A program made the position numbers and the translations under genes. A DNA stretch of 64,000 nt from Wenjunlia tyrosinilytica (lineage in GTDB: Bacteria > Actinomycetota > Actinomycetes > Streptomycetales > Streptomycetaceae), in assembly GCF_014646055.1 (NCBI RefSeq), contig NZ_BMMS01000033.1, forward strand, positions 1 to 64,000, read 5' to 3'. Positions within the stretch are counted from its first letter, which is position 1. The number at the start of each line of letters is the position of its first letter. The notes beneath the pieces were generated by a model. That model saw only the letters and a list, made by a program, of their open reading frames with translations. It was not told the DNA's origin and made no database searches. Below are positions 1 through 64,000 of this stretch, one piece after another.

Positions 1-27
1 CTGTGGGAGAGTAGGACGCCGCCGAAC
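1..27 (+). rRNA. rrf: 5S ribosomal RNA, 3' end only
   Basis: The first bases read GTGGGAGAGTAGGACGCCGC, the conserved 3' part of actinobacterial 5S rRNA (the strand that closes the terminal helix). The rest of the gene lies before the window. A rho-independent terminator follows within 10 bases, which fits the end of an rrn operon. The exact 3' base is uncertain by one or two positions. Confidence 0.88.
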
Positions 28-35
28 AATTGTTG

Positions 36-83
36 AGCTCCGGCTCCCCGGTCCTTTCAGGATCGCGGGAGCCGGAGCTTTTT
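36..83 (+). terminator. rRNA operon terminator
   Basis: A perfect 13-bp inverted repeat (AGCTCCGGCTCCC at 36-48, GGGAGCCGGAGCT at 67-79) encloses an 18-base loop and runs into five T residues at 79-83. It is one of the few terminators in the window with a real T-run, as expected for an rrn operon. The DUF58 gene converges on it, so it insulates that gene from rRNA transcription. Confidence 0.9.
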
Positions 84-179
84 GCGTTTGGAGCCCGAGC
101 TGCCCCACGTCGGTCCCCACGGTCCCCACGTCCGTCCCCGCGTCCGTCCGTCCCCACAGGCGTCCGTCCCACGGCGTTG

Positions 180-1490
180 TCAGAGGCGTCCGCTAGCCTT
201 CAAGGCAAGATAGGCGTCCGCGAGGGCGGGGGGCAGAGCGCTGGGTGACGCATCCACGACGGTGACGCCGTGGCGGCCCAGCCGCTGGGCGGTTCGGCGA
301 CGGTCCGCCCGGGCCTGTTCCGCGGCAGCGGCCTCGTAGACACCTTCGAGAGAGCCGCGGGCTTGTGCCATCTCGTCCAGGCGCGGGTCGGCGACAGATG
401 CGATGAGCACTTCATGGCGATGCGTGAGCTGAGGCAGGACCGGTAGCAGCCCCTCGTCGACGGGGGCCGTGTCCAGTCCCGTGAGAAGGACGACGAGTGA
501 GCGGTGCGGCGCGCGATGAAGGATCGTGGCCGCCATTCCGCGGGCGTCGGATTCGATCAGCTGGGGTTCGAGTCCGGCCATGGCGTTGACCAGTGATGGA
601 AGCAGTTCGGTGGCGGAGCGGCCTTGGACCGACGCACGGACGCGGCGGTCGTAGGCGAGCAGGTCGACGCGGTCGCCTGCTTTGGATGCGAGTGCGGCCA
701 GGAGTAGCGCGGAGTCGAGAGCGGCGTCCAGGCGAGGGGCGTCGCCCACGCGGCCGGCCGAGGTGCGGCCGGTGTCGAGGACGATGAGGATGTGCCGGTC
801 GCGTTCGGGACGCCAGGTCCTGACGGCGACCGCGGAGCGGCGGGCGGTGGCCCGCCAGTCGATGGACCGGGTGTCGTCTCCGGGGATGTACTCGCGCAGC
901 GAGTCGAACTCGGTGCCCTGACCGCGGATCAGGAGAGATGTCCGGCCGTCGAGTTCCCGTAGGCGGGCCAGCTTCGAGGGGAGGTGTTTGCGGCTGGCGA
1001 ACGGAGGGAGCACACGGATCGTCCAGGGCGAGCGATGAGAGCCCTGGCGTGCGGCGAGCCCGAGCGGGCCGAGGGAGCGGATGGTGACGCGGTGGGCCTG
1101 GCGGTCCCCGCGCCGGGTCGGACGCAGCACCGTGGTGACGCGGCGTCGCTCGCCCGGTGGCACGGTCAACCGGTGCCGGGACGCGGCCATTTCGGTGCCG
1201 GGTTCCCAACTGCTGGGGGGCCAGGCATCCCTGAGGTGGGCTTGCAGCGGGCGGCGTCCGGGATTTCCCACGGTCAAAGTGACATGGGCCTGTTCGCCGA
1301 GGCGGACCGATGTGTCACCGGAGCGGGAGAGTTGAAGGGTGCGGACCCTGCCTGCCAGAACCATGTCGATGAGGACACCGAGGAGCAGGGTGCCCTCCAC
1401 GGCGAGCAGGCCCGTCCACCCCGGAAGGAGGAGACCGACGAAGAGTGCCCCGAGGGCTGCGAGGAGGGCGGTGCGTCCGGTGATGGCCAT
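180..1490 (-). CDS. DUF58 domain membrane protein
   Basis: A 436-residue protein and the last gene of a five-gene minus-strand operon. Two hydrophobic helices lie at about residues 7-46. The family signature (EYIPGDDTRSIDWRATAR) lies at 200-217 and is followed by a von Willebrand-like stretch beginning HILIVLDTGRTS at about 233. DUF58 proteins are almost always encoded beside a MoxR ATPase and are thought to be chaperone or effector partners of it, possibly in cell-envelope or metal-insertion processes; the biochemical role is not established. The ATG lies 6 bases after the moxR stop with no clear ribosome site, so translational coupling is likely. Confidence 0.88.
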   Translation of the reverse strand: MAITGRTALLAALGALFVGLLLPGWTGLLAVEGTLLLGVLIDMVLAGRVRTLQLSRSGDTSVRLGEQAHVTLTVGNPGRRPLQAHLRDAWPPSSWEPGTEMAASRHRLTVPPGERRRVTTVLRPTRRGDRQAHRVTIRSLGPLGLAARQGSHRSPWTIRVLPPFASRKHLPSKLARLRELDGRTSLLIRGQGTEFDSLREYIPGDDTRSIDWRATARRSAVAVRTWRPERDRHILIVLDTGRTSAGRVGDAPRLDAALDSALLLAALASKAGDRVDLLAYDRRVRASVQGRSATELLPSLVNAMAGLEPQLIESDARGMAATILHRAPHRSLVVLLTGLDTAPVDEGLLPVLPQLTHRHEVLIASVADPRLDEMAQARGSLEGVYEAAAAEQARADRRRTAQRLGRHGVTVVDASPSALPPALADAYLALKASGRL

Positions 1491-1496
1491 GGCAGG

Positions 1497-2462
1497 TCAG
1501 CGCGGGACGGGGACGTGGGCGAGGATCGAGTTGACGACGGAGTCGGCGGTGACGCCTTCCATCTCCGCTTCGGGCCGCAGCTGCACACGGTGACGGAGTG
1601 TCGGGAGGGCGAGGGCCTTGACGTCGTCGGGGGTGACGTAGTCACGTCCGGTGAGCCAGGCCCACGCCCGTGAGGTGGCGAGCAGCGCCGTCGCTCCTCG
1701 GGGGGAGACACCGAGGGTGAGTGACGGGGATTCACGGGTGGCACGGCACAGGTCCACGACGTAGCCGATGATCTCCGGGGAGACGGTCACCTCGGCCACG
1801 GCGGCGCGGGCGGCGTCGAGGTCCACCGGGCCGGCGACGGCCTTGACGCCTGCCGCTTCGAGGTCGCGGGGGCTGAAGCCCTCGCTGTGGCGGGTGAGGA
1901 CGCGGATCTCGTCGTTGCGGCCGGGGAGAGGAAGGATCAACTTCAGCAGAAAGCGGTCGAGTTGTGCCTCGGGCAGCGGATAGGTGCCCTCGTACTCGAC
2001 GGGGTTCTGGGTGGCGGCCACGAGGAAGGGCTCGGGCAGCGGGCGGGGGATGCCGTCCACCGAGACCTGGCGTTCCTCCATCGCCTCCAGGAGTGACGCC
2101 TGCGTCTTGGGCGGGGTGCGGTTGATCTCGTCCGCGAGCAGGAGGTTGGTGAAGACCGGGCCGGGCTGAAAGGAGAACTCGGCGGTGCGCGCGTCGTAGA
2201 CCAGGGAGCCGGTGACGTCACCGGGCATCAGATCGGGGGTGAACTGGACGCGTTTGGTCTGGAGTTGGAGCGCTGCGGCAAGGGTGCGGACGAGCAGGGT
2301 CTTGGCGACTCCGGGGACGCCTTCGAGAAGCACGTGGCCCCGGCACAGCAGGGCGACGACCAGTCCTGTGACGGCCGGGTCCTGGCCGACCACAGCCTTG
2401 GCGATCTCGGAGCGCAAGGCTTCCAGGGAGGCTCGGGCGCTATCGGCGGTGGGGGCGGTCAC
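1497..2462 (-). CDS. MoxR-family AAA+ ATPase
   Basis: A 321-residue AAA_3 ATPase. Walker A is GVPGVAKT (48-55) and Walker B is LLLADEIN (107-114). The TPDLMPGDVTG and EAMEERQVSVDG segments are typical of MoxR, as is the length. MoxR ATPases act as chaperones that activate partner proteins, often through von Willebrand modules such as the DUF58 product encoded next. I chose the GTG at 2462 because it overlaps the upstream stop by four bases (GTGA) and because homology begins there; the open frame continues upstream with only arginine/proline-rich shadow sequence. Confidence 0.93.
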   Translation of the reverse strand: MTAPTADSARASLEALRSEIAKAVVGQDPAVTGLVVALLCRGHVLLEGVPGVAKTLLVRTLAAALQLQTKRVQFTPDLMPGDVTGSLVYDARTAEFSFQPGPVFTNLLLADEINRTPPKTQASLLEAMEERQVSVDGIPRPLPEPFLVAATQNPVEYEGTYPLPEAQLDRFLLKLILPLPGRNDEIRVLTRHSEGFSPRDLEAAGVKAVAGPVDLDAARAAVAEVTVSPEIIGYVVDLCRATRESPSLTLGVSPRGATALLATSRAWAWLTGRDYVTPDDVKALALPTLRHRVQLRPEAEMEGVTADSVVNSILAHVPVPR

Positions 2463-3661
2463 GTGGTTCGTACCTGCCTTTCCAGATGGTCGAGTCGGTC
2501 GGCCAGACGGATGAGCGCGGCGTCGTCGCCGGGGGCGGGGCCGTACAGGAGGGAGCGTACTTCCGGCCCCGGTGTGCCCGAGTGGGCGGCGACGGCGGCC
2601 ACCAGCGCCTCGGTGTCGTGGGCCCGGGTCGGGGGGACGCCGACGAGCGGTGCCAGTCGTGCTCGGGCGGCCCGGCGCAGTGCTTCCGCTGCTCTGGGGC
2701 GGGCGTTGCCCCGCCGGTACAGGCGGGCCCGGCCTTCGGTGGCTTCGGCGGCGCGAACGGTCACCGGCAGGGGTTCGGCCACGACGGGGCCGAGTCGCCG
2801 TGCCCTCCACAGGGCAGCGACGGCGACGGCGACGGCGAGTTGGAGCCCGCCCCAGATCCAGCCGCCCGGGACGAGGTCGAGGAAGCCGCGTTGCCGCGCG
2901 GCGCCCACGGAGTTGTCGCTGAGCGAGGGGAGGTACCAGACGAGGCGGGGATGCCGGCCGAGGAGTTGGAGGGCGAGGGAGGCGTTGCCCTGCTTGTCCA
3001 GGCGGCGGTTGTAGAGGGCGTCGGGGGCGCCGAGGACGACGGTGTCGCCCTTTCCGGCGCTGTCCGGCAGGCGCACGAGGGAGGGGTGGCCGCCGGAGCG
3101 GTAGCAGGAGTCGGCGCCGGGCGCGGCCGTCTCATAGGCGATGCCGCCGAGTTCGGCCTTGCCGGCGCGCTCGGCCTCGGGGAGGCGGCATCCGGGGGCG
3201 CGGGCGCGGACGTCGGCCGGGGCGATGGCCTGCGCCGCGGGCGCGAGCACGGACAGGGACGCGGGGCCGGGTTCGAGCAGGACGGTGCGGCCGCCGCTTC
3301 CAGCGGTGGCGTCGTGGAGTGCGGAGAGCTGGGGAGGGGGGAGCAGATCGGGGGCGGTGACAAGGACGGTGGTGTCGGGGCCGGCCTTCGCGGCGGCGTC
3401 GGCCGCGGAGGTGACGACGTCGACGTGCACACCGCGTTGGAGAAGGAGTTGGGCGACGGCCCGGCTGCCGTAGCGGTCGGGGGAGCGCGGGTCGAGCCGG
3501 CCGTGGTGCTCACCCGAGCGGAAGGCGGCGTAGGCGACGCCGAAGACCAGGACGATGGCGAGCGCCGCGAGCAGGCCCCGGGAGCGGGTCCACAGGTGGC
3601 GTGCGGTCGGCGCGAGCGAGGTGCACCCGAGTGAGGGGGAGGTGGAGGTGTCGGTGGTCAC
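2459..3661 (-). CDS. DUF4350 domain membrane protein
   Basis: A 400-residue protein with one membrane helix near residues 28-46 and a second near 260-285. Between them is an extracytoplasmic domain that starts RLDPRSPDRYGSRAVAQLL, the usual start of DUF4350, related to the GATase-like domains in MoxR clusters. The cytoplasmic tail is Arg/Ala rich. It overlaps both neighbours by four bases (GTGA at each end), so five genes appear translationally coupled. The function is unknown. The GTG at 3661 is chosen from the overlap; residues predicted further upstream are low-complexity. Confidence 0.88.
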   Translation of the reverse strand: MTTDTSTSPSLGCTSLAPTARHLWTRSRGLLAALAIVLVFGVAYAAFRSGEHHGRLDPRSPDRYGSRAVAQLLLQRGVHVDVVTSAADAAAKAGPDTTVLVTAPDLLPPPQLSALHDATAGSGGRTVLLEPGPASLSVLAPAAQAIAPADVRARAPGCRLPEAERAGKAELGGIAYETAAPGADSCYRSGGHPSLVRLPDSAGKGDTVVLGAPDALYNRRLDKQGNASLALQLLGRHPRLVWYLPSLSDNSVGAARQRGFLDLVPGGWIWGGLQLAVAVAVAALWRARRLGPVVAEPLPVTVRAAEATEGRARLYRRGNARPRAAEALRRAARARLAPLVGVPPTRAHDTEALVAAVAAHSGTPGPEVRSLLYGPAPGDDAALIRLADRLDHLERQVRTT

Positions 3662-4326
3662 GCGGGGGCACCGCCGGTGGTGGTCAGGCGGGGCCGGGCA
3701 CGTTCGAGGTCCGTGTCGAGTTCGCGTAGTTCGCGGTAGGCGTTCTCGGTGGCGTGGCGGCCGCCGTAGCTGACGTCGTCGAAGGCGCGGGCGGCGGCGC
3801 GCAGCCGGGTGCGGAGGTCGGGCAGGGACCGTCCGGCCTCGTTGGCCGCCTCGTCGGCGGTGCGGCCGGGGCGGGGGTCGAGCAGGGCTCGTTCCTCCAG
3901 GCCGCGGACGATGGCGCGCATGCGTTCGCGTACGGCGTCGTCCCATTCGTCGCGGGCGGCGTGGGCCTCCGAGGCCGCGCGGTGCTCCGCGGCGGTGCGG
4001 GGCCGGGTGTCGAACACCGCTTCGCGCTCGCCGCCGGGTGTGCGGATCCGGCCGAGGTGCAGACGCAGGGCGATCAGGGCGATGACGACGAGGACGGCGA
4101 CAACGAGCAGGCCCACCCAGCCTCCGGGGGTGGCTCCGGCGGCGGCGTCGAGCAGGCTGCCGACCCTGTTCCAGAACCAGTCGATGGCGCGCTGGACGAG
4201 GTTGGGGTCGTGCTCGTGGTAGATCGGCTTGGACAGCTCCCGCTCGGCCGCCTCGCGGGCAGGATCGCGCGGGATGGTGACCGGCAGGTCGTCGGTGAGT
4301 GCGAAGTTCGCCAGGCCCCCGGTCAC
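3658..4326 (-). CDS. DUF4129 domain membrane protein
   Basis: A 222-residue protein. A short N-terminal region is followed by one membrane helix (about 73-95, rich in Val/Leu) and a cytoplasmic C-terminal domain with the DUF4129 pattern: R..A...AR.EWDDAVRERMRAIVRGLEERALLDPRPGRTA. DUF4129 proteins are found in MoxR/DUF58 operons and near transglutaminase-like proteins. Nothing here indicates enzymatic activity. The GTG start at 4326 lies only four bases after the upstream stop. Confidence 0.87.
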   Translation of the reverse strand: MTGGLANFALTDDLPVTIPRDPAREAAERELSKPIYHEHDPNLVQRAIDWFWNRVGSLLDAAAGATPGGWVGLLVVAVLVVIALIALRLHLGRIRTPGGEREAVFDTRPRTAAEHRAASEAHAARDEWDDAVRERMRAIVRGLEERALLDPRPGRTADEAANEAGRSLPDLRTRLRAAARAFDDVSYGGRHATENAYRELRELDTDLERARPRLTTTGGAPA

Positions 4327-4330
4327 CGTG

Positions 4331-5713
4331 TCAGTTCCCGGGGGCTGCGGCGTCGGTCCGGGGCTGGGTGCTGCCCGGGGACTCGTACCCGGACACCCCG
4401 GCGGCCCGGGCGAGGTCGATGTCGAGGGCTTCCCGGCGGATGCGCTGGTCGATGTAGAGCAGCGCGGTGACGCCCGCGCTGATCGGGAAGGTGACGGTCA
4501 TGCCGATGGCCGCGCCGATGCCGGTGATGGTGAGCGAGGCCAGGCTCAGGTCGCCGGTGGACTCACCGCTGAAGAGGCCGCCCATGGTGTCGCCTCCGAC
4601 GAGGAGCGAGCCCACCGTGAACGGCGTCTGCACGATGCTCGAGATGACCATGGTGATGATCGCGGTGAGGACGAGGACACCGAAGACGCGCCACCAGGAG
4701 CCGCGCACCAGCTTTGCCGAGCGGGCCATCGACTTGGCCACGCCCTGCTTCTCCAGCATCAGGGCGGGCGGGGCGAGGCTGAAGCGGACGAGCAGCCACC
4801 CGGCGACGCCCACCGCGGCGAGCGCGCCGAGGATGAAGAGGGTGGCGGCGAGCGGCTCGGAGCCCGCGGCCAGGGCGACGACTCCGGGCACTGCCGCGAC
4901 ACCGAGGACGGCCACGACGATCAGCGGCATGAGCAGGGTGAGGCCGAGGAGCTTGAGGAGCTGGGGCTTGGCGTCCTTCCAGGCCTCACCGGCGTTGACC
5001 GGGCGGCCGAGCACGGAGCGGCTGACGACCATGGTGAGCATCGCGGTCACGACGAGGGTGCCGAGGAGGTTGACCAGCTGGGCGAAGCCGAGCCCGGCGA
5101 ACATGGCGCTGAAGACGCTCATGACGTCGCTGACCGAGGGGTCGGGGTTGTTGTCGAGGTCGTTGAGCTTGGCGTCGAAGCCGCTGAACATCCACCAGGT
5201 GGCGAGGGTGCTCACGGTCTGGGTGACGAGCGCGACGACCAGGGCGACGCCGAGGACGGTGCGCCAGTGCGCACGCATCGTGGAGACGGCCCCGTCGAGG
5301 ATCTCGCCCACCCCCAGCGGCCGCAGCGGGATGACGCCGGGCTTGGCGGCCTGGGGGTGGTTGCCCCAGTGCTGATGGAACGGGGGCTGGCCGCCCCATC
5401 CGGGTGAGGCGCCCCAGCCGGGCGAGGCACCCCATCCGGGGGGCGGCTGATGGCCTCCGCCGCCCACCCCGCCGGGGGCCTGCGGGCCGCCCCATCCGGG
5501 GGTGGTCCAGTCGGCGCGCGGCGGCTGGGCCTTCGACCAGTTCGGTGGCGGGTCCGACGGCGTCCCGGGCTGGTGCGGCTCGTGCGGCTGGTGCTGTTGG
5601 TGAGATTGGGAGTCCTGGGGGCCAGGGGGCTGGGGCGCAGCCTTGTCGGAAGAGTCCGGGGCGTCGTCGTCCGGCGACGGGGAGGGCGAGGCCCAGCCCG
5701 GAGTGTCCGTCAT
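4331..5713 (-). CDS. Multi-pass membrane protein, GPDPase-membrane-domain-like
   Basis: A 460-residue protein and the first gene of the operon. Residues 1-125 are a Pro/Gly/Gln/Trp-rich cytoplasmic tail that includes repeats of GWGASPGWGASPGWG. The remainder holds about six membrane helices and begins GVIPLRPLGVGEILDGAV, the conserved start of the DUF7544/glycerophosphodiester phosphodiesterase membrane-domain family of actinobacteria. No phosphodiesterase catalytic domain is present. The ATG at 5713 is preceded by AGAAGGAG at good spacing. An upstream in-frame ATG adds only low-complexity sequence and is rejected. The gene is divergent from mtnA. Confidence 0.85.
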   Translation of the reverse strand: MTDTPGWASPSPSPDDDAPDSSDKAAPQPPGPQDSQSHQQHQPHEPHQPGTPSDPPPNWSKAQPPRADWTTPGWGGPQAPGGVGGGGHQPPPGWGASPGWGASPGWGGQPPFHQHWGNHPQAAKPGVIPLRPLGVGEILDGAVSTMRAHWRTVLGVALVVALVTQTVSTLATWWMFSGFDAKLNDLDNNPDPSVSDVMSVFSAMFAGLGFAQLVNLLGTLVVTAMLTMVVSRSVLGRPVNAGEAWKDAKPQLLKLLGLTLLMPLIVVAVLGVAAVPGVVALAAGSEPLAATLFILGALAAVGVAGWLLVRFSLAPPALMLEKQGVAKSMARSAKLVRGSWWRVFGVLVLTAIITMVISSIVQTPFTVGSLLVGGDTMGGLFSGESTGDLSLASLTITGIGAAIGMTVTFPISAGVTALLYIDQRIRREALDIDLARAAGVSGYESPGSTQPRTDAAAPGN

Positions 5714-5874
5714 CGCTGCTGCTCCTTCTGATGTTTCCGGCCACCTGGTGACGCCGGTGCGCCCCATCGTGCCATGGCCTGTCCGGCTCCTACCCGGGAG
5801 CGTGGGCGGTGCACCCGGGGCCCGCGCGGCGGGCCCGGCTCCGGTTCCGCAGCGCTCCGGGGCGGTCGGCACCA

Positions 5875-5910
5875 TTCAAACCGGCGGGTAGGAGAGGGCA
5901 GACTGGTGAA
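5875..5910 (+). promoter_or_regulatory. Candidate leaderless promoter of mtnA
   Basis: A TTCAAA hexamer (5875-5880), 18 bases, then CAGACT (5899-5904) precede the ATG at 5911 by six bases. If used, transcription would start at the A of the ATG and give a leaderless mRNA. The purine run at 5891-5898 sits too far upstream to be an ideal ribosome site. This is inferred from the sequence pattern alone. Confidence 0.4.
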
Positions 5911-7035
5911 ATGGCTGCTGACCCCTCTCCCAAGCCCCTGTCCGCCGACGTTCCGGTCCTGCGATGGGAGGAGCCACCGGAGGGCCCTGTGCTGGTGCTG
6001 CTGGACCAGACCAGGCTTCCGGCGCAGGAGGTGGAGCTGGTCTGCACGGATGTGCACACCCTCGTCGACGCCATCCGGTCCCTGACGGTTCGGGGAGCGC
6101 CCCTGCTGGGGCTGGCGGGGGCGTACGGGGTGGCGCTGGCGGCGGCCCGCGGGTTCGACGTCGGCGAGGCGGCCGAGTTGCTGGCGCACGCCAGGCCGAC
6201 CGCGGTGAACCTCGCCCGGGGTGTGCGGCGGGCGTCGAAGGCGCACACCGCCGCTCTGCGCGCCGGCAAGAGCCTGGAGGCGGCGGCCGCGGCGGCCCTG
6301 GCCGTGGCGAGGGAGCTGCACCGCGAGGACGCGGAGGCGAGCCGGTCGATGGCCCGCTCGGGCCTGGAGCTGCTGGAGCGGCTGGTGCCGGGCGGCGGCT
6401 ACCGGATCCTCACGCACTGCAACACGGGCGTGCTGGTCTCCGGCGGCGAGGGCACGGCTTTCGCGGTGGCCCTGGCGGCGCACCGGGCCGGACAGCTGCG
6501 CCGGCTGTGGGTGGACGAGACGAGGCCGCTCCTGCAGGGGGCGCGCCTGACCGGGTACGAGGCGGCGCGGCACGAGATGCCGTACACGGTGCTGGCGGAC
6601 AACGCGGCCGGCTCGCTGTTCGCGGCGGGCATGGTGGACGCGGTGCTCATAGGCGCCGACCGGATCGCGGCGGACGGCAGCACGGCGAACAAGGTGGGCA
6701 GCTACCCGCTGGCGGTGCTGGCCAAGCACCACGAGGTGCCGTTCGTGGTGGTGGCTCCCATGACCACCGTTGACCTGGACACGCCCGAGGGGGCGTCCAT
6801 CGAGGTCGAGCGGCGGGCGGCCCACGAAGTGACCGAATTTCCTCCCTCCGGCGGGGGCGGGTTCCCGCTGGCTCCCCTGGGAGCCCAGGCGTACAACCCC
6901 GCGTTCGATGTCACACCGCCCGAGCTCATCACTGCGATTGTTACCGAAAATGGAGTTCTGTCCCCCATTGAGGCGGAGGGACTGGCCAGCCTGTGCGACA
7001 GGTCACGATCGGGTAATGAGACGATGAAGATATGA
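5911..7035 (+). CDS. mtnA: S-methyl-5-thioribose-1-phosphate isomerase
   Basis: A 374-residue enzyme that converts methylthioribose-1-phosphate to methylthioribulose-1-phosphate in methionine salvage; it belongs to the eIF2B-alpha/MtnA fold. Visible landmarks are RGAPLLGLAGAYGVAL (61-76), the catalytic cysteine in THCNTGVLVSGGEGTA (Cys170) and the catalytic aspartate in IGADRIAADGS (Asp250), followed by NKVGSYPLA. The length is slightly above the family norm, with a short C-terminal addition. It overlaps mtrA by four bases (ATGA). This pairing of mtnA with mtrAB is the usual Streptomyces order and may let the two share a transcript. Confidence 0.94.
   Translation: MAADPSPKPLSADVPVLRWEEPPEGPVLVLLDQTRLPAQEVELVCTDVHTLVDAIRSLTVRGAPLLGLAGAYGVALAAARGFDVGEAAELLAHARPTAVNLARGVRRASKAHTAALRAGKSLEAAAAAALAVARELHREDAEASRSMARSGLELLERLVPGGGYRILTHCNTGVLVSGGEGTAFAVALAAHRAGQLRRLWVDETRPLLQGARLTGYEAARHEMPYTVLADNAAGSLFAAGMVDAVLIGADRIAADGSTANKVGSYPLAVLAKHHEVPFVVVAPMTTVDLDTPEGASIEVERRAAHEVTEFPPSGGGGFPLAPLGAQAYNPAFDVTPPELITAIVTENGVLSPIEAEGLASLCDRSRSGNETMKI
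7002..7017 (+). promoter_or_regulatory. Candidate MtrA-type direct-repeat box
   Basis: GTCAC, six bases, GTAAT lies about 15-30 bases before the mtrA ATG, inside the 3' end of mtnA, in a locally AT-richer stretch that also holds a GTTAC at about 6939. The spacing and half-sites resemble the tandem GTnAC boxes described for OmpR-type regulators such as MtrA in actinobacteria. The second half-site differs from GTnAC at its last base. Autoregulation is inferred. Confidence 0.35.
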
Positions 7036-7709
7036 AGGGACGTGTCCTGATCGTCGATGACGACACCGCACTGGCCGAGATGCTCGGCATCGTGCTCCGC
7101 GGGGAGGGTTTTGAGCCGTCGTTCGTGTCCGACGGCGACAAGGCCCTGGCCGCTTTCCGTGAGACCAAGCCGGACCTGGTCCTGCTCGACCTGATGCTCC
7201 CCGGCCGGGACGGCATCGACGTTTGCCGCCAGATCCGCGCCGAGTCCGGGGTGCCGATCGTCATGCTCACCGCCAAGAGCGACACGGTGGACGTGGTGGT
7301 GGGCCTGGAGTCCGGGGCCGACGACTACGTCATCAAGCCGTTCAAACCCAAGGAGCTCGTGGCGCGCGTGCGTGCCCGGCTGCGCCGCGCCGAGGAACCC
7401 ACACCCGAGCAGCTCGCCATCGGTGACCTGGTCATCGATGTGGCCGGCCACTCGGTCAAGCGGGACGGGCAGACCATCGCCCTGACGCCTTTGGAGTTCG
7501 ACCTGCTGGTGGCGCTCGCCCGCAAACCGTGGCAGGTCTTCACCCGGGAGGTGCTGCTCGAGCAGGTCTGGGGCTACCGGCACGCCGCCGACACACGCCT
7601 GGTCAATGTGCATGTGCAGCGGCTGCGCTCCAAGGTCGAGAAGGACCCGGAGCGCCCCGAGATCGTGGTGACCGTGCGCGGCGTCGGATACAAGGCGGGA
7701 CCGGGCTGA
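7032..7709 (+). CDS. mtrA: OmpR-family response regulator MtrA
   Basis: A 225-residue response regulator. The receiver domain has the acidic pocket at Asp9-11, the phosphoacceptor Asp53 in LVLLDLMLPGRDG, and the conserved TAKS and KPFKPKEL motifs. The C-terminal winged helix ends VVTVRGVGYKAGPG. The sequence is of the very conserved actinobacterial MtrA type. MtrA controls cell-envelope, division, sporulation and antibiotic genes in Streptomyces. The start codon overlaps the mtnA stop, and mtrB follows one base after the stop, so all three genes appear co-transcribed. Confidence 0.97.
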   Translation: MKGRVLIVDDDTALAEMLGIVLRGEGFEPSFVSDGDKALAAFRETKPDLVLLDLMLPGRDGIDVCRQIRAESGVPIVMLTAKSDTVDVVVGLESGADDYVIKPFKPKELVARVRARLRRAEEPTPEQLAIGDLVIDVAGHSVKRDGQTIALTPLEFDLLVALARKPWQVFTREVLLEQVWGYRHAADTRLVNVHVQRLRSKVEKDPERPEIVVTVRGVGYKAGPG

Positions 7710-7710
7710 G

Positions 7711-9996
7711 GTGACCGGGCAGCACGAATCCGCCGAGACCGGGGACGGCCCCGGACCGGCGGAGCGGCGGGCGGCCGAGGCACGGGCGCTGCTGGAGAGC
7801 CGCTACCCCGACCCGATGGGCGGGGTGCTTCCCCTGCTGCGCTCGCTCATCCGGTACGTACGGCGGCCGGTGCGCGTCGCGGTGCGGGCGTGGCGGCGTT
7901 CCATCCAGCTCAGGGTGGTCGCCACCACCTTGCTGCTCTCCCTCGGCGTGGTGCTCCTGCTCGGTGTGGTCGTCATCGGGCAGGTCCGCAACGGGCTTCT
8001 CGACGCCAAGCGCCAGTCCGCCCAGAGCCAGGCCCTGGGCGGGTTCAAGGCTGCCCAGGACCGGGCGGACGCCGCCTCTCGTGACGCGCGTGCCCAGCCG
8101 CCCGGCGGGGGCACCGCAGGCACCGCCGACGGCGGCACCGTGGAGTCCGGCACCTGGCTCAACGACCTGGTCGAGCAGCTGGCCAGCGGTGGCCAGGGCC
8201 TGTACGCCGTGGTGGCGCTCAGCTCCGACCCGCAGGGCCAGGGGCTCGACGACGCGGTCTCCGGCAGCCGCAGCCCCCGTACGACGGGCCATGTCGACCC
8301 GGAGGGGAGCATCTCCAAGGAGATGCGCGCGGCCATCGACAGCGACAGCCTGAACATGCACATCCAGTCCTGGTCGATCAAGCGGGACGGCAGCAAGAGC
8401 CGTGAGGCGGCGCTGGTGATCGGCAAGCAGCTGCGCGACGTCAACAACAAGCCGTACCAGCTGTACTACCTCTTCCCGTTCACCCAGGAGGAGGACACGC
8501 TCAACCTGGTCAAGGGCACCCTGGCGACCGCGGGCGTCTTCGTCGTCGTCCTGCTCGGCGCCATCGCCTGGCTCGTCGTGCGGCAGGTGGTCACGCCCGT
8601 GCGGATGGCGGCGCGGATCGCCGAGCGGCTCGCGGCCGGGCGCCTCCAGGAGCGGATGAAGGTCTCCGGGGAGGACGACATCGCCCGGCTGGGGGAGTCG
8701 TTCAACAAGATGGCGCAGAACCTCCAGATCAAGATCCAGCAGCTCGAGGACCTGTCCCGGATGCAGCGCCGCTTCGTCTCCGACGTCTCGCACGAGCTGC
8801 GCACCCCGCTGACCACGGTGCGCATGGCCGCGGACGTCATCTACGACGCCCGCGAGGACTTCGACCCGGTGACCGCCCGCTCGGCGGAGCTGCTGGGCAA
8901 CCAGCTCGACCGGTTCGAGTCGCTGCTGTCCGAGCTTTTGGAGATCAGCCGCTTCGACGCTGGCGCCGCCGCGCTGGAGGCCGAGCCCGTGGATCTGCGC
9001 AACGTCGTCAACCGGGTGGTCGAGGGCGCCGAGCCGCTGGCCGAGCGCAAGGGAACGACCCTGGTCGTACGGGGAGCGGGAGCGCCGGTCGTCGCCGAGG
9101 TCGACCCCAGGCGCGTCGAGCGCGTCCTGCGCAACCTCGTCGTCAACGCCGTCGAGCACGGCGAGGGCCGCGACGTGATCGTGCAGCTCGCCGTGTCCGC
9201 GGACTCCTCCGCCGTGGCGATCGCGGTGCGCGACTACGGCGTGGGGCTCAAGCCGGGCGAGGCCTCGCGGGTGTTCAACCGGTTCTGGCGCGCCGACCCG
9301 GCGCGCGCTCGCACCACCGGCGGCACGGGCCTGGGCCTGTCGATCGCCCTGGAGGACGCGCGCCTGCACGGCGGCTGGCTCCAGGCGTGGGGCGAGCCGG
9401 GCGGCGGTTCGCAGTTCCGGATGACCCTGCCGGTCGCCGTCGGAGGCGTACTGCGCGGCTCCCCGCTGCCCCTGGAGCCCAAGGACTCCCGCCGCAACCG
9501 CGGCCTCAACACCTCCGGCGCGCCCAACCGCCGGACGGTCCCGGCCGGCGCCTCGGCGGTGTCGGACGCGGCGCGACGCGGGCCGATACCCGTCCCGCAG
9601 CCCCTCGGGGCCGCCCATCCGCCGCCGCCCTCCGCCGCCCCGACCGCGGTGCCCAACGCGGACAACGGCAATGGCGGGACCGTCTCCCGCGTCGTCGGGC
9701 GGGCCGCCCCGCCCGGTCCGCCCGCCCCGACCGAGCCCCCCGCCCCGCCCGCCCCGACCGAGCCCCCCGCCCCGCCCGCCCCGCCCGCCCCGCCTGCCCC
9801 GACCGAGCCGCCCGCCCCGACCGAGCCGGCACCCCAGCGCCCTGACGAGCGGCGCCCGAAGGACGAGGGCCGCACGTACAACGGGGACCGCCCGAACGAC
9901 GAGGACGGCATGCGCGACGGGGACGGCACGCGCGACGGGGACCGCCCGAAGGACGCCGAGCGCATCCAGGAAGGGGACGAGCACCATGCCCGCTGA
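7711..9996 (+). CDS. mtrB: Sensor histidine kinase MtrB
   Basis: A 761-residue membrane kinase and cognate partner of MtrA. The order is: cytoplasmic N-terminus; helix 1 (about 67-92); extracytoplasmic sensor domain; helix 2 (about 269-292); HAMP; dimerisation domain with the phosphoacceptor His361 in SDVSHELRTPLTTV; then an HATPase with N-box NLVVNAVEHG (about 475), DYGVGLKPGE and GGTGLGLS. The tail from about residue 667 is a run of Pro-Ala-Pro-Thr-Glu repeats followed by a highly charged Asp/Arg/Glu segment, giving a longer C-terminus than the catalytic core needs. The GTG start is chosen by position, one base after mtrA. Confidence 0.95.
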   Translation: MTGQHESAETGDGPGPAERRAAEARALLESRYPDPMGGVLPLLRSLIRYVRRPVRVAVRAWRRSIQLRVVATTLLLSLGVVLLLGVVVIGQVRNGLLDAKRQSAQSQALGGFKAAQDRADAASRDARAQPPGGGTAGTADGGTVESGTWLNDLVEQLASGGQGLYAVVALSSDPQGQGLDDAVSGSRSPRTTGHVDPEGSISKEMRAAIDSDSLNMHIQSWSIKRDGSKSREAALVIGKQLRDVNNKPYQLYYLFPFTQEEDTLNLVKGTLATAGVFVVVLLGAIAWLVVRQVVTPVRMAARIAERLAAGRLQERMKVSGEDDIARLGESFNKMAQNLQIKIQQLEDLSRMQRRFVSDVSHELRTPLTTVRMAADVIYDAREDFDPVTARSAELLGNQLDRFESLLSELLEISRFDAGAAALEAEPVDLRNVVNRVVEGAEPLAERKGTTLVVRGAGAPVVAEVDPRRVERVLRNLVVNAVEHGEGRDVIVQLAVSADSSAVAIAVRDYGVGLKPGEASRVFNRFWRADPARARTTGGTGLGLSIALEDARLHGGWLQAWGEPGGGSQFRMTLPVAVGGVLRGSPLPLEPKDSRRNRGLNTSGAPNRRTVPAGASAVSDAARRGPIPVPQPLGAAHPPPPSAAPTAVPNADNGNGGTVSRVVGRAAPPGPPAPTEPPAPPAPTEPPAPPAPPAPPAPTEPPAPTEPAPQRPDERRPKDEGRTYNGDRPNDEDGMRDGDGTRDGDRPKDAERIQEGDEHHAR

Positions 9997-11764
9997 TCGC
10001 CGTCGCGCGCTGTGGAGCGCCCCGCTCGCCACCTTGCTCCTGGTGACCGGCTGTGCCTCCATGCCCGACACCGGGTCGGTGGAGAAGGTGACCGAGTCCC
10101 CGCGCACGGACGCCGAGTCGCAGGTGCGGATCATCGGAGTCAAGCCGCAGAAGGACGACGACCCCATGGCCGTCGTCCACGGCTTCCTGGAAGCGACCAC
10201 CAGCGACGAGGCCAACTACGACACCGCCCGCCTGTACCTGGCCAAGGAGACGGCCAAGGAGTGGAACCCCGAGGCGGGCATCACGGTGCTCACGGGAAGC
10301 CCGCTCCTGCGGTTCGTCAACCGCCGGGAGCCCGCCCCCGACGCGTCGGCGCAGATCGACCTGTCGGGTGACAAGGCCGCGGCCGTTGACAGCAAGCACG
10401 CATACAAACCAGACAAAGAGGCGTACCACGCGACCTTCAGCCTGAAGAAGGAACGGGGGCAGTGGCGGATCAAGGACCTGCCCAACGGCCTCGTCTTCAG
10501 CCAGCCCGACTTCCAGCGCGTCTACCGCTCGGTCAATATGTACTACTTCGCCGCCACGGCCGACCCTGACGTCCTGGTCCCCGATCCGGTGTACCTGCGC
10601 AAGGGGATAGACCCCATCAAGTCCGCGGTGAGGTCGCTCCTCGACGGGCCCACCGACTGGCTCTCGCCGGTGGTGGCCTCGAGGATCCCCGAGGGCACCA
10701 CCCTGGCCGGGATCGAACTCGGCGACACCGATCGGCTGCGGGTACGGCTCAACGGACTGGGCGGCACCCCCGAGCGGCAGTGCGAGTGGATGGCCGCCCA
10801 GGTCCTCAGGACCGTCCAGGAGGAGGCGGCCACCAAGGTCAAGTTCGTGGAACTGGCGGACGAGAACGACAAGGACGCGTGCGCGCTCACCGAGCGGCAG
10901 GCCCGCGAGTACGACCCGCTGCGCGCCTTCGACGCAGCGGACAAGCTGTTCTTCGTCGACGCCGAGCACCGGCTGAGGAGCCTGGAGCAGCAGGGCGGGG
11001 GCGCTGTGCAGGTTCCCGGCCCGTTCGGTGATGGCCGGGTGGGGCTTCGCTACGTGGCCGTGCGCTCGGACGGAAAGGCCGCGGCCGGGGTGCGGCGCGA
11101 CGGCAAGGCGCTCTATCTGGCCGACTTCCAGGACGGGGCCGAGCTCGGAAAGCCGGTGCTGACCAGCAAGGCCGCCAAGCCGGACGACGGCCTCGCGCAG
11201 CCCAGCTGGGACGGGCTCGGCGACCTGTGGGTGGCCGACCGGGACCCGAAGAACGCCCGGCTGCTGGTGCTGCGCGACGGCCAGCAGATCACCGTGGACG
11301 TGCCGGATCTCGCCAAGGGGCGCGTCCAGGCCCTGCGGGTGGCGCCCGACGGAGCCCGGATCGCGCTGCTGGTGCGCGAAGGGGACCGCACGGTGCTGCA
11401 ACTCGGCCGCGTCGAGCGCAGACAGCGCCACGGTGACCCGGAGATCTCGGTTAAGGACCTGCGGCAGGTGGCCCCGCAGCTCGAGGACGTGGCGGCGGCC
11501 TCGTGGGCGGGGCTGAGCAGGCTGCTGGTGGTCGGCCAGGAGTCCGAAGGCGTGCGGCAGATGCAGTACGTGGACACCGACGGCTCCATGCCCTTCGCGC
11601 CGACGCTACCCGCCATCAGCGGCGTCAACGCGGTGGCGACCTCCCCCGACCAGGCGCAGCCGATCCTCGCGGACACCTCCGAGGGCATCTACCAGCTCCC
11701 GCCGGACGCCAACTGGAAGCGGGTCGCGCCCAAGGGCAGCTCGTTCCCGGTCTACCCGGGGTAG
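9986..11764 (+). CDS. lpqB: Lipoprotein LpqB, MtrAB accessory
   Basis: A 592-residue lipoprotein. The N-terminus is a signal peptide ending in the lipobox LLVTGC with lipidated Cys23. A GerMN domain occupies roughly the middle (including PDPVYLRKGIDPIKSAVRSLLDGP), followed by a beta-propeller-like C-terminal half. LpqB interacts with the extracellular part of MtrB and tunes MtrA phosphorylation in mycobacteria; the gene order mtrA-mtrB-lpqB is preserved here. The ATG at 9986 overlaps the end of mtrB by 11 bases. Its signal peptide starts exactly there, so the longer upstream frame is rejected. Confidence 0.95.
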   Translation: MPADRRRALWSAPLATLLLVTGCASMPDTGSVEKVTESPRTDAESQVRIIGVKPQKDDDPMAVVHGFLEATTSDEANYDTARLYLAKETAKEWNPEAGITVLTGSPLLRFVNRREPAPDASAQIDLSGDKAAAVDSKHAYKPDKEAYHATFSLKKERGQWRIKDLPNGLVFSQPDFQRVYRSVNMYYFAATADPDVLVPDPVYLRKGIDPIKSAVRSLLDGPTDWLSPVVASRIPEGTTLAGIELGDTDRLRVRLNGLGGTPERQCEWMAAQVLRTVQEEAATKVKFVELADENDKDACALTERQAREYDPLRAFDAADKLFFVDAEHRLRSLEQQGGGAVQVPGPFGDGRVGLRYVAVRSDGKAAAGVRRDGKALYLADFQDGAELGKPVLTSKAAKPDDGLAQPSWDGLGDLWVADRDPKNARLLVLRDGQQITVDVPDLAKGRVQALRVAPDGARIALLVREGDRTVLQLGRVERRQRHGDPEISVKDLRQVAPQLEDVAAASWAGLSRLLVVGQESEGVRQMQYVDTDGSMPFAPTLPAISGVNAVATSPDQAQPILADTSEGIYQLPPDANWKRVAPKGSSFPVYPG

Positions 11765-11892
11765 GCGCGGGCCCACTCCGGGACTGGCGTACGGCGCCGG
11801 GCGGCGAAACCCGCGGGGGGTTTTCCAGGCGCCTGCTCGAGTTTTCCACAGGCCCTGGTGCGATGTCGGCCGGGCCGTGCACAGTGGTGGCC

Positions 11893-12684
11893 ATGCGCGA
11901 GTCATGGCTCACGCGGGAATGGTGCGGGGGCCTGGCCGATCTGGTCATGCCCATGGAATGCGCGGGGTGCGGTCGGCCCGGGGCCGTGCTGTGCGGCGGC
12001 TGCCTGGAGCCGCTGTGCGGCAGGGGTGCCCGCAGGGTGCGCCCGGATCCCGCGCCGAGGGGGCTGCCACCGGTGTACGCCTCTGCCGGTTACTGGGAAC
12101 CGGTCAGGGCGGTGCTGCTGGCACACAAGGAGCGGGGCGCACTGGCGCTCACGCGGCCGCTGGGGCAGGCGCTGGCCCTCGCGGTCCGCGAGGCCGTGCG
12201 GGAGCGCCCCGGGGAGAAGGGACGGGTCCTGCTCGTGCCGGTGCCCTCCGCGCGTCGGTCGGTGGCCGCGCGCGGACACGACCCCACGCGCCGGATCGCG
12301 CTCGCCGCGGCGTCACGGCTGCGGCGGGACGGGCTGCCGGTGCGGGTCGCGGCCGTGCTCGCGCAGCGCCGGGAAGTGAGGGACCAGTCCGGACTGGACG
12401 CACGGGCGAGGCTGTCGAACGTGGCGGGGGCGTTCGAAGCGCGTGCGGCCGGATCCGTGGCGGGCAGTCCCGTGGTGCTGGTCGACGACCTGCTCACCAC
12501 TGGAGCCTCGCTGGTGGAAGCGGCTCGCGCGGTGCGGCGGGCCCGAGGGCGGGTGATCGGCGCGGCGGTCGTCGCCGCCGCGTACTACCCGGTGGCCAGG
12601 GCTCGCGCCGAGGGCCGGAAAGAGGGGCCGGAGAACGCGCGTCCGCGCAGGTCGGGCGGGCATCCGTGCAGGTCGGAGCAGTGA
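11893..12684 (+). CDS. ComF-family phosphoribosyltransferase-like protein
   Basis: A 263-residue protein. An N-terminal zinc-ribbon-like cluster, CAGCGRPGAVLCGGC (about 21-35), is followed by a type I phosphoribosyltransferase fold with the PRPP-loop motif VVLVDDLLTTGASL at about 194-207. ComF relatives are linked to DNA uptake in competent bacteria, but in actinobacteria the role is unknown; they follow lpqB in Streptomyces. The C-terminal 30 residues are low-complexity. The ATG at 11893 was chosen because conserved sequence starts there; the ribosome site (GTGGTGG) is weak, so the start is less certain. Confidence 0.87.
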   Translation: MRESWLTREWCGGLADLVMPMECAGCGRPGAVLCGGCLEPLCGRGARRVRPDPAPRGLPPVYASAGYWEPVRAVLLAHKERGALALTRPLGQALALAVREAVRERPGEKGRVLLVPVPSARRSVAARGHDPTRRIALAAASRLRRDGLPVRVAAVLAQRREVRDQSGLDARARLSNVAGAFEARAAGSVAGSPVVLVDDLLTTGASLVEAARAVRRARGRVIGAAVVAAAYYPVARARAEGRKEGPENARPRRSGGHPCRSEQ

Positions 12685-12998
12685 GGATTCACTCGGCGGG
12701 AGTTGTGCGCTTCCCGGGGGTGCCGACACCCGTCCACTGGAGCTATGTTCGGGAGGGAGAGGCAAGGGTGCTATGCACGACCTTGCCGGTAATGCGATTT
12801 CTGCCGGAAAGGTGAATCCTCTCTCTTTCGGCACTCATCCGACTCGGATGGGTTTCGATCTTCTCGGTGGGGGAGGAGGAGGTGAGAGCCGCTGCGCCGC
12901 CCCTCTCCGGCAGCATCGGGGGACGGGTGGTTGCAACGGAACTCAAGGCCGAGCGGGCCGCGTGCCCGCCGGTGGAGAGCAAGCGATCGGAGTTCTGC
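12685..12998 (+). other. Intergenic leader of hpf
   Basis: This 314-base gap holds the presumed promoter and 5' untranslated region of hpf. An in-frame GTG at 12882 directly abuts GGAGGAGG, and another lies at 12867, so translation could begin upstream. However, the encoded 39-44 residues (PPLSGSIGGRV...) do not resemble HPF. No second gene or clear terminator is visible. AT-richer sequence at 12770-12870 (GATTTCTGCCGG, ATGGGTTTCGATCTTC) is the best place to look for stress-sigma-factor promoters. Confidence 0.4.
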
Positions 12999-13676
12999 GT
13001 GGACATCGTCGTCAAGGGTCGCAAGACCGAGGTGCCGGAGCGGTTCCGCAAGCACGTGGCAGAGAAACTGGACAAGGTCCAGAAGCTCGACGGCAAGGTG
13101 ATCAGCCTCGAAGTCGAGATCTCGAAGGAGCACAACCCTCGGCGGGCCGCGAGTTCCGACCGGGTCGAGATCACGTGCCACAGTCGTGGACCGGTCATCC
13201 GGGCGGAGGCCGCGGCTAGCGATCCGTACGCAGCGCTGGATCTGGCGGTCGGGAAGCTGGAAGCCCGGCTGCGCAAGGTGGCCGACAAGCGCCGCGTGCA
13301 CCGAGGCGGCAGCCGCACCCCGATGAGCGTCGCGGCGGCCACCGCCCCGCTGGCAGCGGAGATCAACGGCCACATCGCAGAGAGCACCAAAGAGGACGAG
13401 GTGCCGACCCGCAGGGTCGGATCGCTGGAGATCACGGGCGAGGGGCCCTGCGTGGTCCGAGAGAAGACCCACGCCGCAGGACCCATGGCGCTCGACCAGG
13501 CCCTCTACGAGATGGAGCTGGTCGGGCACGACTTCTACCTGTTCGTGGACGCCGACACCGGACAGCCGAGCGTCGTCTACCGCCGGCACGGATACGACTA
13601 CGGTGTGATCCACCTGAAGTCGGACGCGGCCGGTGACGACACGCCCATGGGCGCAGGCGGGGCGCTGGGCGGCTAG
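12999..13676 (+). CDS. hpf: Ribosome hibernation promoting factor, long form
   Basis: A 225-residue long-form HPF/YfiA protein. The N-terminal S30AE domain starts VDIVVKGRKTEVPERFRKHV and continues through KVISLEVEIS and SDPYAALDLAVGKLEARLRK. A variable linker precedes the C-terminal dimerisation domain (PMALDQALYEMELVGHDFYLFVDADTGQPSVVYRRHGYDYGVI). Long HPF dimerises 70S ribosomes into inactive 100S particles under stress or in stationary phase. The GTG at 12999 is preceded by CGGAG at six-base spacing and coincides with the start of family homology; a longer frame from 12867 or 12882 is possible but not favoured. Confidence 0.93.
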   Translation: MDIVVKGRKTEVPERFRKHVAEKLDKVQKLDGKVISLEVEISKEHNPRRAASSDRVEITCHSRGPVIRAEAAASDPYAALDLAVGKLEARLRKVADKRRVHRGGSRTPMSVAAATAPLAAEINGHIAESTKEDEVPTRRVGSLEITGEGPCVVREKTHAAGPMALDQALYEMELVGHDFYLFVDADTGQPSVVYRRHGYDYGVIHLKSDAAGDDTPMGAGGALGG

Positions 13677-13725
13677 AACCGCCGGAGACGCCCGCCGCGG
13701 CGGCCGGGTCGCCGGGCATGCCACA

Positions 13726-13759
13726 GGGCCCGGGGTGCGCACACAGCCACCCCGGGTCC
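13726..13759 (+). terminator. Terminator after hpf
   Basis: GGGCCCGGGGTG (13726-13737) pairs with CACCCCGGGTCC (13748-13759) with one mismatch around a 10-base loop, 50 bases after the hpf stop. There is no T-run, as is common in this genome. Confidence 0.6.
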
Positions 13760-13856
13760 TTCATGGAACGGCCAAGGGTGACCGTCCGGAGTCCGAACTG
13801 CCGCTGGAACGTGGAATCATGGCGGCACACCGAACTGGCCTTAGGGGGAGGAACGG

Positions 13857-14582
13857 ATGCCGGACGGCTTCGAGCCCGCGTCCGTGGGGGAGGACGGCCC
13901 CATGAGGGCGGCGTCACGGGAGGAGCCGATCCGGGTCCTTGTCGTCGACGACCATGCCCTGTTCAGGCGCGGTCTGGAGATCGTGCTGGCGCAGGAGGAG
14001 GACATCCAGGTCATCGGCGAGGCCGGGGACGGCGCGGAGGCCGTGGACAAGGCCGCCGACCTGCTTCCCGACATCGTCCTGATGGATGTCAGGATGCCCA
14101 AGCGCGGTGGGATCGAGGCCTGTACCTCCATCAAGGAGGTCGCCCCCAGCGCCAAGATCATCATGCTCACGATGAGCGACGAGGAAGCCGACCTCTACGA
14201 GGCGATCAAGGCGGGAGCCACCGGCTACCTGCTCAAGGAGATCTCCACGGACGAGGTCGCCACCGCGATTCGGGCCGTCGCGGACGGCCAGTCCCAGATC
14301 AGCCCCTCGATGGCGTCGAAGCTCCTCACCGAGTTCAAGTCGATGATCCAGCGCACGGACGAGCGGCGACTGGTTCCGGCGCCCCGGCTGACCGACCGCG
14401 AGCTCGAAGTGCTCAAGCTCGTGGCCACGGGCATGAACAACCGCGACATCGCCAAGGAGCTCTTCATCAGCGAGAACACGGTGAAGAACCACGTGCGCAA
14501 CATCCTGGAGAAGCTCCAGCTGCACTCCCGCATGGAAGCGGTCGTCTACGCCATGCGCGAGAAGATCCTCGAGATCAGATAG
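13857..14582 (+). CDS. Orphan NarL/LuxR-type response regulator
   Basis: A 241-residue response regulator. The receiver domain has VVDDHALFRRGLEIVL (about 29-44) and phosphoacceptor Asp77 in IVLMDVRMPKRGG, and the C-terminal LuxR helix-turn-helix has LTDRELEVLKLVATGMNNRDIAKELFISENTVKNHV (about 178-215). No histidine kinase gene is adjacent, so its input is unknown; it may be activated by a distant kinase or be phosphorylation-independent. The ATG at 13857 has a strong GGGGGAGG site. An orphan regulator at this place between hpf and secA is usual in Streptomyces. About 20 disordered residues precede the receiver. Confidence 0.93.
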   Translation: MPDGFEPASVGEDGPMRAASREEPIRVLVVDDHALFRRGLEIVLAQEEDIQVIGEAGDGAEAVDKAADLLPDIVLMDVRMPKRGGIEACTSIKEVAPSAKIIMLTMSDEEADLYEAIKAGATGYLLKEISTDEVATAIRAVADGQSQISPSMASKLLTEFKSMIQRTDERRLVPAPRLTDRELEVLKLVATGMNNRDIAKELFISENTVKNHVRNILEKLQLHSRMEAVVYAMREKILEIR

Positions 14583-14586
14583 AGCC

Positions 14587-14620
14587 GGCGGATCCCGCCG
14601 CCTTCCAGCGGCGCGGGTCC
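14587..14620. terminator. Bidirectional hairpin between convergent genes
   Basis: The 39-base gap between the response regulator stop and the convergent YcaQ-like gene stop contains overlapping GC-rich inverted repeats (GGCGG-ATC-CCGCC; also GGATCCCGCCGC pairing with GCGGCGCGGGTCC). It probably terminates both genes. No T-run is present. Confidence 0.5.
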
Positions 14621-14621
14621 G

Positions 14622-15812
14622 TCATATGGCGGCCGAGGCTTCGGCCACCGCCGCCGTGAGCGGAGCCGCCAGCTCGGCGGGGGTCACCCGCTCCACCCGC
14701 ACCTCCTCGCAGCCCACCCACTGGGCGGCCTCCAGGAGCGCCGCGGCCATCGGCTGCACCGCCTTGGGCGTCTCCAGCGAGGCATGCCGGGCGATCAGCG
14801 TCCGGCCCTCGCGCCCCGGGTCCACCCGGCCCAGCAGCCTGCCGCCCGCCAGCAGAGGCATCGCGAAGTATCCGTGGACGCGCTTGGGCTTGGGCACATA
14901 GGCCTCCAGCCGGTGCGTGAAGCCGAACACCCGCTCGGTCCTGGCGCGGTCCCAGACCAGCGAGTCGAAAGGGGAGAGCAGGGTCGTGCGGTGCCGCCCG
15001 CGAGGGGCGATCTCCAGCGCCGCGGGGTCCGCCCATGCCGCCTTGCCCCAGCCCTCGACCGCCACCGGCACCAGACCGGAATCGGCGACCACGAGGTCCA
15101 CCTGCTCGTTCCTGAGCCGGTGGTAGTCCGCCAGATCGGTGCGCGTCGCCACCCCCAGCGACTGCCCGGCCAGCGCCACCAGCCGACGCAGGCACTCGCG
15201 GTCGTCGAGGTCGTCGTGGAGAAGCGCGTCGGGCACCGCCCGCTCCGCCAGGTCGTAGACCCGCTTCCATCCGCGCCGCTGGGCGCAGACGACATCACCG
15301 GTGTCGAGCAGCCACTCCACCGCGATCTTCGTCTCGGACCAGTCCCACCACGGCCCGCCGTTCTTCGCGCCGCCCAGCTCGGTCGAGGTCAGTGGCCCTT
15401 CGGCCTCGAGCCGGTCCAGCACCGCCGCGCACGAGCGGTCGGCGTCCTCCATGACATGCCAGCGGTGACCCCGCGCGCGCCGGGCCCGCCGCCGGAACGC
15501 GAAGTGCGGCCACTCCTCGATGGGCAGCACACAGGCGGCGTGCGACCAGTACTCGAAGGCCGCCCCCGAGCCCCAGTACGCCGTCTCCACCGCGTCCCGC
15601 CCGACGGCGCCCAGCCTGGCGTAGGGCACCAGCTCGTGCGAGCGGGCCAGCACGGAGATGGTGTCCAGCTGCACCGCGCCGAGGTGGCGCAGCATCCCCC
15701 GCACCCCCGCCCTGCGGTCGGGCGCGCCGAGCAGCCCCTGGGCACGCAGGGCGATCCTGCGCGCGTCGTCGGCGGACAGCGTGACGGTCGGAGCGGGCAC
15801 GGTGGTGGTCAT
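14622..15812 (-). CDS. YcaQ/AlkX-family DNA glycosylase (winged-helix protein)
   Basis: A 396-residue protein of the HTH_42/YcaQ family. It has the family catalytic QxD motif in HLGAVQLDTISVLARSHELV near residue 50 and the repeated winged-helix architecture (LTSTELGG, WDWSETKIAVEWLLDTGDVV, LLSPFDSLVWDRAR). Characterised members excise bulky alkylated bases and unhook interstrand crosslinks, and actinobacterial relatives can give self-resistance to DNA-damaging natural products. No cytotoxin cluster is adjacent, so a general repair role is more likely. The ATG at 15812 is chosen by homology; the ribosome site is unclear and the frame upstream is low-complexity. Confidence 0.88.
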   Translation of the reverse strand: MTTTVPAPTVTLSADDARRIALRAQGLLGAPDRRAGVRGMLRHLGAVQLDTISVLARSHELVPYARLGAVGRDAVETAYWGSGAAFEYWSHAACVLPIEEWPHFAFRRRARRARGHRWHVMEDADRSCAAVLDRLEAEGPLTSTELGGAKNGGPWWDWSETKIAVEWLLDTGDVVCAQRRGWKRVYDLAERAVPDALLHDDLDDRECLRRLVALAGQSLGVATRTDLADYHRLRNEQVDLVVADSGLVPVAVEGWGKAAWADPAALEIAPRGRHRTTLLSPFDSLVWDRARTERVFGFTHRLEAYVPKPKRVHGYFAMPLLAGGRLLGRVDPGREGRTLIARHASLETPKAVQPMAAALLEAAQWVGCEEVRVERVTPAELAAPLTAAVAEASAAI

Positions 15813-15959
15813 GCGGGCAGGGTAGAAGCCGTCACTGACAACGGGGCCCCCTCCCCTCCCCCCGCCCCCGCCCCTCCCCCTCGTGTCCTTCGTCCCGCCG
15901 CCCCCGTTCGGTACCCACATGGCCGGTCCCGGCCGGACCAGGCGGGCCGGCCACCGTCG

Positions 15960-16568
15960 CTACCGCAGCGCTCCCCGCCCCTGCCGCGGGCTCGGCACGT
16001 ACGGTGTGCGTCCCGGCAGGCTCAGGTCGGAGGGCAGGAGCGAGCCGGTCCAGGCGTCGCGGCGGGTGCCGCGGTGCACCAGCCGTGAGCGCAAAGTGCC
16101 CTCCATCGTGAAGCCCGCCTTGACGGCCACGGCGCGCGATCCCTCGTTGCCGACCTCCGCGTACCACTCCAGGCGGTCGGCGCCCAGCGCGGTGAACGTC
16201 CAGCGCGCCACCGCCAGGACCGCCTCCACGGTGTAGCCGTGCCCGCGCTGCTCCTTCGCCGTCCAGAACCCGATCTCGGCTGTGCGCCCCTCCGTGCGAA
16301 GGCCTCCCACCCCGACCAGGCCGACGGAGGAGACGAGCTCGCCCCGGTCCTTGGTGAAGGTGCCGAAATTGAACAGCGTTTCGTCACGCCAGCCGTTCGG
16401 GGAGATCTCGGAGACGAACCCCTCGGCGTGCCGCCGCTCATAGGGTGAGGGGACGGTCGTCCAGCGCTGGATGTCGGCGTTCTGGCAGGCGCGCAGTACC
16501 TCGTCGGCGTCCGCGGGGCCGAAGGGGCGCAGCAGGAGCCGGTCGGTGGCGAGTGTCACGGGTTCCAT
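15960..16568 (-). CDS. GNAT-family N-acetyltransferase, RimJ/RimL-like
   Basis: A 202-residue acetyltransferase. It opens MEPVTLATDRLLLRPFGPADADEVL, typical of the Acetyltransf_3 (RimJ/RimL) group, and contains the acetyl-CoA-binding region AEIGFWTAKEQRGHGYTVEAV and the later GNEGSRAVAVKAGFTMEGTLR. The substrate cannot be deduced; relatives modify ribosomal-protein N-termini, amino-sugars or antibiotics. The ATG at 16568 fits the family start; an upstream extension of 69 residues is low-complexity. It is divergent from secA. Confidence 0.9.
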   Translation of the reverse strand: MEPVTLATDRLLLRPFGPADADEVLRACQNADIQRWTTVPSPYERRHAEGFVSEISPNGWRDETLFNFGTFTKDRGELVSSVGLVGVGGLRTEGRTAEIGFWTAKEQRGHGYTVEAVLAVARWTFTALGADRLEWYAEVGNEGSRAVAVKAGFTMEGTLRSRLVHRGTRRDAWTGSLLPSDLSLPGRTPYVPSPRQGRGALR

Positions 16569-16861
16569 GACCGGAGTATTCCGCAGGCGGACGCCTGCCC
16601 CGAAAGGGGTTTGCGGGTGCTCGCGGGCTCCCGCGGCAGCCGCCGCCGGGCACTTCCCCCGACCCGTCCCCCGACCCGTCCCTCGGCACTTCCCCCGGCC
16701 CTCGCGCGGCCGTTCCCCGGCGAACCGCGGCACCGGCGGGACGCCGGACCTCCCACGCCGCGTAGCACCTCGCATACGATGGCCGTTGCGGTGGTCCCAT
16801 GTCCGCCGTGCCGGCGCGTGGAGAAGCGCGTGAGGTTCGTATCGGCAAGGAGCCAGCTTAC

Positions 16862-19651
<2,790 letters not shown>

Positions 19652-19699
19652 CGCGCGGCGCGAGCGGTGAACGCCGCGTGACCCGCGAACGGTGACAGG

Positions 19700-19725
19700 G
19701 GCCGGTTCCCACCAGGGGACCGGCC
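19700..19725 (+). terminator. Terminator after secA
   Basis: GGCCGGTTCCC (19700-19710), loop ACCA and GGGGACCGGCC (19715-19725) form an 11-bp stem with one G-T wobble, 50 bases after the secA stop. Sequence from 19730 to 19850 then contains imperfect copies of CGTGTCCCGCGCCAGGGGCTC and no gene. Confidence 0.65.
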
Positions 19726-19856
19726 TCCGCCGTGTCCCGCGCCCGGCCGCGCCGGGGCCGCCCGTGTTCCGCGCCAGGGGCTCGCGCCCGGCGCGGACCG
19801 TGTCCCGCGCCAGGGGCTCCGGACAGCTCCCGCCCGTGTCCCGCCCCGGTCCGCGC

Positions 19857-20297
19857 TCATCCCGTCTCCAGGGCGGTGCAGCGCCAGCGCTGGTCGCGGC
19901 CGCGTTCGAGGCGGAAGGCCAGCGCCCGCGACCTCCCGGCCGCCCACACCACCGCGCCGACCTCCAGCACGCCGGGCGCGGGGGCCGAGTGCCGACAGGT
20001 GATCACCTTCGCGTCCGGCATGCGCGGACTGTGCCGCAAGGAGCCCTCCTCGGCGAGCTCCCACAGGCGCTCGTAGACGTCGTTGCTGGTCACCCGCATC
20101 AACGTGGTGGCCGAACGCCGTCCCGTGAGCGCGTCCAGCAGTGCCTGCGCGAACCAGCGGCGCACGTCGCCGCCCACGGCCGCCCGGGCGCCCGGCCGTG
20201 CGACCCCGCCAGGACGCCGTGAATCCTCTCGCCGGGGCGGACCGGTCACGCTCTGTCGTCGCCGCTGCCCCGGTGTTGCCGTTGCTGATACCGCCAT
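19857..20297 (-). CDS. Rv3235-family protein
   Basis: A 146-residue protein resembling the conserved actinobacterial family named after mycobacterial Rv3235, which sits next to secA in many genomes. The recognisable region is VRRWFAQALLDALTGRRSATTLMRVTSNDVYERL and VIACRHSAPAPGVLEVGAVVW-like sequence, ending in an Arg-rich strand (ALAFRLERGRDQRWRCTALETG). The function is unknown. The first 50 residues are disordered and Arg/Gly-rich. The ATG at 20297 is preferred; an ATG at 20408 would add 37 residues. It is convergent with secA and divergent from the patatin gene. Confidence 0.8.
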   Translation of the reverse strand: MAVSATATPGQRRRQSVTGPPRREDSRRPGGVARPGARAAVGGDVRRWFAQALLDALTGRRSATTLMRVTSNDVYERLWELAEEGSLRHSPRMPDAKVITCRHSAPAPGVLEVGAVVWAAGRSRALAFRLERGRDQRWRCTALETG

Positions 20298-20628
20298 TGC
20301 CCGAAACCCCCGTGTCAGGTCGTAGCGCTGAGTAATCAAACTTCTAGTCGCTCGGGCGGTGAACGGGCAACGAAGTGCCTCTGCGGTCCCGCCTCCATGT
20401 GGATTCACCTATCTGGGTGAATTTGCCCGGTTTTTGGCCTGGTGGCGGGCCAGGGCCCGGAGAGCGCGCCGGGCCTCGGTCGAACGGTGCCGGAGCCCCG
20501 GTCACCCGAAGGTGGACAGCGCTGCGAGTGGAGTGCCGAGAGGGGAAGATCGGGAAGTAGTGGTTGGACCAGCCGTTCTTCCGAACCAGTAGCCCTGTTG
20601 CGCACGAGGTGAGAGGTGGCGGTGCGAC
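20298..20628. other. Divergent intergenic region with a palindromic site
   Basis: This 331-base region separates the divergent Rv3235-family and patatin-like genes. It is AT-richer around 20330-20440. It carries the inverted repeat ATTCACC-TATCTG-GGTGAAT at 20403-20422 (7-bp arms, 6-base spacer), the right size for a dimeric repressor. No promoter hexamers stand out and no small gene is supported. Confidence 0.5.
20403..20422. promoter_or_regulatory. Candidate operator, 7-6-7 inverted repeat
   Basis: A perfect inverted repeat with arms ATTCACC and GGTGAAT lies in the divergent promoter region upstream of both the Rv3235-family gene and the patatin gene. The regulator is not identifiable from this window. 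Confidence 0.4.
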
Positions 20629-21708
20629 GTGACCACCAGTGCGGAGGGAGTCTCCGAACCCGAAGCCGACAAGCCCGGCGCTGCCCGGGCGGCAGCAAGG
20701 GCCGGCGCCGAAGCGGGGGCGAAGGCGGGGGTGCGGGCGGCGTCGCGCAGCCGCGGTCCGCGGCCGCGCCGCGGACTGGTCCTCGGCGGCGGAGGAACGC
20801 TCGGCGCGGCCTGGGCCATCGGCGCGCTGTGCGCCCTCGAGGAGGCCACCGGCTGGGATCCGCGGTCGGCCGACGTGATCGTCGGAACCTCCGCGGGGTC
20901 GATCCTGGGCGCTCTGCTCTCCTCCGGTGTCAGCCCCTGCGAGCTGCGCGACCACCAGCGCGGCACCCCTTTGACCAGCGGCCCGCTCAGCGGCCTGCTG
21001 TTCGACTACGACACCGCCACCGGCGGCCCGCTGCCGCCGCCCCCGCGGCTGGGCATCGGTTCGCCGAGCCTGCTGCGGCGCACCGTGCGCCATCCGCGCA
21101 GCTACCCCTTCCAGACGGTGGTGTCGGCGTTCCTGCCCACCGGCCGCGCCACCATGGACGGCATCGGGGTCCTGCTCGCCGCTCTGGGCCCCGTGGAGGA
21201 CTGGCCCGACCACGCCGGCCTGCGCATGGTCGCCGTCGACTACGACACCGGTGAGCGGGTGGCGTTCGGGGCCCCCGAGGCTCCTGCCGCGGGAGTCGGG
21301 GAGGCGGTGCTGGCCTCGTGCGCCATCCCGGGCTGGTTCGTCCCCGTGACCATCGACGGCCACCGCTACGTGGACGGCGGAACGTGGTCGGCCACCAGCA
21401 TCGACCTCCTGCTCGGCCACGAGATGGACGAGGTGTACGTGCTGGCGCCCATGGCGTCCCGCGACCTCGACCAGCCGCGCAGCCTGCCCGCGCGCGTGGA
21501 ACGCCGCTACCGGCGCTCGGTCACCCGCAAGATGCTGCGGGAGGCGAAGGCGCTTGAGGAGGAGGGCGCCCGCGTGGAACTGGTCGTGCCGGGACCGCAG
21601 GACCTGACCGTGATGGGCGCCAACATGATGGACCCCGTCCACCGGCTGAGGGTCCTGGAGACCTCCCTGCGCACCAGCGCGGCGGCGCTGCGGGCGGCCA
21701 CCGCCTGA
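20629..21708 (+). CDS. Patatin-like phospholipase
   Basis: A 359-residue serine hydrolase of the patatin/RssA type. The oxyanion-hole loop is GLVLGGGGTLGAAW (49-62), the nucleophile elbow is GTSAG (Ser88) and the second dyad residue is in YVDGGTW (Asp249). It is expected to hydrolyse acyl esters of membrane lipids; the physiological substrate is unknown. A disordered Ala/Gly-rich stretch of about 45 residues precedes the domain. The GTG start has a GAGAGGTGG site. The stop codon TGA (21706-21708) is formed at the left junction of the IS110 element: without the insertion the frame would continue about 64 codons, so the C-terminus has been reset by the transposon. Confidence 0.92.
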   Translation: MTTSAEGVSEPEADKPGAARAAARAGAEAGAKAGVRAASRSRGPRPRRGLVLGGGGTLGAAWAIGALCALEEATGWDPRSADVIVGTSAGSILGALLSSGVSPCELRDHQRGTPLTSGPLSGLLFDYDTATGGPLPPPPRLGIGSPSLLRRTVRHPRSYPFQTVVSAFLPTGRATMDGIGVLLAALGPVEDWPDHAGLRMVAVDYDTGERVAFGAPEAPAAGVGEAVLASCAIPGWFVPVTIDGHRYVDGGTWSATSIDLLLGHEMDEVYVLAPMASRDLDQPRSLPARVERRYRRSVTRKMLREAKALEEEGARVELVVPGPQDLTVMGANMMDPVHRLRVLETSLRTSAAALRAATA

Positions 21709-21714
21709 CAGTGA

Positions 21715-21900
21715 GGATTGGCGATGGCATCGCCCGGAGGTCTGACTCTCCGCCTGACTGACGCTTCCGTTGTCCTCTTGGGGAATCGTCGGCCTGCCGG
21801 GCGATGCCGTCCGGCGCGTGGCCGGTCGGGCTTCCGTGACTTCATAGGAGCCCGGCCAAAGGTCCCATCACTGTCTTGTCCGTCTGCCCGACCGGCTCGC
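21715..21900 (+). ncRNA. Candidate IS110 bridge RNA
   Basis: The leader between the element's left end and the transposase folds into two stem-loops. Loop 1 is closed by a perfect 12-bp stem (21726-21737 with 21797-21808), loop 2 by a perfect 11-bp stem (21821-21831 with 21886-21896). Loop 1 holds CCGCCT (21750-21755), identical to the left flank plus core, and GGGGAA (21780-21785), complementary to the right flank TTCCCC. Loop 2 holds ATAGGAGC (21844-21851), identical to the right end, and TCACTGTC (21868-21875), complementary to the left end GACAGTGA. In known IS110 elements a bridge RNA carries target and donor guides in this order. The transcript ends are estimates. Confidence 0.8.
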
Positions 21901-21942
21901 GCCCTCCCACCGTTGGGCGTTGGAAGGGCAGCACACACCAGC

Positions 21943-23007
21943 ATGGCAGACGAGACAGCGGTGGTCGGCGGGATCGACACCCACACCGACCTCCACCAGG
22001 TGGCGGTCATCGACCACATCGGCCGGCACCTGGCCACCGAACGGTTCGAGACCACGCCGGAGGGATACCGGCGGCTGCTGGACTGGCTCCGGTCCCACGG
22101 CGAGGTCCTCGCCGTGGGAATCGAAGGAACCGGCGCCTACGGCGCCGGGATCGCCCGGTTCCTCACCGCGAACGAGATCACGGTGGTCGAGGTGGACCGG
22201 CCGGACCGCAAGGCAATGCGGGACCACGGCAAATCCGACCCGATCGACGCCTACGGGGCCGCGACCGCGGTCCTGTCCGGCCGGGCCGCAGGAACACCCA
22301 AGACACGCAACGGAACCGTGGAGGCGATCCGCGCCCTGCGGGTCGTCCGCAAGAGCGCGGTCAAGGCCCGCACCCAGACCATCAACCAGATCCGCACCCT
22401 CATCGTCACTGCTCCCTCCGAGGTGCGGGACAAGCTGCGGGGACTGTCCACACCAGAGCTGACCGACACCTTGGCCCGCTCGCGTCCGGCCGGTCGACTC
22501 GACGATCCCGCCCGCGCGGTCAAGACCGCCCTGCGGCGGCTCGCCCGCCGCTACCGAGCACTCGACGAGGAGATCAAAGAGGCGGACAAGGAGATCGGAC
22601 CTCTGGTCACCAAAGCGGCCCCGAGACTCATCGCCCTGCCGGGCCTCGGCCCCGAAACCGCCGGCCAGCTGCTGACGAGCGCGGGCGACAACCCCGACCG
22701 GCTCCGCTCCGAAGCAGCCTTCGCCCACCTCTGCGGGGCCGCACCCGTCCCGGCCTCCTCCGGCCGCACCAACCGCCACCGCCTCAACCGCGGCGGCGAC
22801 CGCCAGGCCAACAACGCCCTCCACACCATCGTCCTGGTCCGCATGAAGTACGACCAACGCACCCGGGACTACGTCGCCCGCCGTACCGCCGAAGGCATGA
22901 CCAAGAAGGACGTCATCCGCTGCCTGAAACGGTTCGTCGCCCGCGAGGTCTACCGACACCTACCCCACATGATCCACACCACCAAACCGCTTCCACAGAC
23001 CGCTTGA
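21943..23007 (+). CDS. IS110-family transposase (DEDD recombinase)
   Basis: A 354-residue RNA-guided recombinase. The N-terminal RuvC-like domain carries the DEDD residues: Asp12 in GGIDTHTD, Glu61 in GIEGTGAYG, and Asp99/Asp102 in KSDPIDAYG. A helical middle section leads to the C-terminal Tnp_20 domain, LIALPGLGPETAGQLL and PVPASSGRTNRHRLNRGGDRQANNALH, with the candidate nucleophile serine at 272 or 273. All expected residues are intact, so it is probably active. The ATG at 21943 marks the start of homology; the upstream open frame overlaps the structured RNA and is rejected. The stop codon overlaps a TTGACG hexamer that may serve as the -35 of a circle-junction promoter. Confidence 0.95.
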   Translation: MADETAVVGGIDTHTDLHQVAVIDHIGRHLATERFETTPEGYRRLLDWLRSHGEVLAVGIEGTGAYGAGIARFLTANEITVVEVDRPDRKAMRDHGKSDPIDAYGAATAVLSGRAAGTPKTRNGTVEAIRALRVVRKSAVKARTQTINQIRTLIVTAPSEVRDKLRGLSTPELTDTLARSRPAGRLDDPARAVKTALRRLARRYRALDEEIKEADKEIGPLVTKAAPRLIALPGLGPETAGQLLTSAGDNPDRLRSEAAFAHLCGAAPVPASSGRTNRHRLNRGGDRQANNALHTIVLVRMKYDQRTRDYVARRTAEGMTKKDVIRCLKRFVAREVYRHLPHMIHTTKPLPQTA

Positions 23008-23125
23008 CGATCTATAGGAGCTTCCCCGCGGACCTCCCGGGGGCCGGGCCTTCCCGGGCGCGGCCGGTGCCGCGCCCTTATCCTGGGACCGTTGTCCCGC
23101 CCCGTCCCGGAGAAGTGGCCTGCCG

Positions 23126-23632
23126 ATGCGTGTGTACATTCCCACCACCTTGTCGGGCCTGGCCGAGGCGCACGAGGCGGGTGAGCTGGGCCCCGGCCCG
23201 CTGGACGCGTACGCGGTGACCCCGGGCCTGCGCGAGTGGTACCGCTCGGACGACATCGAGGAGCTGGAGTACGTGGCGCTGGTGCGCGCCGCCCAGGCCT
23301 CGCTGCGCCAACTGGCGGCCGACGCCAAGGCCCCGCGCCGCCGGGTCGTCGTGGCGGTGGACATCCCCGACGCGCAGGCGGTGGCCGACCCCGAGCGCGG
23401 TCTCGACCCGTCCACGCTGGGCGCGGTACGCCTCGCGGAGCCGATCCCGCTGGCGAAGGCGGCGGCGGTGCACGTGGACGCCGACGACGCCGAGGCGGAC
23501 ATCTCGGCGGCGGCGGACGCGGTCGTCCCGGCGGACCTGGGGGACGACGACGCGCGTTTCACCGTGGACGGCGCGGAGGACCACGAGCTGCTCTGGTACG
23601 CCACCCAGGAGATCACCGCTCTGCTCCCGTGA
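23126..23632 (+). CDS. DUF6912 family protein
   Basis: A 168-residue soluble acidic protein. It begins MRVYIPTTLSGLAEAHEAGELGPGPLDAYAVTP, the hallmark of the small actinobacterial family DUF6912 found in this position near a HAD phosphatase. No catalytic motif or membrane segment is visible and no function is known. The ATG has GGAGAAG upstream. TATCCT at 23080-23085 could be a -10 element. If the upstream IS110 element were absent, the patatin frame would overlap the start of this gene in a different frame. Confidence 0.85.
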   Translation: MRVYIPTTLSGLAEAHEAGELGPGPLDAYAVTPGLREWYRSDDIEELEYVALVRAAQASLRQLAADAKAPRRRVVVAVDIPDAQAVADPERGLDPSTLGAVRLAEPIPLAKAAAVHVDADDAEADISAAADAVVPADLGDDDARFTVDGAEDHELLWYATQEITALLP

Positions 23633-23681
23633 GCACCCGGTCCCCTGCCCCGCTGTCACTGGCGGCGGGTACGGTCCTGGT

Positions 23682-24335
23682 GTGAGCACTCATATCGTCT
23701 GGGACTGGAACGGCACGCTCCTGCACGACATCGACGCCGTCATCGACGCCACGAACGCGTCCTTCGCCGAGATAGGGCTGCCGCCGATCACGCTGGACCG
23801 GTACCGGGAGCTGTACTGCGTGCCCGTGCCCCGCTTCTACGAGCGGCTGATGGGCCGCCTGCCCACCGACGACGAGTGGGTCGTGATGGACGCCGCCTTC
23901 CACCGCCACTACTGGGCGCTCGCCGAGTCCTGCGGTCTGGCGGCGGGGGCCGCGGAGCTGCTGGCGGCCCGGGTGACGTCCGGCGGGACCCAGTCGCTGT
24001 GCTCGCTCGCCCCGCACGCCGAACTCCTGCCACTGATCCGCAGCCACGGCATCGAGAGCCACTTCCTGCGGGTCGACGGACGCCAGGACAACTCGACGGC
24101 CGGCAAGGCCGAGCAGATGGTGCGCCACCTCGCGGGCCTGGACGGCATATCGGTCAAGCGCACGGTGGTGATCGGCGACGCGGTGGACGACGCGGTGGCC
24201 GCCGCGCACGTCGGCGCCCAAGCGGTCCTGTACACCGGTGGCTCACACAGCCGAGGCAGCCTGGAGCGCGCCGGTGTCCCGGTCGTGGACTCCCTGGCGA
24301 AGGCGGTGGAGATGGCGGAGGAACTGGCTGCCTGA
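23682..24335 (+). CDS. HAD-superfamily phosphatase
   Basis: A 217-residue hydrolase of the Gph-like HAD class. Motif I is WDWNGTLL, with Asp8 as nucleophile and Asn10 where many relatives have Asp. A helical cap precedes motif II/III (CSLAPHAELL, GKAEQMV) and motif IV is VVIGDAVDDAVAA. The substrate is unknown; relatives act on phosphoglycolate, sugar phosphates or nucleotides. The replacement of the second motif-I Asp by Asn is shared by a recognised HAD branch, but activity should not be assumed. The GTG start lacks a ribosome site and lies six bases after TACGGT, so a leaderless transcript is possible. Confidence 0.87.
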   Translation: MSTHIVWDWNGTLLHDIDAVIDATNASFAEIGLPPITLDRYRELYCVPVPRFYERLMGRLPTDDEWVVMDAAFHRHYWALAESCGLAAGAAELLAARVTSGGTQSLCSLAPHAELLPLIRSHGIESHFLRVDGRQDNSTAGKAEQMVRHLAGLDGISVKRTVVIGDAVDDAVAAAHVGAQAVLYTGGSHSRGSLERAGVPVVDSLAKAVEMAEELAA

Positions 24336-24420
24336 GAGCCGCGCAACTCGGCGCGCGGCCCCTGGACCCGGCCGAAAGTCCGACGGCCTTCAGGCCGGGA
24401 GACCGGCGGCATCCATGGCC

Positions 24421-24600
24421 CGGCCGCCTGGGACCCCGCTGTCTGGGACCACCGCTGTCTGGGCCCCGGCTACCTGGGACCCGGCCGCTTGGACCCGGCT
24501 GTCTGGGACCCGGCCGCTTGGACCCGGCTGTCTGGGACCCGGCCGCTTGGACCCGGCTGTCTGGGACACGGCGGCCTGGGGCCCGGCTGCCCGGGACTCC
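24421..24600. repeat. 29-bp tandem repeat array between convergent genes
   Basis: The 326-base gap between the HAD gene stop and the convergent PucR-type gene stop is largely a tandem array. Two identical 29-bp units (24491-24519 and 24520-24548), a third near-copy (24549-24577) and degenerate partial copies on both sides share the core CCGGCTGTCTGGGAC. There are no spacers, so this is not a CRISPR array. All frames are open across the array, but nothing supports a gene. It may act as a transcription barrier or be a neutral minisatellite. Confidence 0.8.
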
Positions 24601-24661
24601 GGCATCCGCTTGCTCCCCAGCGCCTGCGCCGCTTGGTTCCGAGGACCCGCCGCCCCGCCCG

Positions 24662-25849
24662 CTAGAGCCTCGCGGCCTTCAGCGCCATGTGCAGGAGCAG
24701 CCGGTCTTCGCCCTCGTCGAGGTCCAGGCCCGTGAGTTTCTCGACTCTCGACAGGCGGTAGTAGAGCGTCTGGCGGTGGATGCCCAGGGCTGCCGCCGCT
24801 CTGGCCACCTGCCCGGCGCAGTCGAGGAAGACCTCCGCCGTGTGGGCGAGCTGGAGGTTGGCGGGGTTCAGCAGGGGGGAGAGCGCCGGGTCCGCCGGCA
24901 TCGCCTCGGGGAGCGCGGTGAGCATCCGGAAGGGGCCGATCTCCGACCACAGGGCCACCGTGCCCAGCCGCGCGTCGGCACGCGCTGCCCTGGCCGCGCC
25001 CGTGGCCTCGTACCAGGCCTCGGGCAGGTCCTCGATGCCCTTCCTCGGCATCGCGACGCCCACGGCCGCCCCTGCCGCCCTCGGGGACTTCAGCAGGCGC
25101 GAGGCCGCCGTGCGGGCCGGTTCCAGGGAGGTGAGGGTCCGCAGGCGGACCAGGGCGCCGAGGCCGAAGCCGGGCAGACCGCACACGGCCGCCGCGCCCG
25201 GCACCGCGGCGGGGGCCGGCACCGGGCCGGTGCCGGCGCTGTCGGGCGAGTCGGAGTCCAGGGACCACGACGAGACGGCGAGCACGGCCAGCGGGCCGTC
25301 CGCCGCCGGTCCCATCGCCGCCCGCAGCTGCGTCCTTGCCGTCTCCCGGCCGCTCGGCGGCCCCGTGAGCACCGCCCGCAGCATCTCCCCGAGCTCAGCA
25401 CCGGCCAGTGCCTCCGCGGCCAGCAGAGCCCCGATACGGGCGGCCGTCTCCATCGCCTGCTCCAGCCGGGGATCCGGCCGCACCCCGGGCCGTCCCACCT
25501 CGACATCGGCGAGGTGCCCGTCGTCGAGCAGCCACACATATCCGTGGACGATCCCCTGATGCCGCACGGGCAGGCAGATCCGGCCCATCACCACGCCGGC
25601 CGCCGGGTCCGGTGGGATCCTCAGCGGCCCCCGCGCCCGGGCGATCCCGAAGCTCTCGAACCACTGCCGCACCGCCGGGGTGGAGCGCCTGCCCAGGATC
25701 GACCGCGTGCGCACCGGATCCATCGGCAGGTCGTCGTCGCTGTCGTGGGCACCGAAGGCGATCAGCCCGAAGTCCCGGTCCTCGAGCGTCGCGGGCGCCG
25801 CGAGCGCCGCCGAGATCTCGTCGACCAGTTCCTGGTAATCGCCGCGCAT
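24662..25849 (-). CDS. PucR-family transcriptional regulator, probable proline-utilisation regulator
   Basis: A 395-residue regulator. The N-terminal half is a GAF-like region and the C-terminus is the PucR helix-turn-helix (HTH_30): [49 protein letters not shown]. The gene is divergent from proline dehydrogenase, and PucR-type proteins next to such genes activate them in response to proline (PutR/PruR-like), so that role is inferred. I prefer the ATG at 25849 because GGGGGAG lies eight bases upstream; an ATG at 25879 would add ten residues. A perfect 10-bp palindrome lies between the two genes. Confidence 0.88.
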
Positions 25850-25907
25850 GGGCCCATTCTCCCCCAGGGCTTCATACATCTGTCTGAGATCCGGGCCATG
25901 AACGCGT

Positions 25908-25917
25908 GACAGCTGTC
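25908..25917. promoter_or_regulatory. Candidate operator, GACAGCTGTC palindrome
   Basis: A perfect 10-bp palindrome lies in the 227-base divergent region between the PucR-type regulator and proline dehydrogenase, 59 bases from the regulator's start. It is a candidate binding site for that regulator; no second copy was noticed. Confidence 0.35.
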
Positions 25918-26076
25918 GATGGTGGGCGGTCCGGCCGGTCCCTAGGTTTCACAGTGGTTCGCCTTGCCGTGGCCGCCCGTTCCCCCACCCCCGGGACGCG
26001 GCCACGCCAGGGCCCGTGTTCCTCACCGTGGAACCCGGACCGAGCAGTCCGATCGTGGAAATCGTGGAGGTGTCCC

Positions 26077-27003
26077 GTGCTGGGTCCCGTGCTCCTGGCC
26101 GCCGCGCGCAGCGACGGCATTCGCCGTGCCGTCTCGGCCGCACCGGTCACCCGTCCCGTGGTCGACCGCTTCGTGGCGGGGGAGACCCTCGACGATTCCC
26201 TGGCCGCCGTCCGGTCCCTGAACGCCCGCGGCCTCGAGGTCACCCTCGACCACCTGGGCGAGGACATCACCGACGCCTCCGAGGCGCTGCGCACCCGCGA
26301 CGCCTACCTCGCCCTGGCCGAGGCCCTCGAAGCCGAGGACCTCGGGGTGCGCGCCGAGATGTCCGTGAAGCTGTCGGCCTTCGGCCAGGCCCTGCCCGGC
26401 GGCCACGACCTGGCGCTGGCCAATGTCACCTCGGTGGTCGAGGCGGCGGCGCAGGCCGGGACCACGGTCACCCTCGACATGGAGGACCACACCACCGTGG
26501 ACTCCACGCTCGCCATCCTGGCGGAGCTGCGCGAGCGCTTCCCGCGGACGGGCGCGGTCGTGCAGTCGTACCTGTTCCGCACCGAGGACGACTGCCACGC
26601 CCTCGCCGGCGAGGGCTCGCGCGTCCGCCTGGTCAAGGGCGCCTACAAGGAGCCCGCCACGGTCGCGTTCCAGGACAAGCACGAGGTGGACAAGGCGTAT
26701 GTCCGCTGTCTGAAGATCCTCATGGCGGGCAAGGGCTACCCCATGGTCGGCTCGCACGACCCGCGCATGGTGGCGATCGCGCAGGACCTGGCGCACCGGG
26801 GCGGCCGCAAGCCGGACGAGTACGAGTTCCAGATGCTCTTCGGCATCCGCGAGGCCGAGCAGGAGCGGCTGGTGTCGCAGGGGCACCGTATGCGGGTGTA
26901 CATCCCCTATGGAACAGACTGGTACGGATACTTCATGCGCCGTCTCGCCGAGCGCCCCGCCAACCTCGCGTTCTTCCTGAGGTCCCTGGCCACCCGCGGC
27001 TGA
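26077..27003 (+). CDS. Proline dehydrogenase
   Basis: A 308-residue monofunctional FAD-dependent enzyme that oxidises proline to pyrroline-5-carboxylate, the first step of proline catabolism. Family features include VTLDMEDHTTVD, VVQSYLFRTEDD, RLVKGAYKEP and the C-terminal EYEFQMLFGIREAEQERLVSQGHRMRVYIPYGTDWYGYFMRRLAERP, which contains substrate-binding arginines. Length is normal for the short bacterial class. The GTG at 26077 follows GGAGG at seven bases; the open frame extends further upstream without homology. The next gene, 68 bases downstream, completes the pathway, so the two likely form an operon under the divergent regulator. Confidence 0.94.
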   Translation: MLGPVLLAAARSDGIRRAVSAAPVTRPVVDRFVAGETLDDSLAAVRSLNARGLEVTLDHLGEDITDASEALRTRDAYLALAEALEAEDLGVRAEMSVKLSAFGQALPGGHDLALANVTSVVEAAAQAGTTVTLDMEDHTTVDSTLAILAELRERFPRTGAVVQSYLFRTEDDCHALAGEGSRVRLVKGAYKEPATVAFQDKHEVDKAYVRCLKILMAGKGYPMVGSHDPRMVAIAQDLAHRGGRKPDEYEFQMLFGIREAEQERLVSQGHRMRVYIPYGTDWYGYFMRRLAERPANLAFFLRSLATRG

Positions 27004-27071
27004 GCCCTCGCGGCCCCCGCCGCCGCGCCACTACGTTCGATGAAGACCCGACGATCGAAGGAGACACGGCC

Positions 27072-28700
<1,629 letters not shown>

Positions 28701-28717
28701 CAGCGATGGACACCCGG

Positions 28718-28771
28718 AGCGCCCCCACCCGCTGGAACCCCTGGAACTCCAGGAAGCGGGCCGGGGGCGCT
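28718..28771 (+). terminator. Terminator after pruA
   Basis: Nested inverted repeats: an outer AGCGCCCCC (28718-28726) with GGGGGCGCT (28763-28771), a middle CCCGCT with AGCGGG, and an inner CTGGA with TCCAG. Together they make a long hairpin starting 17 bases after the stop. Downstream, GGCCGCCCTCGGCCGCCGCG occurs twice before the next gene. Confidence 0.75.
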
Positions 28772-28890
28772 GCGTGCCTTCACCCGGAACCGGCCGCGGC
28801 AGCGCCCGCGGCGGCCGCCCTCGGCCGCCGCGAAGCCCGCTCCCGCTCCCGCGCGGATGGCCGCCCGGCCGCCCTCGGCCGCCGCGGCGT

Positions 28891-29457
28891 TCAGCCCAGC
28901 GGCGCCTTGGCCCTCAGCACGTCCAGGAACTCCCGCATCCACCCCGGGTGGTCCGGCCAGGCGCGCGCGGACACCAGCACTCCGTCCACCACCGCCTCCG
29001 CGTCCTCGTAGGAGCCCCCGCCCGCGAGGACGTCCGGCTCGAGCGCCGGGTACGCGGCGGTGCGCCGCCCCTTGAGCGCCCCCACCGACGAGGTGACGAG
29101 CGGACCGTGGCAGATGTGCGCCACCGGCTTCTCGGCCTGGAAGAAGTGCTTGACGATCCTTTGGAGGTCGGCGTCGTTGCGCAGGTACTCCGGCGCCCGT
29201 CCGCCGGGGATGACCAGGGCCACGTAGTCCCGCGGCTCGACCTCGGCGAAGGCCAGGTCCGCGGGCCAGGTGTAGCCCGGCTTCTCCGTGTAGGTGTCGA
29301 AACCGTCCACGAAGTCGTGGACGACGAACTGCAGCCTCTTGCGGGAGGGCGCCGCGATGTCGACGTGGTACCCCTCCTCACGAAGCCGCTGGTAGGGGTA
29401 GAGGACTTCCAGGGACTCCGCCGCGTCCCCGGTCACCATGAGGATCTTCGCCGCCAT
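28891..29457 (-). CDS. DJ-1/PfpI-family protein
   Basis: A 188-residue class-I glutamine-amidotransferase-like protein. It begins MAAKILMVTGDAAESLEV and has the nucleophile elbow VAHICHGPLVTSSVG with Cys116, preceded by VIPGGRAPEYLRND and followed by YPALEPDVLAGGGSYEDAEAVVDG. The family includes intracellular proteases, deglycases and stress proteins; no specific activity can be assigned. The ATG at 29457 is the start of the conserved fold; 46 residues of upstream frame are low-complexity. It is convergent with pruA. Confidence 0.9.
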   Translation of the reverse strand: MAAKILMVTGDAAESLEVLYPYQRLREEGYHVDIAAPSRKRLQFVVHDFVDGFDTYTEKPGYTWPADLAFAEVEPRDYVALVIPGGRAPEYLRNDADLQRIVKHFFQAEKPVAHICHGPLVTSSVGALKGRRTAAYPALEPDVLAGGGSYEDAEAVVDGVLVSARAWPDHPGWMREFLDVLRAKAPLG

Positions 29458-29919
29458 CGCACCGCACCGCCCATCCGGTCCGCAACACCAGCGGACCCGC
29501 CTCCGGCGGGCCCGGATCCGACGTTCCCAACGTGCCTGTCCGTCCCCGTTCCGGCAAGAGGACAGCCGCCGTGCCGCACTGTCCACGGCGTCCACATCTA
29601 CTCATCGGTTTGTACATATAAGGCCGCTGACAGGCCCGCCCCGGGGGGCGATAGCCTGGACCTCGTGATCAGCCCCATACCCGCCGGGGGCGATGGTGCC
29701 TCTGCCCGGCCGCGTGGACCCCGCCGTGCCGTGACCGGGGCGGATCGCTCGACCGTTCCCACAGCGAGCGGACACTTCCCTCGGATTACAGCCCGAGAAA
29801 CCGCAATCCGGCCTACCGTCGTCAAGGGGCCGGTTTTCCGGTTCCGCGCCAGACACGCGCGGCCGATCACCGCACTCATCTAACGTCACGCAACGGCGCG
29901 CGACAGGAGCCAGAGGACC
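29458..29919. other. Divergent intergenic region upstream of glutamate dehydrogenase
   Basis: This 462-base region has no credible gene. It is AT-richer around 29590-29625 (GGTTTGTACATATAAGG) and contains TAGCCT at 29653-29658, a possible -10 for the glutamate dehydrogenase gene, with a leader of about 250 bases. No clear operator or riboswitch fold was found. Confidence 0.4.
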
Positions 29920-32900
29920 ATGCAGACCAAGCTGGACGAAGCCAAGGCCGAGCTGCTCAAGCGAGCCGCCCGGGTAGCTGAGAACAGCCCCGCGGGGGGA
30001 CAACCGGAGCAGGGCCTCGCCCCTGGCGCTCTCGAGGCATTTCTGCAGCGGTACTACCTGCACACCGCCCCGGAGGACCTGCTCGACCGGGACCCGGTCG
30101 ACGTCTACGGGGCGGCCCTGTCGCACTACCGCCTCGCCGGACAGCGCCCGCAGGGCACCGCGAACGTGCGCGTCCACACGCCCACGGTCGAGGAGAACGG
30201 CTGGACGTGCAGCCACACCGTGGTCGAGGTCGTCACCGACGACATGCCCTTCCTCGTCGACTCGGTCACCAATGAGCTCTCGCGCCAGGACCGGGCCATC
30301 CACATCGTCATCCACCCCCAGGTGGTCGTGCGCCGTGACGTGACCGGCAAGCTCCTGGAGATCATCGGCCCCTCCTGCCGCCCCGGCACCGGCGAGGAGG
30401 AGCAGCTGCCCCCGGACGCGGTCACCGAGTCCTGGATGCACGTCGAGATCGACCGCGAGACCGACCGCGAGGACCTCAAGGCGATCGCCGCCGACCTGCG
30501 CCGCGTCCTGTCCGACGTCCGCGAGGCCGTCGAGGACTGGGCGAAGATGCGCGACTCGGCGCTGCGTGTCGCCGACGAGCTGGCCACCTCCCCGCCGCCG
30601 CTGCCCGAGCAGGAGGTCGGCGAGGCCTGGGAGCTGCTGCGCTGGCTGGCCGACGACCACTTCACCTTCCTCGGCTACCGCGAGTACGAGCTGACCACCG
30701 AGGTCGGCGACGGCGGAGACCCCGAGGACATGCTCGTCGCGGTGCCGGGCACGGGCCTGGGGATACTGCGCTCGGACCCCCAGCAGGGCGACTCCGGCCA
30801 CCCGCTGTCCCACTCGTTCGGCCGCCTGACCGCGCAGGCCCGCGCCAAGGCCCGTGACAAGCAGCTGCTCGTCCTCACCAAGGCCAACAGCCGCGCCACC
30901 GTGCACCGCCCGTCCTATCTGGACTACATCGGCGTCAAGACGTTCGACGCCGAGGGCAATGTGATCGGCGAGCGCCGCTTCCTCGGCCTGTTCTCCTCGG
31001 CCGCGTACACCGAGTCCGTGCGCCGGGTGCCGGTGGTGCGCCGCAAGGTCGAGGAGGTGCTGGCCAAGGCCGGCTTCTCCGCCAACAGCCACGACGGCCG
31101 GGACCTGCTCCAGATCCTCGAGACCTACCCGCGCGACGAGATCTTCCAGACCTCGGTCGACGAACTGCTGTCCATCGCCACCAGCGTGCTCTACCTCCAG
31201 GAGCGGCGCCGGCTGCGCCTGTTCCTGCGCAAGGAGGAGTACGGCCGCTACTACTCGGCGCTGATCTACGTGCCGAGGGACCGTTTCACCACCGAGGTGC
31301 GGCTGCGCCTGACCGGCATCCTCATGGAGGAGCTGAACGGCCGGGCCGTGGACTTCACCGCCCTGCACACCGAATCGGTGCTCTCCCGGCTGCACTTCGT
31401 GGTGCGGGTCGAGCCCGGCACGGAGCTCGGCAAGCTCCCCGACGCCGAGGTCGAGCGGATCGAGGCCCGGCTGGCCGAGGCCGCCCGCTCCTGGGCCGAC
31501 GGCTTCGCCGAGGCGCTGCTGTCCGAGTGCGGCGAGGAGCGGGCCGCGGCCCTGGCCCGCCGCTACGCCCAGGCCTTCCCCGAGGGCTACAAGGCGGACT
31601 TCCCGCCGCGCACCGCGGTCGCCGACCTCCAGCACATCGAGGGCCTGTGGCCGGGCGGCGACTTCACCCTGAGCCTGTACGAGCCGGTGGGCGCCGCCCC
31701 GGGTGAGCGCCGGTTCAAGATCTACCGCACCGGTGAGCCGGTCATCCTCACCGAGGTCCTGCCGGTTCTGCAGCGCCTCGGCGTCGAGGTCGTCGACGAG
31801 CGGCCCTACGAGCTGCGCCGCGCCGACGGCTCCAAGGCGTGGGTCTACGACTTCGGCCTGCGCGTGGACGTCTCCTCCGGGGATCTGAGCGACGACGCCC
31901 GCGAGCGCTTCCAGGACGCCTTCGCCGCGGTGTGGACCGGGCGTGCGGAGAACGACGGCTTCAACTCCCTGGTGCTGCGCGCGGGTCTGACCTGGCGCCA
32001 GGCCACGGTGCTGCGCGCCTACGCCAAGTACCTGCGCCAGGCGGGCTCCACGTTCAGCCAGGACTACATGGAGACCACCCTCCAGACCAACGTCCACACC
32101 ACGCGCCTGCTGGTGAACCTGTTCCAGGCGCGGCTGTCCCCGGGCCACCAGGCGGCCGGCAGCGAGCTGACCGACGGGCTGCTGGAGGAGCTGGACGGCG
32201 CGCTGGACAAGGTGGCGAGCCTGGACGAGGACCGCATCCTGCGCTCGTTCCTCACACTCATCAAGGCCACCTTGCGCACCAACTACTTCCAGCGCGACTC
32301 GCAGGGCCAGCCGCACTCGTACGTGTCGATGAAGTTCGACCCGCGGGCCATCCCGGATCTGCCCGCGCCCCGCCCGGCGTTCGAGATCTGGGTGTACTCG
32401 CCGCGGGTCGAGGGCGTCCACCTGCGCTTCGGCAAGGTCGCCCGAGGCGGCCTGCGCTGGTCCGACCGCCGCGAGGACTTCCGCACCGAGGTCCTGGGCC
32501 TGGTCAAGGCGCAGATGGTCAAGAACACGGTGATCGTGCCGGTGGGCGCCAAGGGCGGCTTCGTCGGCAAGCACCTGCCCGACCCGTCGGTGGACCGCGA
32601 GGCCTGGCTGGCCGAGGGCATCGCCTCGTACAAGACCTTCATCTCCGGTCTGCTGGACATCACCGACAACCTCGTCGGCGGCGAGGTCGTGCCCCCGCAG
32701 GACGTCGTGCGCCACGACGAGGACGACACCTACCTCGTGGTCGCCGCCGACAAGGGCACCGCCACGTTCTCCGACATCGCCAACGAGGTCGCCAACGCCT
32801 ACGGCTTCTGGCTCGGCGACGCCTTCGCCTCCGGCGGCTCGGCAGGCTACGACCACAAGAAGATGGGCATCACCGCCCGCGGCGCCTGGGAGTCGGTCGA

Positions 32901-34854
32901 GCGGCACTTCCGCGAGCTCGGCCACGACACCCAGACGCAGGACTTCACGGTCGTCGGCGTCGGCGACATGTCCGGTGACGTGTTCGGCAACGGCATGCTC
33001 CTGTCGGAGCACATCCGGCTGGTGGCCGCCTTCGACCACCGGCACATCTTCCTCGACCCGGCCCCGGACGCGGCCACCTCCTACGCCGAGCGGCGCCGGA
33101 TGTTCGAGCTGCCGCGCAGCTCCTGGGCGGACTACGGCACCGGCCTGATCTCGGCGGGCGGCGGGATCTTCCCGCGCAGCGCGAAGTCGATCCCGATCAC
33201 CACGCAGGTGCGGGCGGCGCTGGGCATCGAGCCGCACATCACCAAGATGACCCCCGCCGAGCTGATGAAGGCCATCCTCCAGGCCCCCGTGGACCTGCTG
33301 TGGAACGGCGGCATCGGCACCTACGTCAAGGCCTCCACCGAGTCCAACGCCGACGTCGGCGACAAGGCCAACGACGCCATCCGCGTCGACGGCCAGGACC
33401 TGAGGGTCAAGGTCGTCGGCGAGGGCGGCAACCTGGGCCTGACCCAGCTCGGCCGCATCGAGTTCGCCCAGCAGGGCGGAAGGATCAACACCGACGCGAT
33501 CGACAACAGCGCGGGTGTGGACGCCTCCGACCACGAGGTGAACATCAAGATCCTCCTCAACAGCGTGGTCACCGAGGGGGACATGACGGTCAAGCAGCGC
33601 AACAAGCTGCTCGCCGACATGACCGACGAGGTGGGCGCCCTGGTCCTGCGCAACAACTACGCGCAGAACGTCGCCCTGGCCAACTCCGTCGCCCAGGCCC
33701 CCAGCCTTCTGCAGGCCCACCAGCGGTTCATGCGCAAGCTGGGGCGCGACGGGCTGCTGGACCGGGCGCTGGAGTTCCTGCCCGCCGACCGCCAGATCCG
33801 CGAGCGGCTCAACGCCGGTCAGGGCCTGACCCAGCCGGAGCTGGCCGTCCTCCTGGCCTACACCAAGATCGTCACGGCCGAGGAGCTGCTGGCCACCGAC
33901 CTGCCCGACGACCCGTACCTGCGCGAGCTCCTGCACGAGTACTTCCCCAAGCCGCTGCGCGAGCAGTTCGCCGGGCAGATCGACAGCCACGCGCTGCGCC
34001 GCGAGATCGTCACCACGGTCCTGGTCAACGACACGGTCAACGCCGGCGGCATCACCTTCATCCACCGCCTGCGCGAGGAGACCGGGGCGTCCACGGAGGA
34101 GATCGTGCGGGCGCACACCGCGGCCCGGGCGATCTTCAAGCACAACCAGATCTGGGACGAGGTCGAGGCGCTCGACAACAAGGTCCCGGCCGGGGTCCAG
34201 ACCCGGATCCGCCTGCACTCGCGGCGCCTGGTCGAGCGGGCCACCCGCTGGCTGCTCAACAACCGCCCGCAGCCGCTGGACATCGCCAAGAGCATCGAGC
34301 TGTTCGCCGAGGGCGTCTCCCAGGTCTGGGCGCAGCTGCCCAAACTGCTGCGCGGCTCGGACCTGGAGTGGTACCAGGGCATCCACGACGAGCTGACCAA
34401 GGAGGGCGTGCCGGACGAACCGGCGACCAAGGTCGCGGGCTTCTCCTCGGCGTTCCCGACCCTGGACATCGTGGACGTCGCGGACCGCACGGCCAAGGCG
34501 CCGCTGGACGTCGCCGAGGTGTACTACGACCTCGGGGACCGGCTCCAGATCACCCAGCTGCTGGATCGGATCATCGAGCTGCCGAGGGCCGACCGCTGGC
34601 AGTCGATGGCGCGTGCGGCCATCCGCGAGGACCTGTTCGCCGCACAGTCGGCGCTGACCGCGGACGTGCTCGTCACGGCCGAGGGCACACCGGAGGAGCG
34701 CTTCCAGGCCTGGGAGGGCAAGAACGCGGCACTGGTCACCCGTGCCCGCACCACCCTGGAGGAGATCCGCGGGTCGGAGCAGTTCGACCTGGCCAACCTG
34801 TCCGTGGCCATGCGCACGATCCGCACCCTGCTGCGCAACAAGACGCTCCACTGA
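29920..34854 (+). CDS. gdhB: NAD-dependent glutamate dehydrogenase, 180-kDa class
   Basis: A 1644-residue catabolic enzyme that deaminates glutamate to 2-oxoglutarate with NAD. It belongs to the large tetrameric class first described in Streptomyces clavuligerus and Pseudomonas. The N-terminal half carries ACT-like regulatory modules; the catalytic part contains RGGLRWSDRREDFRTEVLGL, the lysine-bearing VPVGAKGGFVGK (about residue 878), FTVVGVGDMSGDVFGNGMLL, and the nucleotide-binding domain with VVGEGGNLGLTQLGR. Length matches the family. The ATG follows a GGAG-containing site. It forms the last step of a local proline-glutamate catabolic set. Confidence 0.96.
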   Translation: MQTKLDEAKAELLKRAARVAENSPAGGQPEQGLAPGALEAFLQRYYLHTAPEDLLDRDPVDVYGAALSHYRLAGQRPQGTANVRVHTPTVEENGWTCSHTVVEVVTDDMPFLVDSVTNELSRQDRAIHIVIHPQVVVRRDVTGKLLEIIGPSCRPGTGEEEQLPPDAVTESWMHVEIDRETDREDLKAIAADLRRVLSDVREAVEDWAKMRDSALRVADELATSPPPLPEQEVGEAWELLRWLADDHFTFLGYREYELTTEVGDGGDPEDMLVAVPGTGLGILRSDPQQGDSGHPLSHSFGRLTAQARAKARDKQLLVLTKANSRATVHRPSYLDYIGVKTFDAEGNVIGERRFLGLFSSAAYTESVRRVPVVRRKVEEVLAKAGFSANSHDGRDLLQILETYPRDEIFQTSVDELLSIATSVLYLQERRRLRLFLRKEEYGRYYSALIYVPRDRFTTEVRLRLTGILMEELNGRAVDFTALHTESVLSRLHFVVRVEPGTELGKLPDAEVERIEARLAEAARSWADGFAEALLSECGEERAAALARRYAQAFPEGYKADFPPRTAVADLQHIEGLWPGGDFTLSLYEPVGAAPGERRFKIYRTGEPVILTEVLPVLQRLGVEVVDERPYELRRADGSKAWVYDFGLRVDVSSGDLSDDARERFQDAFAAVWTGRAENDGFNSLVLRAGLTWRQATVLRAYAKYLRQAGSTFSQDYMETTLQTNVHTTRLLVNLFQARLSPGHQAAGSELTDGLLEELDGALDKVASLDEDRILRSFLTLIKATLRTNYFQRDSQGQPHSYVSMKFDPRAIPDLPAPRPAFEIWVYSPRVEGVHLRFGKVARGGLRWSDRREDFRTEVLGLVKAQMVKNTVIVPVGAKGGFVGKHLPDPSVDREAWLAEGIASYKTFISGLLDITDNLVGGEVVPPQDVVRHDEDDTYLVVAADKGTATFSDIANEVANAYGFWLGDAFASGGSAGYDHKKMGITARGAWESVERHFRELGHDTQTQDFTVVGVGDMSGDVFGNGMLLSEHIRLVAAFDHRHIFLDPAPDAATSYAERRRMFELPRSSWADYGTGLISAGGGIFPRSAKSIPITTQVRAALGIEPHITKMTPAELMKAILQAPVDLLWNGGIGTYVKASTESNADVGDKANDAIRVDGQDLRVKVVGEGGNLGLTQLGRIEFAQQGGRINTDAIDNSAGVDASDHEVNIKILLNSVVTEGDMTVKQRNKLLADMTDEVGALVLRNNYAQNVALANSVAQAPSLLQAHQRFMRKLGRDGLLDRALEFLPADRQIRERLNAGQGLTQPELAVLLAYTKIVTAEELLATDLPDDPYLRELLHEYFPKPLREQFAGQIDSHALRREIVTTVLVNDTVNAGGITFIHRLREETGASTEEIVRAHTAARAIFKHNQIWDEVEALDNKVPAGVQTRIRLHSRRLVERATRWLLNNRPQPLDIAKSIELFAEGVSQVWAQLPKLLRGSDLEWYQGIHDELTKEGVPDEPATKVAGFSSAFPTLDIVDVADRTAKAPLDVAEVYYDLGDRLQITQLLDRIIELPRADRWQSMARAAIREDLFAAQSALTADVLVTAEGTPEERFQAWEGKNAALVTRARTTLEEIRGSEQFDLANLSVAMRTIRTLLRNKTLH

Positions 34855-34870
34855 GCGTTCGAACGATGAC

Positions 34871-34906
34871 CGAAGGGCGGCCTCCCCGCGGGAGGGCCGC
34901 CCTTCG
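34871..34906 (+). terminator. Terminator after glutamate dehydrogenase
   Basis: CGAAGGGCGGCCTCCC (34871-34886), loop CGC and GGGAGGGCCGCCCTTCG (34890-34906) form a 16-bp stem with one bulged base, 16 bases after the stop. There is no T-run. Confidence 0.85.
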
Positions 34907-35031
34907 GCGTTGGGGGCTTCGCTCGACTGCCTGGCGCCGGTGCGCCGTTCGGGTTGTCCTACTGGCGGATTTCCGTAAAACGTGCGTGAGTCGGCCATCC
35001 AGACAAAAAGGGCGTCACTAGCCTCCGTGCA

Positions 35032-36165
35032 ATGACCGCACCCGCCGCCCTCTCGCGAGCCGCCGTCGAGTCACCGGTGCCGTCCGCCCGGTCCAGGCCG
35101 GCGCCGGCGCGCGACCCGTTCCTGGACAACGCCAAGTTCCTGCTCGTCGTGCTCGTCGTGATCGGCCACAACTGGGGGCCGCTGATCAACGAGATGCGTG
35201 TGGTCAAGGCGGCCTATCTGTTCCTCTACAGCTTCCACATGCCCGCGTTCGTCCTGCTCTCGGGCTACTTCTCACGAGGCTTCACCGGCCGCCCCGAGCA
35301 GATCCGCAAGCTGGCCGCCACCGTCCTGCTGCCGTATCTGATCTTCGAGACCGCCTACACCGCCCTGTTCACCCTGGCCTGGGGCCGCCCGTTCGCGATC
35401 ACCCCGACCACCCCCACCTATCTGTGCTGGTTCCTCCTCGCCCTGTTCGTGTGGCGGATCACCGTCCCCGTGTGGACGGCGGTGCGCCGACCGGTCGCCG
35501 TGTCGGTCGTGGTCTCCCTCGCCTCCGGGACCACGTTCATCCACTACGACCTGGCGCTGCCGCGGGTGCTGCAGTTCCTGCCCTGGTTCGTCATCGGCCT
35601 TCGGATGGCCCCCGAGCACTTCCGGCGGCTGCGCCGTCCGGCCGTGCGCCGCTTCGGCGTGGGCGCCGCCGCCACGGCCGCCGCCGGAGCGTGGTGGATC
35701 GCGCCGAGGGCCAGCCCCAACTGGATGCCGATGCAGTACAGCCACACCGAGCTGCACGTCGGCCTGACGCAGTACCTGGTGGTGCGCGCGGCCATGCTCG
35801 TCGTCTCGGGCGCACTGGTCGTGGCTTTCTTCGCCTGGGTGCCGCGCCACCGGGCCGCGTTCACGGCGCTCGGCACGGTGACGATGTACCCGTACCTGCT
35901 GCACGGCCTCGTGGTGCAGGCGGCGCAGGCCTACGGCCTGTACTCGCTCGCCGCCTGGGGTGGGGTATTCGGCGCCGTGATGGTGACCGCGGGCTCCGCC
36001 GCCTTCGCCGTGGTCCTGACCTCGGAGCCGGTCAGAAGGGCCACCCGCTGGGCCGTCGAGCCGCGGTCGGTGCTGCGCGCGTTGACGGGACCGCTGCGCC
36101 GGCGCGGGCCCGGCGGATTCGTGCCGTCCCCGGCATCCGAAGGGCTCACCGAGGGCACGCGGTAG
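35032..36165 (+). CDS. Membrane acyltransferase 3-family protein
   Basis: A 377-residue integral membrane protein with about ten helices. It starts RDPFLDNAKFLLVVLVVIGHNWGP, the catalytic histidine region of acyltransferase family 3 (OafA/NolL/WecH-like), and contains SFHMPAFVLLSGYFSR and a C-terminal MYPYLLHGLVVQ. Such enzymes add acetyl or other acyl groups to cell-surface polysaccharides, which fits the glycopolymer genes that follow. TAGCCT at 35019-35024 lies seven bases before the ATG, suggesting a leaderless message. The last 235 bases overlap, tail to tail, the DUF6056 gene on the other strand. Confidence 0.88.
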   Translation: MTAPAALSRAAVESPVPSARSRPAPARDPFLDNAKFLLVVLVVIGHNWGPLINEMRVVKAAYLFLYSFHMPAFVLLSGYFSRGFTGRPEQIRKLAATVLLPYLIFETAYTALFTLAWGRPFAITPTTPTYLCWFLLALFVWRITVPVWTAVRRPVAVSVVVSLASGTTFIHYDLALPRVLQFLPWFVIGLRMAPEHFRRLRRPAVRRFGVGAAATAAAGAWWIAPRASPNWMPMQYSHTELHVGLTQYLVVRAAMLVVSGALVVAFFAWVPRHRAAFTALGTVTMYPYLLHGLVVQAAQAYGLYSLAAWGGVFGAVMVTAGSAAFAVVLTSEPVRRATRWAVEPRSVLRALTGPLRRRGPGGFVPSPASEGLTEGTR

Positions 36166-37589
36166 TAGCGGGCCACACAGGTGGCCGCCCAGTCCCGGTT
36201 CCTCGGCAGGGAGAAGGGCTCGCGCAGGCCGCCGATCGGCTGCGGGACATAGGTGGGTGCGCGGACCCCTCGGGCGGCGGCGGCCTCGAGGCGGGCGTCC
36301 TGCCGGTCCCAGCGTGCCGCCCGGGCGGCGGTGTCCGCGGCCATCCGGAACGTGGGGGGCGCCAGTCCCGCCACGCACCAGGCGGCCACGACGGCCGAGA
36401 ACACGGCGGCCCGCACCGTGGTGACGCCGGTCGGCGGGCGCTGCCACCGGCGGGCCGCCATCCCGAGCAGCGCCCCGTAGCCGACCAGCACCACCACCAG
36501 CAGGAGCAGGTAGTCGTTCCAGGTGCGCGAGGACAGCGAGGTCCACTTGCCGAACGCGGGCCTCACGACCAGGGTCGCGGCAAGGGCGGCCAGCGCGAAC
36601 ACCCCGGCGGGCAGGGCGAGCAGAGGGCGAACGCGCACCCGGGGGGCGGCCTGGGTGACCACCCCGAGCAGAAGGCCGACGGCGACGGCCGCCAGGTACT
36701 GCCAGGTGGAGGCCAGCGTCACCATGATCCTCAGCCAGTCGCGCACGGCCGCCGCCTGCTCCCCCGGCGAGAAGGCGGAGGAGTGCACCCCCAGCCGTGC
36801 CCGGCGCGCACGCGCGCCCGGCGAGGTGGCGAGCACGGCCAGCCCCGTCGCCAGACCGGCCACGCCCAGGCCCGCGCAGACGGCCGCGTACCGGCGTGCG
36901 CCCTCCGCGAGCATCCGGCGGTGCGCCGGCAGGAACGCGCCGAGCGACACGAGGGCGACGACCGATGTCTCCTCGGACAGCGTGCCCAGGCACACCCCGG
37001 TCAGGAACGCCACGGCGGCGGCGCACCACCGGTACCGGGGCCGCCGCGCCCCGACCGCGAACGCCACCGCCGCAAGCGCCAGCACCGGGGGCACGGTGTG
37101 GGAGACGGAGCTCGCCGGCCACAGGAGGGTCTGGTACGGATTCGGCTGCGCCAGCAGGAAGAGCGCGGAGGCGGTCGCCGCCGCGGCGAGGCGGACGGCG
37201 GCCGGGGCGCTCAGGCCGAGCGCCCGCCACAGCGCGCTGACGAGGGCGAACAGCACCGCGACCGTCCCCACGGCGGTGACGACGGGGAAGAGCCGGTGCC
37301 CGAGCAGTCCGGCCCTGCTGTAGAGGCCGACCGCCACCGCGTTGGCGATCCGGCCGTTCTCGGCGAAGTAGAAGTCGTGGACCAGCCGCCCGATTCCGTG
37401 GTCGCGCACCTTCGGCAGAAAGCACCAGTCGTCGCCGCTGGGCCGCACATCGAGACCGGCCCACGAGGCCACGGTCAGCATTCCGAGCGCGAGGGCGGAA
37501 ACCCCCAGCGCGACCAGTCGCGCGGGAGTGCGGGTGTCCTTCTCCTCGGGTGTCTCCAGCCGGGGTTCGGCCAAATCAATGGATTTCAT
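35931..37589 (-). CDS. DUF6056-type multi-pass membrane protein
   Basis: A 552-residue membrane protein with about ten helices. It carries LDVRPSGDDWCFLPKVRDHG and FYFAENGRIANAVAVGLYSRAG after the first helix, the GDDW region typical of DUF6056 and related GtrC/glycosyltransferase-like polytopic proteins that may transfer sugars from lipid carriers on the outer face. The natural end of the family is near CVARYYRVPSV; here the frame continues about 75 more residues antisense to the acyltransferase gene. The ATG at 37589 is preferred over one at 37661. The gene is divergent, 55 bases away, from the GT2 gene. Confidence 0.8.
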   Translation of the reverse strand: MKSIDLAEPRLETPEEKDTRTPARLVALGVSALALGMLTVASWAGLDVRPSGDDWCFLPKVRDHGIGRLVHDFYFAENGRIANAVAVGLYSRAGLLGHRLFPVVTAVGTVAVLFALVSALWRALGLSAPAAVRLAAAATASALFLLAQPNPYQTLLWPASSVSHTVPPVLALAAVAFAVGARRPRYRWCAAAVAFLTGVCLGTLSEETSVVALVSLGAFLPAHRRMLAEGARRYAAVCAGLGVAGLATGLAVLATSPGARARRARLGVHSSAFSPGEQAAAVRDWLRIMVTLASTWQYLAAVAVGLLLGVVTQAAPRVRVRPLLALPAGVFALAALAATLVVRPAFGKWTSLSSRTWNDYLLLLVVVLVGYGALLGMAARRWQRPPTGVTTVRAAVFSAVVAAWCVAGLAPPTFRMAADTAARAARWDRQDARLEAAAARGVRAPTYVPQPIGGLREPFSLPRNRDWAATCVARYYRVPSVSPSDAGDGTNPPGPRRRSGPVNARSTDRGSTAQRVALLTGSEVRTTAKAAEPAVTITAPNTPPQAASEYRP

Positions 37590-37644
37590 GGTGAGCGCCT
37601 GTTGTTCGAGCCGATGAGATTTTTCGCAGTGTAGTGTCCGCGAT

Positions 37645-38625
37645 GTGGTCGAAATCTCCATTGCGGTGCCGTGCTACAACGAAGTCGATGTGATCGGGCT
37701 ATTTCACTCGACGCTGCTCGAGTCGCTGGCGAGGATCACGGAGAGCTTCGAAATCACTTACGTCGACGACGGCAGCTCGGACGGAACGCGCGAGGCCCTG
37801 CGTAAATTCGCCGCCGCCGACAACCGGGTGCGCTATGTGTCGTTCAGCCGGAACTTCGGCAAGGAGGCGGCGGTCCTGGCCGCGCTGCGCTCCTGCACGG
37901 GGGAGGCGACCGTGCTCATGGACGGCGACCTCCAGCACCCGCCGGAGCTGATCGGCCGGATGGTGGAGCTGTACCGGCGCGGCTACGACCAGGTGGTGGC
38001 CAGACGGGACCGCCAGGGCGAGGGGCTGGTGCGCAGGCTGCTGTCCCGGCTCTACTACCGGCTGGCCACCCGGTACGTGGATGTGGAGCTCATGGACGGG
38101 GTCGGGGACTTCCGGCTGCTCTCGCGCAAGGCGGTGGACGCCATCCTGGCCCTGCCGGAGAGCAACCGTTTCTCCAAGGGGATCTTCTCCTGGATCGGCT
38201 TCGACACGGTCTGCTTCGACTACCCCAACAGCGCCCGCGCCGCCGGGCGCTCCAAATGGGGCGGCAAGAACCTGCTCAACTACGGCGTCGACGGTCTGAT
38301 CTCGTTCAACAGCAAGCCGCTGAGGCTTGCCGTCCACGTCGGTATCTCGCTGGCCGCCGCCGCGTCCGCCTACGCCGTCTGGATCATCTGCGGGGTACTC
38401 CTCCATGGTGTGGAAACCCCCGGATACGCCACGCTGATCACCGTTGTCGTCGGGCTCGGTGGAATCCAGCTGGTGACCCTCGGAGTGGTCGGCGAGTATG
38501 TCGGACGGATCTACCGGGAAAGCAAGCAGCGGCCCCACTATGTCGTAAGGGAAACCGATGCGGACTTCCGTGCGATTCCATTGCGCCAAAAGAGTGGCGA
38601 AGCCGCGGCCGTGGGACAGAAATGA
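37645..38625 (+). CDS. Polyprenyl-phosphate glycosyltransferase, GtrB/DPM1-like
   Basis: A 326-residue GT2 enzyme anchored by two C-terminal helices. Motifs are VPCYNEVDVI, the nucleotide-binding DDGSSDGT, and the metal-binding DGDLQHPPELIGRM, followed by FRLLSRKAVDAIL and GRSKWGGKNLL. Enzymes of this type load glucose or another sugar from a nucleotide sugar onto undecaprenyl phosphate at the inner membrane face. The GtrA-like protein encoded next, overlapping by four bases (ATGA), would flip the product. This is the classical GtrA-GtrB arrangement of glycopolymer side-chain decoration. The start is GTG. Confidence 0.92.
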   Translation: MVEISIAVPCYNEVDVIGLFHSTLLESLARITESFEITYVDDGSSDGTREALRKFAAADNRVRYVSFSRNFGKEAAVLAALRSCTGEATVLMDGDLQHPPELIGRMVELYRRGYDQVVARRDRQGEGLVRRLLSRLYYRLATRYVDVELMDGVGDFRLLSRKAVDAILALPESNRFSKGIFSWIGFDTVCFDYPNSARAAGRSKWGGKNLLNYGVDGLISFNSKPLRLAVHVGISLAAAASAYAVWIICGVLLHGVETPGYATLITVVVGLGGIQLVTLGVVGEYVGRIYRESKQRPHYVVRETDADFRAIPLRQKSGEAAAVGQK

Positions 38626-39251
38626 GCCTTCGGCGGCAATTCCTGAGCTTCGCGCTCATCGGGGTGCTGAACACCGCCACCTACTATGCCGCCTATCTGG
38701 CGCTCATTCCCCGGCTGCCCTATCTGGTGGCGCATGCCCTGGCCTTCTCCGCCGGCCTGACCGGTTCCTTCCTGCTGAACTCCTGGGTGACCTGCCGGAC
38801 CCGCCCCACCTGGCGGGCGTTCGCGCTCTACCCGATCACGGGCGCGGTGAACCTGCTCGGTGGGGCGGCGGCCCTCTACTGCTGTGTGTCCTGGCTCGCG
38901 GTGCCCGAGGAGGTGGCCCCGCTCATCAGCGGGGCGGCCGTCATGCCGGTGACCTTCCTGGTCACCAGGCGGGTCCTCCTGGGCCGGGGCCCGGGCGCCG
39001 GGGTGCGCTCCGCCATCGGGGCGAACGGCGGCAGTGCCTCGTCCGGCTCGCCGAGCACCACCGAGCGGATCACCCGCTCGGCGGCCCTGCCGTCCTCGAA
39101 CACACAGAACCGCTCCCGGAACGCGGAACGCAGCCGTGCCGCCTCCGGCGAGTCCCAGAGCCCGCCTACGAACGCCTCGACGAGTTCGTCCTCGGTCCTG
39201 GCCACGACCCCCGGCGTGTCGCCGGGTGCCCCGGACAGCAGGTCGAAGTAG
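38622..39251 (+). CDS. GtrA-family flippase-like protein with extended tail
   Basis: A 209-residue protein. Residues 1-128 are a normal GtrA protein with four helices (FLSFALIGVLNTATYYAAYLAL, LAFSAGLTGSFLLNSWVTCR, the third near ITGAVNLLGGAAALY, and VAPLISGAAVMPVTFLVTRRVL), expected to help translocate undecaprenyl-phosphate sugars. The last roughly 80 residues are Ser/Arg/Pro-rich, have no counterpart in GtrA proteins, and are encoded antisense to the glycosyltransferase gene that ends at 38876. The ATG overlaps the stop of the GT2 gene. Confidence 0.85.
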   Translation: MSLRRQFLSFALIGVLNTATYYAAYLALIPRLPYLVAHALAFSAGLTGSFLLNSWVTCRTRPTWRAFALYPITGAVNLLGGAAALYCCVSWLAVPEEVAPLISGAAVMPVTFLVTRRVLLGRGPGAGVRSAIGANGGSASSGSPSTTERITRSAALPSSNTQNRSRNAERSRAASGESQSPPTNASTSSSSVLATTPGVSPGAPDSRSK

Positions 39252-41212
39252 ACGCCCCTCGATGCGGTGAACACCGGCCAGTCGTCGGCGTGCACGACGA
39301 TCGGCCGGTCCAGGCAGGCGTAGTCGAACATGATCGACGAGTAGTCCGTCACCAGGGCGTCCGCCGCCAGGCACAGCTCCTCCACGCCGGGGTGCGCCGA
39401 CACATCGAGCACAAGACCCTCGGCCGCCAGATGAGCCAGCAGCGGGTCCTCGGCGTAGGAGTGGTGCAGCCGCACCAGCAACTGGTATCCGGGCCCGAGG
39501 CGCCGGGCGAGGCGCTCCACGTCGAGCCGGGGGAGGTACCCCTTGCGGTAGTCGCGGCGGGTCGGGGCGTAGAGCACGGCCGTGCGGTCCTCGGCGATAC
39601 CGAGCCCGGCGCGGACGCGGGCGACATCGGCGGCGGTCGCGGTGAAGAAGACGTCATTGCGCGGAGTCCCGTGCGCCAGCGTCCGGTACGCGGCCGGGTA
39701 GGCGCGCTCCCACACCTCGGCCGAGTGCGGGTTGCCGACGACGCTGTAGTCCCAGCGGTCGGCCAGGCGCAGCATCCGGCCGAAGTTGACCCCGGTGGCC
39801 GCCGCCGGGCGGGGCAGCCGGTCCAGGCCCATGGTCTTCAGCGGGGTGCCGTGGTGGGTCTGCACATGGACGCTGCCCTCGCGCTTCTCGATGTCGTGAG
39901 GGAAGTCGGTGTTGCCGATGAAGTATGCGGCGCGGGCCATGACCTCCCAGTAGCGGCGGGTGCCCGGCTCGACATGGTCGGTGCCCGGCGGCAGCGACTC
40001 CACCGCAGAGGGCTTGACCACCCACACGCAGCGAAGGCCGGGGGCGAGCTCGCGTGCGGCGCGTTCGAGGGCGGCCGGCGAGCAGTACACCCCCTGGTTC
40101 CAGTAGGCGGTGAAGACGGCCAGGTTCTCGTCCAGGGGGAGCCTGAGCAGGCGGCGGTAGGCGTACCGGTCGGCGGCCCGCCGCAGCCGCCGCAGGTGAG
40201 GACCGAGTCCGCGTGCGGCCGCCGACCGCAGGCGCTCGCGTGCCGCGGCGTTGCGGTGCGCGGTGTAGGCCGGGCCCGCTCCCCGGGCGAGCAGCGCGAA
40301 GCGCTCTCCTGACGGCCCCTCGGGCAGCCGGAAGCCCTCGGGGAGCCGGCGCCGGTAGAAGCGGGAGGCCGCGCGGTAGAACTCCCTGCGGTCGGCGGGA
40401 TGCACCCGCTGGGGGTTGTCCACCGTGCTCAGGAAGTGCCCGATGGCAAGCGTGAAGACCGCGGGCGCCAGGTCGTCGAGGTCGGGTCGGCCGTCGAGGA
40501 AGTCGAACAGGGCGTCGTACTGCGGGAAGATGTCGAAGTGCTTGCGCCCCGGCGTGGAGGTGATCGCTCCCTGGCGGCGCTGCCGGTACTCCACGCAGAC
40601 CCGGTCCAGGCAGGCGATGGACCGCGCGAGCAGCATCGCCCGGTAGGTGACCGGCGCGTCCTCGTAGAGCCCCGGGGCGAAGGCCAGTCCGTGCCCGGTG
40701 AAGAACTCCCGCCGGTACGCCTTGTTCCACGCCACCAGGAACAGGCGCAGATACTCGGGGCGCTCATGGACGGTGAACGTGTCCTTCCCCGCCGAGCGCA
40801 GCAGGTCCACCGTGTCGCTGCGGCCACCGGATCCGCGCCAGGAGGTCCGGACGTGGTTGAAGACCAGGATGTCGGGGTCGCCGGTGGCCGCCAGCCGCTC
40901 GGCGACGGCCCGCAGGGCGCCGGGGGAGTAGGAGTCGTCGCTGTCGAGGAAGAGCAGGTAGTCGCCGGTGGCGCGGGCGGCGCCCGCGTTGCGGGCCCGG
41001 CCCAGCCCGACGTTGCGCGGCAGGTGCACGGCGGTGATCCGGGGGTCCCGGGCGGCGTACTCGTCGAGGATCCGCCCGCACCCGTCGGGTGAGGCGTCGT
41101 CCACGCCGATGACCTCGAAGTCGGTGAAGGACTGCGTCAGGATCGAGTCCAGGCAGGAGGACAGGTAGCCGCGGACGTTGTGGACGGGGACGACGATGCT
41201 CAGTCGGGGCAT
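38876..41212 (-). CDS. Bifunctional GT2 / CDP-glycerol glycerophosphotransferase
   Basis: A 778-residue fusion, third in transcription order of three paralogues. The N-terminal GT2 domain begins PRLSIVVPVHNVRGYLSSCL with VDDASPDGCG and FLDSDDSYSPG; the C-terminal half is a TagF-like Glyphos_transf domain with HVQTHHGTPLKTMGLD, TRRDYRKGYLPRLD and LVTDYSSIMFDYACLDRP. TagF enzymes polymerise poly(glycerol-phosphate) or related phosphopolymers, so a role in a teichoic-acid-like wall polymer is inferred. The last 45 residues are read antisense to gtrA and look non-native. A 16-bp repeat array lies about 50 bases before the ATG. Confidence 0.9.
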   Translation of the reverse strand: MPRLSIVVPVHNVRGYLSSCLDSILTQSFTDFEVIGVDDASPDGCGRILDEYAARDPRITAVHLPRNVGLGRARNAGAARATGDYLLFLDSDDSYSPGALRAVAERLAATGDPDILVFNHVRTSWRGSGGRSDTVDLLRSAGKDTFTVHERPEYLRLFLVAWNKAYRREFFTGHGLAFAPGLYEDAPVTYRAMLLARSIACLDRVCVEYRQRRQGAITSTPGRKHFDIFPQYDALFDFLDGRPDLDDLAPAVFTLAIGHFLSTVDNPQRVHPADRREFYRAASRFYRRRLPEGFRLPEGPSGERFALLARGAGPAYTAHRNAAARERLRSAAARGLGPHLRRLRRAADRYAYRRLLRLPLDENLAVFTAYWNQGVYCSPAALERAARELAPGLRCVWVVKPSAVESLPPGTDHVEPGTRRYWEVMARAAYFIGNTDFPHDIEKREGSVHVQTHHGTPLKTMGLDRLPRPAAATGVNFGRMLRLADRWDYSVVGNPHSAEVWERAYPAAYRTLAHGTPRNDVFFTATAADVARVRAGLGIAEDRTAVLYAPTRRDYRKGYLPRLDVERLARRLGPGYQLLVRLHHSYAEDPLLAHLAAEGLVLDVSAHPGVEELCLAADALVTDYSSIMFDYACLDRPIVVHADDWPVFTASRGVYFDLLSGAPGDTPGVVARTEDELVEAFVGGLWDSPEAARLRSAFRERFCVFEDGRAAERVIRSVVLGEPDEALPPFAPMAERTPAPGPRPRRTRLVTRKVTGMTAAPLMSGATSSGTASQDTQQ

Positions 41213-41263
41213 GGCTCCTCGGCTTTCCGGTGTCGGTGGCGCGGACCGCCGCCGCCGGTGCGG

Positions 41264-41429
41264 GGACCTCCGGTGCGGCGCGCTTGCGGCGGACCTCCGG
41301 TGCGGCGGACCTCCGGTGGGGCGGACTTCTGGTGGGGCGGACCTCCGGTGGGGCGGATTTCCGGTGGGGCGGACTTCCGGTGCGGCGCGCTTGCTGCGGA
41401 ACTCCGGTGCGGCGGATTTCCGGTGCGGC
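41264..41429. repeat. 16-bp tandem repeat array upstream of a glycosyltransferase gene
   Basis: Nine near-copies of GGACCTCCGGTGCGGC (variants at a few positions) occupy the 235-base gap between two paralogous glycosyltransferase genes. They form blocks of 1, 6 and 2 units separated twice by an 11-base element, GCGCTTGCGGC or GCGCTTGCTGC. Unit boundaries include 41264, 41291, 41307, 41323, 41339, 41355, 41371, 41398 and 41414. The array lies in the probable leader or promoter of the downstream minus-strand gene. The unit length is not a multiple of three, so a coding origin is unlikely. Confidence 0.85.
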
Positions 41430-41447
41430 GACGGTGGACCGACGGGT

Positions 41448-43733
41448 TCAGGACGGCGCCGCGGTGACGGCGGCGTGCCCCGGCTGGGGGATCGCGGCCG
41501 TTCCCCGGACCAGCAGCCTGGCCCGCTCGGGGGAGACGGCCGGGGTGCGCTCGTGCGGCGGGGCGACCGGCGGGACCTCGGCCTCGCCCAGCAGGACCGC
41601 GCGCACCACCCGCTCGGCGGCGCGCCCGTCGTCGAACTCGCAGAACCGCTCCCGGAACGCGGCCCGGGCCGCCGCCGACCGCTCGTCCGACCACGCCCCC
41701 GACCGGAACACCTCGACCAGTTCCTCCTGCGTCCCGGCCACCGGCCCCGGCGGGCAGGCCATCAGGTCGAAATAGACGCCCCTGGTCTCCCGGTAGACCT
41801 GCCAGTCGTTGGCGTACACCACCATCGGGCGGTCGAGATTGGCGTAGTCGAACACGATGGAGGAGTAGTCGCAGATCAGCGCGTCCGCGGCCAGGCAGAC
41901 CTCCTCGGGCGAGCGGTGGCCCGTGACGTCGACGAGCTTTCCGCTCTCGACCAGCGCCCGCACCCGCGGTGACTCGTCGTAGAAGTGGTGCGCCCGCAGG
42001 AGCACCGTGAACCGGGGGCCGAGCGCCGCGCAGAAGCGCTCGAGGTCGAGCTGGGGCTCGAAGTCGCGGGAGTAGTCGCGGTGCGTCGGCGCGTAGAGCA
42101 GCGCCACCGTCCCCGGCGGCAGACCCAGCCTCTCCCGGATCCGCAGCACCTCCTCGGGAGTTGCCGTGTAGAAGGCGTCATTGCGCGGATAGCCGTACTC
42201 CAGCGTCCGGTACCCGCAGGGGTAGGCGCGGTCCCACACCCGCGTGGAATGCCGGTTGGACGACAGGCAGTAGTCCCAGCGGTCGGCGCGCTCCAGCAGC
42301 TTGGTGAAGTTCTCGCCGCGTGCCGCCGCGGGGAAGACGTGCTGGTCCACGCCCATGAGCTTGAGCGGTGTGCCGTGCTGGGTCTGGACATGCACGGTGC
42401 CCTCGCGCTTGCGCACGGCCATCTCGAAGTTGACGTTGTTGAACGTGTACTTGGCGCGAGCCATGACCTCCCAGTAGCGGCGGCTGCCGATCACCACCGC
42501 CTCGACCCCGGGCGGGACGTGCTCACGGGCGTCCTCGGTCACCAGGAACACCCCGCGGATGTGCGGGGCGAGCTCGAGGGCCTTGGCGTGCACGGCCGCC
42601 GGGTTGCAGCCGTAGCCGCGGCCCCAGTACGAGCTGTAGACCGCCAGGTTCTCGTCCACCGGCCGCCGCAGCTGCGCCCGGTAGTACAGGGCCGTGCGGG
42701 CACGGGAGGCGGCCGCGCGCAGGGGCCCCAGGCGCTCGCGCGCCGCCACCCGCAGCCTGTTGGCCGCCCTGAGCGCCTCGAACGTCCGGTGGGCGCCCCG
42801 CAGCACGAGCACGTACTTGAGCCCGGCCATGCCCCGCGGTCCCCGGTATCCCACCGGCCGGTACCGCCGGTAGCGCAGCCCGGCCTTGCGGAAGAACTCG
42901 GCGCGGGCGGTGCGCGGGATCCGGTCCGGCCTGGCCAGGACCTCCAGGCAGTGCTCGGCCATCTTCCGGTAGAGCGTGCGGTGCAGGTCGTGCCGCCACT
43001 CGGCGGTCGCGGGGCTGTGCGCGGTGAACGCGAAGACCCGGTCGTACTGGTCGAGGACGTCGAAGTGCGCCCTGCCGGGCGTGGTGAGGATGCTGCCCGT
43101 TCGGCGCTGCCGGTACAGCACGCAGACCCGGTCCAGGCAGGCGATCCGCCGCGCGGACAGCAGGGCGGGGAAGGTCCAGGCGGTGTCCTCGTAGGCGCCG
43201 GCCGGAAAGGCCAAGGCCTCGCGTTCGACGAAGTCACGCCGGTACGCCTTGTTCCAGGCGACCATGATCAGGTCGAGGAGCTCCGGGCGCTCGCGGACGG
43301 TGAAGACCCCGTCCGCGGCCAGGATCCGCGACAGGACATTGCGCTGCACCTGCCCCCACCAGTAGGTGCGGGCGTAGTCGAGGACGAGGATCTGCGGGTC
43401 GCCGGTCCCGGCCAGCCGGGCGGCGATCGCGTCCAGGGTCCCGGGGGTCCAGCGGTCGTCGCTGTCGAGGAAGAGCAGGTAGTCGCCGCGCGCGCGGGCC
43501 ATCCCCTCGTTGCGGGCGGGCCCGAGACCCACGTTGCGGGGCAGGTGCACGGGCACGACCCGCTGGTCCCTGGCCGCGTACTCGTCGATGACCGCCCCGC
43601 CGCCGTCGGGGCAGCGGTCGTCCACCGCGATGAGCTCGAAGTCGGTGAAGGACTGGCCGAGCACCGAGTCCAGGCACTCGCGCAGATACCCGCGCACGCG
43701 GTGCACGGGGACGATGACGCTGAAACGAGGCAT
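41448..43733 (-). CDS. Bifunctional GT2 / CDP-glycerol glycerophosphotransferase
   Basis: A 761-residue paralogue with the same two-domain plan. The GT2 domain starts PRFSVIVPVHRVRGYLRECL with DDRCPDGGG and FLDSDDRWTPG; the TagF-like domain has HVQTQHGTPLKLMGVD, LYAPTHRDYSRDFEPQLD and ALICDYSSIVFDYANLDRP. It is one of three such genes in tandem, consistent with assembly of different linkages or branches of one wall phosphopolymer. The ATG at 43733 has a GGGAG site; about 75 Pro-rich residues of upstream frame are rejected. The spacing to the preceding gene is 112 bases and contains only low-complexity sequence. Confidence 0.91.
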   Translation of the reverse strand: MPRFSVIVPVHRVRGYLRECLDSVLGQSFTDFELIAVDDRCPDGGGAVIDEYAARDQRVVPVHLPRNVGLGPARNEGMARARGDYLLFLDSDDRWTPGTLDAIAARLAGTGDPQILVLDYARTYWWGQVQRNVLSRILAADGVFTVRERPELLDLIMVAWNKAYRRDFVEREALAFPAGAYEDTAWTFPALLSARRIACLDRVCVLYRQRRTGSILTTPGRAHFDVLDQYDRVFAFTAHSPATAEWRHDLHRTLYRKMAEHCLEVLARPDRIPRTARAEFFRKAGLRYRRYRPVGYRGPRGMAGLKYVLVLRGAHRTFEALRAANRLRVAARERLGPLRAAASRARTALYYRAQLRRPVDENLAVYSSYWGRGYGCNPAAVHAKALELAPHIRGVFLVTEDAREHVPPGVEAVVIGSRRYWEVMARAKYTFNNVNFEMAVRKREGTVHVQTQHGTPLKLMGVDQHVFPAAARGENFTKLLERADRWDYCLSSNRHSTRVWDRAYPCGYRTLEYGYPRNDAFYTATPEEVLRIRERLGLPPGTVALLYAPTHRDYSRDFEPQLDLERFCAALGPRFTVLLRAHHFYDESPRVRALVESGKLVDVTGHRSPEEVCLAADALICDYSSIVFDYANLDRPMVVYANDWQVYRETRGVYFDLMACPPGPVAGTQEELVEVFRSGAWSDERSAAARAAFRERFCEFDDGRAAERVVRAVLLGEAEVPPVAPPHERTPAVSPERARLLVRGTAAIPQPGHAAVTAAPS

Positions 43734-43845
43734 GACGCTCCCGGGGTTCGAGGGGCTGCGTGCCGGTGCGGGGTGGGGGGCGGTCGCCGGGGGCGGCGGC
43801 GCGCTTCGGGGGGCGGTGTGGTTCGGGGGCGGGGTGGTTCGGGGG

Positions 43846-46083
43846 TCAGGCGCCCGCGAGGGGGGCCGACGCCCGCACGGTTCCTGCCGCGGGGGCCGGG
43901 GAGCGCTCATCGAGGGGGACGACGGCGGGCACCGCGTCCGGCGTCCCGAGGAACACATGGCGTACGACGCGTTCGGCCGCCCGCCCGTCGTCGAAGGCGC
44001 AGAACCGTTTCCGGAAAGCGGCGCGCATGTCGGTGGCGCGCGTTCCGCACCACTCGCCCGAGGTGAACGCCTCGATCAGCTCCTCGTCGGTGGAGGTCAC
44101 CACGCCCGGCCCCTCGGTCCGGATGTCGAAGTAGACGCCGCGCACCGCCCGGTAGACCTCCCAGTCGTCGGCGTGGACGACGATCGGGCGGTCGAGGTTG
44201 GCGTAGTCGAACATGATCGACGAGTAGTCCGTCACCAGGGCGTCGGCGGCCAGGCACAGTTCCTCCACGCTCGGGTGCGCCGACACGTCCATGAGCGCCC
44301 CCCGCTCGTGCAGTTCCCTCAGCCCCGGGCGGTCGGCGTAGGAGTAGTGCGCCCGCACCATCAGGACATGGCCGGGGCCGAGCGCCCTGGCGAACCCCTC
44401 GAGGTCGAAGCGCGGGCGGAAGTCCCTCAGATACTCGCGCCGCGTCGGCGCGTAGAGGATCGCCGTACGGTCCTCGGGGATGCCCAGGCGTGCACGGATC
44501 GCGTGCACGTCCTCGGCGGTCGCGGCATGCAGGACGTCGTTGCGCGGGCAGCCGTACTCCAGTGCCCGGTGGCCGCTGGGGTAGGCGCGCTCCCAGGTGA
44601 GGGTGGAGTGGCGGTTGGCGGACAGGCTGAAGTCCCAGCGGTCGCAGCGCTCCAGCAGCCGCTCGAAGTCCATGCCCTCCGCGGCCGCCGGATGGTTGAG
44701 CAGGTGCACCCCCATGTGCTTGAGCGGGGTGCCGTGGTGGGTCTGGACATGGACGGTGCCGGGGCGCTTGCCCATGCGGTGGGGGAAGTGGACGTTGTTG
44801 ACGAAGAACTTGGCGCGCGCCATCACCGTCCAAAAGCGCAGCGAGCGGGGGTCCAGCCGCTCCACCGCGCCCGGCAGGGTGTGGGCGTGCTCGGCGCCCG
44901 TCACCCACGCGGTGCGCACCCCGGGCGCCAACTCGCGGACCTTCGCCTCGATCGCCGCGGGGCTGCACGCGTAGCCGCCGTTCCAGTAGGCGCCGAAGAC
45001 CGCCAGACGCGGGTCCACCGGCCGCAGGCGCTGGAGGCGGTAGTGCAGGTGGAGGACGGCCGAGGCCAGCCTGCGGCTCGGCGCGAGCAGTCGCTCGCGC
45101 AGCCTGGGAGGGGTGGCTCTGGCGTGCCACAGCGCCTGGTAGAGCGGCCTGGCGCGCAGCCTGATCAGCAGGTGGCGCAGTCCGGGGACGCCCTTGGGCG
45201 GGCTGTAGTCGCCGGGCTGGTGGCGCCGGTAGTGCCGTGAGCCGGACCGGAAGAAGCGGGCGCGGGCCGAGGGCGGCACCCGCTCCGGCTTGTTGAGGAT
45301 CGTGCAGAAGTGGTCCACCATCCGGCCGAAGACCAGCGCCTTGGAGGAGGCGGCCCCGGGCTGGGCGTCCAGATGGGCGAAGACGCGGTCGTACTGGTCG
45401 AAGACGTCGAAGTGGCTCAGGCTCCTGGTGCCCAGGATGTTGCCGCGGCGGCGCTGCCGGTAGTGCACGCAGACGCGGTCCAGGCAGGCGATGCGCTCGG
45501 CGGCGACGAGCGCGGGATAGGTCCAGGCGACGTCCTCGTACACCCCCGGAGGGAAGGCCAGGCCGCGAGCGGTGACGAAGTCGCGGCGGTAGGCCTTGTT
45601 CCACACCACGCTCAGCAGCATCAGCAGGGCGGGGCGCTCATGGAGGGTGAAGACCTCGGGGGAGTCCTCGGCGACGAGTTCGGCGCGCTCGTTCCTCGCG
45701 GTGCGGCCGTTCCAGTAGGTGCGGGCGTAGTCGAAGACGAGGATGTCGGGGCTGCCGGTCGCCTCCAACCGGTCGCAGATGGCCTGGAGCGACCCCGGCA
45801 GCATGGTGTCGTCGCTGTCGAGGAAGAGCACGTACTCCCCGGTGGCGCGCTCGAGCCCGGCGTTGCGGGCGGGGCCGAGGCCGGTGTTCTCGGGGAGGTG
45901 GACGGCCCTGACCCGGCCGTCCCGTGCGGCGAACTCGTCCACGATGTCCCCGCACGCGTCGGGAGAGCAGTCGTCCACGGCCAGCAGTTCGAAGTCGGTG
46001 AAGGACTGGGTGAGCACCGACTCCAGGCACTCATGGAGGTAGGCCTGCACCTTGTAGACGGGGACGACAATGCTGAATCGCAC
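43846..46083 (-). CDS. Bifunctional GT2 / CDP-glycerol glycerophosphotransferase
   Basis: A 745-residue protein and the first of the three paralogues. GT2 motifs are RFSIVVPVYKVQAYLHECL, VDDCSPDACG and FLDSDDTMLPG. TagF-like motifs are HVQTHHGTPLKHMGVH, LYAPTRREYLRDFRPRFD and ALVTDYSSIMFDYANLDRP. The GTG at 46083 fits the alignment of the paralogues' starts and is preceded by GAGG at five bases; the TTG at 46098 would add five residues. The upstream 90 bases are the most AT-rich part of the island and probably contain the promoter; a strong terminator separates it from the ABC genes. Confidence 0.9.
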   Translation of the reverse strand: MRFSIVVPVYKVQAYLHECLESVLTQSFTDFELLAVDDCSPDACGDIVDEFAARDGRVRAVHLPENTGLGPARNAGLERATGEYVLFLDSDDTMLPGSLQAICDRLEATGSPDILVFDYARTYWNGRTARNERAELVAEDSPEVFTLHERPALLMLLSVVWNKAYRRDFVTARGLAFPPGVYEDVAWTYPALVAAERIACLDRVCVHYRQRRRGNILGTRSLSHFDVFDQYDRVFAHLDAQPGAASSKALVFGRMVDHFCTILNKPERVPPSARARFFRSGSRHYRRHQPGDYSPPKGVPGLRHLLIRLRARPLYQALWHARATPPRLRERLLAPSRRLASAVLHLHYRLQRLRPVDPRLAVFGAYWNGGYACSPAAIEAKVRELAPGVRTAWVTGAEHAHTLPGAVERLDPRSLRFWTVMARAKFFVNNVHFPHRMGKRPGTVHVQTHHGTPLKHMGVHLLNHPAAAEGMDFERLLERCDRWDFSLSANRHSTLTWERAYPSGHRALEYGCPRNDVLHAATAEDVHAIRARLGIPEDRTAILYAPTRREYLRDFRPRFDLEGFARALGPGHVLMVRAHYSYADRPGLRELHERGALMDVSAHPSVEELCLAADALVTDYSSIMFDYANLDRPIVVHADDWEVYRAVRGVYFDIRTEGPGVVTSTDEELIEAFTSGEWCGTRATDMRAAFRKRFCAFDDGRAAERVVRHVFLGTPDAVPAVVPLDERSPAPAAGTVRASAPLAGA

Positions 46084-46177
46084 CAAGGCCTCATCCAAGT
46101 GATCCGACTATGAAACCCAACCAATACCGGACAATCCGGCAAAAGGTACGGTAGTCAACCGATCACTGACTGTCGAA

Positions 46178-46211
46178 CACCCCCATGGCCGCCAGTCGGG
46201 CCATGGGGGTG
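46178..46211 (-). terminator. Terminator after the sugar ABC operon
   Basis: CACCCCCATGGCC (46178-46190) and GGCCATGGGGGTG (46199-46211) form a perfect 13-bp stem with an 8-base loop, 29 bases past the stop of the MalG-type permease. It also insulates the glycosyltransferase promoter. Confidence 0.88.
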
Positions 46212-46239
46212 CCGGGTGCGCGGTGCGGGGAAGGGCGCT

Positions 46240-47157
46240 CTACTTCACCGCCCCCGCCATCACGCCGGAGACGAACTGGCGCTGGAAGGCGAAGAACACC
46301 ACCAGCGGGACGATCATCGAGATGAACGCACCCGGAGCCAGCACATCGATGTTCGCGCCGAACTGCCGCACCTGGTTCTGCAGCGCCACCGTGATCGGCG
46401 CCGAGTCGGGGTCGGCGAAGATCAGCGCCACCAGCATGTCGTTCCACACCCACAGGAACTGGAAGATGCCCAGCGAGGCGATCGCCGGGCCCCCCAGCGG
46501 CATCACGACGGTGGCGAACAGGCGCAGCTCGCCCGCCCCGTCCAGCCGCGCCGCCTCCAGCAGTTCACGGGGGATCTCCGCGAAGAAGTTCCTCAGCAGG
46601 AAGATCGCGAAGGGGAGGCCGAACGCGGTGTGGAAGATCACCACGCCCGTGATCGACCCGAACAGGCCCAGATCGCCGAAGAGCTTCGAGACCGGGATCA
46701 GACCGATCTGGATCGGCACGACCAGGAGGCCCACGAGGACCAGGAAGAGCCAGTCCCGGCCGGGGAACTCCATCCAGGCGAACGCGTACCCCGCCAGCGA
46801 CCCGACCACGACCACCAGGAGCGTGGTCGGCACGGTGATGAGCACCGTGTTCCACAGCGAGTTGGTGATCGTGTCGTTCGACAGCAGCTTGTCGTAGTTG
46901 CTCCACGTCAGCTGCGCCGGCTCGGAGAAGACCTTCCACCAGCCGCTGGCGGCGATGTCGGACGGGCCGCGCAGGGAGGAGGCGAGCAGGCCGAACGTCG
47001 GCACGAGCCAGAACAGGGCGACGAGGACGAGGAAGACCCGCAGGACCCCGCCCCCGGTCCTGGCCGCGATCCGCGAGGCGAGGCCCGGGTCCCGCCGCTC
47101 GGACGGCGGCGAGGCGACGGCCTCCCCGGGGGCCATGGCGTCGTCCATCGTGGTCAT
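46240..47157 (-). CDS. Sugar ABC transporter permease, MalG type
   Basis: A 305-residue inner-membrane permease with six helices. It carries the EAA loop PRELLEAARLDGAGELRLFATVVMPLGGPA that contacts the ATPase, and WVWNDMLVALIF and APGAFISMIVPLVVFFAFQRQFVSGVMAGAVK at the C-terminus, typical of CUT1 transporters. It works with the preceding permease and the binding protein. No ATPase gene is present, as is usual in Streptomyces, where the shared MsiK protein energises many CUT1 systems. The ATG at 47157 overlaps the upstream stop (ATGA) and has GGGAGG at seven bases. Confidence 0.94.
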   Translation of the reverse strand: MTTMDDAMAPGEAVASPPSERRDPGLASRIAARTGGGVLRVFLVLVALFWLVPTFGLLASSLRGPSDIAASGWWKVFSEPAQLTWSNYDKLLSNDTITNSLWNTVLITVPTTLLVVVVGSLAGYAFAWMEFPGRDWLFLVLVGLLVVPIQIGLIPVSKLFGDLGLFGSITGVVIFHTAFGLPFAIFLLRNFFAEIPRELLEAARLDGAGELRLFATVVMPLGGPAIASLGIFQFLWVWNDMLVALIFADPDSAPITVALQNQVRQFGANIDVLAPGAFISMIVPLVVFFAFQRQFVSGVMAGAVK

Positions 47158-48503
47158 CGGCGCGCCTCCCTTCGCATCCTGACGATGTTGAAGATCATCA
47201 CCGGCACCACGAGCAGCAGGAGGAGGACGCCGATCGCGCTGCCCACGCCCTGGTTGTTGCCGCTGCCGAACGACTCCAGGTAGAGCTGGAGCGCCAGGAC
47301 GTTGGCGTCGGCCTGGGTGGAGCCGGGCGCGATGATGTACACGAGGTCGAAGATCTTCAGCACGTTGATCATCAGCGTGACGAGGACGACGACCAGCACC
47401 GGCGCCAGCAGGGGCACCGTGATCCGGCTGAAGACCTTCCACTCGTTGGCGCCGTCCACCCGGGCGGCCTCCAGCAGCTCACGCGGCACCGAGGCGAGAC
47501 CGGCGGCGATGAGCACCATCGCGAACCCGGCCCACATCCAGATGTACGCCCCGATGATCGCCGGGGTGACGAGGTCCGGCCCGAGCCAGTCGACCCCCGC
47601 GTACTGCTCGGCGAAGTTCGACGAGGGCAGCCGCAGCCGCACCGGCCCGGAGGTGTCGAGGGAGAAGGTGCCGTCGTCGGCGGTCCTGGTGGAGGCGACC
47701 ACCTTGCCGTCCTTGACGGCCTCGACCTTCACCCCCTTGAGCGCCTTCTCACCGGGGTCCACCTGGCCCGGCTTGCCGCCGCCGCCCGGTTTGAAGTCCA
47801 GCCAGACGGTGCCGGTGACGCCCTTGCCGCCCTCCTTCGCCTGCTCCGGGGGCTTGGCGGGCCTGGCGTCCGGCAGGTCCTTGGCGAGGATGCCGATCAG
47901 CGGCAGGGCGACCGGGGTGGACGCCTCGTGGGGGGCCTTCGTGGTGAACGCGCCACCGCCGGAGGGGGCCAGATCCCCGTTGGGCCGCGGTCTGGCCCTG
48001 GGATAGGCGGAGGCTTCGGCGAAGGTGTCATGGACGCCGACGACCACCGCGTTGGCGACGCCCTTGTCGGGGTCCTGCTCGTAGACGAGGCGGAAGATGA
48101 TGCCCGCCGCGAGCATCGAGATCGCCATGGGCATGAAGATGAGGAGCTTGAACGCCGTTCCCCAGCTCACCCGTTCGGTCAGCACGGCGAAGATCAGGCC
48201 GAGGGTGGTGGCGACCGTCGGGGCGACGATCACCCAGATCGCGTTGTTCTTGACCGCGGTCAGGGTGTCGTGGTTGGTGAACACTTCCCCGTAGTTGTCG
48301 AACCAGACGAAATGCGAGCTGTCGGCGCTGAACAGGCTGCGCGTGATCGAATATCCGATCGGGTACACGACCAGCGCGCCGAGCAGTACCAGCGCGGGCA
48401 GCAGGAACAGGACCGCCACCCAGCGCGGTGTCCCCAGAACGCTCTTCCTCGGCGCGGGAGGGCTGCCCGGCTGGGCGGCGCCTCCCGCGGTCGCGGTGGC
48501 CAC
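47154..48503 (-). CDS. Sugar ABC transporter permease, MalF type, with inserted domain
   Basis: A 449-residue permease, about 140 residues longer than typical. Helices 1-3 lie before residue 145 and the rest after about 310; the EAA loop is PRELLEAARVDGANEWKVFSRITVPLLAP. Between them, residues about 150-310 form a soluble insert with a Pro/Lys/Gly-rich linker and an Ig-like carboxypeptidase-regulatory (SpaA-like) segment: GTVWLDFKPGG, GVKVEAVKDGKVVASTRTAD, DGTFSLDTSGPVRLRLP. The insert probably faces outward. The GTG start has GAGG at eight bases and lies 10 bases after the binding-protein stop. Confidence 0.92.
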   Translation of the reverse strand: MATATAGGAAQPGSPPAPRKSVLGTPRWVAVLFLLPALVLLGALVVYPIGYSITRSLFSADSSHFVWFDNYGEVFTNHDTLTAVKNNAIWVIVAPTVATTLGLIFAVLTERVSWGTAFKLLIFMPMAISMLAAGIIFRLVYEQDPDKGVANAVVVGVHDTFAEASAYPRARPRPNGDLAPSGGGAFTTKAPHEASTPVALPLIGILAKDLPDARPAKPPEQAKEGGKGVTGTVWLDFKPGGGGKPGQVDPGEKALKGVKVEAVKDGKVVASTRTADDGTFSLDTSGPVRLRLPSSNFAEQYAGVDWLGPDLVTPAIIGAYIWMWAGFAMVLIAAGLASVPRELLEAARVDGANEWKVFSRITVPLLAPVLVVVLVTLMINVLKIFDLVYIIAPGSTQADANVLALQLYLESFGSGNNQGVGSAIGVLLLLLVVPVMIFNIVRMRREARR

Positions 48504-48513
48504 GGGGCTTGCC

Positions 48514-49893
48514 TCAGCCGGCGTTCTTGTAGGCCTTGGCGGCGTCCGCCTCCAGCTTCGACTGGGCGCCCGAGACGTCCTTGGGGTTCTTCAGGAAGTC
48601 CTGGAGCCGCTTCCACTCGCCCGAGCCCTTGGTGCCGCCGAACGCGGCCGGGGCCTGGTCCGACATGTCGAACCGGAAGTCGTCGCCCGCGGCGATGAGC
48701 GCCTTGGCGATGCCGCGCGAGACCTCGTCGGGGTAGGAGGAGTCGGCCAGTGACTTGTTGGGCGAGATGAAGCCGCCCTGCTGGGCCCAGATCCTGGCGG
48801 CGTCGGTGGAGGCGAGGAAGGTCAGCAGGGCCTGAGCGCCCTTGCCGTCCTTGAGCGCGACGGCCGCGTCACCCGCGCTGACCACGGGGGAGGAGTCGCC
48901 GACCGACGGGAACGGGAAGACCTTGGCGTCCGAGCCGACCTTGGCCTTGGTCTCGGAGCCGATGACCCCGGCCACGAAGTCCGCCTCGAAGACCATGCCG
49001 GCCTTGTCGTCGGTGGCGAACGTCTGCGAGACGGACTTGGGGAACTCGGTCTGCAGGGCGCCGCTCTGGCCCCCGACGACGAGCTCCTTCTTGCCGAACA
49101 GCCGGCCGAGGGTGGTCAGAGCCTGCTTGACGGAGGGGTCGGTCCACTTGATCCTGTGCTGGGCGAGCTGGTCGTACTTCTCGGGACCCGCCTGGCTCAG
49201 GTAGACGTTCTCGAACCAGTCCGTGAGGGTCCAGCCGTCGGCGCCGCCGATCGAGACCGGCTCGACACCGGAGTCGGCGACCGTCTGGGCGGTCTTGAGG
49301 AACTCGTCCCAGGTCTTGGGCTCCTTGACGCCCGCGTTCTCGAAGACGGCGGTGTTGTACCAGATCAGGGACTTGTTGGCGGCCTTGAAGTAGACGCCGT
49401 ACTGCTTGCCGTTGTAGGCGCCGAGGTCCTGCCAGCCCTTGCCGTAGTTCTTCTGGAGCTGGGCGGTGGCCCCGGGCCCGGCGGGCTTGGCCCAGCCGGA
49501 CTTGGCGAACTGCCGGAGCACGCCGACCTGCGGGAGCATCGCGACGTCCGGCGGCTGGCCGCCCTCGATCTTGGTGCCGAGGAAGGTGGAGATGCTGTCC
49601 CCGGTGGGGACGAAGGTGACCTTGGCGCCCGTGCGCTTCTCGAACTCGTCGAGGACCTTGCGGAAGTTCTCCTGCTCCGCGCCGGTCCAGACGGCGGCCA
49701 CCTGGAGCTTCTGGCCGCCGAGTTCAGGGAGGGAAACCGAGGAGTTGCTCGCGCCGCCGCTCTTGTCGCTCTTGTCGTTCTTGCTCCCGCCGCCCCCGTC
49801 GTCGCCGCAGCCTGCGGCGGTGAGGGCGAGCGCGGCTACAGCTGTCACGGCGAGCACCCGGCGGCCCCCGCGCGATATGCGTGGTGCGTGCAT
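48514..49893 (-). CDS. Sugar ABC transporter substrate-binding lipoprotein
   Basis: A 459-residue family-1 solute-binding protein. The signal peptide ends in lipobox LTAAGC with lipidated Cys29 and is followed by a Gly/Lys/Ser-rich tether. The body has KVLDEFEKRTGAKVTFVPTGDSISTFLGTKI, LPQVGVLRQFAKSGWAKP, and WNEFLKTAQ-like and GGADGWTLTDWFENVYL elements typical of alpha-glucoside or mixed-sugar binders. The sugar is not deducible. Two ATG codons compete: at 49902 the GGAGGG site abuts the codon, while at 49893 it is nine bases away, so I chose 49893. Confidence 0.93.
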   Translation of the reverse strand: MHAPRISRGGRRVLAVTAVAALALTAAGCGDDGGGGSKNDKSDKSGGASNSSVSLPELGGQKLQVAAVWTGAEQENFRKVLDEFEKRTGAKVTFVPTGDSISTFLGTKIEGGQPPDVAMLPQVGVLRQFAKSGWAKPAGPGATAQLQKNYGKGWQDLGAYNGKQYGVYFKAANKSLIWYNTAVFENAGVKEPKTWDEFLKTAQTVADSGVEPVSIGGADGWTLTDWFENVYLSQAGPEKYDQLAQHRIKWTDPSVKQALTTLGRLFGKKELVVGGQSGALQTEFPKSVSQTFATDDKAGMVFEADFVAGVIGSETKAKVGSDAKVFPFPSVGDSSPVVSAGDAAVALKDGKGAQALLTFLASTDAARIWAQQGGFISPNKSLADSSYPDEVSRGIAKALIAAGDDFRFDMSDQAPAAFGGTKGSGEWKRLQDFLKNPKDVSGAQSKLEADAAKAYKNAG

Positions 49894-50288
49894 CGTTTCC
49901 ATCCCTCCGCGCGGGGATGCCGCTTGAGTCGACGAGTCCCCGCTTCGTCCCGCTCGAACCCCGTTCCCCCGCCGGCACGGCGTGCTTCCCGGTCGCGTTC
50001 ACCGCGAGATTCGCCGAGGGCGAGGCTTGCTGTCCGTCAGTCCTACGCCCGTAGCGGATACCCCCGCAAGGCTCCCTGTGACGTCTCGCTTTCTATCGTG
50101 ATCAGGATGTGATGGAGAGTCGGAAACCCCTGGAGCCGGGACCGGGCGGCAGGGGAGCCCCGCTGGTCCAACGGTCCATGGAACGGGGTGCGGCAGGAGT
50201 CGCCGAGCGAGGCGGGGGCGCGCGCGGGCCGAACCGCCCCAGCGCGGTGGGCCGTCACAACGGCATGACCCCACCGGCCGTGCCGGGC
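49894..50288. other. Intergenic region upstream of the sugar ABC operon
   Basis: This 395-base region contains the ABC operon promoter on the minus strand and the end of the FHA-FtsK gene, also on the minus strand. It is AT-richer at 50085-50125 (CTCGCTTTCTATCGTGATCAGGATGTGATGG). No gene, strong terminator or clear LacI-type operator was recognised. Confidence 0.35.
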
Positions 50289-53000
50289 TCAGATCAGCGG
50301 GGGGCACGGCTGCGCGCCCGCGGATTCCGCGGCGCGCTGGAGGGCGCTGGCCAGCAGGGCCAGGTCCGTTGGGCCATTGCCCAGTTCGCGGACGGGGCGG
50401 CGGGTCGGGGGGTCGCCCATGCGCTGCCATTCCACCGGGACCACCGTCGGCCGCAGCGTGGCCGTCCGGGGTATGCGGCCGCTGACCCTCCCCGCCTGAA
50501 AAGGGGTCACGGAGCCGTCCCGGCGCCGCACGTAGCCCCGCCCGGGAATCGCCTCGTCCAGACCCGCCGCGTCCTCCACGTGGACCAGCAGGCGGGAGGA
50601 GACCGGATCGTCGGTGCGCAGGGCGACTCTCAGGCGGGCCTGCTCGTCGACCTCACCGCCCGAGGTGCGCTCCGGGCGGCCCGTGGACGCCACCAGATGG
50701 ACGCCCAGCCGAGCCCCCCGCCTCGCCACCGCGTCCAGCGCCCGCACCATCGACCCTGCCGAGGGCCGCCCCGGACTGCCCAGCGCGGGTGCCACGAGGG
50801 CGTCGAAGTCGTCCACGACGACCACGAGCCGCGGCAGCGTCGGCTCCGTCCGTACCTGGGTCTTCACCGCGCCCTGCTCCGACGGCTTGCGGGGCCGCTC
50901 CTCATGCGGCCGCCGCTGCCCGATCAACCGGCTCGCGGCGAGCAGCCGCTCCGCCTGCCACGCGCCGAAGTCCCGCCCGTCCAGCAGGTCCTCACGCCGG
51001 TTCAGCTCCGCCGTCAGAGCCTGCGCCAGCTCCCTCATCCGGACGGGGTCCGAAGCCTCCAGATACGTGGAGACGTGCGGCAGATCCGTACACGTGCGCA
51101 GCCCCTCGCCGATGCCCGCGCCGTCCCCGGCGCCGTCGACGAGGACCAGCGAGAGCCGGTCGGGCCGGTCCGCGGCGGCCAGGGAGGCGGCCACCGAGCG
51201 CAGGAGCTCCGTCTTGCCCGAGCCGGGCGCCCCGCCCACCAGCAGATGCGGCCCGTCCTGCGCAAGATCCACCGAGCACCGGCCGTCCGCGGCCACCCCC
51301 AGGACCGCGGCCGTGGAACCCCCCGTGGCGGGCAGCTCCGACCAGCGGGCCGAGATCTTCGCCGGCGTGGCCAGCGCCAGATCCAGCGCGTCGAGCAGCC
51401 TGGCGCGCTCCGGCAGCGCACTGCGCGGCCGGGGCCCCTCCGCCTCCCGCAGCGGCGACAGCGCACGGGCGAACCGCTCCGCCCACGCGGGGGAGACCGC
51501 GTCCGCGACCACCTCGCCCATCGCCGAGCCGTCCGGCAGCGTCACATCCAGATACGCGGCCACCTCGCCGGTCAGCACCGCCCGCGCGCCGCAGACCGGC
51601 GAGAGCCGCTGCGGATCGGCGGTGATGTGGAGGGCGTGGATCCCTGCGGCGGGCCCCCGCTCCAGCAGCCTGGCCACATCCCCGCGCACCCGGCGGCCGG
51701 AGGATTCGTCCACCACGACGACCGTGGCGCGCTTGGGGGGCGGGAGCTCGAGCCGCGCCGACAGCTCCGCGATCCGCCGCTGCTGCTGATCGGCGTCGAG
51801 CCCGAGCAGGAGGCGGCAGTCCTGGCCCTGGGCGGGACGCAGCTGCGGCAGCCACCGCATCCAGGACCATGCCTCGGCCTGCTCGTCGCAGGCCAGCAGG
51901 ACGAGTTCCAGGGCGCTCGGCCCATGCAGGGCCGCCAGCTGCGCCACGACCGAGCGGGCCAGCGCCCGTACCCTCGGCGCCGGCCCGGCCAGGCCGAGCA
52001 CCCCGGCCTCGCCCAGTCCCACGGCGACCGGCGCCGCCGCGACCGGCACATCCACGGTGCCCAGGCGAACGGTCAGGGCGTCCGGGTGCCCCGGGCCGCG
52101 CTCCCACAGGCGCGGACCCGGCCCTATGGCCGTCAGCAGTACCTCGGACGGGTCGGGGCGTCGGGCGCGCATCTCCTGGTGCCGCGCCGCGAGCCGGTCC
52201 AGCTCCTGTGTCTCGGCGGCGCGCGCTCCCGAGCGGGCCGCGGTCAGCCGCTTCGCCAGGGCCCTGGCCCGTGATCCCGGGGCCTGCGCGGGAGCGGGTC
52301 CCGCGTCGGGCGGCACGGGCACCGACGGCGGCCGGGGCACGGGGGAGACCTGGAGGTGGCCCTCGCCGTCCGGCACGGCGGGCCGGTTGGGCGGCGGGGG
52401 AGGAACGGCGCCCTCGCCCCGCCCGGCGCCGGGCATCTCCAGCGTGAGCGTGGACTCGCCGATCCGCAGGAGTGTGCCCGGCTCGAACGGCACCGGGCGC
52501 CGTCCCACGCCCAGCCCGTCGAGCGTGGTCCCGTTGGTGGAGCCGAGGTCGACCACGGTGACCTGGCCCGCCTCGACCGTGACCGCGGTGTGCAGCCGGG
52601 AGACGTCCGGGTCGTCCAGGGGCACATCCGCCTCGGCGGAGCGGCCGATGCGGACCTGTCCGCCGTGGAGCAGGTGCACCCCGCCGGCGTCGGGCCCGCC
52701 GACCACCTGGAGCCGCGGCACCTGCCCGGGCGCCTGGAGCGCGTGGTCGTCGGCCGGGCCGTGCAGCGAGACGGCGGCGCCGTCGACGAGCGGGGGATGG
52801 CCGAGCACGGCGGTGGGCGCGAGGCGCTCGGCGCCCGCGTGCAGCGTCACCGCCGATCCGGACCGGGACGGCTGCCCCACCCCGGCGCTGGCGGATATGG
52901 CTCCCGCGACCGCGCTCAGCGGCGTACCGGCGGGCGCGGTGACGAGCACGTCGCAGGCCTGACCGCTGCGCGGCCCGAGGACGGTCAGCCGGATCTGCAT
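50289..53000 (-). CDS. FHA domain and FtsK/SpoIIIE-type ATPase
   Basis: A 903-residue protein. It begins with a ubiquitin-like YukD-type segment (MQIRLTVLGPRSGQACDVLV, residues 1-80), followed by an FHA domain (about 117-163: RIGRS, SRLH, GSTNGT) that binds phosphothreonine. The C-terminal part has FtsK/SpoIIIE domains: one with a degenerate P-loop (GLAGPAPRVRAL) and one with an intact Walker A VGGAPGSGKT (about 588-597). This resembles EccC-type secretion ATPases without the usual membrane helices. No WXG100 substrates are adjacent. Two kinase genes lie nearby, so phosphorylation-dependent regulation through the FHA domain is plausible. The ATG at 53000 fits the domain start; longer frames are low-complexity. 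Confidence 0.87.
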   Translation of the reverse strand: MQIRLTVLGPRSGQACDVLVTAPAGTPLSAVAGAISASAGVGQPSRSGSAVTLHAGAERLAPTAVLGHPPLVDGAAVSLHGPADDHALQAPGQVPRLQVVGGPDAGGVHLLHGGQVRIGRSAEADVPLDDPDVSRLHTAVTVEAGQVTVVDLGSTNGTTLDGLGVGRRPVPFEPGTLLRIGESTLTLEMPGAGRGEGAVPPPPPNRPAVPDGEGHLQVSPVPRPPSVPVPPDAGPAPAQAPGSRARALAKRLTAARSGARAAETQELDRLAARHQEMRARRPDPSEVLLTAIGPGPRLWERGPGHPDALTVRLGTVDVPVAAAPVAVGLGEAGVLGLAGPAPRVRALARSVVAQLAALHGPSALELVLLACDEQAEAWSWMRWLPQLRPAQGQDCRLLLGLDADQQQRRIAELSARLELPPPKRATVVVVDESSGRRVRGDVARLLERGPAAGIHALHITADPQRLSPVCGARAVLTGEVAAYLDVTLPDGSAMGEVVADAVSPAWAERFARALSPLREAEGPRPRSALPERARLLDALDLALATPAKISARWSELPATGGSTAAVLGVAADGRCSVDLAQDGPHLLVGGAPGSGKTELLRSVAASLAAADRPDRLSLVLVDGAGDGAGIGEGLRTCTDLPHVSTYLEASDPVRMRELAQALTAELNRREDLLDGRDFGAWQAERLLAASRLIGQRRPHEERPRKPSEQGAVKTQVRTEPTLPRLVVVVDDFDALVAPALGSPGRPSAGSMVRALDAVARRGARLGVHLVASTGRPERTSGGEVDEQARLRVALRTDDPVSSRLLVHVEDAAGLDEAIPGRGYVRRRDGSVTPFQAGRVSGRIPRTATLRPTVVPVEWQRMGDPPTRRPVRELGNGPTDLALLASALQRAAESAGAQPCPPLI

Positions 53001-53391
53001 ACGCGACCAGCGGTCCCTTCTGCCCATCGCGCCCGGCAGGGAGGCAGCGTGGCGCCCCCACCGCGCTTCGGCGGTTCGGCACGGCTCGGCGCGGAACTCC
53101 CGCGCCCCGCCCCGGTTTCCGGATGCTGTGCCGGTGTGGACCTGCATCCTCCCACCTGCCACCGACAGCGCGCTCCCGGTCTCCCCATCCATGATCTTCA
53201 TCCGGTCGGCCATGGACCTGTCTGGTGCGGAAACGCCCAGGAAACAGCCTGTTCCCGTCATGGCCAGAAGCAACCAGCCCGGCGGAAACCGCGTCCCAAC
53301 CCGTGCGTGCGGGCCGTGAGCCCGCCTCCCGCCATTACAGTGGGCGGTTCAGGCAGGACCAGCACGATTACAGGACCAGGGAGCGCATGAC
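53001..53391. other. Divergent region between FHA-FtsK and kinase genes
   Basis: This 391-base region between divergent genes has no credible gene. Two exact ATTACAG direct repeats occur at 53334-53340 and 53367-53373, spaced 33 bases start to start (about three helical turns), just before the kinase start. Upstream in-frame extension of the FtsK gene is low-complexity. Confidence 0.35.
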
Positions 53392-55104
53392 GTGCGGCCG
53401 GTAGGCAGCAAGTATCTCCTCGAGGAGCCGCTCGGGCGCGGAGCCACGGGCACCGTGTGGCGTGCCCACGTGCGCGAAAGCGGTGACGCGGCCGCCTCCC
53501 GCCCCGGCGAGACCGTGGCGATCAAGGTCCTGCGGGAGGAGCTCGCCTCCGATCCCGACATCGTGATGCGGTTCCTGCGGGAGCGCTCCGTCCTCCTGCG
53601 CCTGACCCACCCCAATATCGTCCGGGTGCGCGACCTGGTCGTCGAGGGCGATCTGCTCGCCCTGGTCATGGACCTCGTCGAGGGCCCCGACCTGCACCGG
53701 TACCTGCGGGCGAACGGGCCCTTCAGCCCGGTCGCGGCCTCGCTCCTGACCGCGCAGATCGCCGACGCGCTCGCCGCCAGCCACGCCGACGAGGTCGTCC
53801 ACCGCGACCTCAAGCCCGCGAATGTGCTGTTGCTCACGGACGAGGCCGCCGACGGCTCGCTCATGCACCCGCTCCTCACCGACTTCGGCATCGCCCGTCT
53901 GGCGGACTCGCCCGGCATCACCCGGACCAGCGAGTTCGTCGGCACACCCGCCTACGTCGCCCCCGAGTCCGCGGAGGGCAGGCCGCAGACCTCCGCCGTC
54001 GACATCTACGGCGCGGGCATCCTGCTCTACGAACTCGTCACCGGACGGCCCCCGTTCTCGGGCGACAACCCCATCGCCGTCCTCCACCAGCACCTCAGCG
54101 AGCAGCCGCGCCGCCCCAGCACCGTGCCCGAACCGCTGTGGACGGTGATGGAGCGCTGCCTGCGCAAGAAGCCCGAGGAGCGTCCCAGCGCGGAGAACCT
54201 CGCCGCCGCCCTGAGGGTCGTGGCGGACGGCATCGGGGTGCACGCCTCCCCGGCGCAGGCCGAGGCCGCGTTCGCCGTCGCCGGCCTGCTCACACCCGAT
54301 CCCAGCCCCGCGCCCGTTCCCGGCAGCGGTGGCGGCGACAGCGCGTTCACCCAGGTGCTGCCCAACCGCTCCGGCGCCCCGGACGCGGACCCGACCCAGG
54401 TGCTCGCCCCGGGTGGCCCGAATGGCGGATCGAACGGCGGTGGGAACCACGCCGACCCGACCACCGTGCTCCCGCCGGTGCCGAACGCCGACCCGACCCG
54501 CGTCATGCCGCCGGTCGCGGGCGGCGACACCTCCCAGCAGCCCCAGGGCCCGCACCCCTGGCAGTCGCAGATGCGCGCGGCACGCGACCGCAACGAGCAG
54601 ACGCAGGTCCAGCAGCACCTCGACCCCGGCGAGGATCCGCTGCGCCGCCGCCCCCGGCGCCAGGCCGCCCCCCAGGCGCAGCCCCAGCGCGGGCCGCAGG
54701 CCCAGCAGGGTTACGCCGATCCGCGGCAGCCGCAGTACCAGCAGCCGTATCAGCAGCAGCCCGCCCCGGGCCCGCCGGCGCCGTACGCTCCGCCGCTCCA
54801 GCCGCAGCCTCGTCCGGCACCGCAGCCCCAGCCCCAGCAGCGCCCGGCCCCGGAGCCGCGCGCCCCCCGTCCACGTCGCGAGCCCCGCCCGCGCACCCGT
54901 GCGCGCATTCCGGGCCTCGGCTGCCTCAAGGGCTGCCTGACCGTGATCGTGATCCTGACGATCATCGTCTGGCTCGCCTGGACGGTCGGCCCGCTGGACG
55001 ACTGGGTCGCCAACGGCCGCAACTTCTGGGAGACCAGCCGGGACTGGATCAAGAACGCCTACCACTGGATCAACGAGCTCCAAAACAGCGGCTCCCCCAA
55101 GTAG
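53392..55104 (+). CDS. pkaA: Serine/threonine protein kinase, PkaA-like
   Basis: A 570-residue Hanks-type kinase. The Gly-loop is LGRGATGTVW, the catalytic Lys45 is in VAIKVL, the catalytic loop is HRDLKPAN (His137-Arg-Asp139), DFG starts at Asp164, and the activation segment runs to VGTPAYVAPESAEG. After residue 290 comes a long Pro/Gln/Ala-rich linker with three T-x-V motifs (TQVLP, TQVLA, TTVLP) that could be autophosphorylation sites, a single membrane helix (about 515-533) and a short outer tail without PASTA repeats. Position relative to a second kinase and prfB matches the Streptomyces pkaA-pkaB-prfB order. The GTG start has GGGAG at nine bases. Confidence 0.9.
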   Translation: MRPVGSKYLLEEPLGRGATGTVWRAHVRESGDAAASRPGETVAIKVLREELASDPDIVMRFLRERSVLLRLTHPNIVRVRDLVVEGDLLALVMDLVEGPDLHRYLRANGPFSPVAASLLTAQIADALAASHADEVVHRDLKPANVLLLTDEAADGSLMHPLLTDFGIARLADSPGITRTSEFVGTPAYVAPESAEGRPQTSAVDIYGAGILLYELVTGRPPFSGDNPIAVLHQHLSEQPRRPSTVPEPLWTVMERCLRKKPEERPSAENLAAALRVVADGIGVHASPAQAEAAFAVAGLLTPDPSPAPVPGSGGGDSAFTQVLPNRSGAPDADPTQVLAPGGPNGGSNGGGNHADPTTVLPPVPNADPTRVMPPVAGGDTSQQPQGPHPWQSQMRAARDRNEQTQVQQHLDPGEDPLRRRPRRQAAPQAQPQRGPQAQQGYADPRQPQYQQPYQQQPAPGPPAPYAPPLQPQPRPAPQPQPQQRPAPEPRAPRPRREPRPRTRARIPGLGCLKGCLTVIVILTIIVWLAWTVGPLDDWVANGRNFWETSRDWIKNAYHWINELQNSGSPK

Positions 55105-55205
55105 ACGCACGCGAGGTTCCGCCATCCGGTGCCTCCCGGCTCCGCGCCAAGGGGGCGCGCGAGATATTCACGTTCCCCTTCACCTCTTGCGGGCGGAAAC
55201 ACGCC

Positions 55206-55257
55206 GGAAACGTTTACGCCTCCAAGTGTTGACGGGATGCCGGGAGCGCAGGACAGT
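55206..55257 (+). promoter_or_regulatory. Candidate promoter and LacI-type operator of the GH16 gene
   Basis: TTGACG (55229-55234), 17 bases and GACAGT (55252-55257) form a plausible vegetative promoter, about 80 bases before the GH16 start. Just upstream, GGAAACGTTTAC (55206-55217) contains the palindrome AAACGTTT with the central CG typical of LacI-family operators that control polysaccharide-degradation genes. No regulator gene is adjacent. Confidence 0.45.
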
Positions 55258-55336
55258 GGCTGCGGCGGTGGTCTTTTCCGTCTCCCTGCGCCGCGCACCC
55301 TTTCCGACCCCACGTCCCCTCGCAGGAGGACTTGTC

Positions 55337-56824
55337 ATGCGCACTACTCAACGGCGCGGCTGGCGCCGCCGGCTCACCAGTTTCCGGGTGTTGGTGGTCG
55401 GGGCAACGATGGCTCTTCTCGCAAGTGTCCTGGGAGCGCTCTCGGCCGCGAACGCCAGCGTCCCACCGCCACCGACCGGCTGGACACAGGTCTGGAGCGA
55501 TGATTTCACCGGCGCGGCCAACACGCTTCCGAACGGCACCAACTGGATCATCGACACCGGCCACTCCTACCCGGGCGGGCCCGCCAACTGGGGCACCGGG
55601 GAGATCCAGAACTACACGGCCAACCCCGCCAACGTGAGCCAGGACGGCGGCGGCAATCTGAAGATCACGGCCATCAAGGACGGGGCCGGCAACTGGACCT
55701 CGGGCCGCGTCGAGACGCGGCGCAGCGACTTCCAGCCCGTGGCGGGCGGCAAGCTGCGCATCGAGGCCCGTATACAGATGCCGAACGTCACCGGCAACGC
55801 CGCGCTCGGCTACTGGCCGGCGTTCTGGACCCTCGGCGAGAACTACCGGGGCAACTACTGGAACTGGCCCGGCGTGGGCGAGTTCGACATCATGGAGAAC
55901 GTCAACGGCATCAACGCCGTCTGGGGCGTGCTCCACTGCGGCGTCAGCCCCGGCGGCCCGTGCAACGAGACCTCCGGCATCGCCAACAACCGCCCCTGCC
56001 CCGGGGCCACATGCCAGGCCGGCTTCCACACCTACACCTTCGAATGGGACCGCAGCGCCTCCCCGGAGACCCTGCGCTGGCTCGTCGACGGACAGCAGTG
56101 GCACTCGGTCAACGCCGGACAGATGGACGCCGGCACCTGGGCCTCCGCCACCCACCACGGCCACTTCATCCTGCTGAACCTGGCCATGGGCGGGGCGTTC
56201 CCCGACGCGCTCGCCGGAACGACCCCGACCGCGGCGACCGTCTCCGGCCGCTCCCTGCTCGTGGACTACGTCCAGGTGCTGGCGAGCGGCTCGGGGGGCA
56301 CCACGACCGGAACCACCACGGGGACCACGACCGGTACGACCACCGGCACCACGACCGGTACGACCACCGGCACCACCACAGGCACGACCACCGGGGGCAC
56401 CTCCGGTGGCGGCGGTGACGCCTACTCCACCCTCCAGGCCGAGAACTACCTCGCCCAGACCGGCACCATCACCGAGGCCTGCTCCGACACCGGCGGCGGC
56501 CAGAACCTCGGCAGCCTCGCCAACGGCGACTGGGCGAAGTACTCCGTGGACTTCGGCTCCACGCCCGCGCGGCAGTTCAAGGCCCGGGTCGCCTCGGGCG
56601 CGGCGGGCGGCGTCAGCGGCCTTGTCGAGGTGCGCCTGGACAGCCCCACCAGCGCGCCTGTCGGCAGCTTCGCCGTCGCCGACACCGGTGGCTGGCAGAG
56701 CTGGAAGACCGTTCCGGCCAACATCGGCGGCACGACCGGCAAGCACGACGTCTATCTGACCTTCACCAGCGGCCAGCCGTCCGACTTCGTCAACCTCAAC
56801 TGGTTCACGTTCTCCACCACATGA
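55337..56824 (+). CDS. Secreted GH16 glucanase with carbohydrate-binding module
   Basis: A 495-residue exported enzyme. A long signal peptide (about 1-40, ending ALSAANA) with a twin-Arg-rich start (RRGWRRR) precedes a GH16 catalytic domain with VGEFDIMENV, in which the two Glu of ExDxxE are the nucleophile and the acid/base. A linker of eight GTTT repeats joins it to a C-terminal CBM6-like module (YSTLQAENYLAQTGTITEACSDTGGGQNLGSLANGDWAKY). Laminarin-type beta-1,3-glucan is the likely substrate, making it possibly antifungal or nutritional. The ATG has AGGAGGA upstream. The upstream operator suggests LacI-type control. Confidence 0.93.
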   Translation: MRTTQRRGWRRRLTSFRVLVVGATMALLASVLGALSAANASVPPPPTGWTQVWSDDFTGAANTLPNGTNWIIDTGHSYPGGPANWGTGEIQNYTANPANVSQDGGGNLKITAIKDGAGNWTSGRVETRRSDFQPVAGGKLRIEARIQMPNVTGNAALGYWPAFWTLGENYRGNYWNWPGVGEFDIMENVNGINAVWGVLHCGVSPGGPCNETSGIANNRPCPGATCQAGFHTYTFEWDRSASPETLRWLVDGQQWHSVNAGQMDAGTWASATHHGHFILLNLAMGGAFPDALAGTTPTAATVSGRSLLVDYVQVLASGSGGTTTGTTTGTTTGTTTGTTTGTTTGTTTGTTTGGTSGGGGDAYSTLQAENYLAQTGTITEACSDTGGGQNLGSLANGDWAKYSVDFGSTPARQFKARVASGAAGGVSGLVEVRLDSPTSAPVGSFAVADTGGWQSWKTVPANIGGTTGKHDVYLTFTSGQPSDFVNLNWFTFSTT

Positions 56825-56830
56825 CCCACC

Positions 56831-56863
56831 GGCGCCGCCGACCGCACCGAAGTCGGCGGCGCC
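56831..56863 (+). terminator. Terminator after the GH16 gene
   Basis: GGCGCCGCCGAC (56831-56842) and GTCGGCGGCGCC (56852-56863) form a perfect 12-bp stem with a 9-base loop, starting seven bases after the stop codon. Confidence 0.88.
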
Positions 56864-57097
56864 GCACTGGAGTTGACAGCGGAACGGGTACCGGGAATCA
56901 CCGCGAATCGAGGAATTGGGGCGGTGACCCAGGAGATTTGTCGACTCCCGAGAGTGATTTCTCCGAAGAAAAGCGACGCAGACCTGCCGTCGGTTCCCTG
57001 AACCGGCGGCAGGCCGCGTAACTTTGTCGCCAACGCGTCCGCCCCGGCGACGGAGACGACGCGCGAGCGGTGAAGCCACTCAGGGGTCGGAGCAGCT

Positions 57098-59239
57098 TTG
57101 GCACGGAAGATCGGCAGTCGGTACACCGCCCACCAGGTGCTCGGGCGGGGTTCCGCCGGAACGGTATGGCTGGGCGAGGGCCCCGACGGCCCGGTCGCCA
57201 TCAAGCTGCTGCGCGAGGACCTCGCCTCGGACCAGGAACTCGTGGGCCGCTTCGTCCAGGAGCGCACCGCCCTGCTCAGCCTCGACCACCCCCGGATCGT
57301 CGGCATCCGCGACCTCGTGGTGGACGGCAGCGATCTGGCGCTCGTGATGGAGCTCGTCCGCGGCACCGACCTGCGCTCCCGCCTCGAACGCGAACGGCGC
57401 CTGAGCCCGGCCGCCGCGGTGGCCATCACCGCGGACGTCGCCGACGGCCTCGCCGCCGCCCATGCCGCCGGAGTCGTCCACCGCGACGTCAAACCGGAGA
57501 ATGTCCTGCTGGACTCGGCCGCCACCCCGGGTCCCGGCGGCGCCCCGCCCGCAAAGCTCACCGACTTCGGCATCGCCCGCCTCGTCGACTCCCCCCGCCG
57601 CACCCGCGCGACCCGGATCATCGGCACGCCCGACTACCTGGCGCCCGAGATCATCGAGGGACTGCCGCCGCGGGCGTCGGTCGACATCTACGCCCTCGCC
57701 ACCGTGCTCTACGAGCTGCTGGCCGGCTTCACCCCGTTCGGCGGGGGCCATCCCGGCGCGGTGCTGCGGCGCCATGTCACCGAGACCGTCGAACCGCTGC
57801 CCGACATCCCCGACGGGCTGTGGCAGGTGCTCAGCGCCTGCCTGGCCAAGGCCCCGGCCTCCCGGCTGACCGCGGCCGAGGTCGGCGCGCGGCTGCGCGA
57901 GCAGCTGCCCTCCCTCGCCGGGCTGCCGCCCCTGGACATCACCGCCCCCGACGGCGAGCACGCCGACGACGAGGACAGCGAGCCCGAGGCGCCCCCCGTC
58001 CGCGGCCCCGGCCGTCCCCGGGGAGCCGTCCCGCTGGTCCCGCGGGCGGCCCCGGACTCCAGCCGCGACACCCACACCAGCCTCAAGCTCCCCAGCACGG
58101 CGGAGCTGGCCGCCTACCGCCGCCGCGGCGCCCTGCAGAAGGCCCCCGCCCGGCACCGCGCCGCCGACGCCTCCGCCGCGCTGCGCAAGAAGCGCGTGCG
58201 GCTCGGCGCCGCCGTGGCCGCCGCGCTGACCATCGCCGGAATCGGCGGCTACGGCTATGTCTCCAGCCGGGACGCGGGCGCCACCACCCGTGAGGACCAG
58301 CAGCCCGGCGACGACAAGTCGAGCGGCAGGCCCCGGGTGACCCCCACGGCCCCCACCGCGAGCAGCGCGCCCTCCCCGCAGGGCGACACCGAGTCGGGTC
58401 CGCTGCCCCAGTGGTCCGCCTTCGAGGCCCTCCCCCGCCCGGCCGTGCGGCTGGCGGGCGGGCCGCGTGCCATAGCCGCCTCGGGCGCCACCTATGTCTT
58501 CGCCCGCGGCACCGACGGCAATGTCTGGTACCTCACCCGGACCACCTCCGGCTACGGCCAGTGGCAGCGGCTGAGCGGCATCCACACCAAGGGCGACCCG
58601 GCCGTGGCCTCCGCCCGTCCCGGCCAGGTGGACCTGTTCGCGGTCGGCACCGACGGCCTGCTCTACCGGCGCACCCTCGTGCGCGGCGCCTGGGGCGACT
58701 GGTTCCAGGTGGACGGCAGGACGAAGTTCGACGCGTCCCCGGCGGCGGCCTCCTCGGCGCCCGGCCGTATCGACCTCGTGGGCCGGGCCGGTGGCGACCT
58801 GGTGACCGCCTCCTACGTCGACGGACGCCTGAACACCTGGTCGCTCGTCCCGACCGCGGGCAGGATCTCGGGCGCCCCGGGACTGGTCTCACGCTCCGAC
58901 GGCACCCTGGACGCGTTCGTCGTCCGCAGGGGCGACTCCGCGGTCCTTCGCGTGCCCTTCGCCAACGGTGCCTGGCGGCCCGCCGAGGAGATCGGCGGGC
59001 TGACCACCGGCGGCCGCCCCGAACCCGTCTGCGACGGCCGGGACGAGCTCTATGTCTTCGTCCGCGACCGCTCGGGAAATCTCGGCCAGGCCGTCTCGGG
59101 GCCCGGCGGCGGCTCCTGGCGCGACGCGTCGATCGAGGCCCGCACCGGGGACGCGCCCGCGGCGGCGGGTGCCAGGTCCGGCCTCGAGCTCTACATCCGC
59201 ACCGGCAGCGGCGGCCTCGCCCGCGCCACCCGCCTCTAG
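57098..59239 (+). CDS. pkaB: Serine/threonine protein kinase with C-terminal propeller, PkaB-like
   Basis: A 713-residue kinase. The kinase domain has [10 protein letters not shown], Lys36 in [14 protein letters not shown] (His128-Arg-Asp130), DFG from Asp156 and [16 protein letters not shown] Pro-rich linker leads to one membrane helix (about 367-388) and a long extracytoplasmic domain made of repeats such as [20 protein letters not shown] and [21 protein letters not shown], resembling PLL/tectonin-type beta-propellers that bind sugars. It could sense wall or environmental glycans. The start is TTG at 57098, supported by GGAG at six bases and by homology starting [16 protein letters not shown]. 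Confidence 0.9.
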
Positions 59240-59250
59240 GCCCGCCACCC

Positions 59251-59350
59251 GCCACCCGGCTCCCGTCTCCTGGCACCAGGCCAGCCACCCGTCTCCTGGC
59301 ACCAGGCCCGCCACCCGGCTCCCGGCACCAGGCCCGCCACCCGGTTCCCC
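59251..59350. repeat. 26-bp tandem repeats between pkaB and prfB
   Basis: Units starting GCCACCCG and ending CAGGCC follow the kinase stop directly: a 33-base unit (59251-59283), two 26-base units (59284-59309, 59310-59335) and a degenerate copy. It is a short GC-rich minisatellite unrelated in sequence to the arrays at 24421 and 41264. Confidence 0.75.
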
Positions 59351-59491
59351 GGCCGCCACCACCCTCCCGGGTGCGGGTTGCAGCGTCCGCAATCACGCCG
59401 CCAGGTCCGGACCACGGACGGCGACCGCCCTGGTCGCATACCGGTTCGAGGAAGTCCTCGTCGCGAGTCCGGCAGTACTCGGCGGAGCCAT

Positions 59492-59504
59492 TAGGCTGGA
59501 GCGC
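59492..59504 (+). promoter_or_regulatory. Candidate leaderless promoter of prfB
   Basis: TAGGCT (59492-59497) lies seven bases before the prfB GTG, so transcription would start at or next to the start codon. The GGAG between them is only three bases from the GTG, too close for normal ribosome binding. No good -35 hexamer is visible. Confidence 0.35.
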
Positions 59505-60611
59505 GTGGCAGTCGTAGATGTATCCGAAGAGCTGAAGTCCCTCGCGTCGACCATGGGGTCGATCGAGGCCGTTCTCGACCTGGACAAGGTCCGGGCCGAC
59601 ATCGCCGTGCTCGAGGAGCAGGCAGCCGCCCCCGACCTGTGGGACGACGTGGAGAAGGCGCAGAAGGTCACCAGCCGACTGTCCTACCTCCAGGGCGAGC
59701 TGCGCCGGGTGGAGACCCTGCGCGGGCGCATCGACGACATCCAGGTGCTCTTCGAGCTCGCCGAGGCCGAGGACGACGCGGACACCCGCGAGGAGGCCGA
59801 GACCGAGCTGTCGGCGGTCCGCAAGGCCGTGGACGAGCTCGAGGTCCGCACGCTGCTCTCGGGCGAGTACGACTCCCGTGAGGCGCTGGTCAACATCCGC
59901 GCCGAGGCCGGCGGCGTCGACGCCGCCGACTTCGCCGAGCAGCTGATGCGCATGTACCTGCGCTGGGCCGAGCGGCACGGCTACCCGACCGAGGTCTACG
60001 ACACCTCGTACGCGGAGGAGGCGGGCATCAAGTCCGCGACCTTCGCGGTGAAGACCCCCTACGCCTACGGCACCCTCTCGGTCGAGCAGGGTACCCACCG
60101 GCTGGTGCGCATCTCGCCGTTCGACAACCAGGGCCGCCGCCAGACCTCGTTCGCGGGTGTCGAGGTGCTCCCCGTGGTCGAGCAGAGCGACCACGTCGAC
60201 ATCGACGAGTCCGAGCTGCGCGTGGACGTCTACCGCTCCTCCGGCCCCGGCGGCCAGGGTGTGAACACCACCGACTCGGCGGTGCGCATCACCCACATCC
60301 CGACCGGCATCGTGGTCTCCTGCCAGAACGAGCGCTCGCAGATCCAGAACCGGGCGAGCGCGATGAACGTCCTCCAGGCGAAGCTGCTCGAGCGGCGCCG
60401 CCAGGAGGAGCAGGCGAGGATGGACGCGCTCAAGGGCGACGGCGGCAACTCCTGGGGCAACCAGATGCGTTCGTACGTCCTGCACCCCTATCAGATGGTC
60501 AAGGACCTGCGGACGGAGTTCGAGGTCGGCAACCCCCAGGGTGTGCTGGACGGCGACATCGACGGCTTCATCGAGGCCGGAATCCGCTGGCGCAAGAGCA
60601 CCCACAACTAG
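59505..60611 (+). CDS. prfB: Peptide chain release factor 2
   Basis: A 368-residue class-I release factor recognising UGA and UAA. The peptide anticodon SPF is in [15 protein letters not shown] and the catalytic GGQ is at 249-251 in [17 protein letters not shown]. The N-terminus [17 protein letters not shown] and full length match Streptomyces RF2. There is no in-frame UGA or shift site near the start, so the autoregulatory frameshift known in enterobacteria is absent, as is usual in actinobacteria. The GTG at 59505 is chosen by homology; a leaderless promoter is suggested. Confidence 0.97.
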
Positions 60612-60812
60612 CCTTCTTTTCCCCCTGGTTACGTGTGGATTCGGTCAAGAAGTGTCACGAGCCGGTAGCCATGTGAGCGCCAACTCCGGCTGAACCAGGG
60701 CACTTCGGATGCAATGCGCTTGACGCCCTTCGCAGAAGGCGGAAAGGCTTGCGGGCGGTATGTCCACCGCCGGATCCGGCGGCACATTGATGCAACTGGG
60801 GGTAGTTGGCAG

Positions 60813-61658
60813 ATGACCAACCGGAAGACTCGTCTGAGGGTGGCGCGCGTGGCCGCCGGTGCGGTGCTCGTGGCGGGCGCCTCGATGACCGCGGTCGGTG
60901 CCGCGCACGCCGTGGACTCGGGGCAGGGTGGCAGCGCCGGCGTGACCGCCAAGGCCGGAAGCGACGACGGCGGCGCCGTCTCCATAGGCGGAACGGCGGC
61001 CATCGGCGGTGACGACGGAGGCGACACCGGCGAGCCCGGCGACGTCGAGGGTCCCGGCGACCCGCAGGGCAACGACAACGGCGGGGACGTCGGCGACCCG
61101 GGTGACGTCGAGGGCCCCGGCGACGTCGGCGGCACCGCGACGGTGAGTATCGGGGGAAGCACCACCGCCGATGGCGGAAGCGCCAACGGCTCCTCCACCA
61201 GCGGTACGAACGGCACCAGCGGAACGAGCGGCAACGGCGGCTCTTCCACCAGCGGAACCAATGGCACCAGCGGAACCAATGGCACCAGTGGGACGAGCGG
61301 CAACGGCGGCTCCTCCAGCGGCGGCTCGAGCGCCAGCGGCTCGTCCGGCGGCTCCAGCGGGGGTGGCTCCACGACCGGCGGGGACAACGGCGGCAGCGGC
61401 TCCACGGGCGGCGGCTCCGCCGACGGCGGAACGGGCACCTGCGAGCTGGACTCCGGCAGTGTGAAGTGCCCGGACAACACCGACACGGACAACGCCGCCA
61501 ATCCTCAGCAGGTCGACCAGAAGAAGCCGAAGGAGGAGCTGGCCGCGACCGGATCCTCGGGCACGGTGTTCCTGCTGGTCGGCGCCGCGACCATGGTCGC
61601 CGGCGGTGCGGGCTTGCGGATCATGCCCCGCCTGGCGAACCGCCGCAACGCGGGCTGA
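60813..61658 (+). CDS. LAXTG-type sortase-anchored Gly/Ser/Thr-rich surface protein
   Basis: A 281-residue exported protein. The signal peptide (about 1-33) ends AAHA. The mature region is low-complexity: Gly/Asp stretches (GDVEGPGDPQGNDNG) and repeats of SGTNGTSGT. A short Cys-containing segment GTCELDSGSVKC precedes the sorting signal, LAATG at 243-247, a C-terminal membrane helix and a positive tail ending RNRRNAG-like. The LAxTG motif is the recognition site of class E sortases common in Streptomyces, so the protein is probably attached to peptidoglycan. The function is unknown. The ATG at 60813 gives a proper signal peptide. Confidence 0.87.
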   Translation: MTNRKTRLRVARVAAGAVLVAGASMTAVGAAHAVDSGQGGSAGVTAKAGSDDGGAVSIGGTAAIGGDDGGDTGEPGDVEGPGDPQGNDNGGDVGDPGDVEGPGDVGGTATVSIGGSTTADGGSANGSSTSGTNGTSGTSGNGGSSTSGTNGTSGTNGTSGTSGNGGSSSGGSSASGSSGGSSGGGSTTGGDNGGSGSTGGGSADGGTGTCELDSGSVKCPDNTDTDNAANPQQVDQKKPKEELAATGSSGTVFLLVGAATMVAGGAGLRIMPRLANRRNAG

Positions 61659-61714
61659 CCCGACCGGGTGGTGGCCGCGCCTCGATCACCCGGCCGTCAC
61701 CCGTCCAAGCGACG

Positions 61715-61749
61715 ACGAGGGGCCCGGAGCTGTGCTCCGGGCCCCTCGT
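61715..61749. terminator. Strong bidirectional terminator
   Basis: A 16-bp perfect stem (ACGAGGGGCCCGGAGC at 61715-61730 with GCTCCGGGCCCCTCGT at 61734-61749) and a TGT loop lie between the convergent sortase-substrate and zinc-ribbon genes. Confidence 0.9.
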
Positions 61750-61774
61750 GCTGGTCCGTCCGGGGGGTGCGTCG

Positions 61775-61978
61775 TCAGGCGTGGGCGTGCTGCACCACAA
61801 GCGCCACGGCTATCAGCGCCGCCAGCAGGGCGATGAGCATGGCGGGCGTGAGCCCGCCGAGCAGGCCCTGGAGACCGCTCTGCTGCTGCATGCGGGCACG
61901 GCTCGCACGGCACACCGCACAGCGGCCCTCGGCCACCGGCCCCGCGCAGTTCGCGCACACCAGTCGGTCGCATGTCAT
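61775..61978 (-). CDS. Small zinc-ribbon membrane protein
   Basis: A 67-residue protein. An N-terminal CxxC pair, CANCAG and GRCAVC (residues 8-23), should bind zinc, and a hydrophobic helix (about 44-63, MLIALLAALIAVALVV) anchors the C-terminus. Function unknown. The ATG at 61978 has an excellent AAGGAGGAG site, which overrides the very long open frame that runs on upstream toward ftsE. The gene is divergent from ftsE, a position that suggests a link with envelope or division, but no evidence beyond location exists. Confidence 0.85.
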   Translation of the reverse strand: MTCDRLVCANCAGPVAEGRCAVCRASRARMQQQSGLQGLLGGLTPAMLIALLAALIAVALVVQHAHA

Positions 61979-62229
61979 GCGATCTCCTCCTTGCACTGCA
62001 AACGCCCGGGGGCCCGCTGCGGTTCCCGTCAATACCACTGTGCCAGTTCCGGCGGCGATCGGCGCGGTCCACGGATCGCTCCACCCCTTCCAGGGTGGCA
62101 TATGCACGGGTCGTCCATTTTTGCACAGTGACCAAAGCCACCAACGTCGAGCGGCGACTGTGTGCGCCTCGAGGGTTCGCGTATCGTCGGCCAACCAGGA
62201 GAGCCGGTCCCGGCACTCCTCAACCCCCC

Positions 62230-62258
62230 TAGACTGGCCGACCGTGATGCAGCCGTGA
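62230..62258 (+). promoter_or_regulatory. Candidate leaderless promoter and mini-ORF before ftsE
   Basis: TAGACT (62230-62235) is followed eight bases later by GTGATGCAGCCGTGA (62244-62258), a four-codon reading frame whose TGA overlaps the ftsE GTG (62255) in a GTGA arrangement. ftsE itself has no ribosome site, so termination-reinitiation from the mini-ORF could drive its translation. This is inferred only from the sequence layout. Confidence 0.4.
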
Positions 62259-62944
62259 TCCGATTCGACAACGTCTCCAAGACCTATCCGAAGCAGACCC
62301 GCCCCGCCCTGCGGGACGTCTCGTTCGAGATCGAAAAGGGCGAGTTCGTCTTCCTGGTGGGCTCCTCCGGCTCCGGAAAGTCCACCTTCCTCAAACTCAT
62401 CCTGCGCGAGGAGCGGGCCAGCCAGGGCGCCGTGCACGTGCTCGGCAAGGACCTCGCCCGCCTGTCGAACTGGAAGGTGCCGCAGCTGCGCCGCCAGTTG
62501 GGCAACGTCTTCCAGGACTTCCGCCTCCTGCCGAACAAGACGGTCAGCGAGAACGTCGCCTTCGCTCTCGAGGTCATCGGCAAGCCGCGTGCCACCATCC
62601 GCAAGGTCGTCCCCGAAGTCCTCGACCTCGTCGGCCTCGGTGGCAAGGAGGACCGGATGCCGGGTGAGCTCTCCGGTGGTGAGCAGCAGCGGGTGGCGAT
62701 CGCCCGCGCCTTCGTGAACCGGCCGATGCTGCTGATCGCGGACGAACCCACGGGCAACCTGGACCCGCAGACCTCCGTCGGCATCATGAAGCTGCTGGAC
62801 CGGATCAACCGGACCGGCACCACCGTCGTCATGGCCACCCACGACCAGCAGATCGTGGACCAGATGCGCAAGCGCGTCATCGAGCTCGAGAAGGGGCGAC
62901 TGGTCCGCGACCAGTCGCGCGGTGTCTACGGCTACCAGCACTGA
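62255..62944 (+). CDS. ftsE: Cell division ATP-binding protein FtsE
   Basis: A 229-residue ABC ATPase that works with FtsX at the membrane, coupling division to peptidoglycan hydrolase activation. Walker A is GSSGSGKS (36-43), Q-loop NVFQDFRLL, signature LSGGEQQR, Walker [13 protein letters not shown] and switch ATHDQQ. It begins [23 protein letters not shown], the family start. The GTG at 62255 lacks a ribosome site and overlaps a mini-ORF stop. ftsX follows 42 bases downstream in the same operon. Confidence 0.97.
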
Positions 62945-62986
62945 AGCAGGCCGCAGTTCGAGCCGCAGTCACCTTGAAAGGACATC

Positions 62987-63898
62987 ATGCGGGCCCAGTT
63001 CGTCCTGTCGGAGATCAGCGTCGGTCTCCGGCGCAACCTGACGATGACCTTCGCCGTGATCGTGAGTGTTGCGCTCTCGCTCGCCCTGGCCGGCGGCAGT
63101 CTGCTCGTCCGCGAGCAGGTCAACACCATGAAGGACTACTGGTACGACAAGGTCCAGGTGTCCATCTTCCTGTGCAACAAGGATGATCAGGACACCGTCA
63201 AAACGTGCCAGAAGGGCGCGGCCACCGACCAGCAGAAGAAGGAGATCGAGGCCGATCTCAAGAAGCTGCCCGTCGTCGACCAGATCTACTTCGAGACCTC
63301 CGAGCAGGCGTACAAGCGCTACAAGGAGCAGTTCAAGGACTCGCTGATCGCGGGCATCGTCAAGCCCGACCAGCTCCAGGACTCCTTCCGGGTGAAGCTG
63401 AAGAACCCCACCAAGTACAAGGTGGTGGCCAGCGCCTTCCAGGGCCGTCCGGGTGTCATGGCCGTCCAGGACCAGCGGGCGCTGCTGGAGAACCTGTTCA
63501 ACCTCCTCAACGGCATGAACCGCGTCGCCTACGTGCTCATGGGACTGATGCTTGTCGTCGCGCTGTTGCTGATCGTCAACACCGTGCGGGTGTCGGCGTT
63601 CAGCCGCAGGCGGGAGACGGGGATCATGCGGCTGGTCGGCGCCTCCGGCTACTACATCCAGATGCCGTTCATCATGGAGGCCGCCATCGCGGGGCTGACG
63701 GGAGCGGGCCTGGCCTGCGGCCTGCTGGTCTCCGGCAAGTACTTCCTGGTCGACAAGTGGCTGTCGAAGAAGGTGCTGTTGATCAACTTCATCGGCTGGG
63801 ACCAGGTCGTCACGGTCCTGCCGCTGGTGCTCGTCGTCGGTGTGCTGATGCCCGCAATCGCGGCGTTCTTCACATTGCGCAAGTACCTCAAGGTGTGA
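62987..63898 (+). CDS. ftsX: Cell division membrane protein FtsX
   Basis: A 303-residue permease-like partner of FtsE. The first helix (about 20-42) is followed by a large outer domain (about 43-185, with two Cys in FLCNKDDQDTVKTCQKG) that contacts a cell-wall hydrolase or adaptor, then three helices with the FtsX core RRRETGIMRLVGASGYYIQMPFIMEA. Length is standard for actinobacteria. The ATG has GAAAGG upstream. In Streptomyces ftsEX is followed by a tail-specific protease and smpB, which would start just past this window. Confidence 0.96.
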   Translation: MRAQFVLSEISVGLRRNLTMTFAVIVSVALSLALAGGSLLVREQVNTMKDYWYDKVQVSIFLCNKDDQDTVKTCQKGAATDQQKKEIEADLKKLPVVDQIYFETSEQAYKRYKEQFKDSLIAGIVKPDQLQDSFRVKLKNPTKYKVVASAFQGRPGVMAVQDQRALLENLFNLLNGMNRVAYVLMGLMLVVALLLIVNTVRVSAFSRRRETGIMRLVGASGYYIQMPFIMEAAIAGLTGAGLACGLLVSGKYFLVDKWLSKKVLLINFIGWDQVVTVLPLVLVVGVLMPAIAAFFTLRKYLKV

Positions 63899-63932
63899 CA
63901 CAAGCCTCTGGAATCCACCCAGTCGGGCAAAA

Positions 63933-63969
63933 CGCCGCCCCGGTTGCCTTCCCGGCAACCGGGGCGGCG
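63933..63969 (+). terminator. Terminator after ftsEX
   Basis: A perfect 16-bp stem (CGCCGCCCCGGTTGCC at 63933-63948, GGCAACCGGGGCGGCG at 63954-63969) with a 5-base loop, 34 bases after ftsX. The last 31 bases of the window hold no supported feature. Confidence 0.9.
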
Positions 63970-64000
63970 CGCGTCGAACCTGGCATATGCCGCGGCGTGT

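What the first reader, a model, noticed from the sequence alone, without database searches (positions are those of the whole stretch)
21726..21896. Two perfect long stems frame separate target-binding and donor-binding loops
GGCATCGCCCGG (21726-21737) pairs perfectly with CCGGGCGATGCC (21797-21808), enclosing the two target-like segments with a small apical hairpin between them (around GACG-CTTC-CGTT, 21760-21771). GCCGGTCGGGC (21821-21831) pairs perfectly with GCCCGACCGGC (21886-21896), enclosing the two donor-like segments separated by GGCC-AAA-GGTC. Two stem-loops, each with a pair of guides flanking an apical hairpin, is the bridge-RNA architecture, and it was found independently of the guide matches.
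Basis: partly seen in the sequence, partly recalled or inferred. Interest (0 to 1): 0.7.

Follow-up and report, generated by a model that had tools for sequence, protein, structure and literature searches.

The report
IS110 bridge RNA aimed at stop codons
The two stems are the folded guide RNA of a mobile DNA element; its relatives show that this RNA picks the landing site, which in most cases is the stop codon of a host gene, so the element lands just behind the gene.

Summary
Confirmed. Both perfect stems are at the stated coordinates and are the only such pair within 190 bp in the window. They lie in the 5' leader of an intact IS110-family recombinase (ORF 21943-23007; element 21709-23023). 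In 57 aligned relatives all 12 pairs of the first stem and 7 of 11 of the second show changes on both sides, and 91% of cells pair against 31-43% in slid controls. The loops carry all four bridge-RNA guides. Target guides track each element's own flanks (LTG 7.0 of 8 matches against 4.6 shuffled), and the right donor guide and both 'handshake' positions covary. The circle junction rebuilds a conserved TTGAC-17/18-GAKGAT promoter. This is a new member of a known kind (IS110 bridge RNA). One hairpin register is off by three bases, and the lone RNA prefers to pair its guides.

Beyond the finding: 77 of 106 independent insertion sites end in TGA, and 48 of those 77 are in-frame stop codons (background 10%), so this lineage's target guide is written to stop codons. 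Two other IS110 lineages insert site-specifically into this RNA's donor guide, also in the window's own genome. Neither turned up in the papers searched.

The parts
21709..23023 (+). Whole IS110-group element (LE core C ... RE GAGCTT), 1315 bp
   Evidence: Ends set by empty versus filled sites of a relative, conserved ends, and the native stop codon TGA restored at 21706-21708
21943..23007 (+). IS110 recombinase, 354 aa, intact; D12, E61, D99, D102 and S273 align with the DEDD and Ser residues of IS621
   Evidence: Pfam PF01548 6e-25 and PF02371 5e-17; IS621 and ISCro4 are the only PDB relatives; residue positions
21726..21808 (+).
   Evidence: 12/12 pairs with changes on both sides, 89% of cells paired
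21739..21746 (+). Inner TBL helix, 5' arm (partner 21788-21794)
   Evidence: 99% of cells paired
21750..21759 (+). Left target guide LTG, CCGCCTGACT
   Evidence: 8/8 with target 21701-21708; covaries with flanks in 43 elements, p=1e-4
21760..21774 (+). TBL apical hairpin
   Evidence: 98.9% of cells paired
21780..21783 (+). Right target guide RTG, GGGG
   Evidence: Pairs with 23024-23027 CCCC; covaries with flanks, p=1e-4
21784..21785 (+). Handshake guide of the TBL, AA
   Evidence: Complements donor positions 6-7 TT (23022-23023); AU in elements whose donor has AT
21813..21903 (+).
   Evidence: 7/11 and 4/6 pairs with changes on both sides
21844..21851 (+). Left donor guide LDG, ATAGGAGC
   Evidence: 8/8 with RE 23014-23021; GAAG variants change together in four related elements
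21854..21864 (+). DBL apical hairpin GGCC-AAA-GGTC
   Evidence: 86% of cells paired
21866..21873 (+). Right donor guide RDG, CATCACTG
   Evidence: 7/8 complementary to LE 21709-21716; A/T swap covaries with LE in 17 of 57 relatives
21874..21875 (+). Handshake guide of the DBL, TC
   Evidence: Complements target positions 6-7 GA (21707-21708); TT with AA in L069, GC with GC in L075
23004..23009 (+). -35 box TTGACG of the circle-junction promoter
   Evidence: TTGAC in all 43 scored relatives
21713..21718 (+). -10-like box GAGGAT of the circle-junction promoter, 18 bp from the -35 when the ends are joined
   Evidence: Spacing 17-18 in all 43 (the 14/15 class is the GTGATGAT form read 3 nt early)
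21701..21708 (+). Left target CCGCCTGA; TGA 21706-21708 is the stop codon of the upstream patatin-like gene (20629-21708)
23024..23031 (+). Right target CCCCGCGG

Best explanation
[quoted passage not shown] When the element excises as a circle, the joined ends should rebuild a promoter (TTGACG-18-GAGGAT) that transcribes the leader (inferred). The RNA binds the DEDD/Ser recombinase (inferred from IS621). In the first loop LTG and RTG pair with the two sides of the target; in the second LDG and RDG pair with the joined ends of the element. Handshake bases in each loop then pair with the other DNA after the top-strand exchange. The element inserts at LT-GA|C-RT without target duplication. Here LTG spells CCGCCTGAC and the element sits directly behind the TGA stop codon of a patatin-like gene, leaving that gene whole. 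Shown by sequence: fold and its covariation, guide-to-DNA complementarity and covariation, boundaries, stop-codon enrichment. Inferred: transcription, protein binding, catalysis.
For: Recombinase family and catalytic residues. Covariation on an unguided MAFFT alignment of 57 leaders: 91.4% of cells paired against 31-43% in slid controls; 29 pairs with changes on both sides, 0/500 shuffles reach this. RNAalifold on its own pairs LE columns with RDG columns, with AU:36 and UA:17, which is the donor-guide complementarity. Guides versus own DNA, shuffled among elements: LTG 7.0 vs 4.6 of 8, RTG 4.2 vs 2.6 of 6, RDG 6.8 vs 6.5 of 8, both handshake pairs above all 10,000 shuffles. Empty and filled sites in Streptomyces sp. 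V4I2. Circle promoter in 43/43. Leader length varies by non-multiples of three (e.g. 197, 199, 203, 207), so it is not an N-terminal extension. Native stop codons of patatin homologues mostly lie at or near the same place; L156 reads ACCGCCTGA|CCGGGC.
Against: No transcript was measured. The isolated RNA prefers a fold that partly pairs the guides. RTG pairs only 4 bp plus 2 handshake bases in the window copy. LDG is almost invariant, so its covariation rests on a few related GAAG elements. Position 9 of the core differs between donor (A or T) and target (C or T), unlike the CT core of IS621. The window copy's own empty site was not found in a close strain.
Confidence: 0.96

Rival explanations
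1. The stems are an ordinary cis-regulatory leader (attenuator or translational control) of the transposase gene, and the guide matches are chance.
For: The leader sits directly upstream of the ORF and is strongly folded.
Against: Loop sequences track each element's own flanks and ends far above shuffles. No Rfam family matches. The flank-matching segments are exactly the variable parts of an otherwise conserved RNA.
Confidence: 0.02
2. The leader is protein-coding: an N-terminal extension of the transposase from the TTG at 21718, and the repeats are codon accidents.
For: The frame is open from 21718 into the transposase.
Against: Leader lengths among relatives differ by non-multiples of three. 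Changes are compensatory across stems. IS621 and ISCro4 align from near the downstream ATG.
Confidence: 0.01
3. Rival to the targeting part only: the stop-codon enrichment reflects selection against insertions inside genes, not guide targeting.
For: Insertions inside other frames are depleted (7/77 against 249/522).
Against: Setting aside sites inside other frames, stop codons are still 48/70 against 54/273 in the background. The guide itself contains NNCTGAC, and 76 of the 77 TGA sites carry CTGAC in the guide window.
Confidence: 0.25

Closest known systems
IS621 bridge RNA (IS110 group; Durrant et al. 2024 PMC11208160; Hiraizumi et al. 2024 PMC11208158)
   Same: RNA in the left end upstream of a DEDD/Ser recombinase; two internal loops; LTG/RTG and LDG/RDG with the same strand logic; handshake guides; circle-junction promoter; scarless insertion
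   Different: The predicted start lies at the TBL stem, leaving no room for the separate 5' stem-loop of IS621; position 9 of the core is not fixed as T; most targets are stop codons rather than REP elements; recombinase only distantly related (phmmer E 1e-11)
seekRNA of IS1111/IS110 elements (PMC11187229; ISEc11, ISEc21)
   Same: Non-coding region needed for circle formation and targeting; ISEc21 has it upstream of tnp as here
   Different: The IS1111 group carries the RNA in a long right end with long subterminal inverted repeats (PMC11208160), which this element lacks
IS900 and relatives (IS110 family, Mycobacterium; from own knowledge, not tested here)
   Same: IS110-family element with a gene-boundary target (between ribosome-binding site and start codon)
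   Different: Targets the start side; here the stop codon is the target

Membership tests
[quoted passage not shown]
IS110 family (recombinase) | Insertion without target duplication | tested here: met
   Empty/filled comparison in V4I2
IS110 group, not IS1111 | Long non-coding left end carrying the RNA, short right end | tested here: met
   LE 234 nt (21709-21942); RE 16 nt after the stop codon (23008-23023)
Bridge RNA | Two stem-loops with internal loops, conserved by compensatory changes | tested here: met
Bridge RNA | First loop complementary to own target, bottom strand left and top strand right | tested here: met
Bridge RNA | Second loop complementary to own donor ends | tested here: met
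   LDG 8/8, RDG 7/8 in the window; RDG covaries. LDG covariation is weak: only GG/GA variants of four related elements
Bridge RNA | Handshake guides complementary to the non-cognate DNA | tested here: met
Bridge RNA | Promoter formed across the RE-LE junction of the circle | tested here: met
   TTGAC-17/18-GAKGAT in 43/43; activity not testable
Bridge RNA | 5' stem-loop before the TBL (IS621 consensus) | tested here: not met
   About 7 nt between the -10-like box and the TBL stem. Not treated as defining: in IS621 its deletion only slightly reduces recombination (PMC11208158)
IS621 orthologues | CT core dinucleotide in donor and target | tested here: not met
   Donor CA or CT; target CC, CT and others; only C at position 8 is shared. 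So not filed as an IS621 orthologue
Bridge RNA | RNA expressed, binds the recombinase, directs recombination | not testable with these tools
   Needs wet-lab work

The most novel reading that the evidence does not exclude
A large actinobacterial lineage of IS110 elements carries bridge RNAs whose target guide is written to a host gene's last codon plus stop codon (NNC-TGA-C), so the elements land directly behind genes. The donor guide inside this same RNA gene is in turn the programmed landing site of at least two other IS110 lineages, which split and so probably disable it: RNA-guided elements parasitising another RNA-guided element through its guide.
Probability: 0.7. Interest if true: 0.6.

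Novelty: new member of a known kind. Interest (0 to 1): 0.45.

Why it matters
It is a clean natural series of programmed bridge RNAs: dozens of elements with the same scaffold and different guides, each with its target readable beside it. That directly tests the guide and handshake rules set out from IS621. The stop-codon aim is a simple safe-harbour strategy encoded in an RNA guide, testable by reprogramming a few bases. GC-rich actinobacterial recombinases are also candidates for genome engineering in Streptomyces.

Tried and rejected
My first boundary guess (core CT at 21705 and 23021) was wrong; empty sites in V4I2 moved it to 21709/23024. An exact-pattern search for the joined V4I2 target found nothing because the empty copies differ by one base and I had joined the flanks at the wrong place; a DNA search found them. 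The window's own joined flanks gave no empty site in relatives; gene homologues replaced it. I first read the truncated leaders ending at the LDG as the element recombining on its own guide; the sequence beyond the break turned out to be other IS110 elements in most cases. A phylum-wide pattern for the TBL was mis-spaced by one base and missed even the window. Rfam had no match. LDG-LD could not be tested by shuffling because it is nearly invariant. No hit for stop-codon targeting by IS110, or for IS110 insertion into a bridge RNA gene, in searches of the open-access library; subscription journals and preprints are not held.

Full report
1. Observation. Both stems are exact at the stated coordinates and are the only side-by-side pair of perfect inverted repeats of 11 bp or more within 190 bp in the 64-kb window. 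The strand folds at z = -5.5.

2. Context. The leader belongs to an intact 354-aa IS110 recombinase with both Pfam domains. Its only relatives among solved structures are IS621 and ISCro4, and the DEDD and Ser residues align. The host appears to be a member of the Streptomycetaceae: genomes listed as same family or same order include contigs of the same length as named Kitasatospora and Actinocrinis records.

3. Boundaries. Eight copies of a relative in Streptomyces sp. V4I2 and three empty copies of the same target show the join: empty ...ACTCAC|TCCCGCTCAG; filled ...ACTCAC|AGTGATG ... GGAGCTTC|TCCCGCTCAG. There is no duplication and one shared C. Applied to the window, the element is 21709-23023 and the target ACCGCCTGA|CCCCGCGG. 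That restores the stop codon of the patatin-like gene 20629-21708; homologues in ten relatives mostly stop at or near that position, and one reads ACCGCCTGA|CCGGGC.

4. Structure. On a plain MAFFT alignment of 57 leaders, the architecture drawn from the window pairs in 91.4% of cells, against 31-43% when partners are slid by 1-3 columns. 29 of 49 pairs have changes on both sides, and no shuffle reaches this. The inner GAC/GTC helices next to the guides are nearly invariant in both loops, which fits the pseudo-symmetric TBL and DBL of IS621 (PMC11208158).

5. Guides. Read in register, each element's LTG equals its own left flank (mean 7.0 of 8, shuffled 4.6), and RTG complements its right flank (4.2 of 6, shuffled 2.6). 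RDG follows the LE, including an A-to-T swap shared by RDG and LE in 17 leaders. LDG equals the RE in 8/8 positions and follows a GG-to-GA change in four related elements. The two bases after RTG complement donor positions 6-7 (AA with TT, AU with AT), and the two after RDG complement target positions 6-7 (UC with GA, UU with AA, GC with GC). This is the handshake pairing described for IS621 (PMC11208158).

6. Alternative fold. Alone, the RNA gains 14.6 kcal/mol by pairing guides. Those pairs hold in only 72% of cells across relatives, against 86-99% for the bridge-type pairs inside the two stems. I take the guide-open form as the bound form (inference).

7. Expression. Joining RE to LE gives TTGAC-17/18-GAKGAT in all 43 relatives scored (the script read the GTGATGAT form 3 nt early, giving 14/15, which I corrected by eye). 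The predicted start is then at the foot of the TBL stem. There is thus no room for the separate 5' stem-loop of IS621, whose deletion there only slightly reduced recombination (PMC11208158).

8. Stop codons. Of 106 clustered insertion sites, 77 end in TGA, and 48 of these are the in-frame stop of an open, high-GC3 frame; 7 lie inside another frame. CTGAC sites in flanking DNA and the window give 54 and 249 of 522. Every in-frame last codon ends in C, as the guide NNCTGAC demands. Coding frames were judged by openness and third-position G+C, not by annotation. Both targeting and purging of harmful insertions may contribute; the guide content argues for targeting.

9. The donor guide as a target. 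Leaders in nine or more genomes are cut exactly at LDG positions by two other IS110-family elements. B1 is about 1.28 kb, antisense, with a CT core (AG at 21846-21847 on the + strand). B2 is about 1.63 kb, sense, with the shared AG at 21849-21850. In the window's own genome a second leader, identical over 149 bp (window 21702-21850), is cut by an intact B2. B2's leader carries GCATAGGAGT, eight bases of which equal the LDG region it enters. More distant B2 relatives do not lie in this leader. A few other truncated leaders near this point (L166/L222, L217, L218, L220) are not explained by B1 or B2.

10. Verdict. The finding is right in observation and interpretation, with one hairpin register corrected. 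The RNA is a new member of a known kind. The stop-codon aim and the nested insertions are the parts a specialist would find unexpected.

Noticed in passing
window 21701-21709 and 106 relative sites: Insertion sites of this lineage end in TGA in 77/106 cases, and 48 of 77 are in-frame stop codons (background 10%); LTG carries NNCTGAC.
   Followed up: partly
window 21844-21850; L221/L237 (own genome C27), L210, L211, L064, L091, L214, L215, L219, L212, L213, L171: Two other IS110-family elements (B1 antisense, B2 sense) insert site-specifically into the left donor guide of this bridge RNA gene.
   Followed up: partly
L166/L222, L217, L218, L220: Leaders truncated near the LDG without a recognisable B1 or B2 element beyond the break.
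   Followed up: no
L208: A duplicated LDG (CATAGGAGCTCATAGGAGCC) in the donor loop, perhaps a footprint of an excised B-type element.
   Followed up: no
L048-L054, L062 (Streptomyces sp. V4I2): Eight copies sit in the end of another repeated element; LTG has changed to AGGACTCACT to match, and the empty copies differ by one base from the guide.
   Followed up: partly
L011, L014, L066-L068, L112, L175: A subgroup with LTG ATCCCCGATT inserts in a shared context AGATCCCCGA that is not a stop codon; its nature was not identified.
   Followed up: no
window 21718-21942: The leader frame is open into the transposase from a TTG; judged an accident of high G+C.
   Followed up: yes
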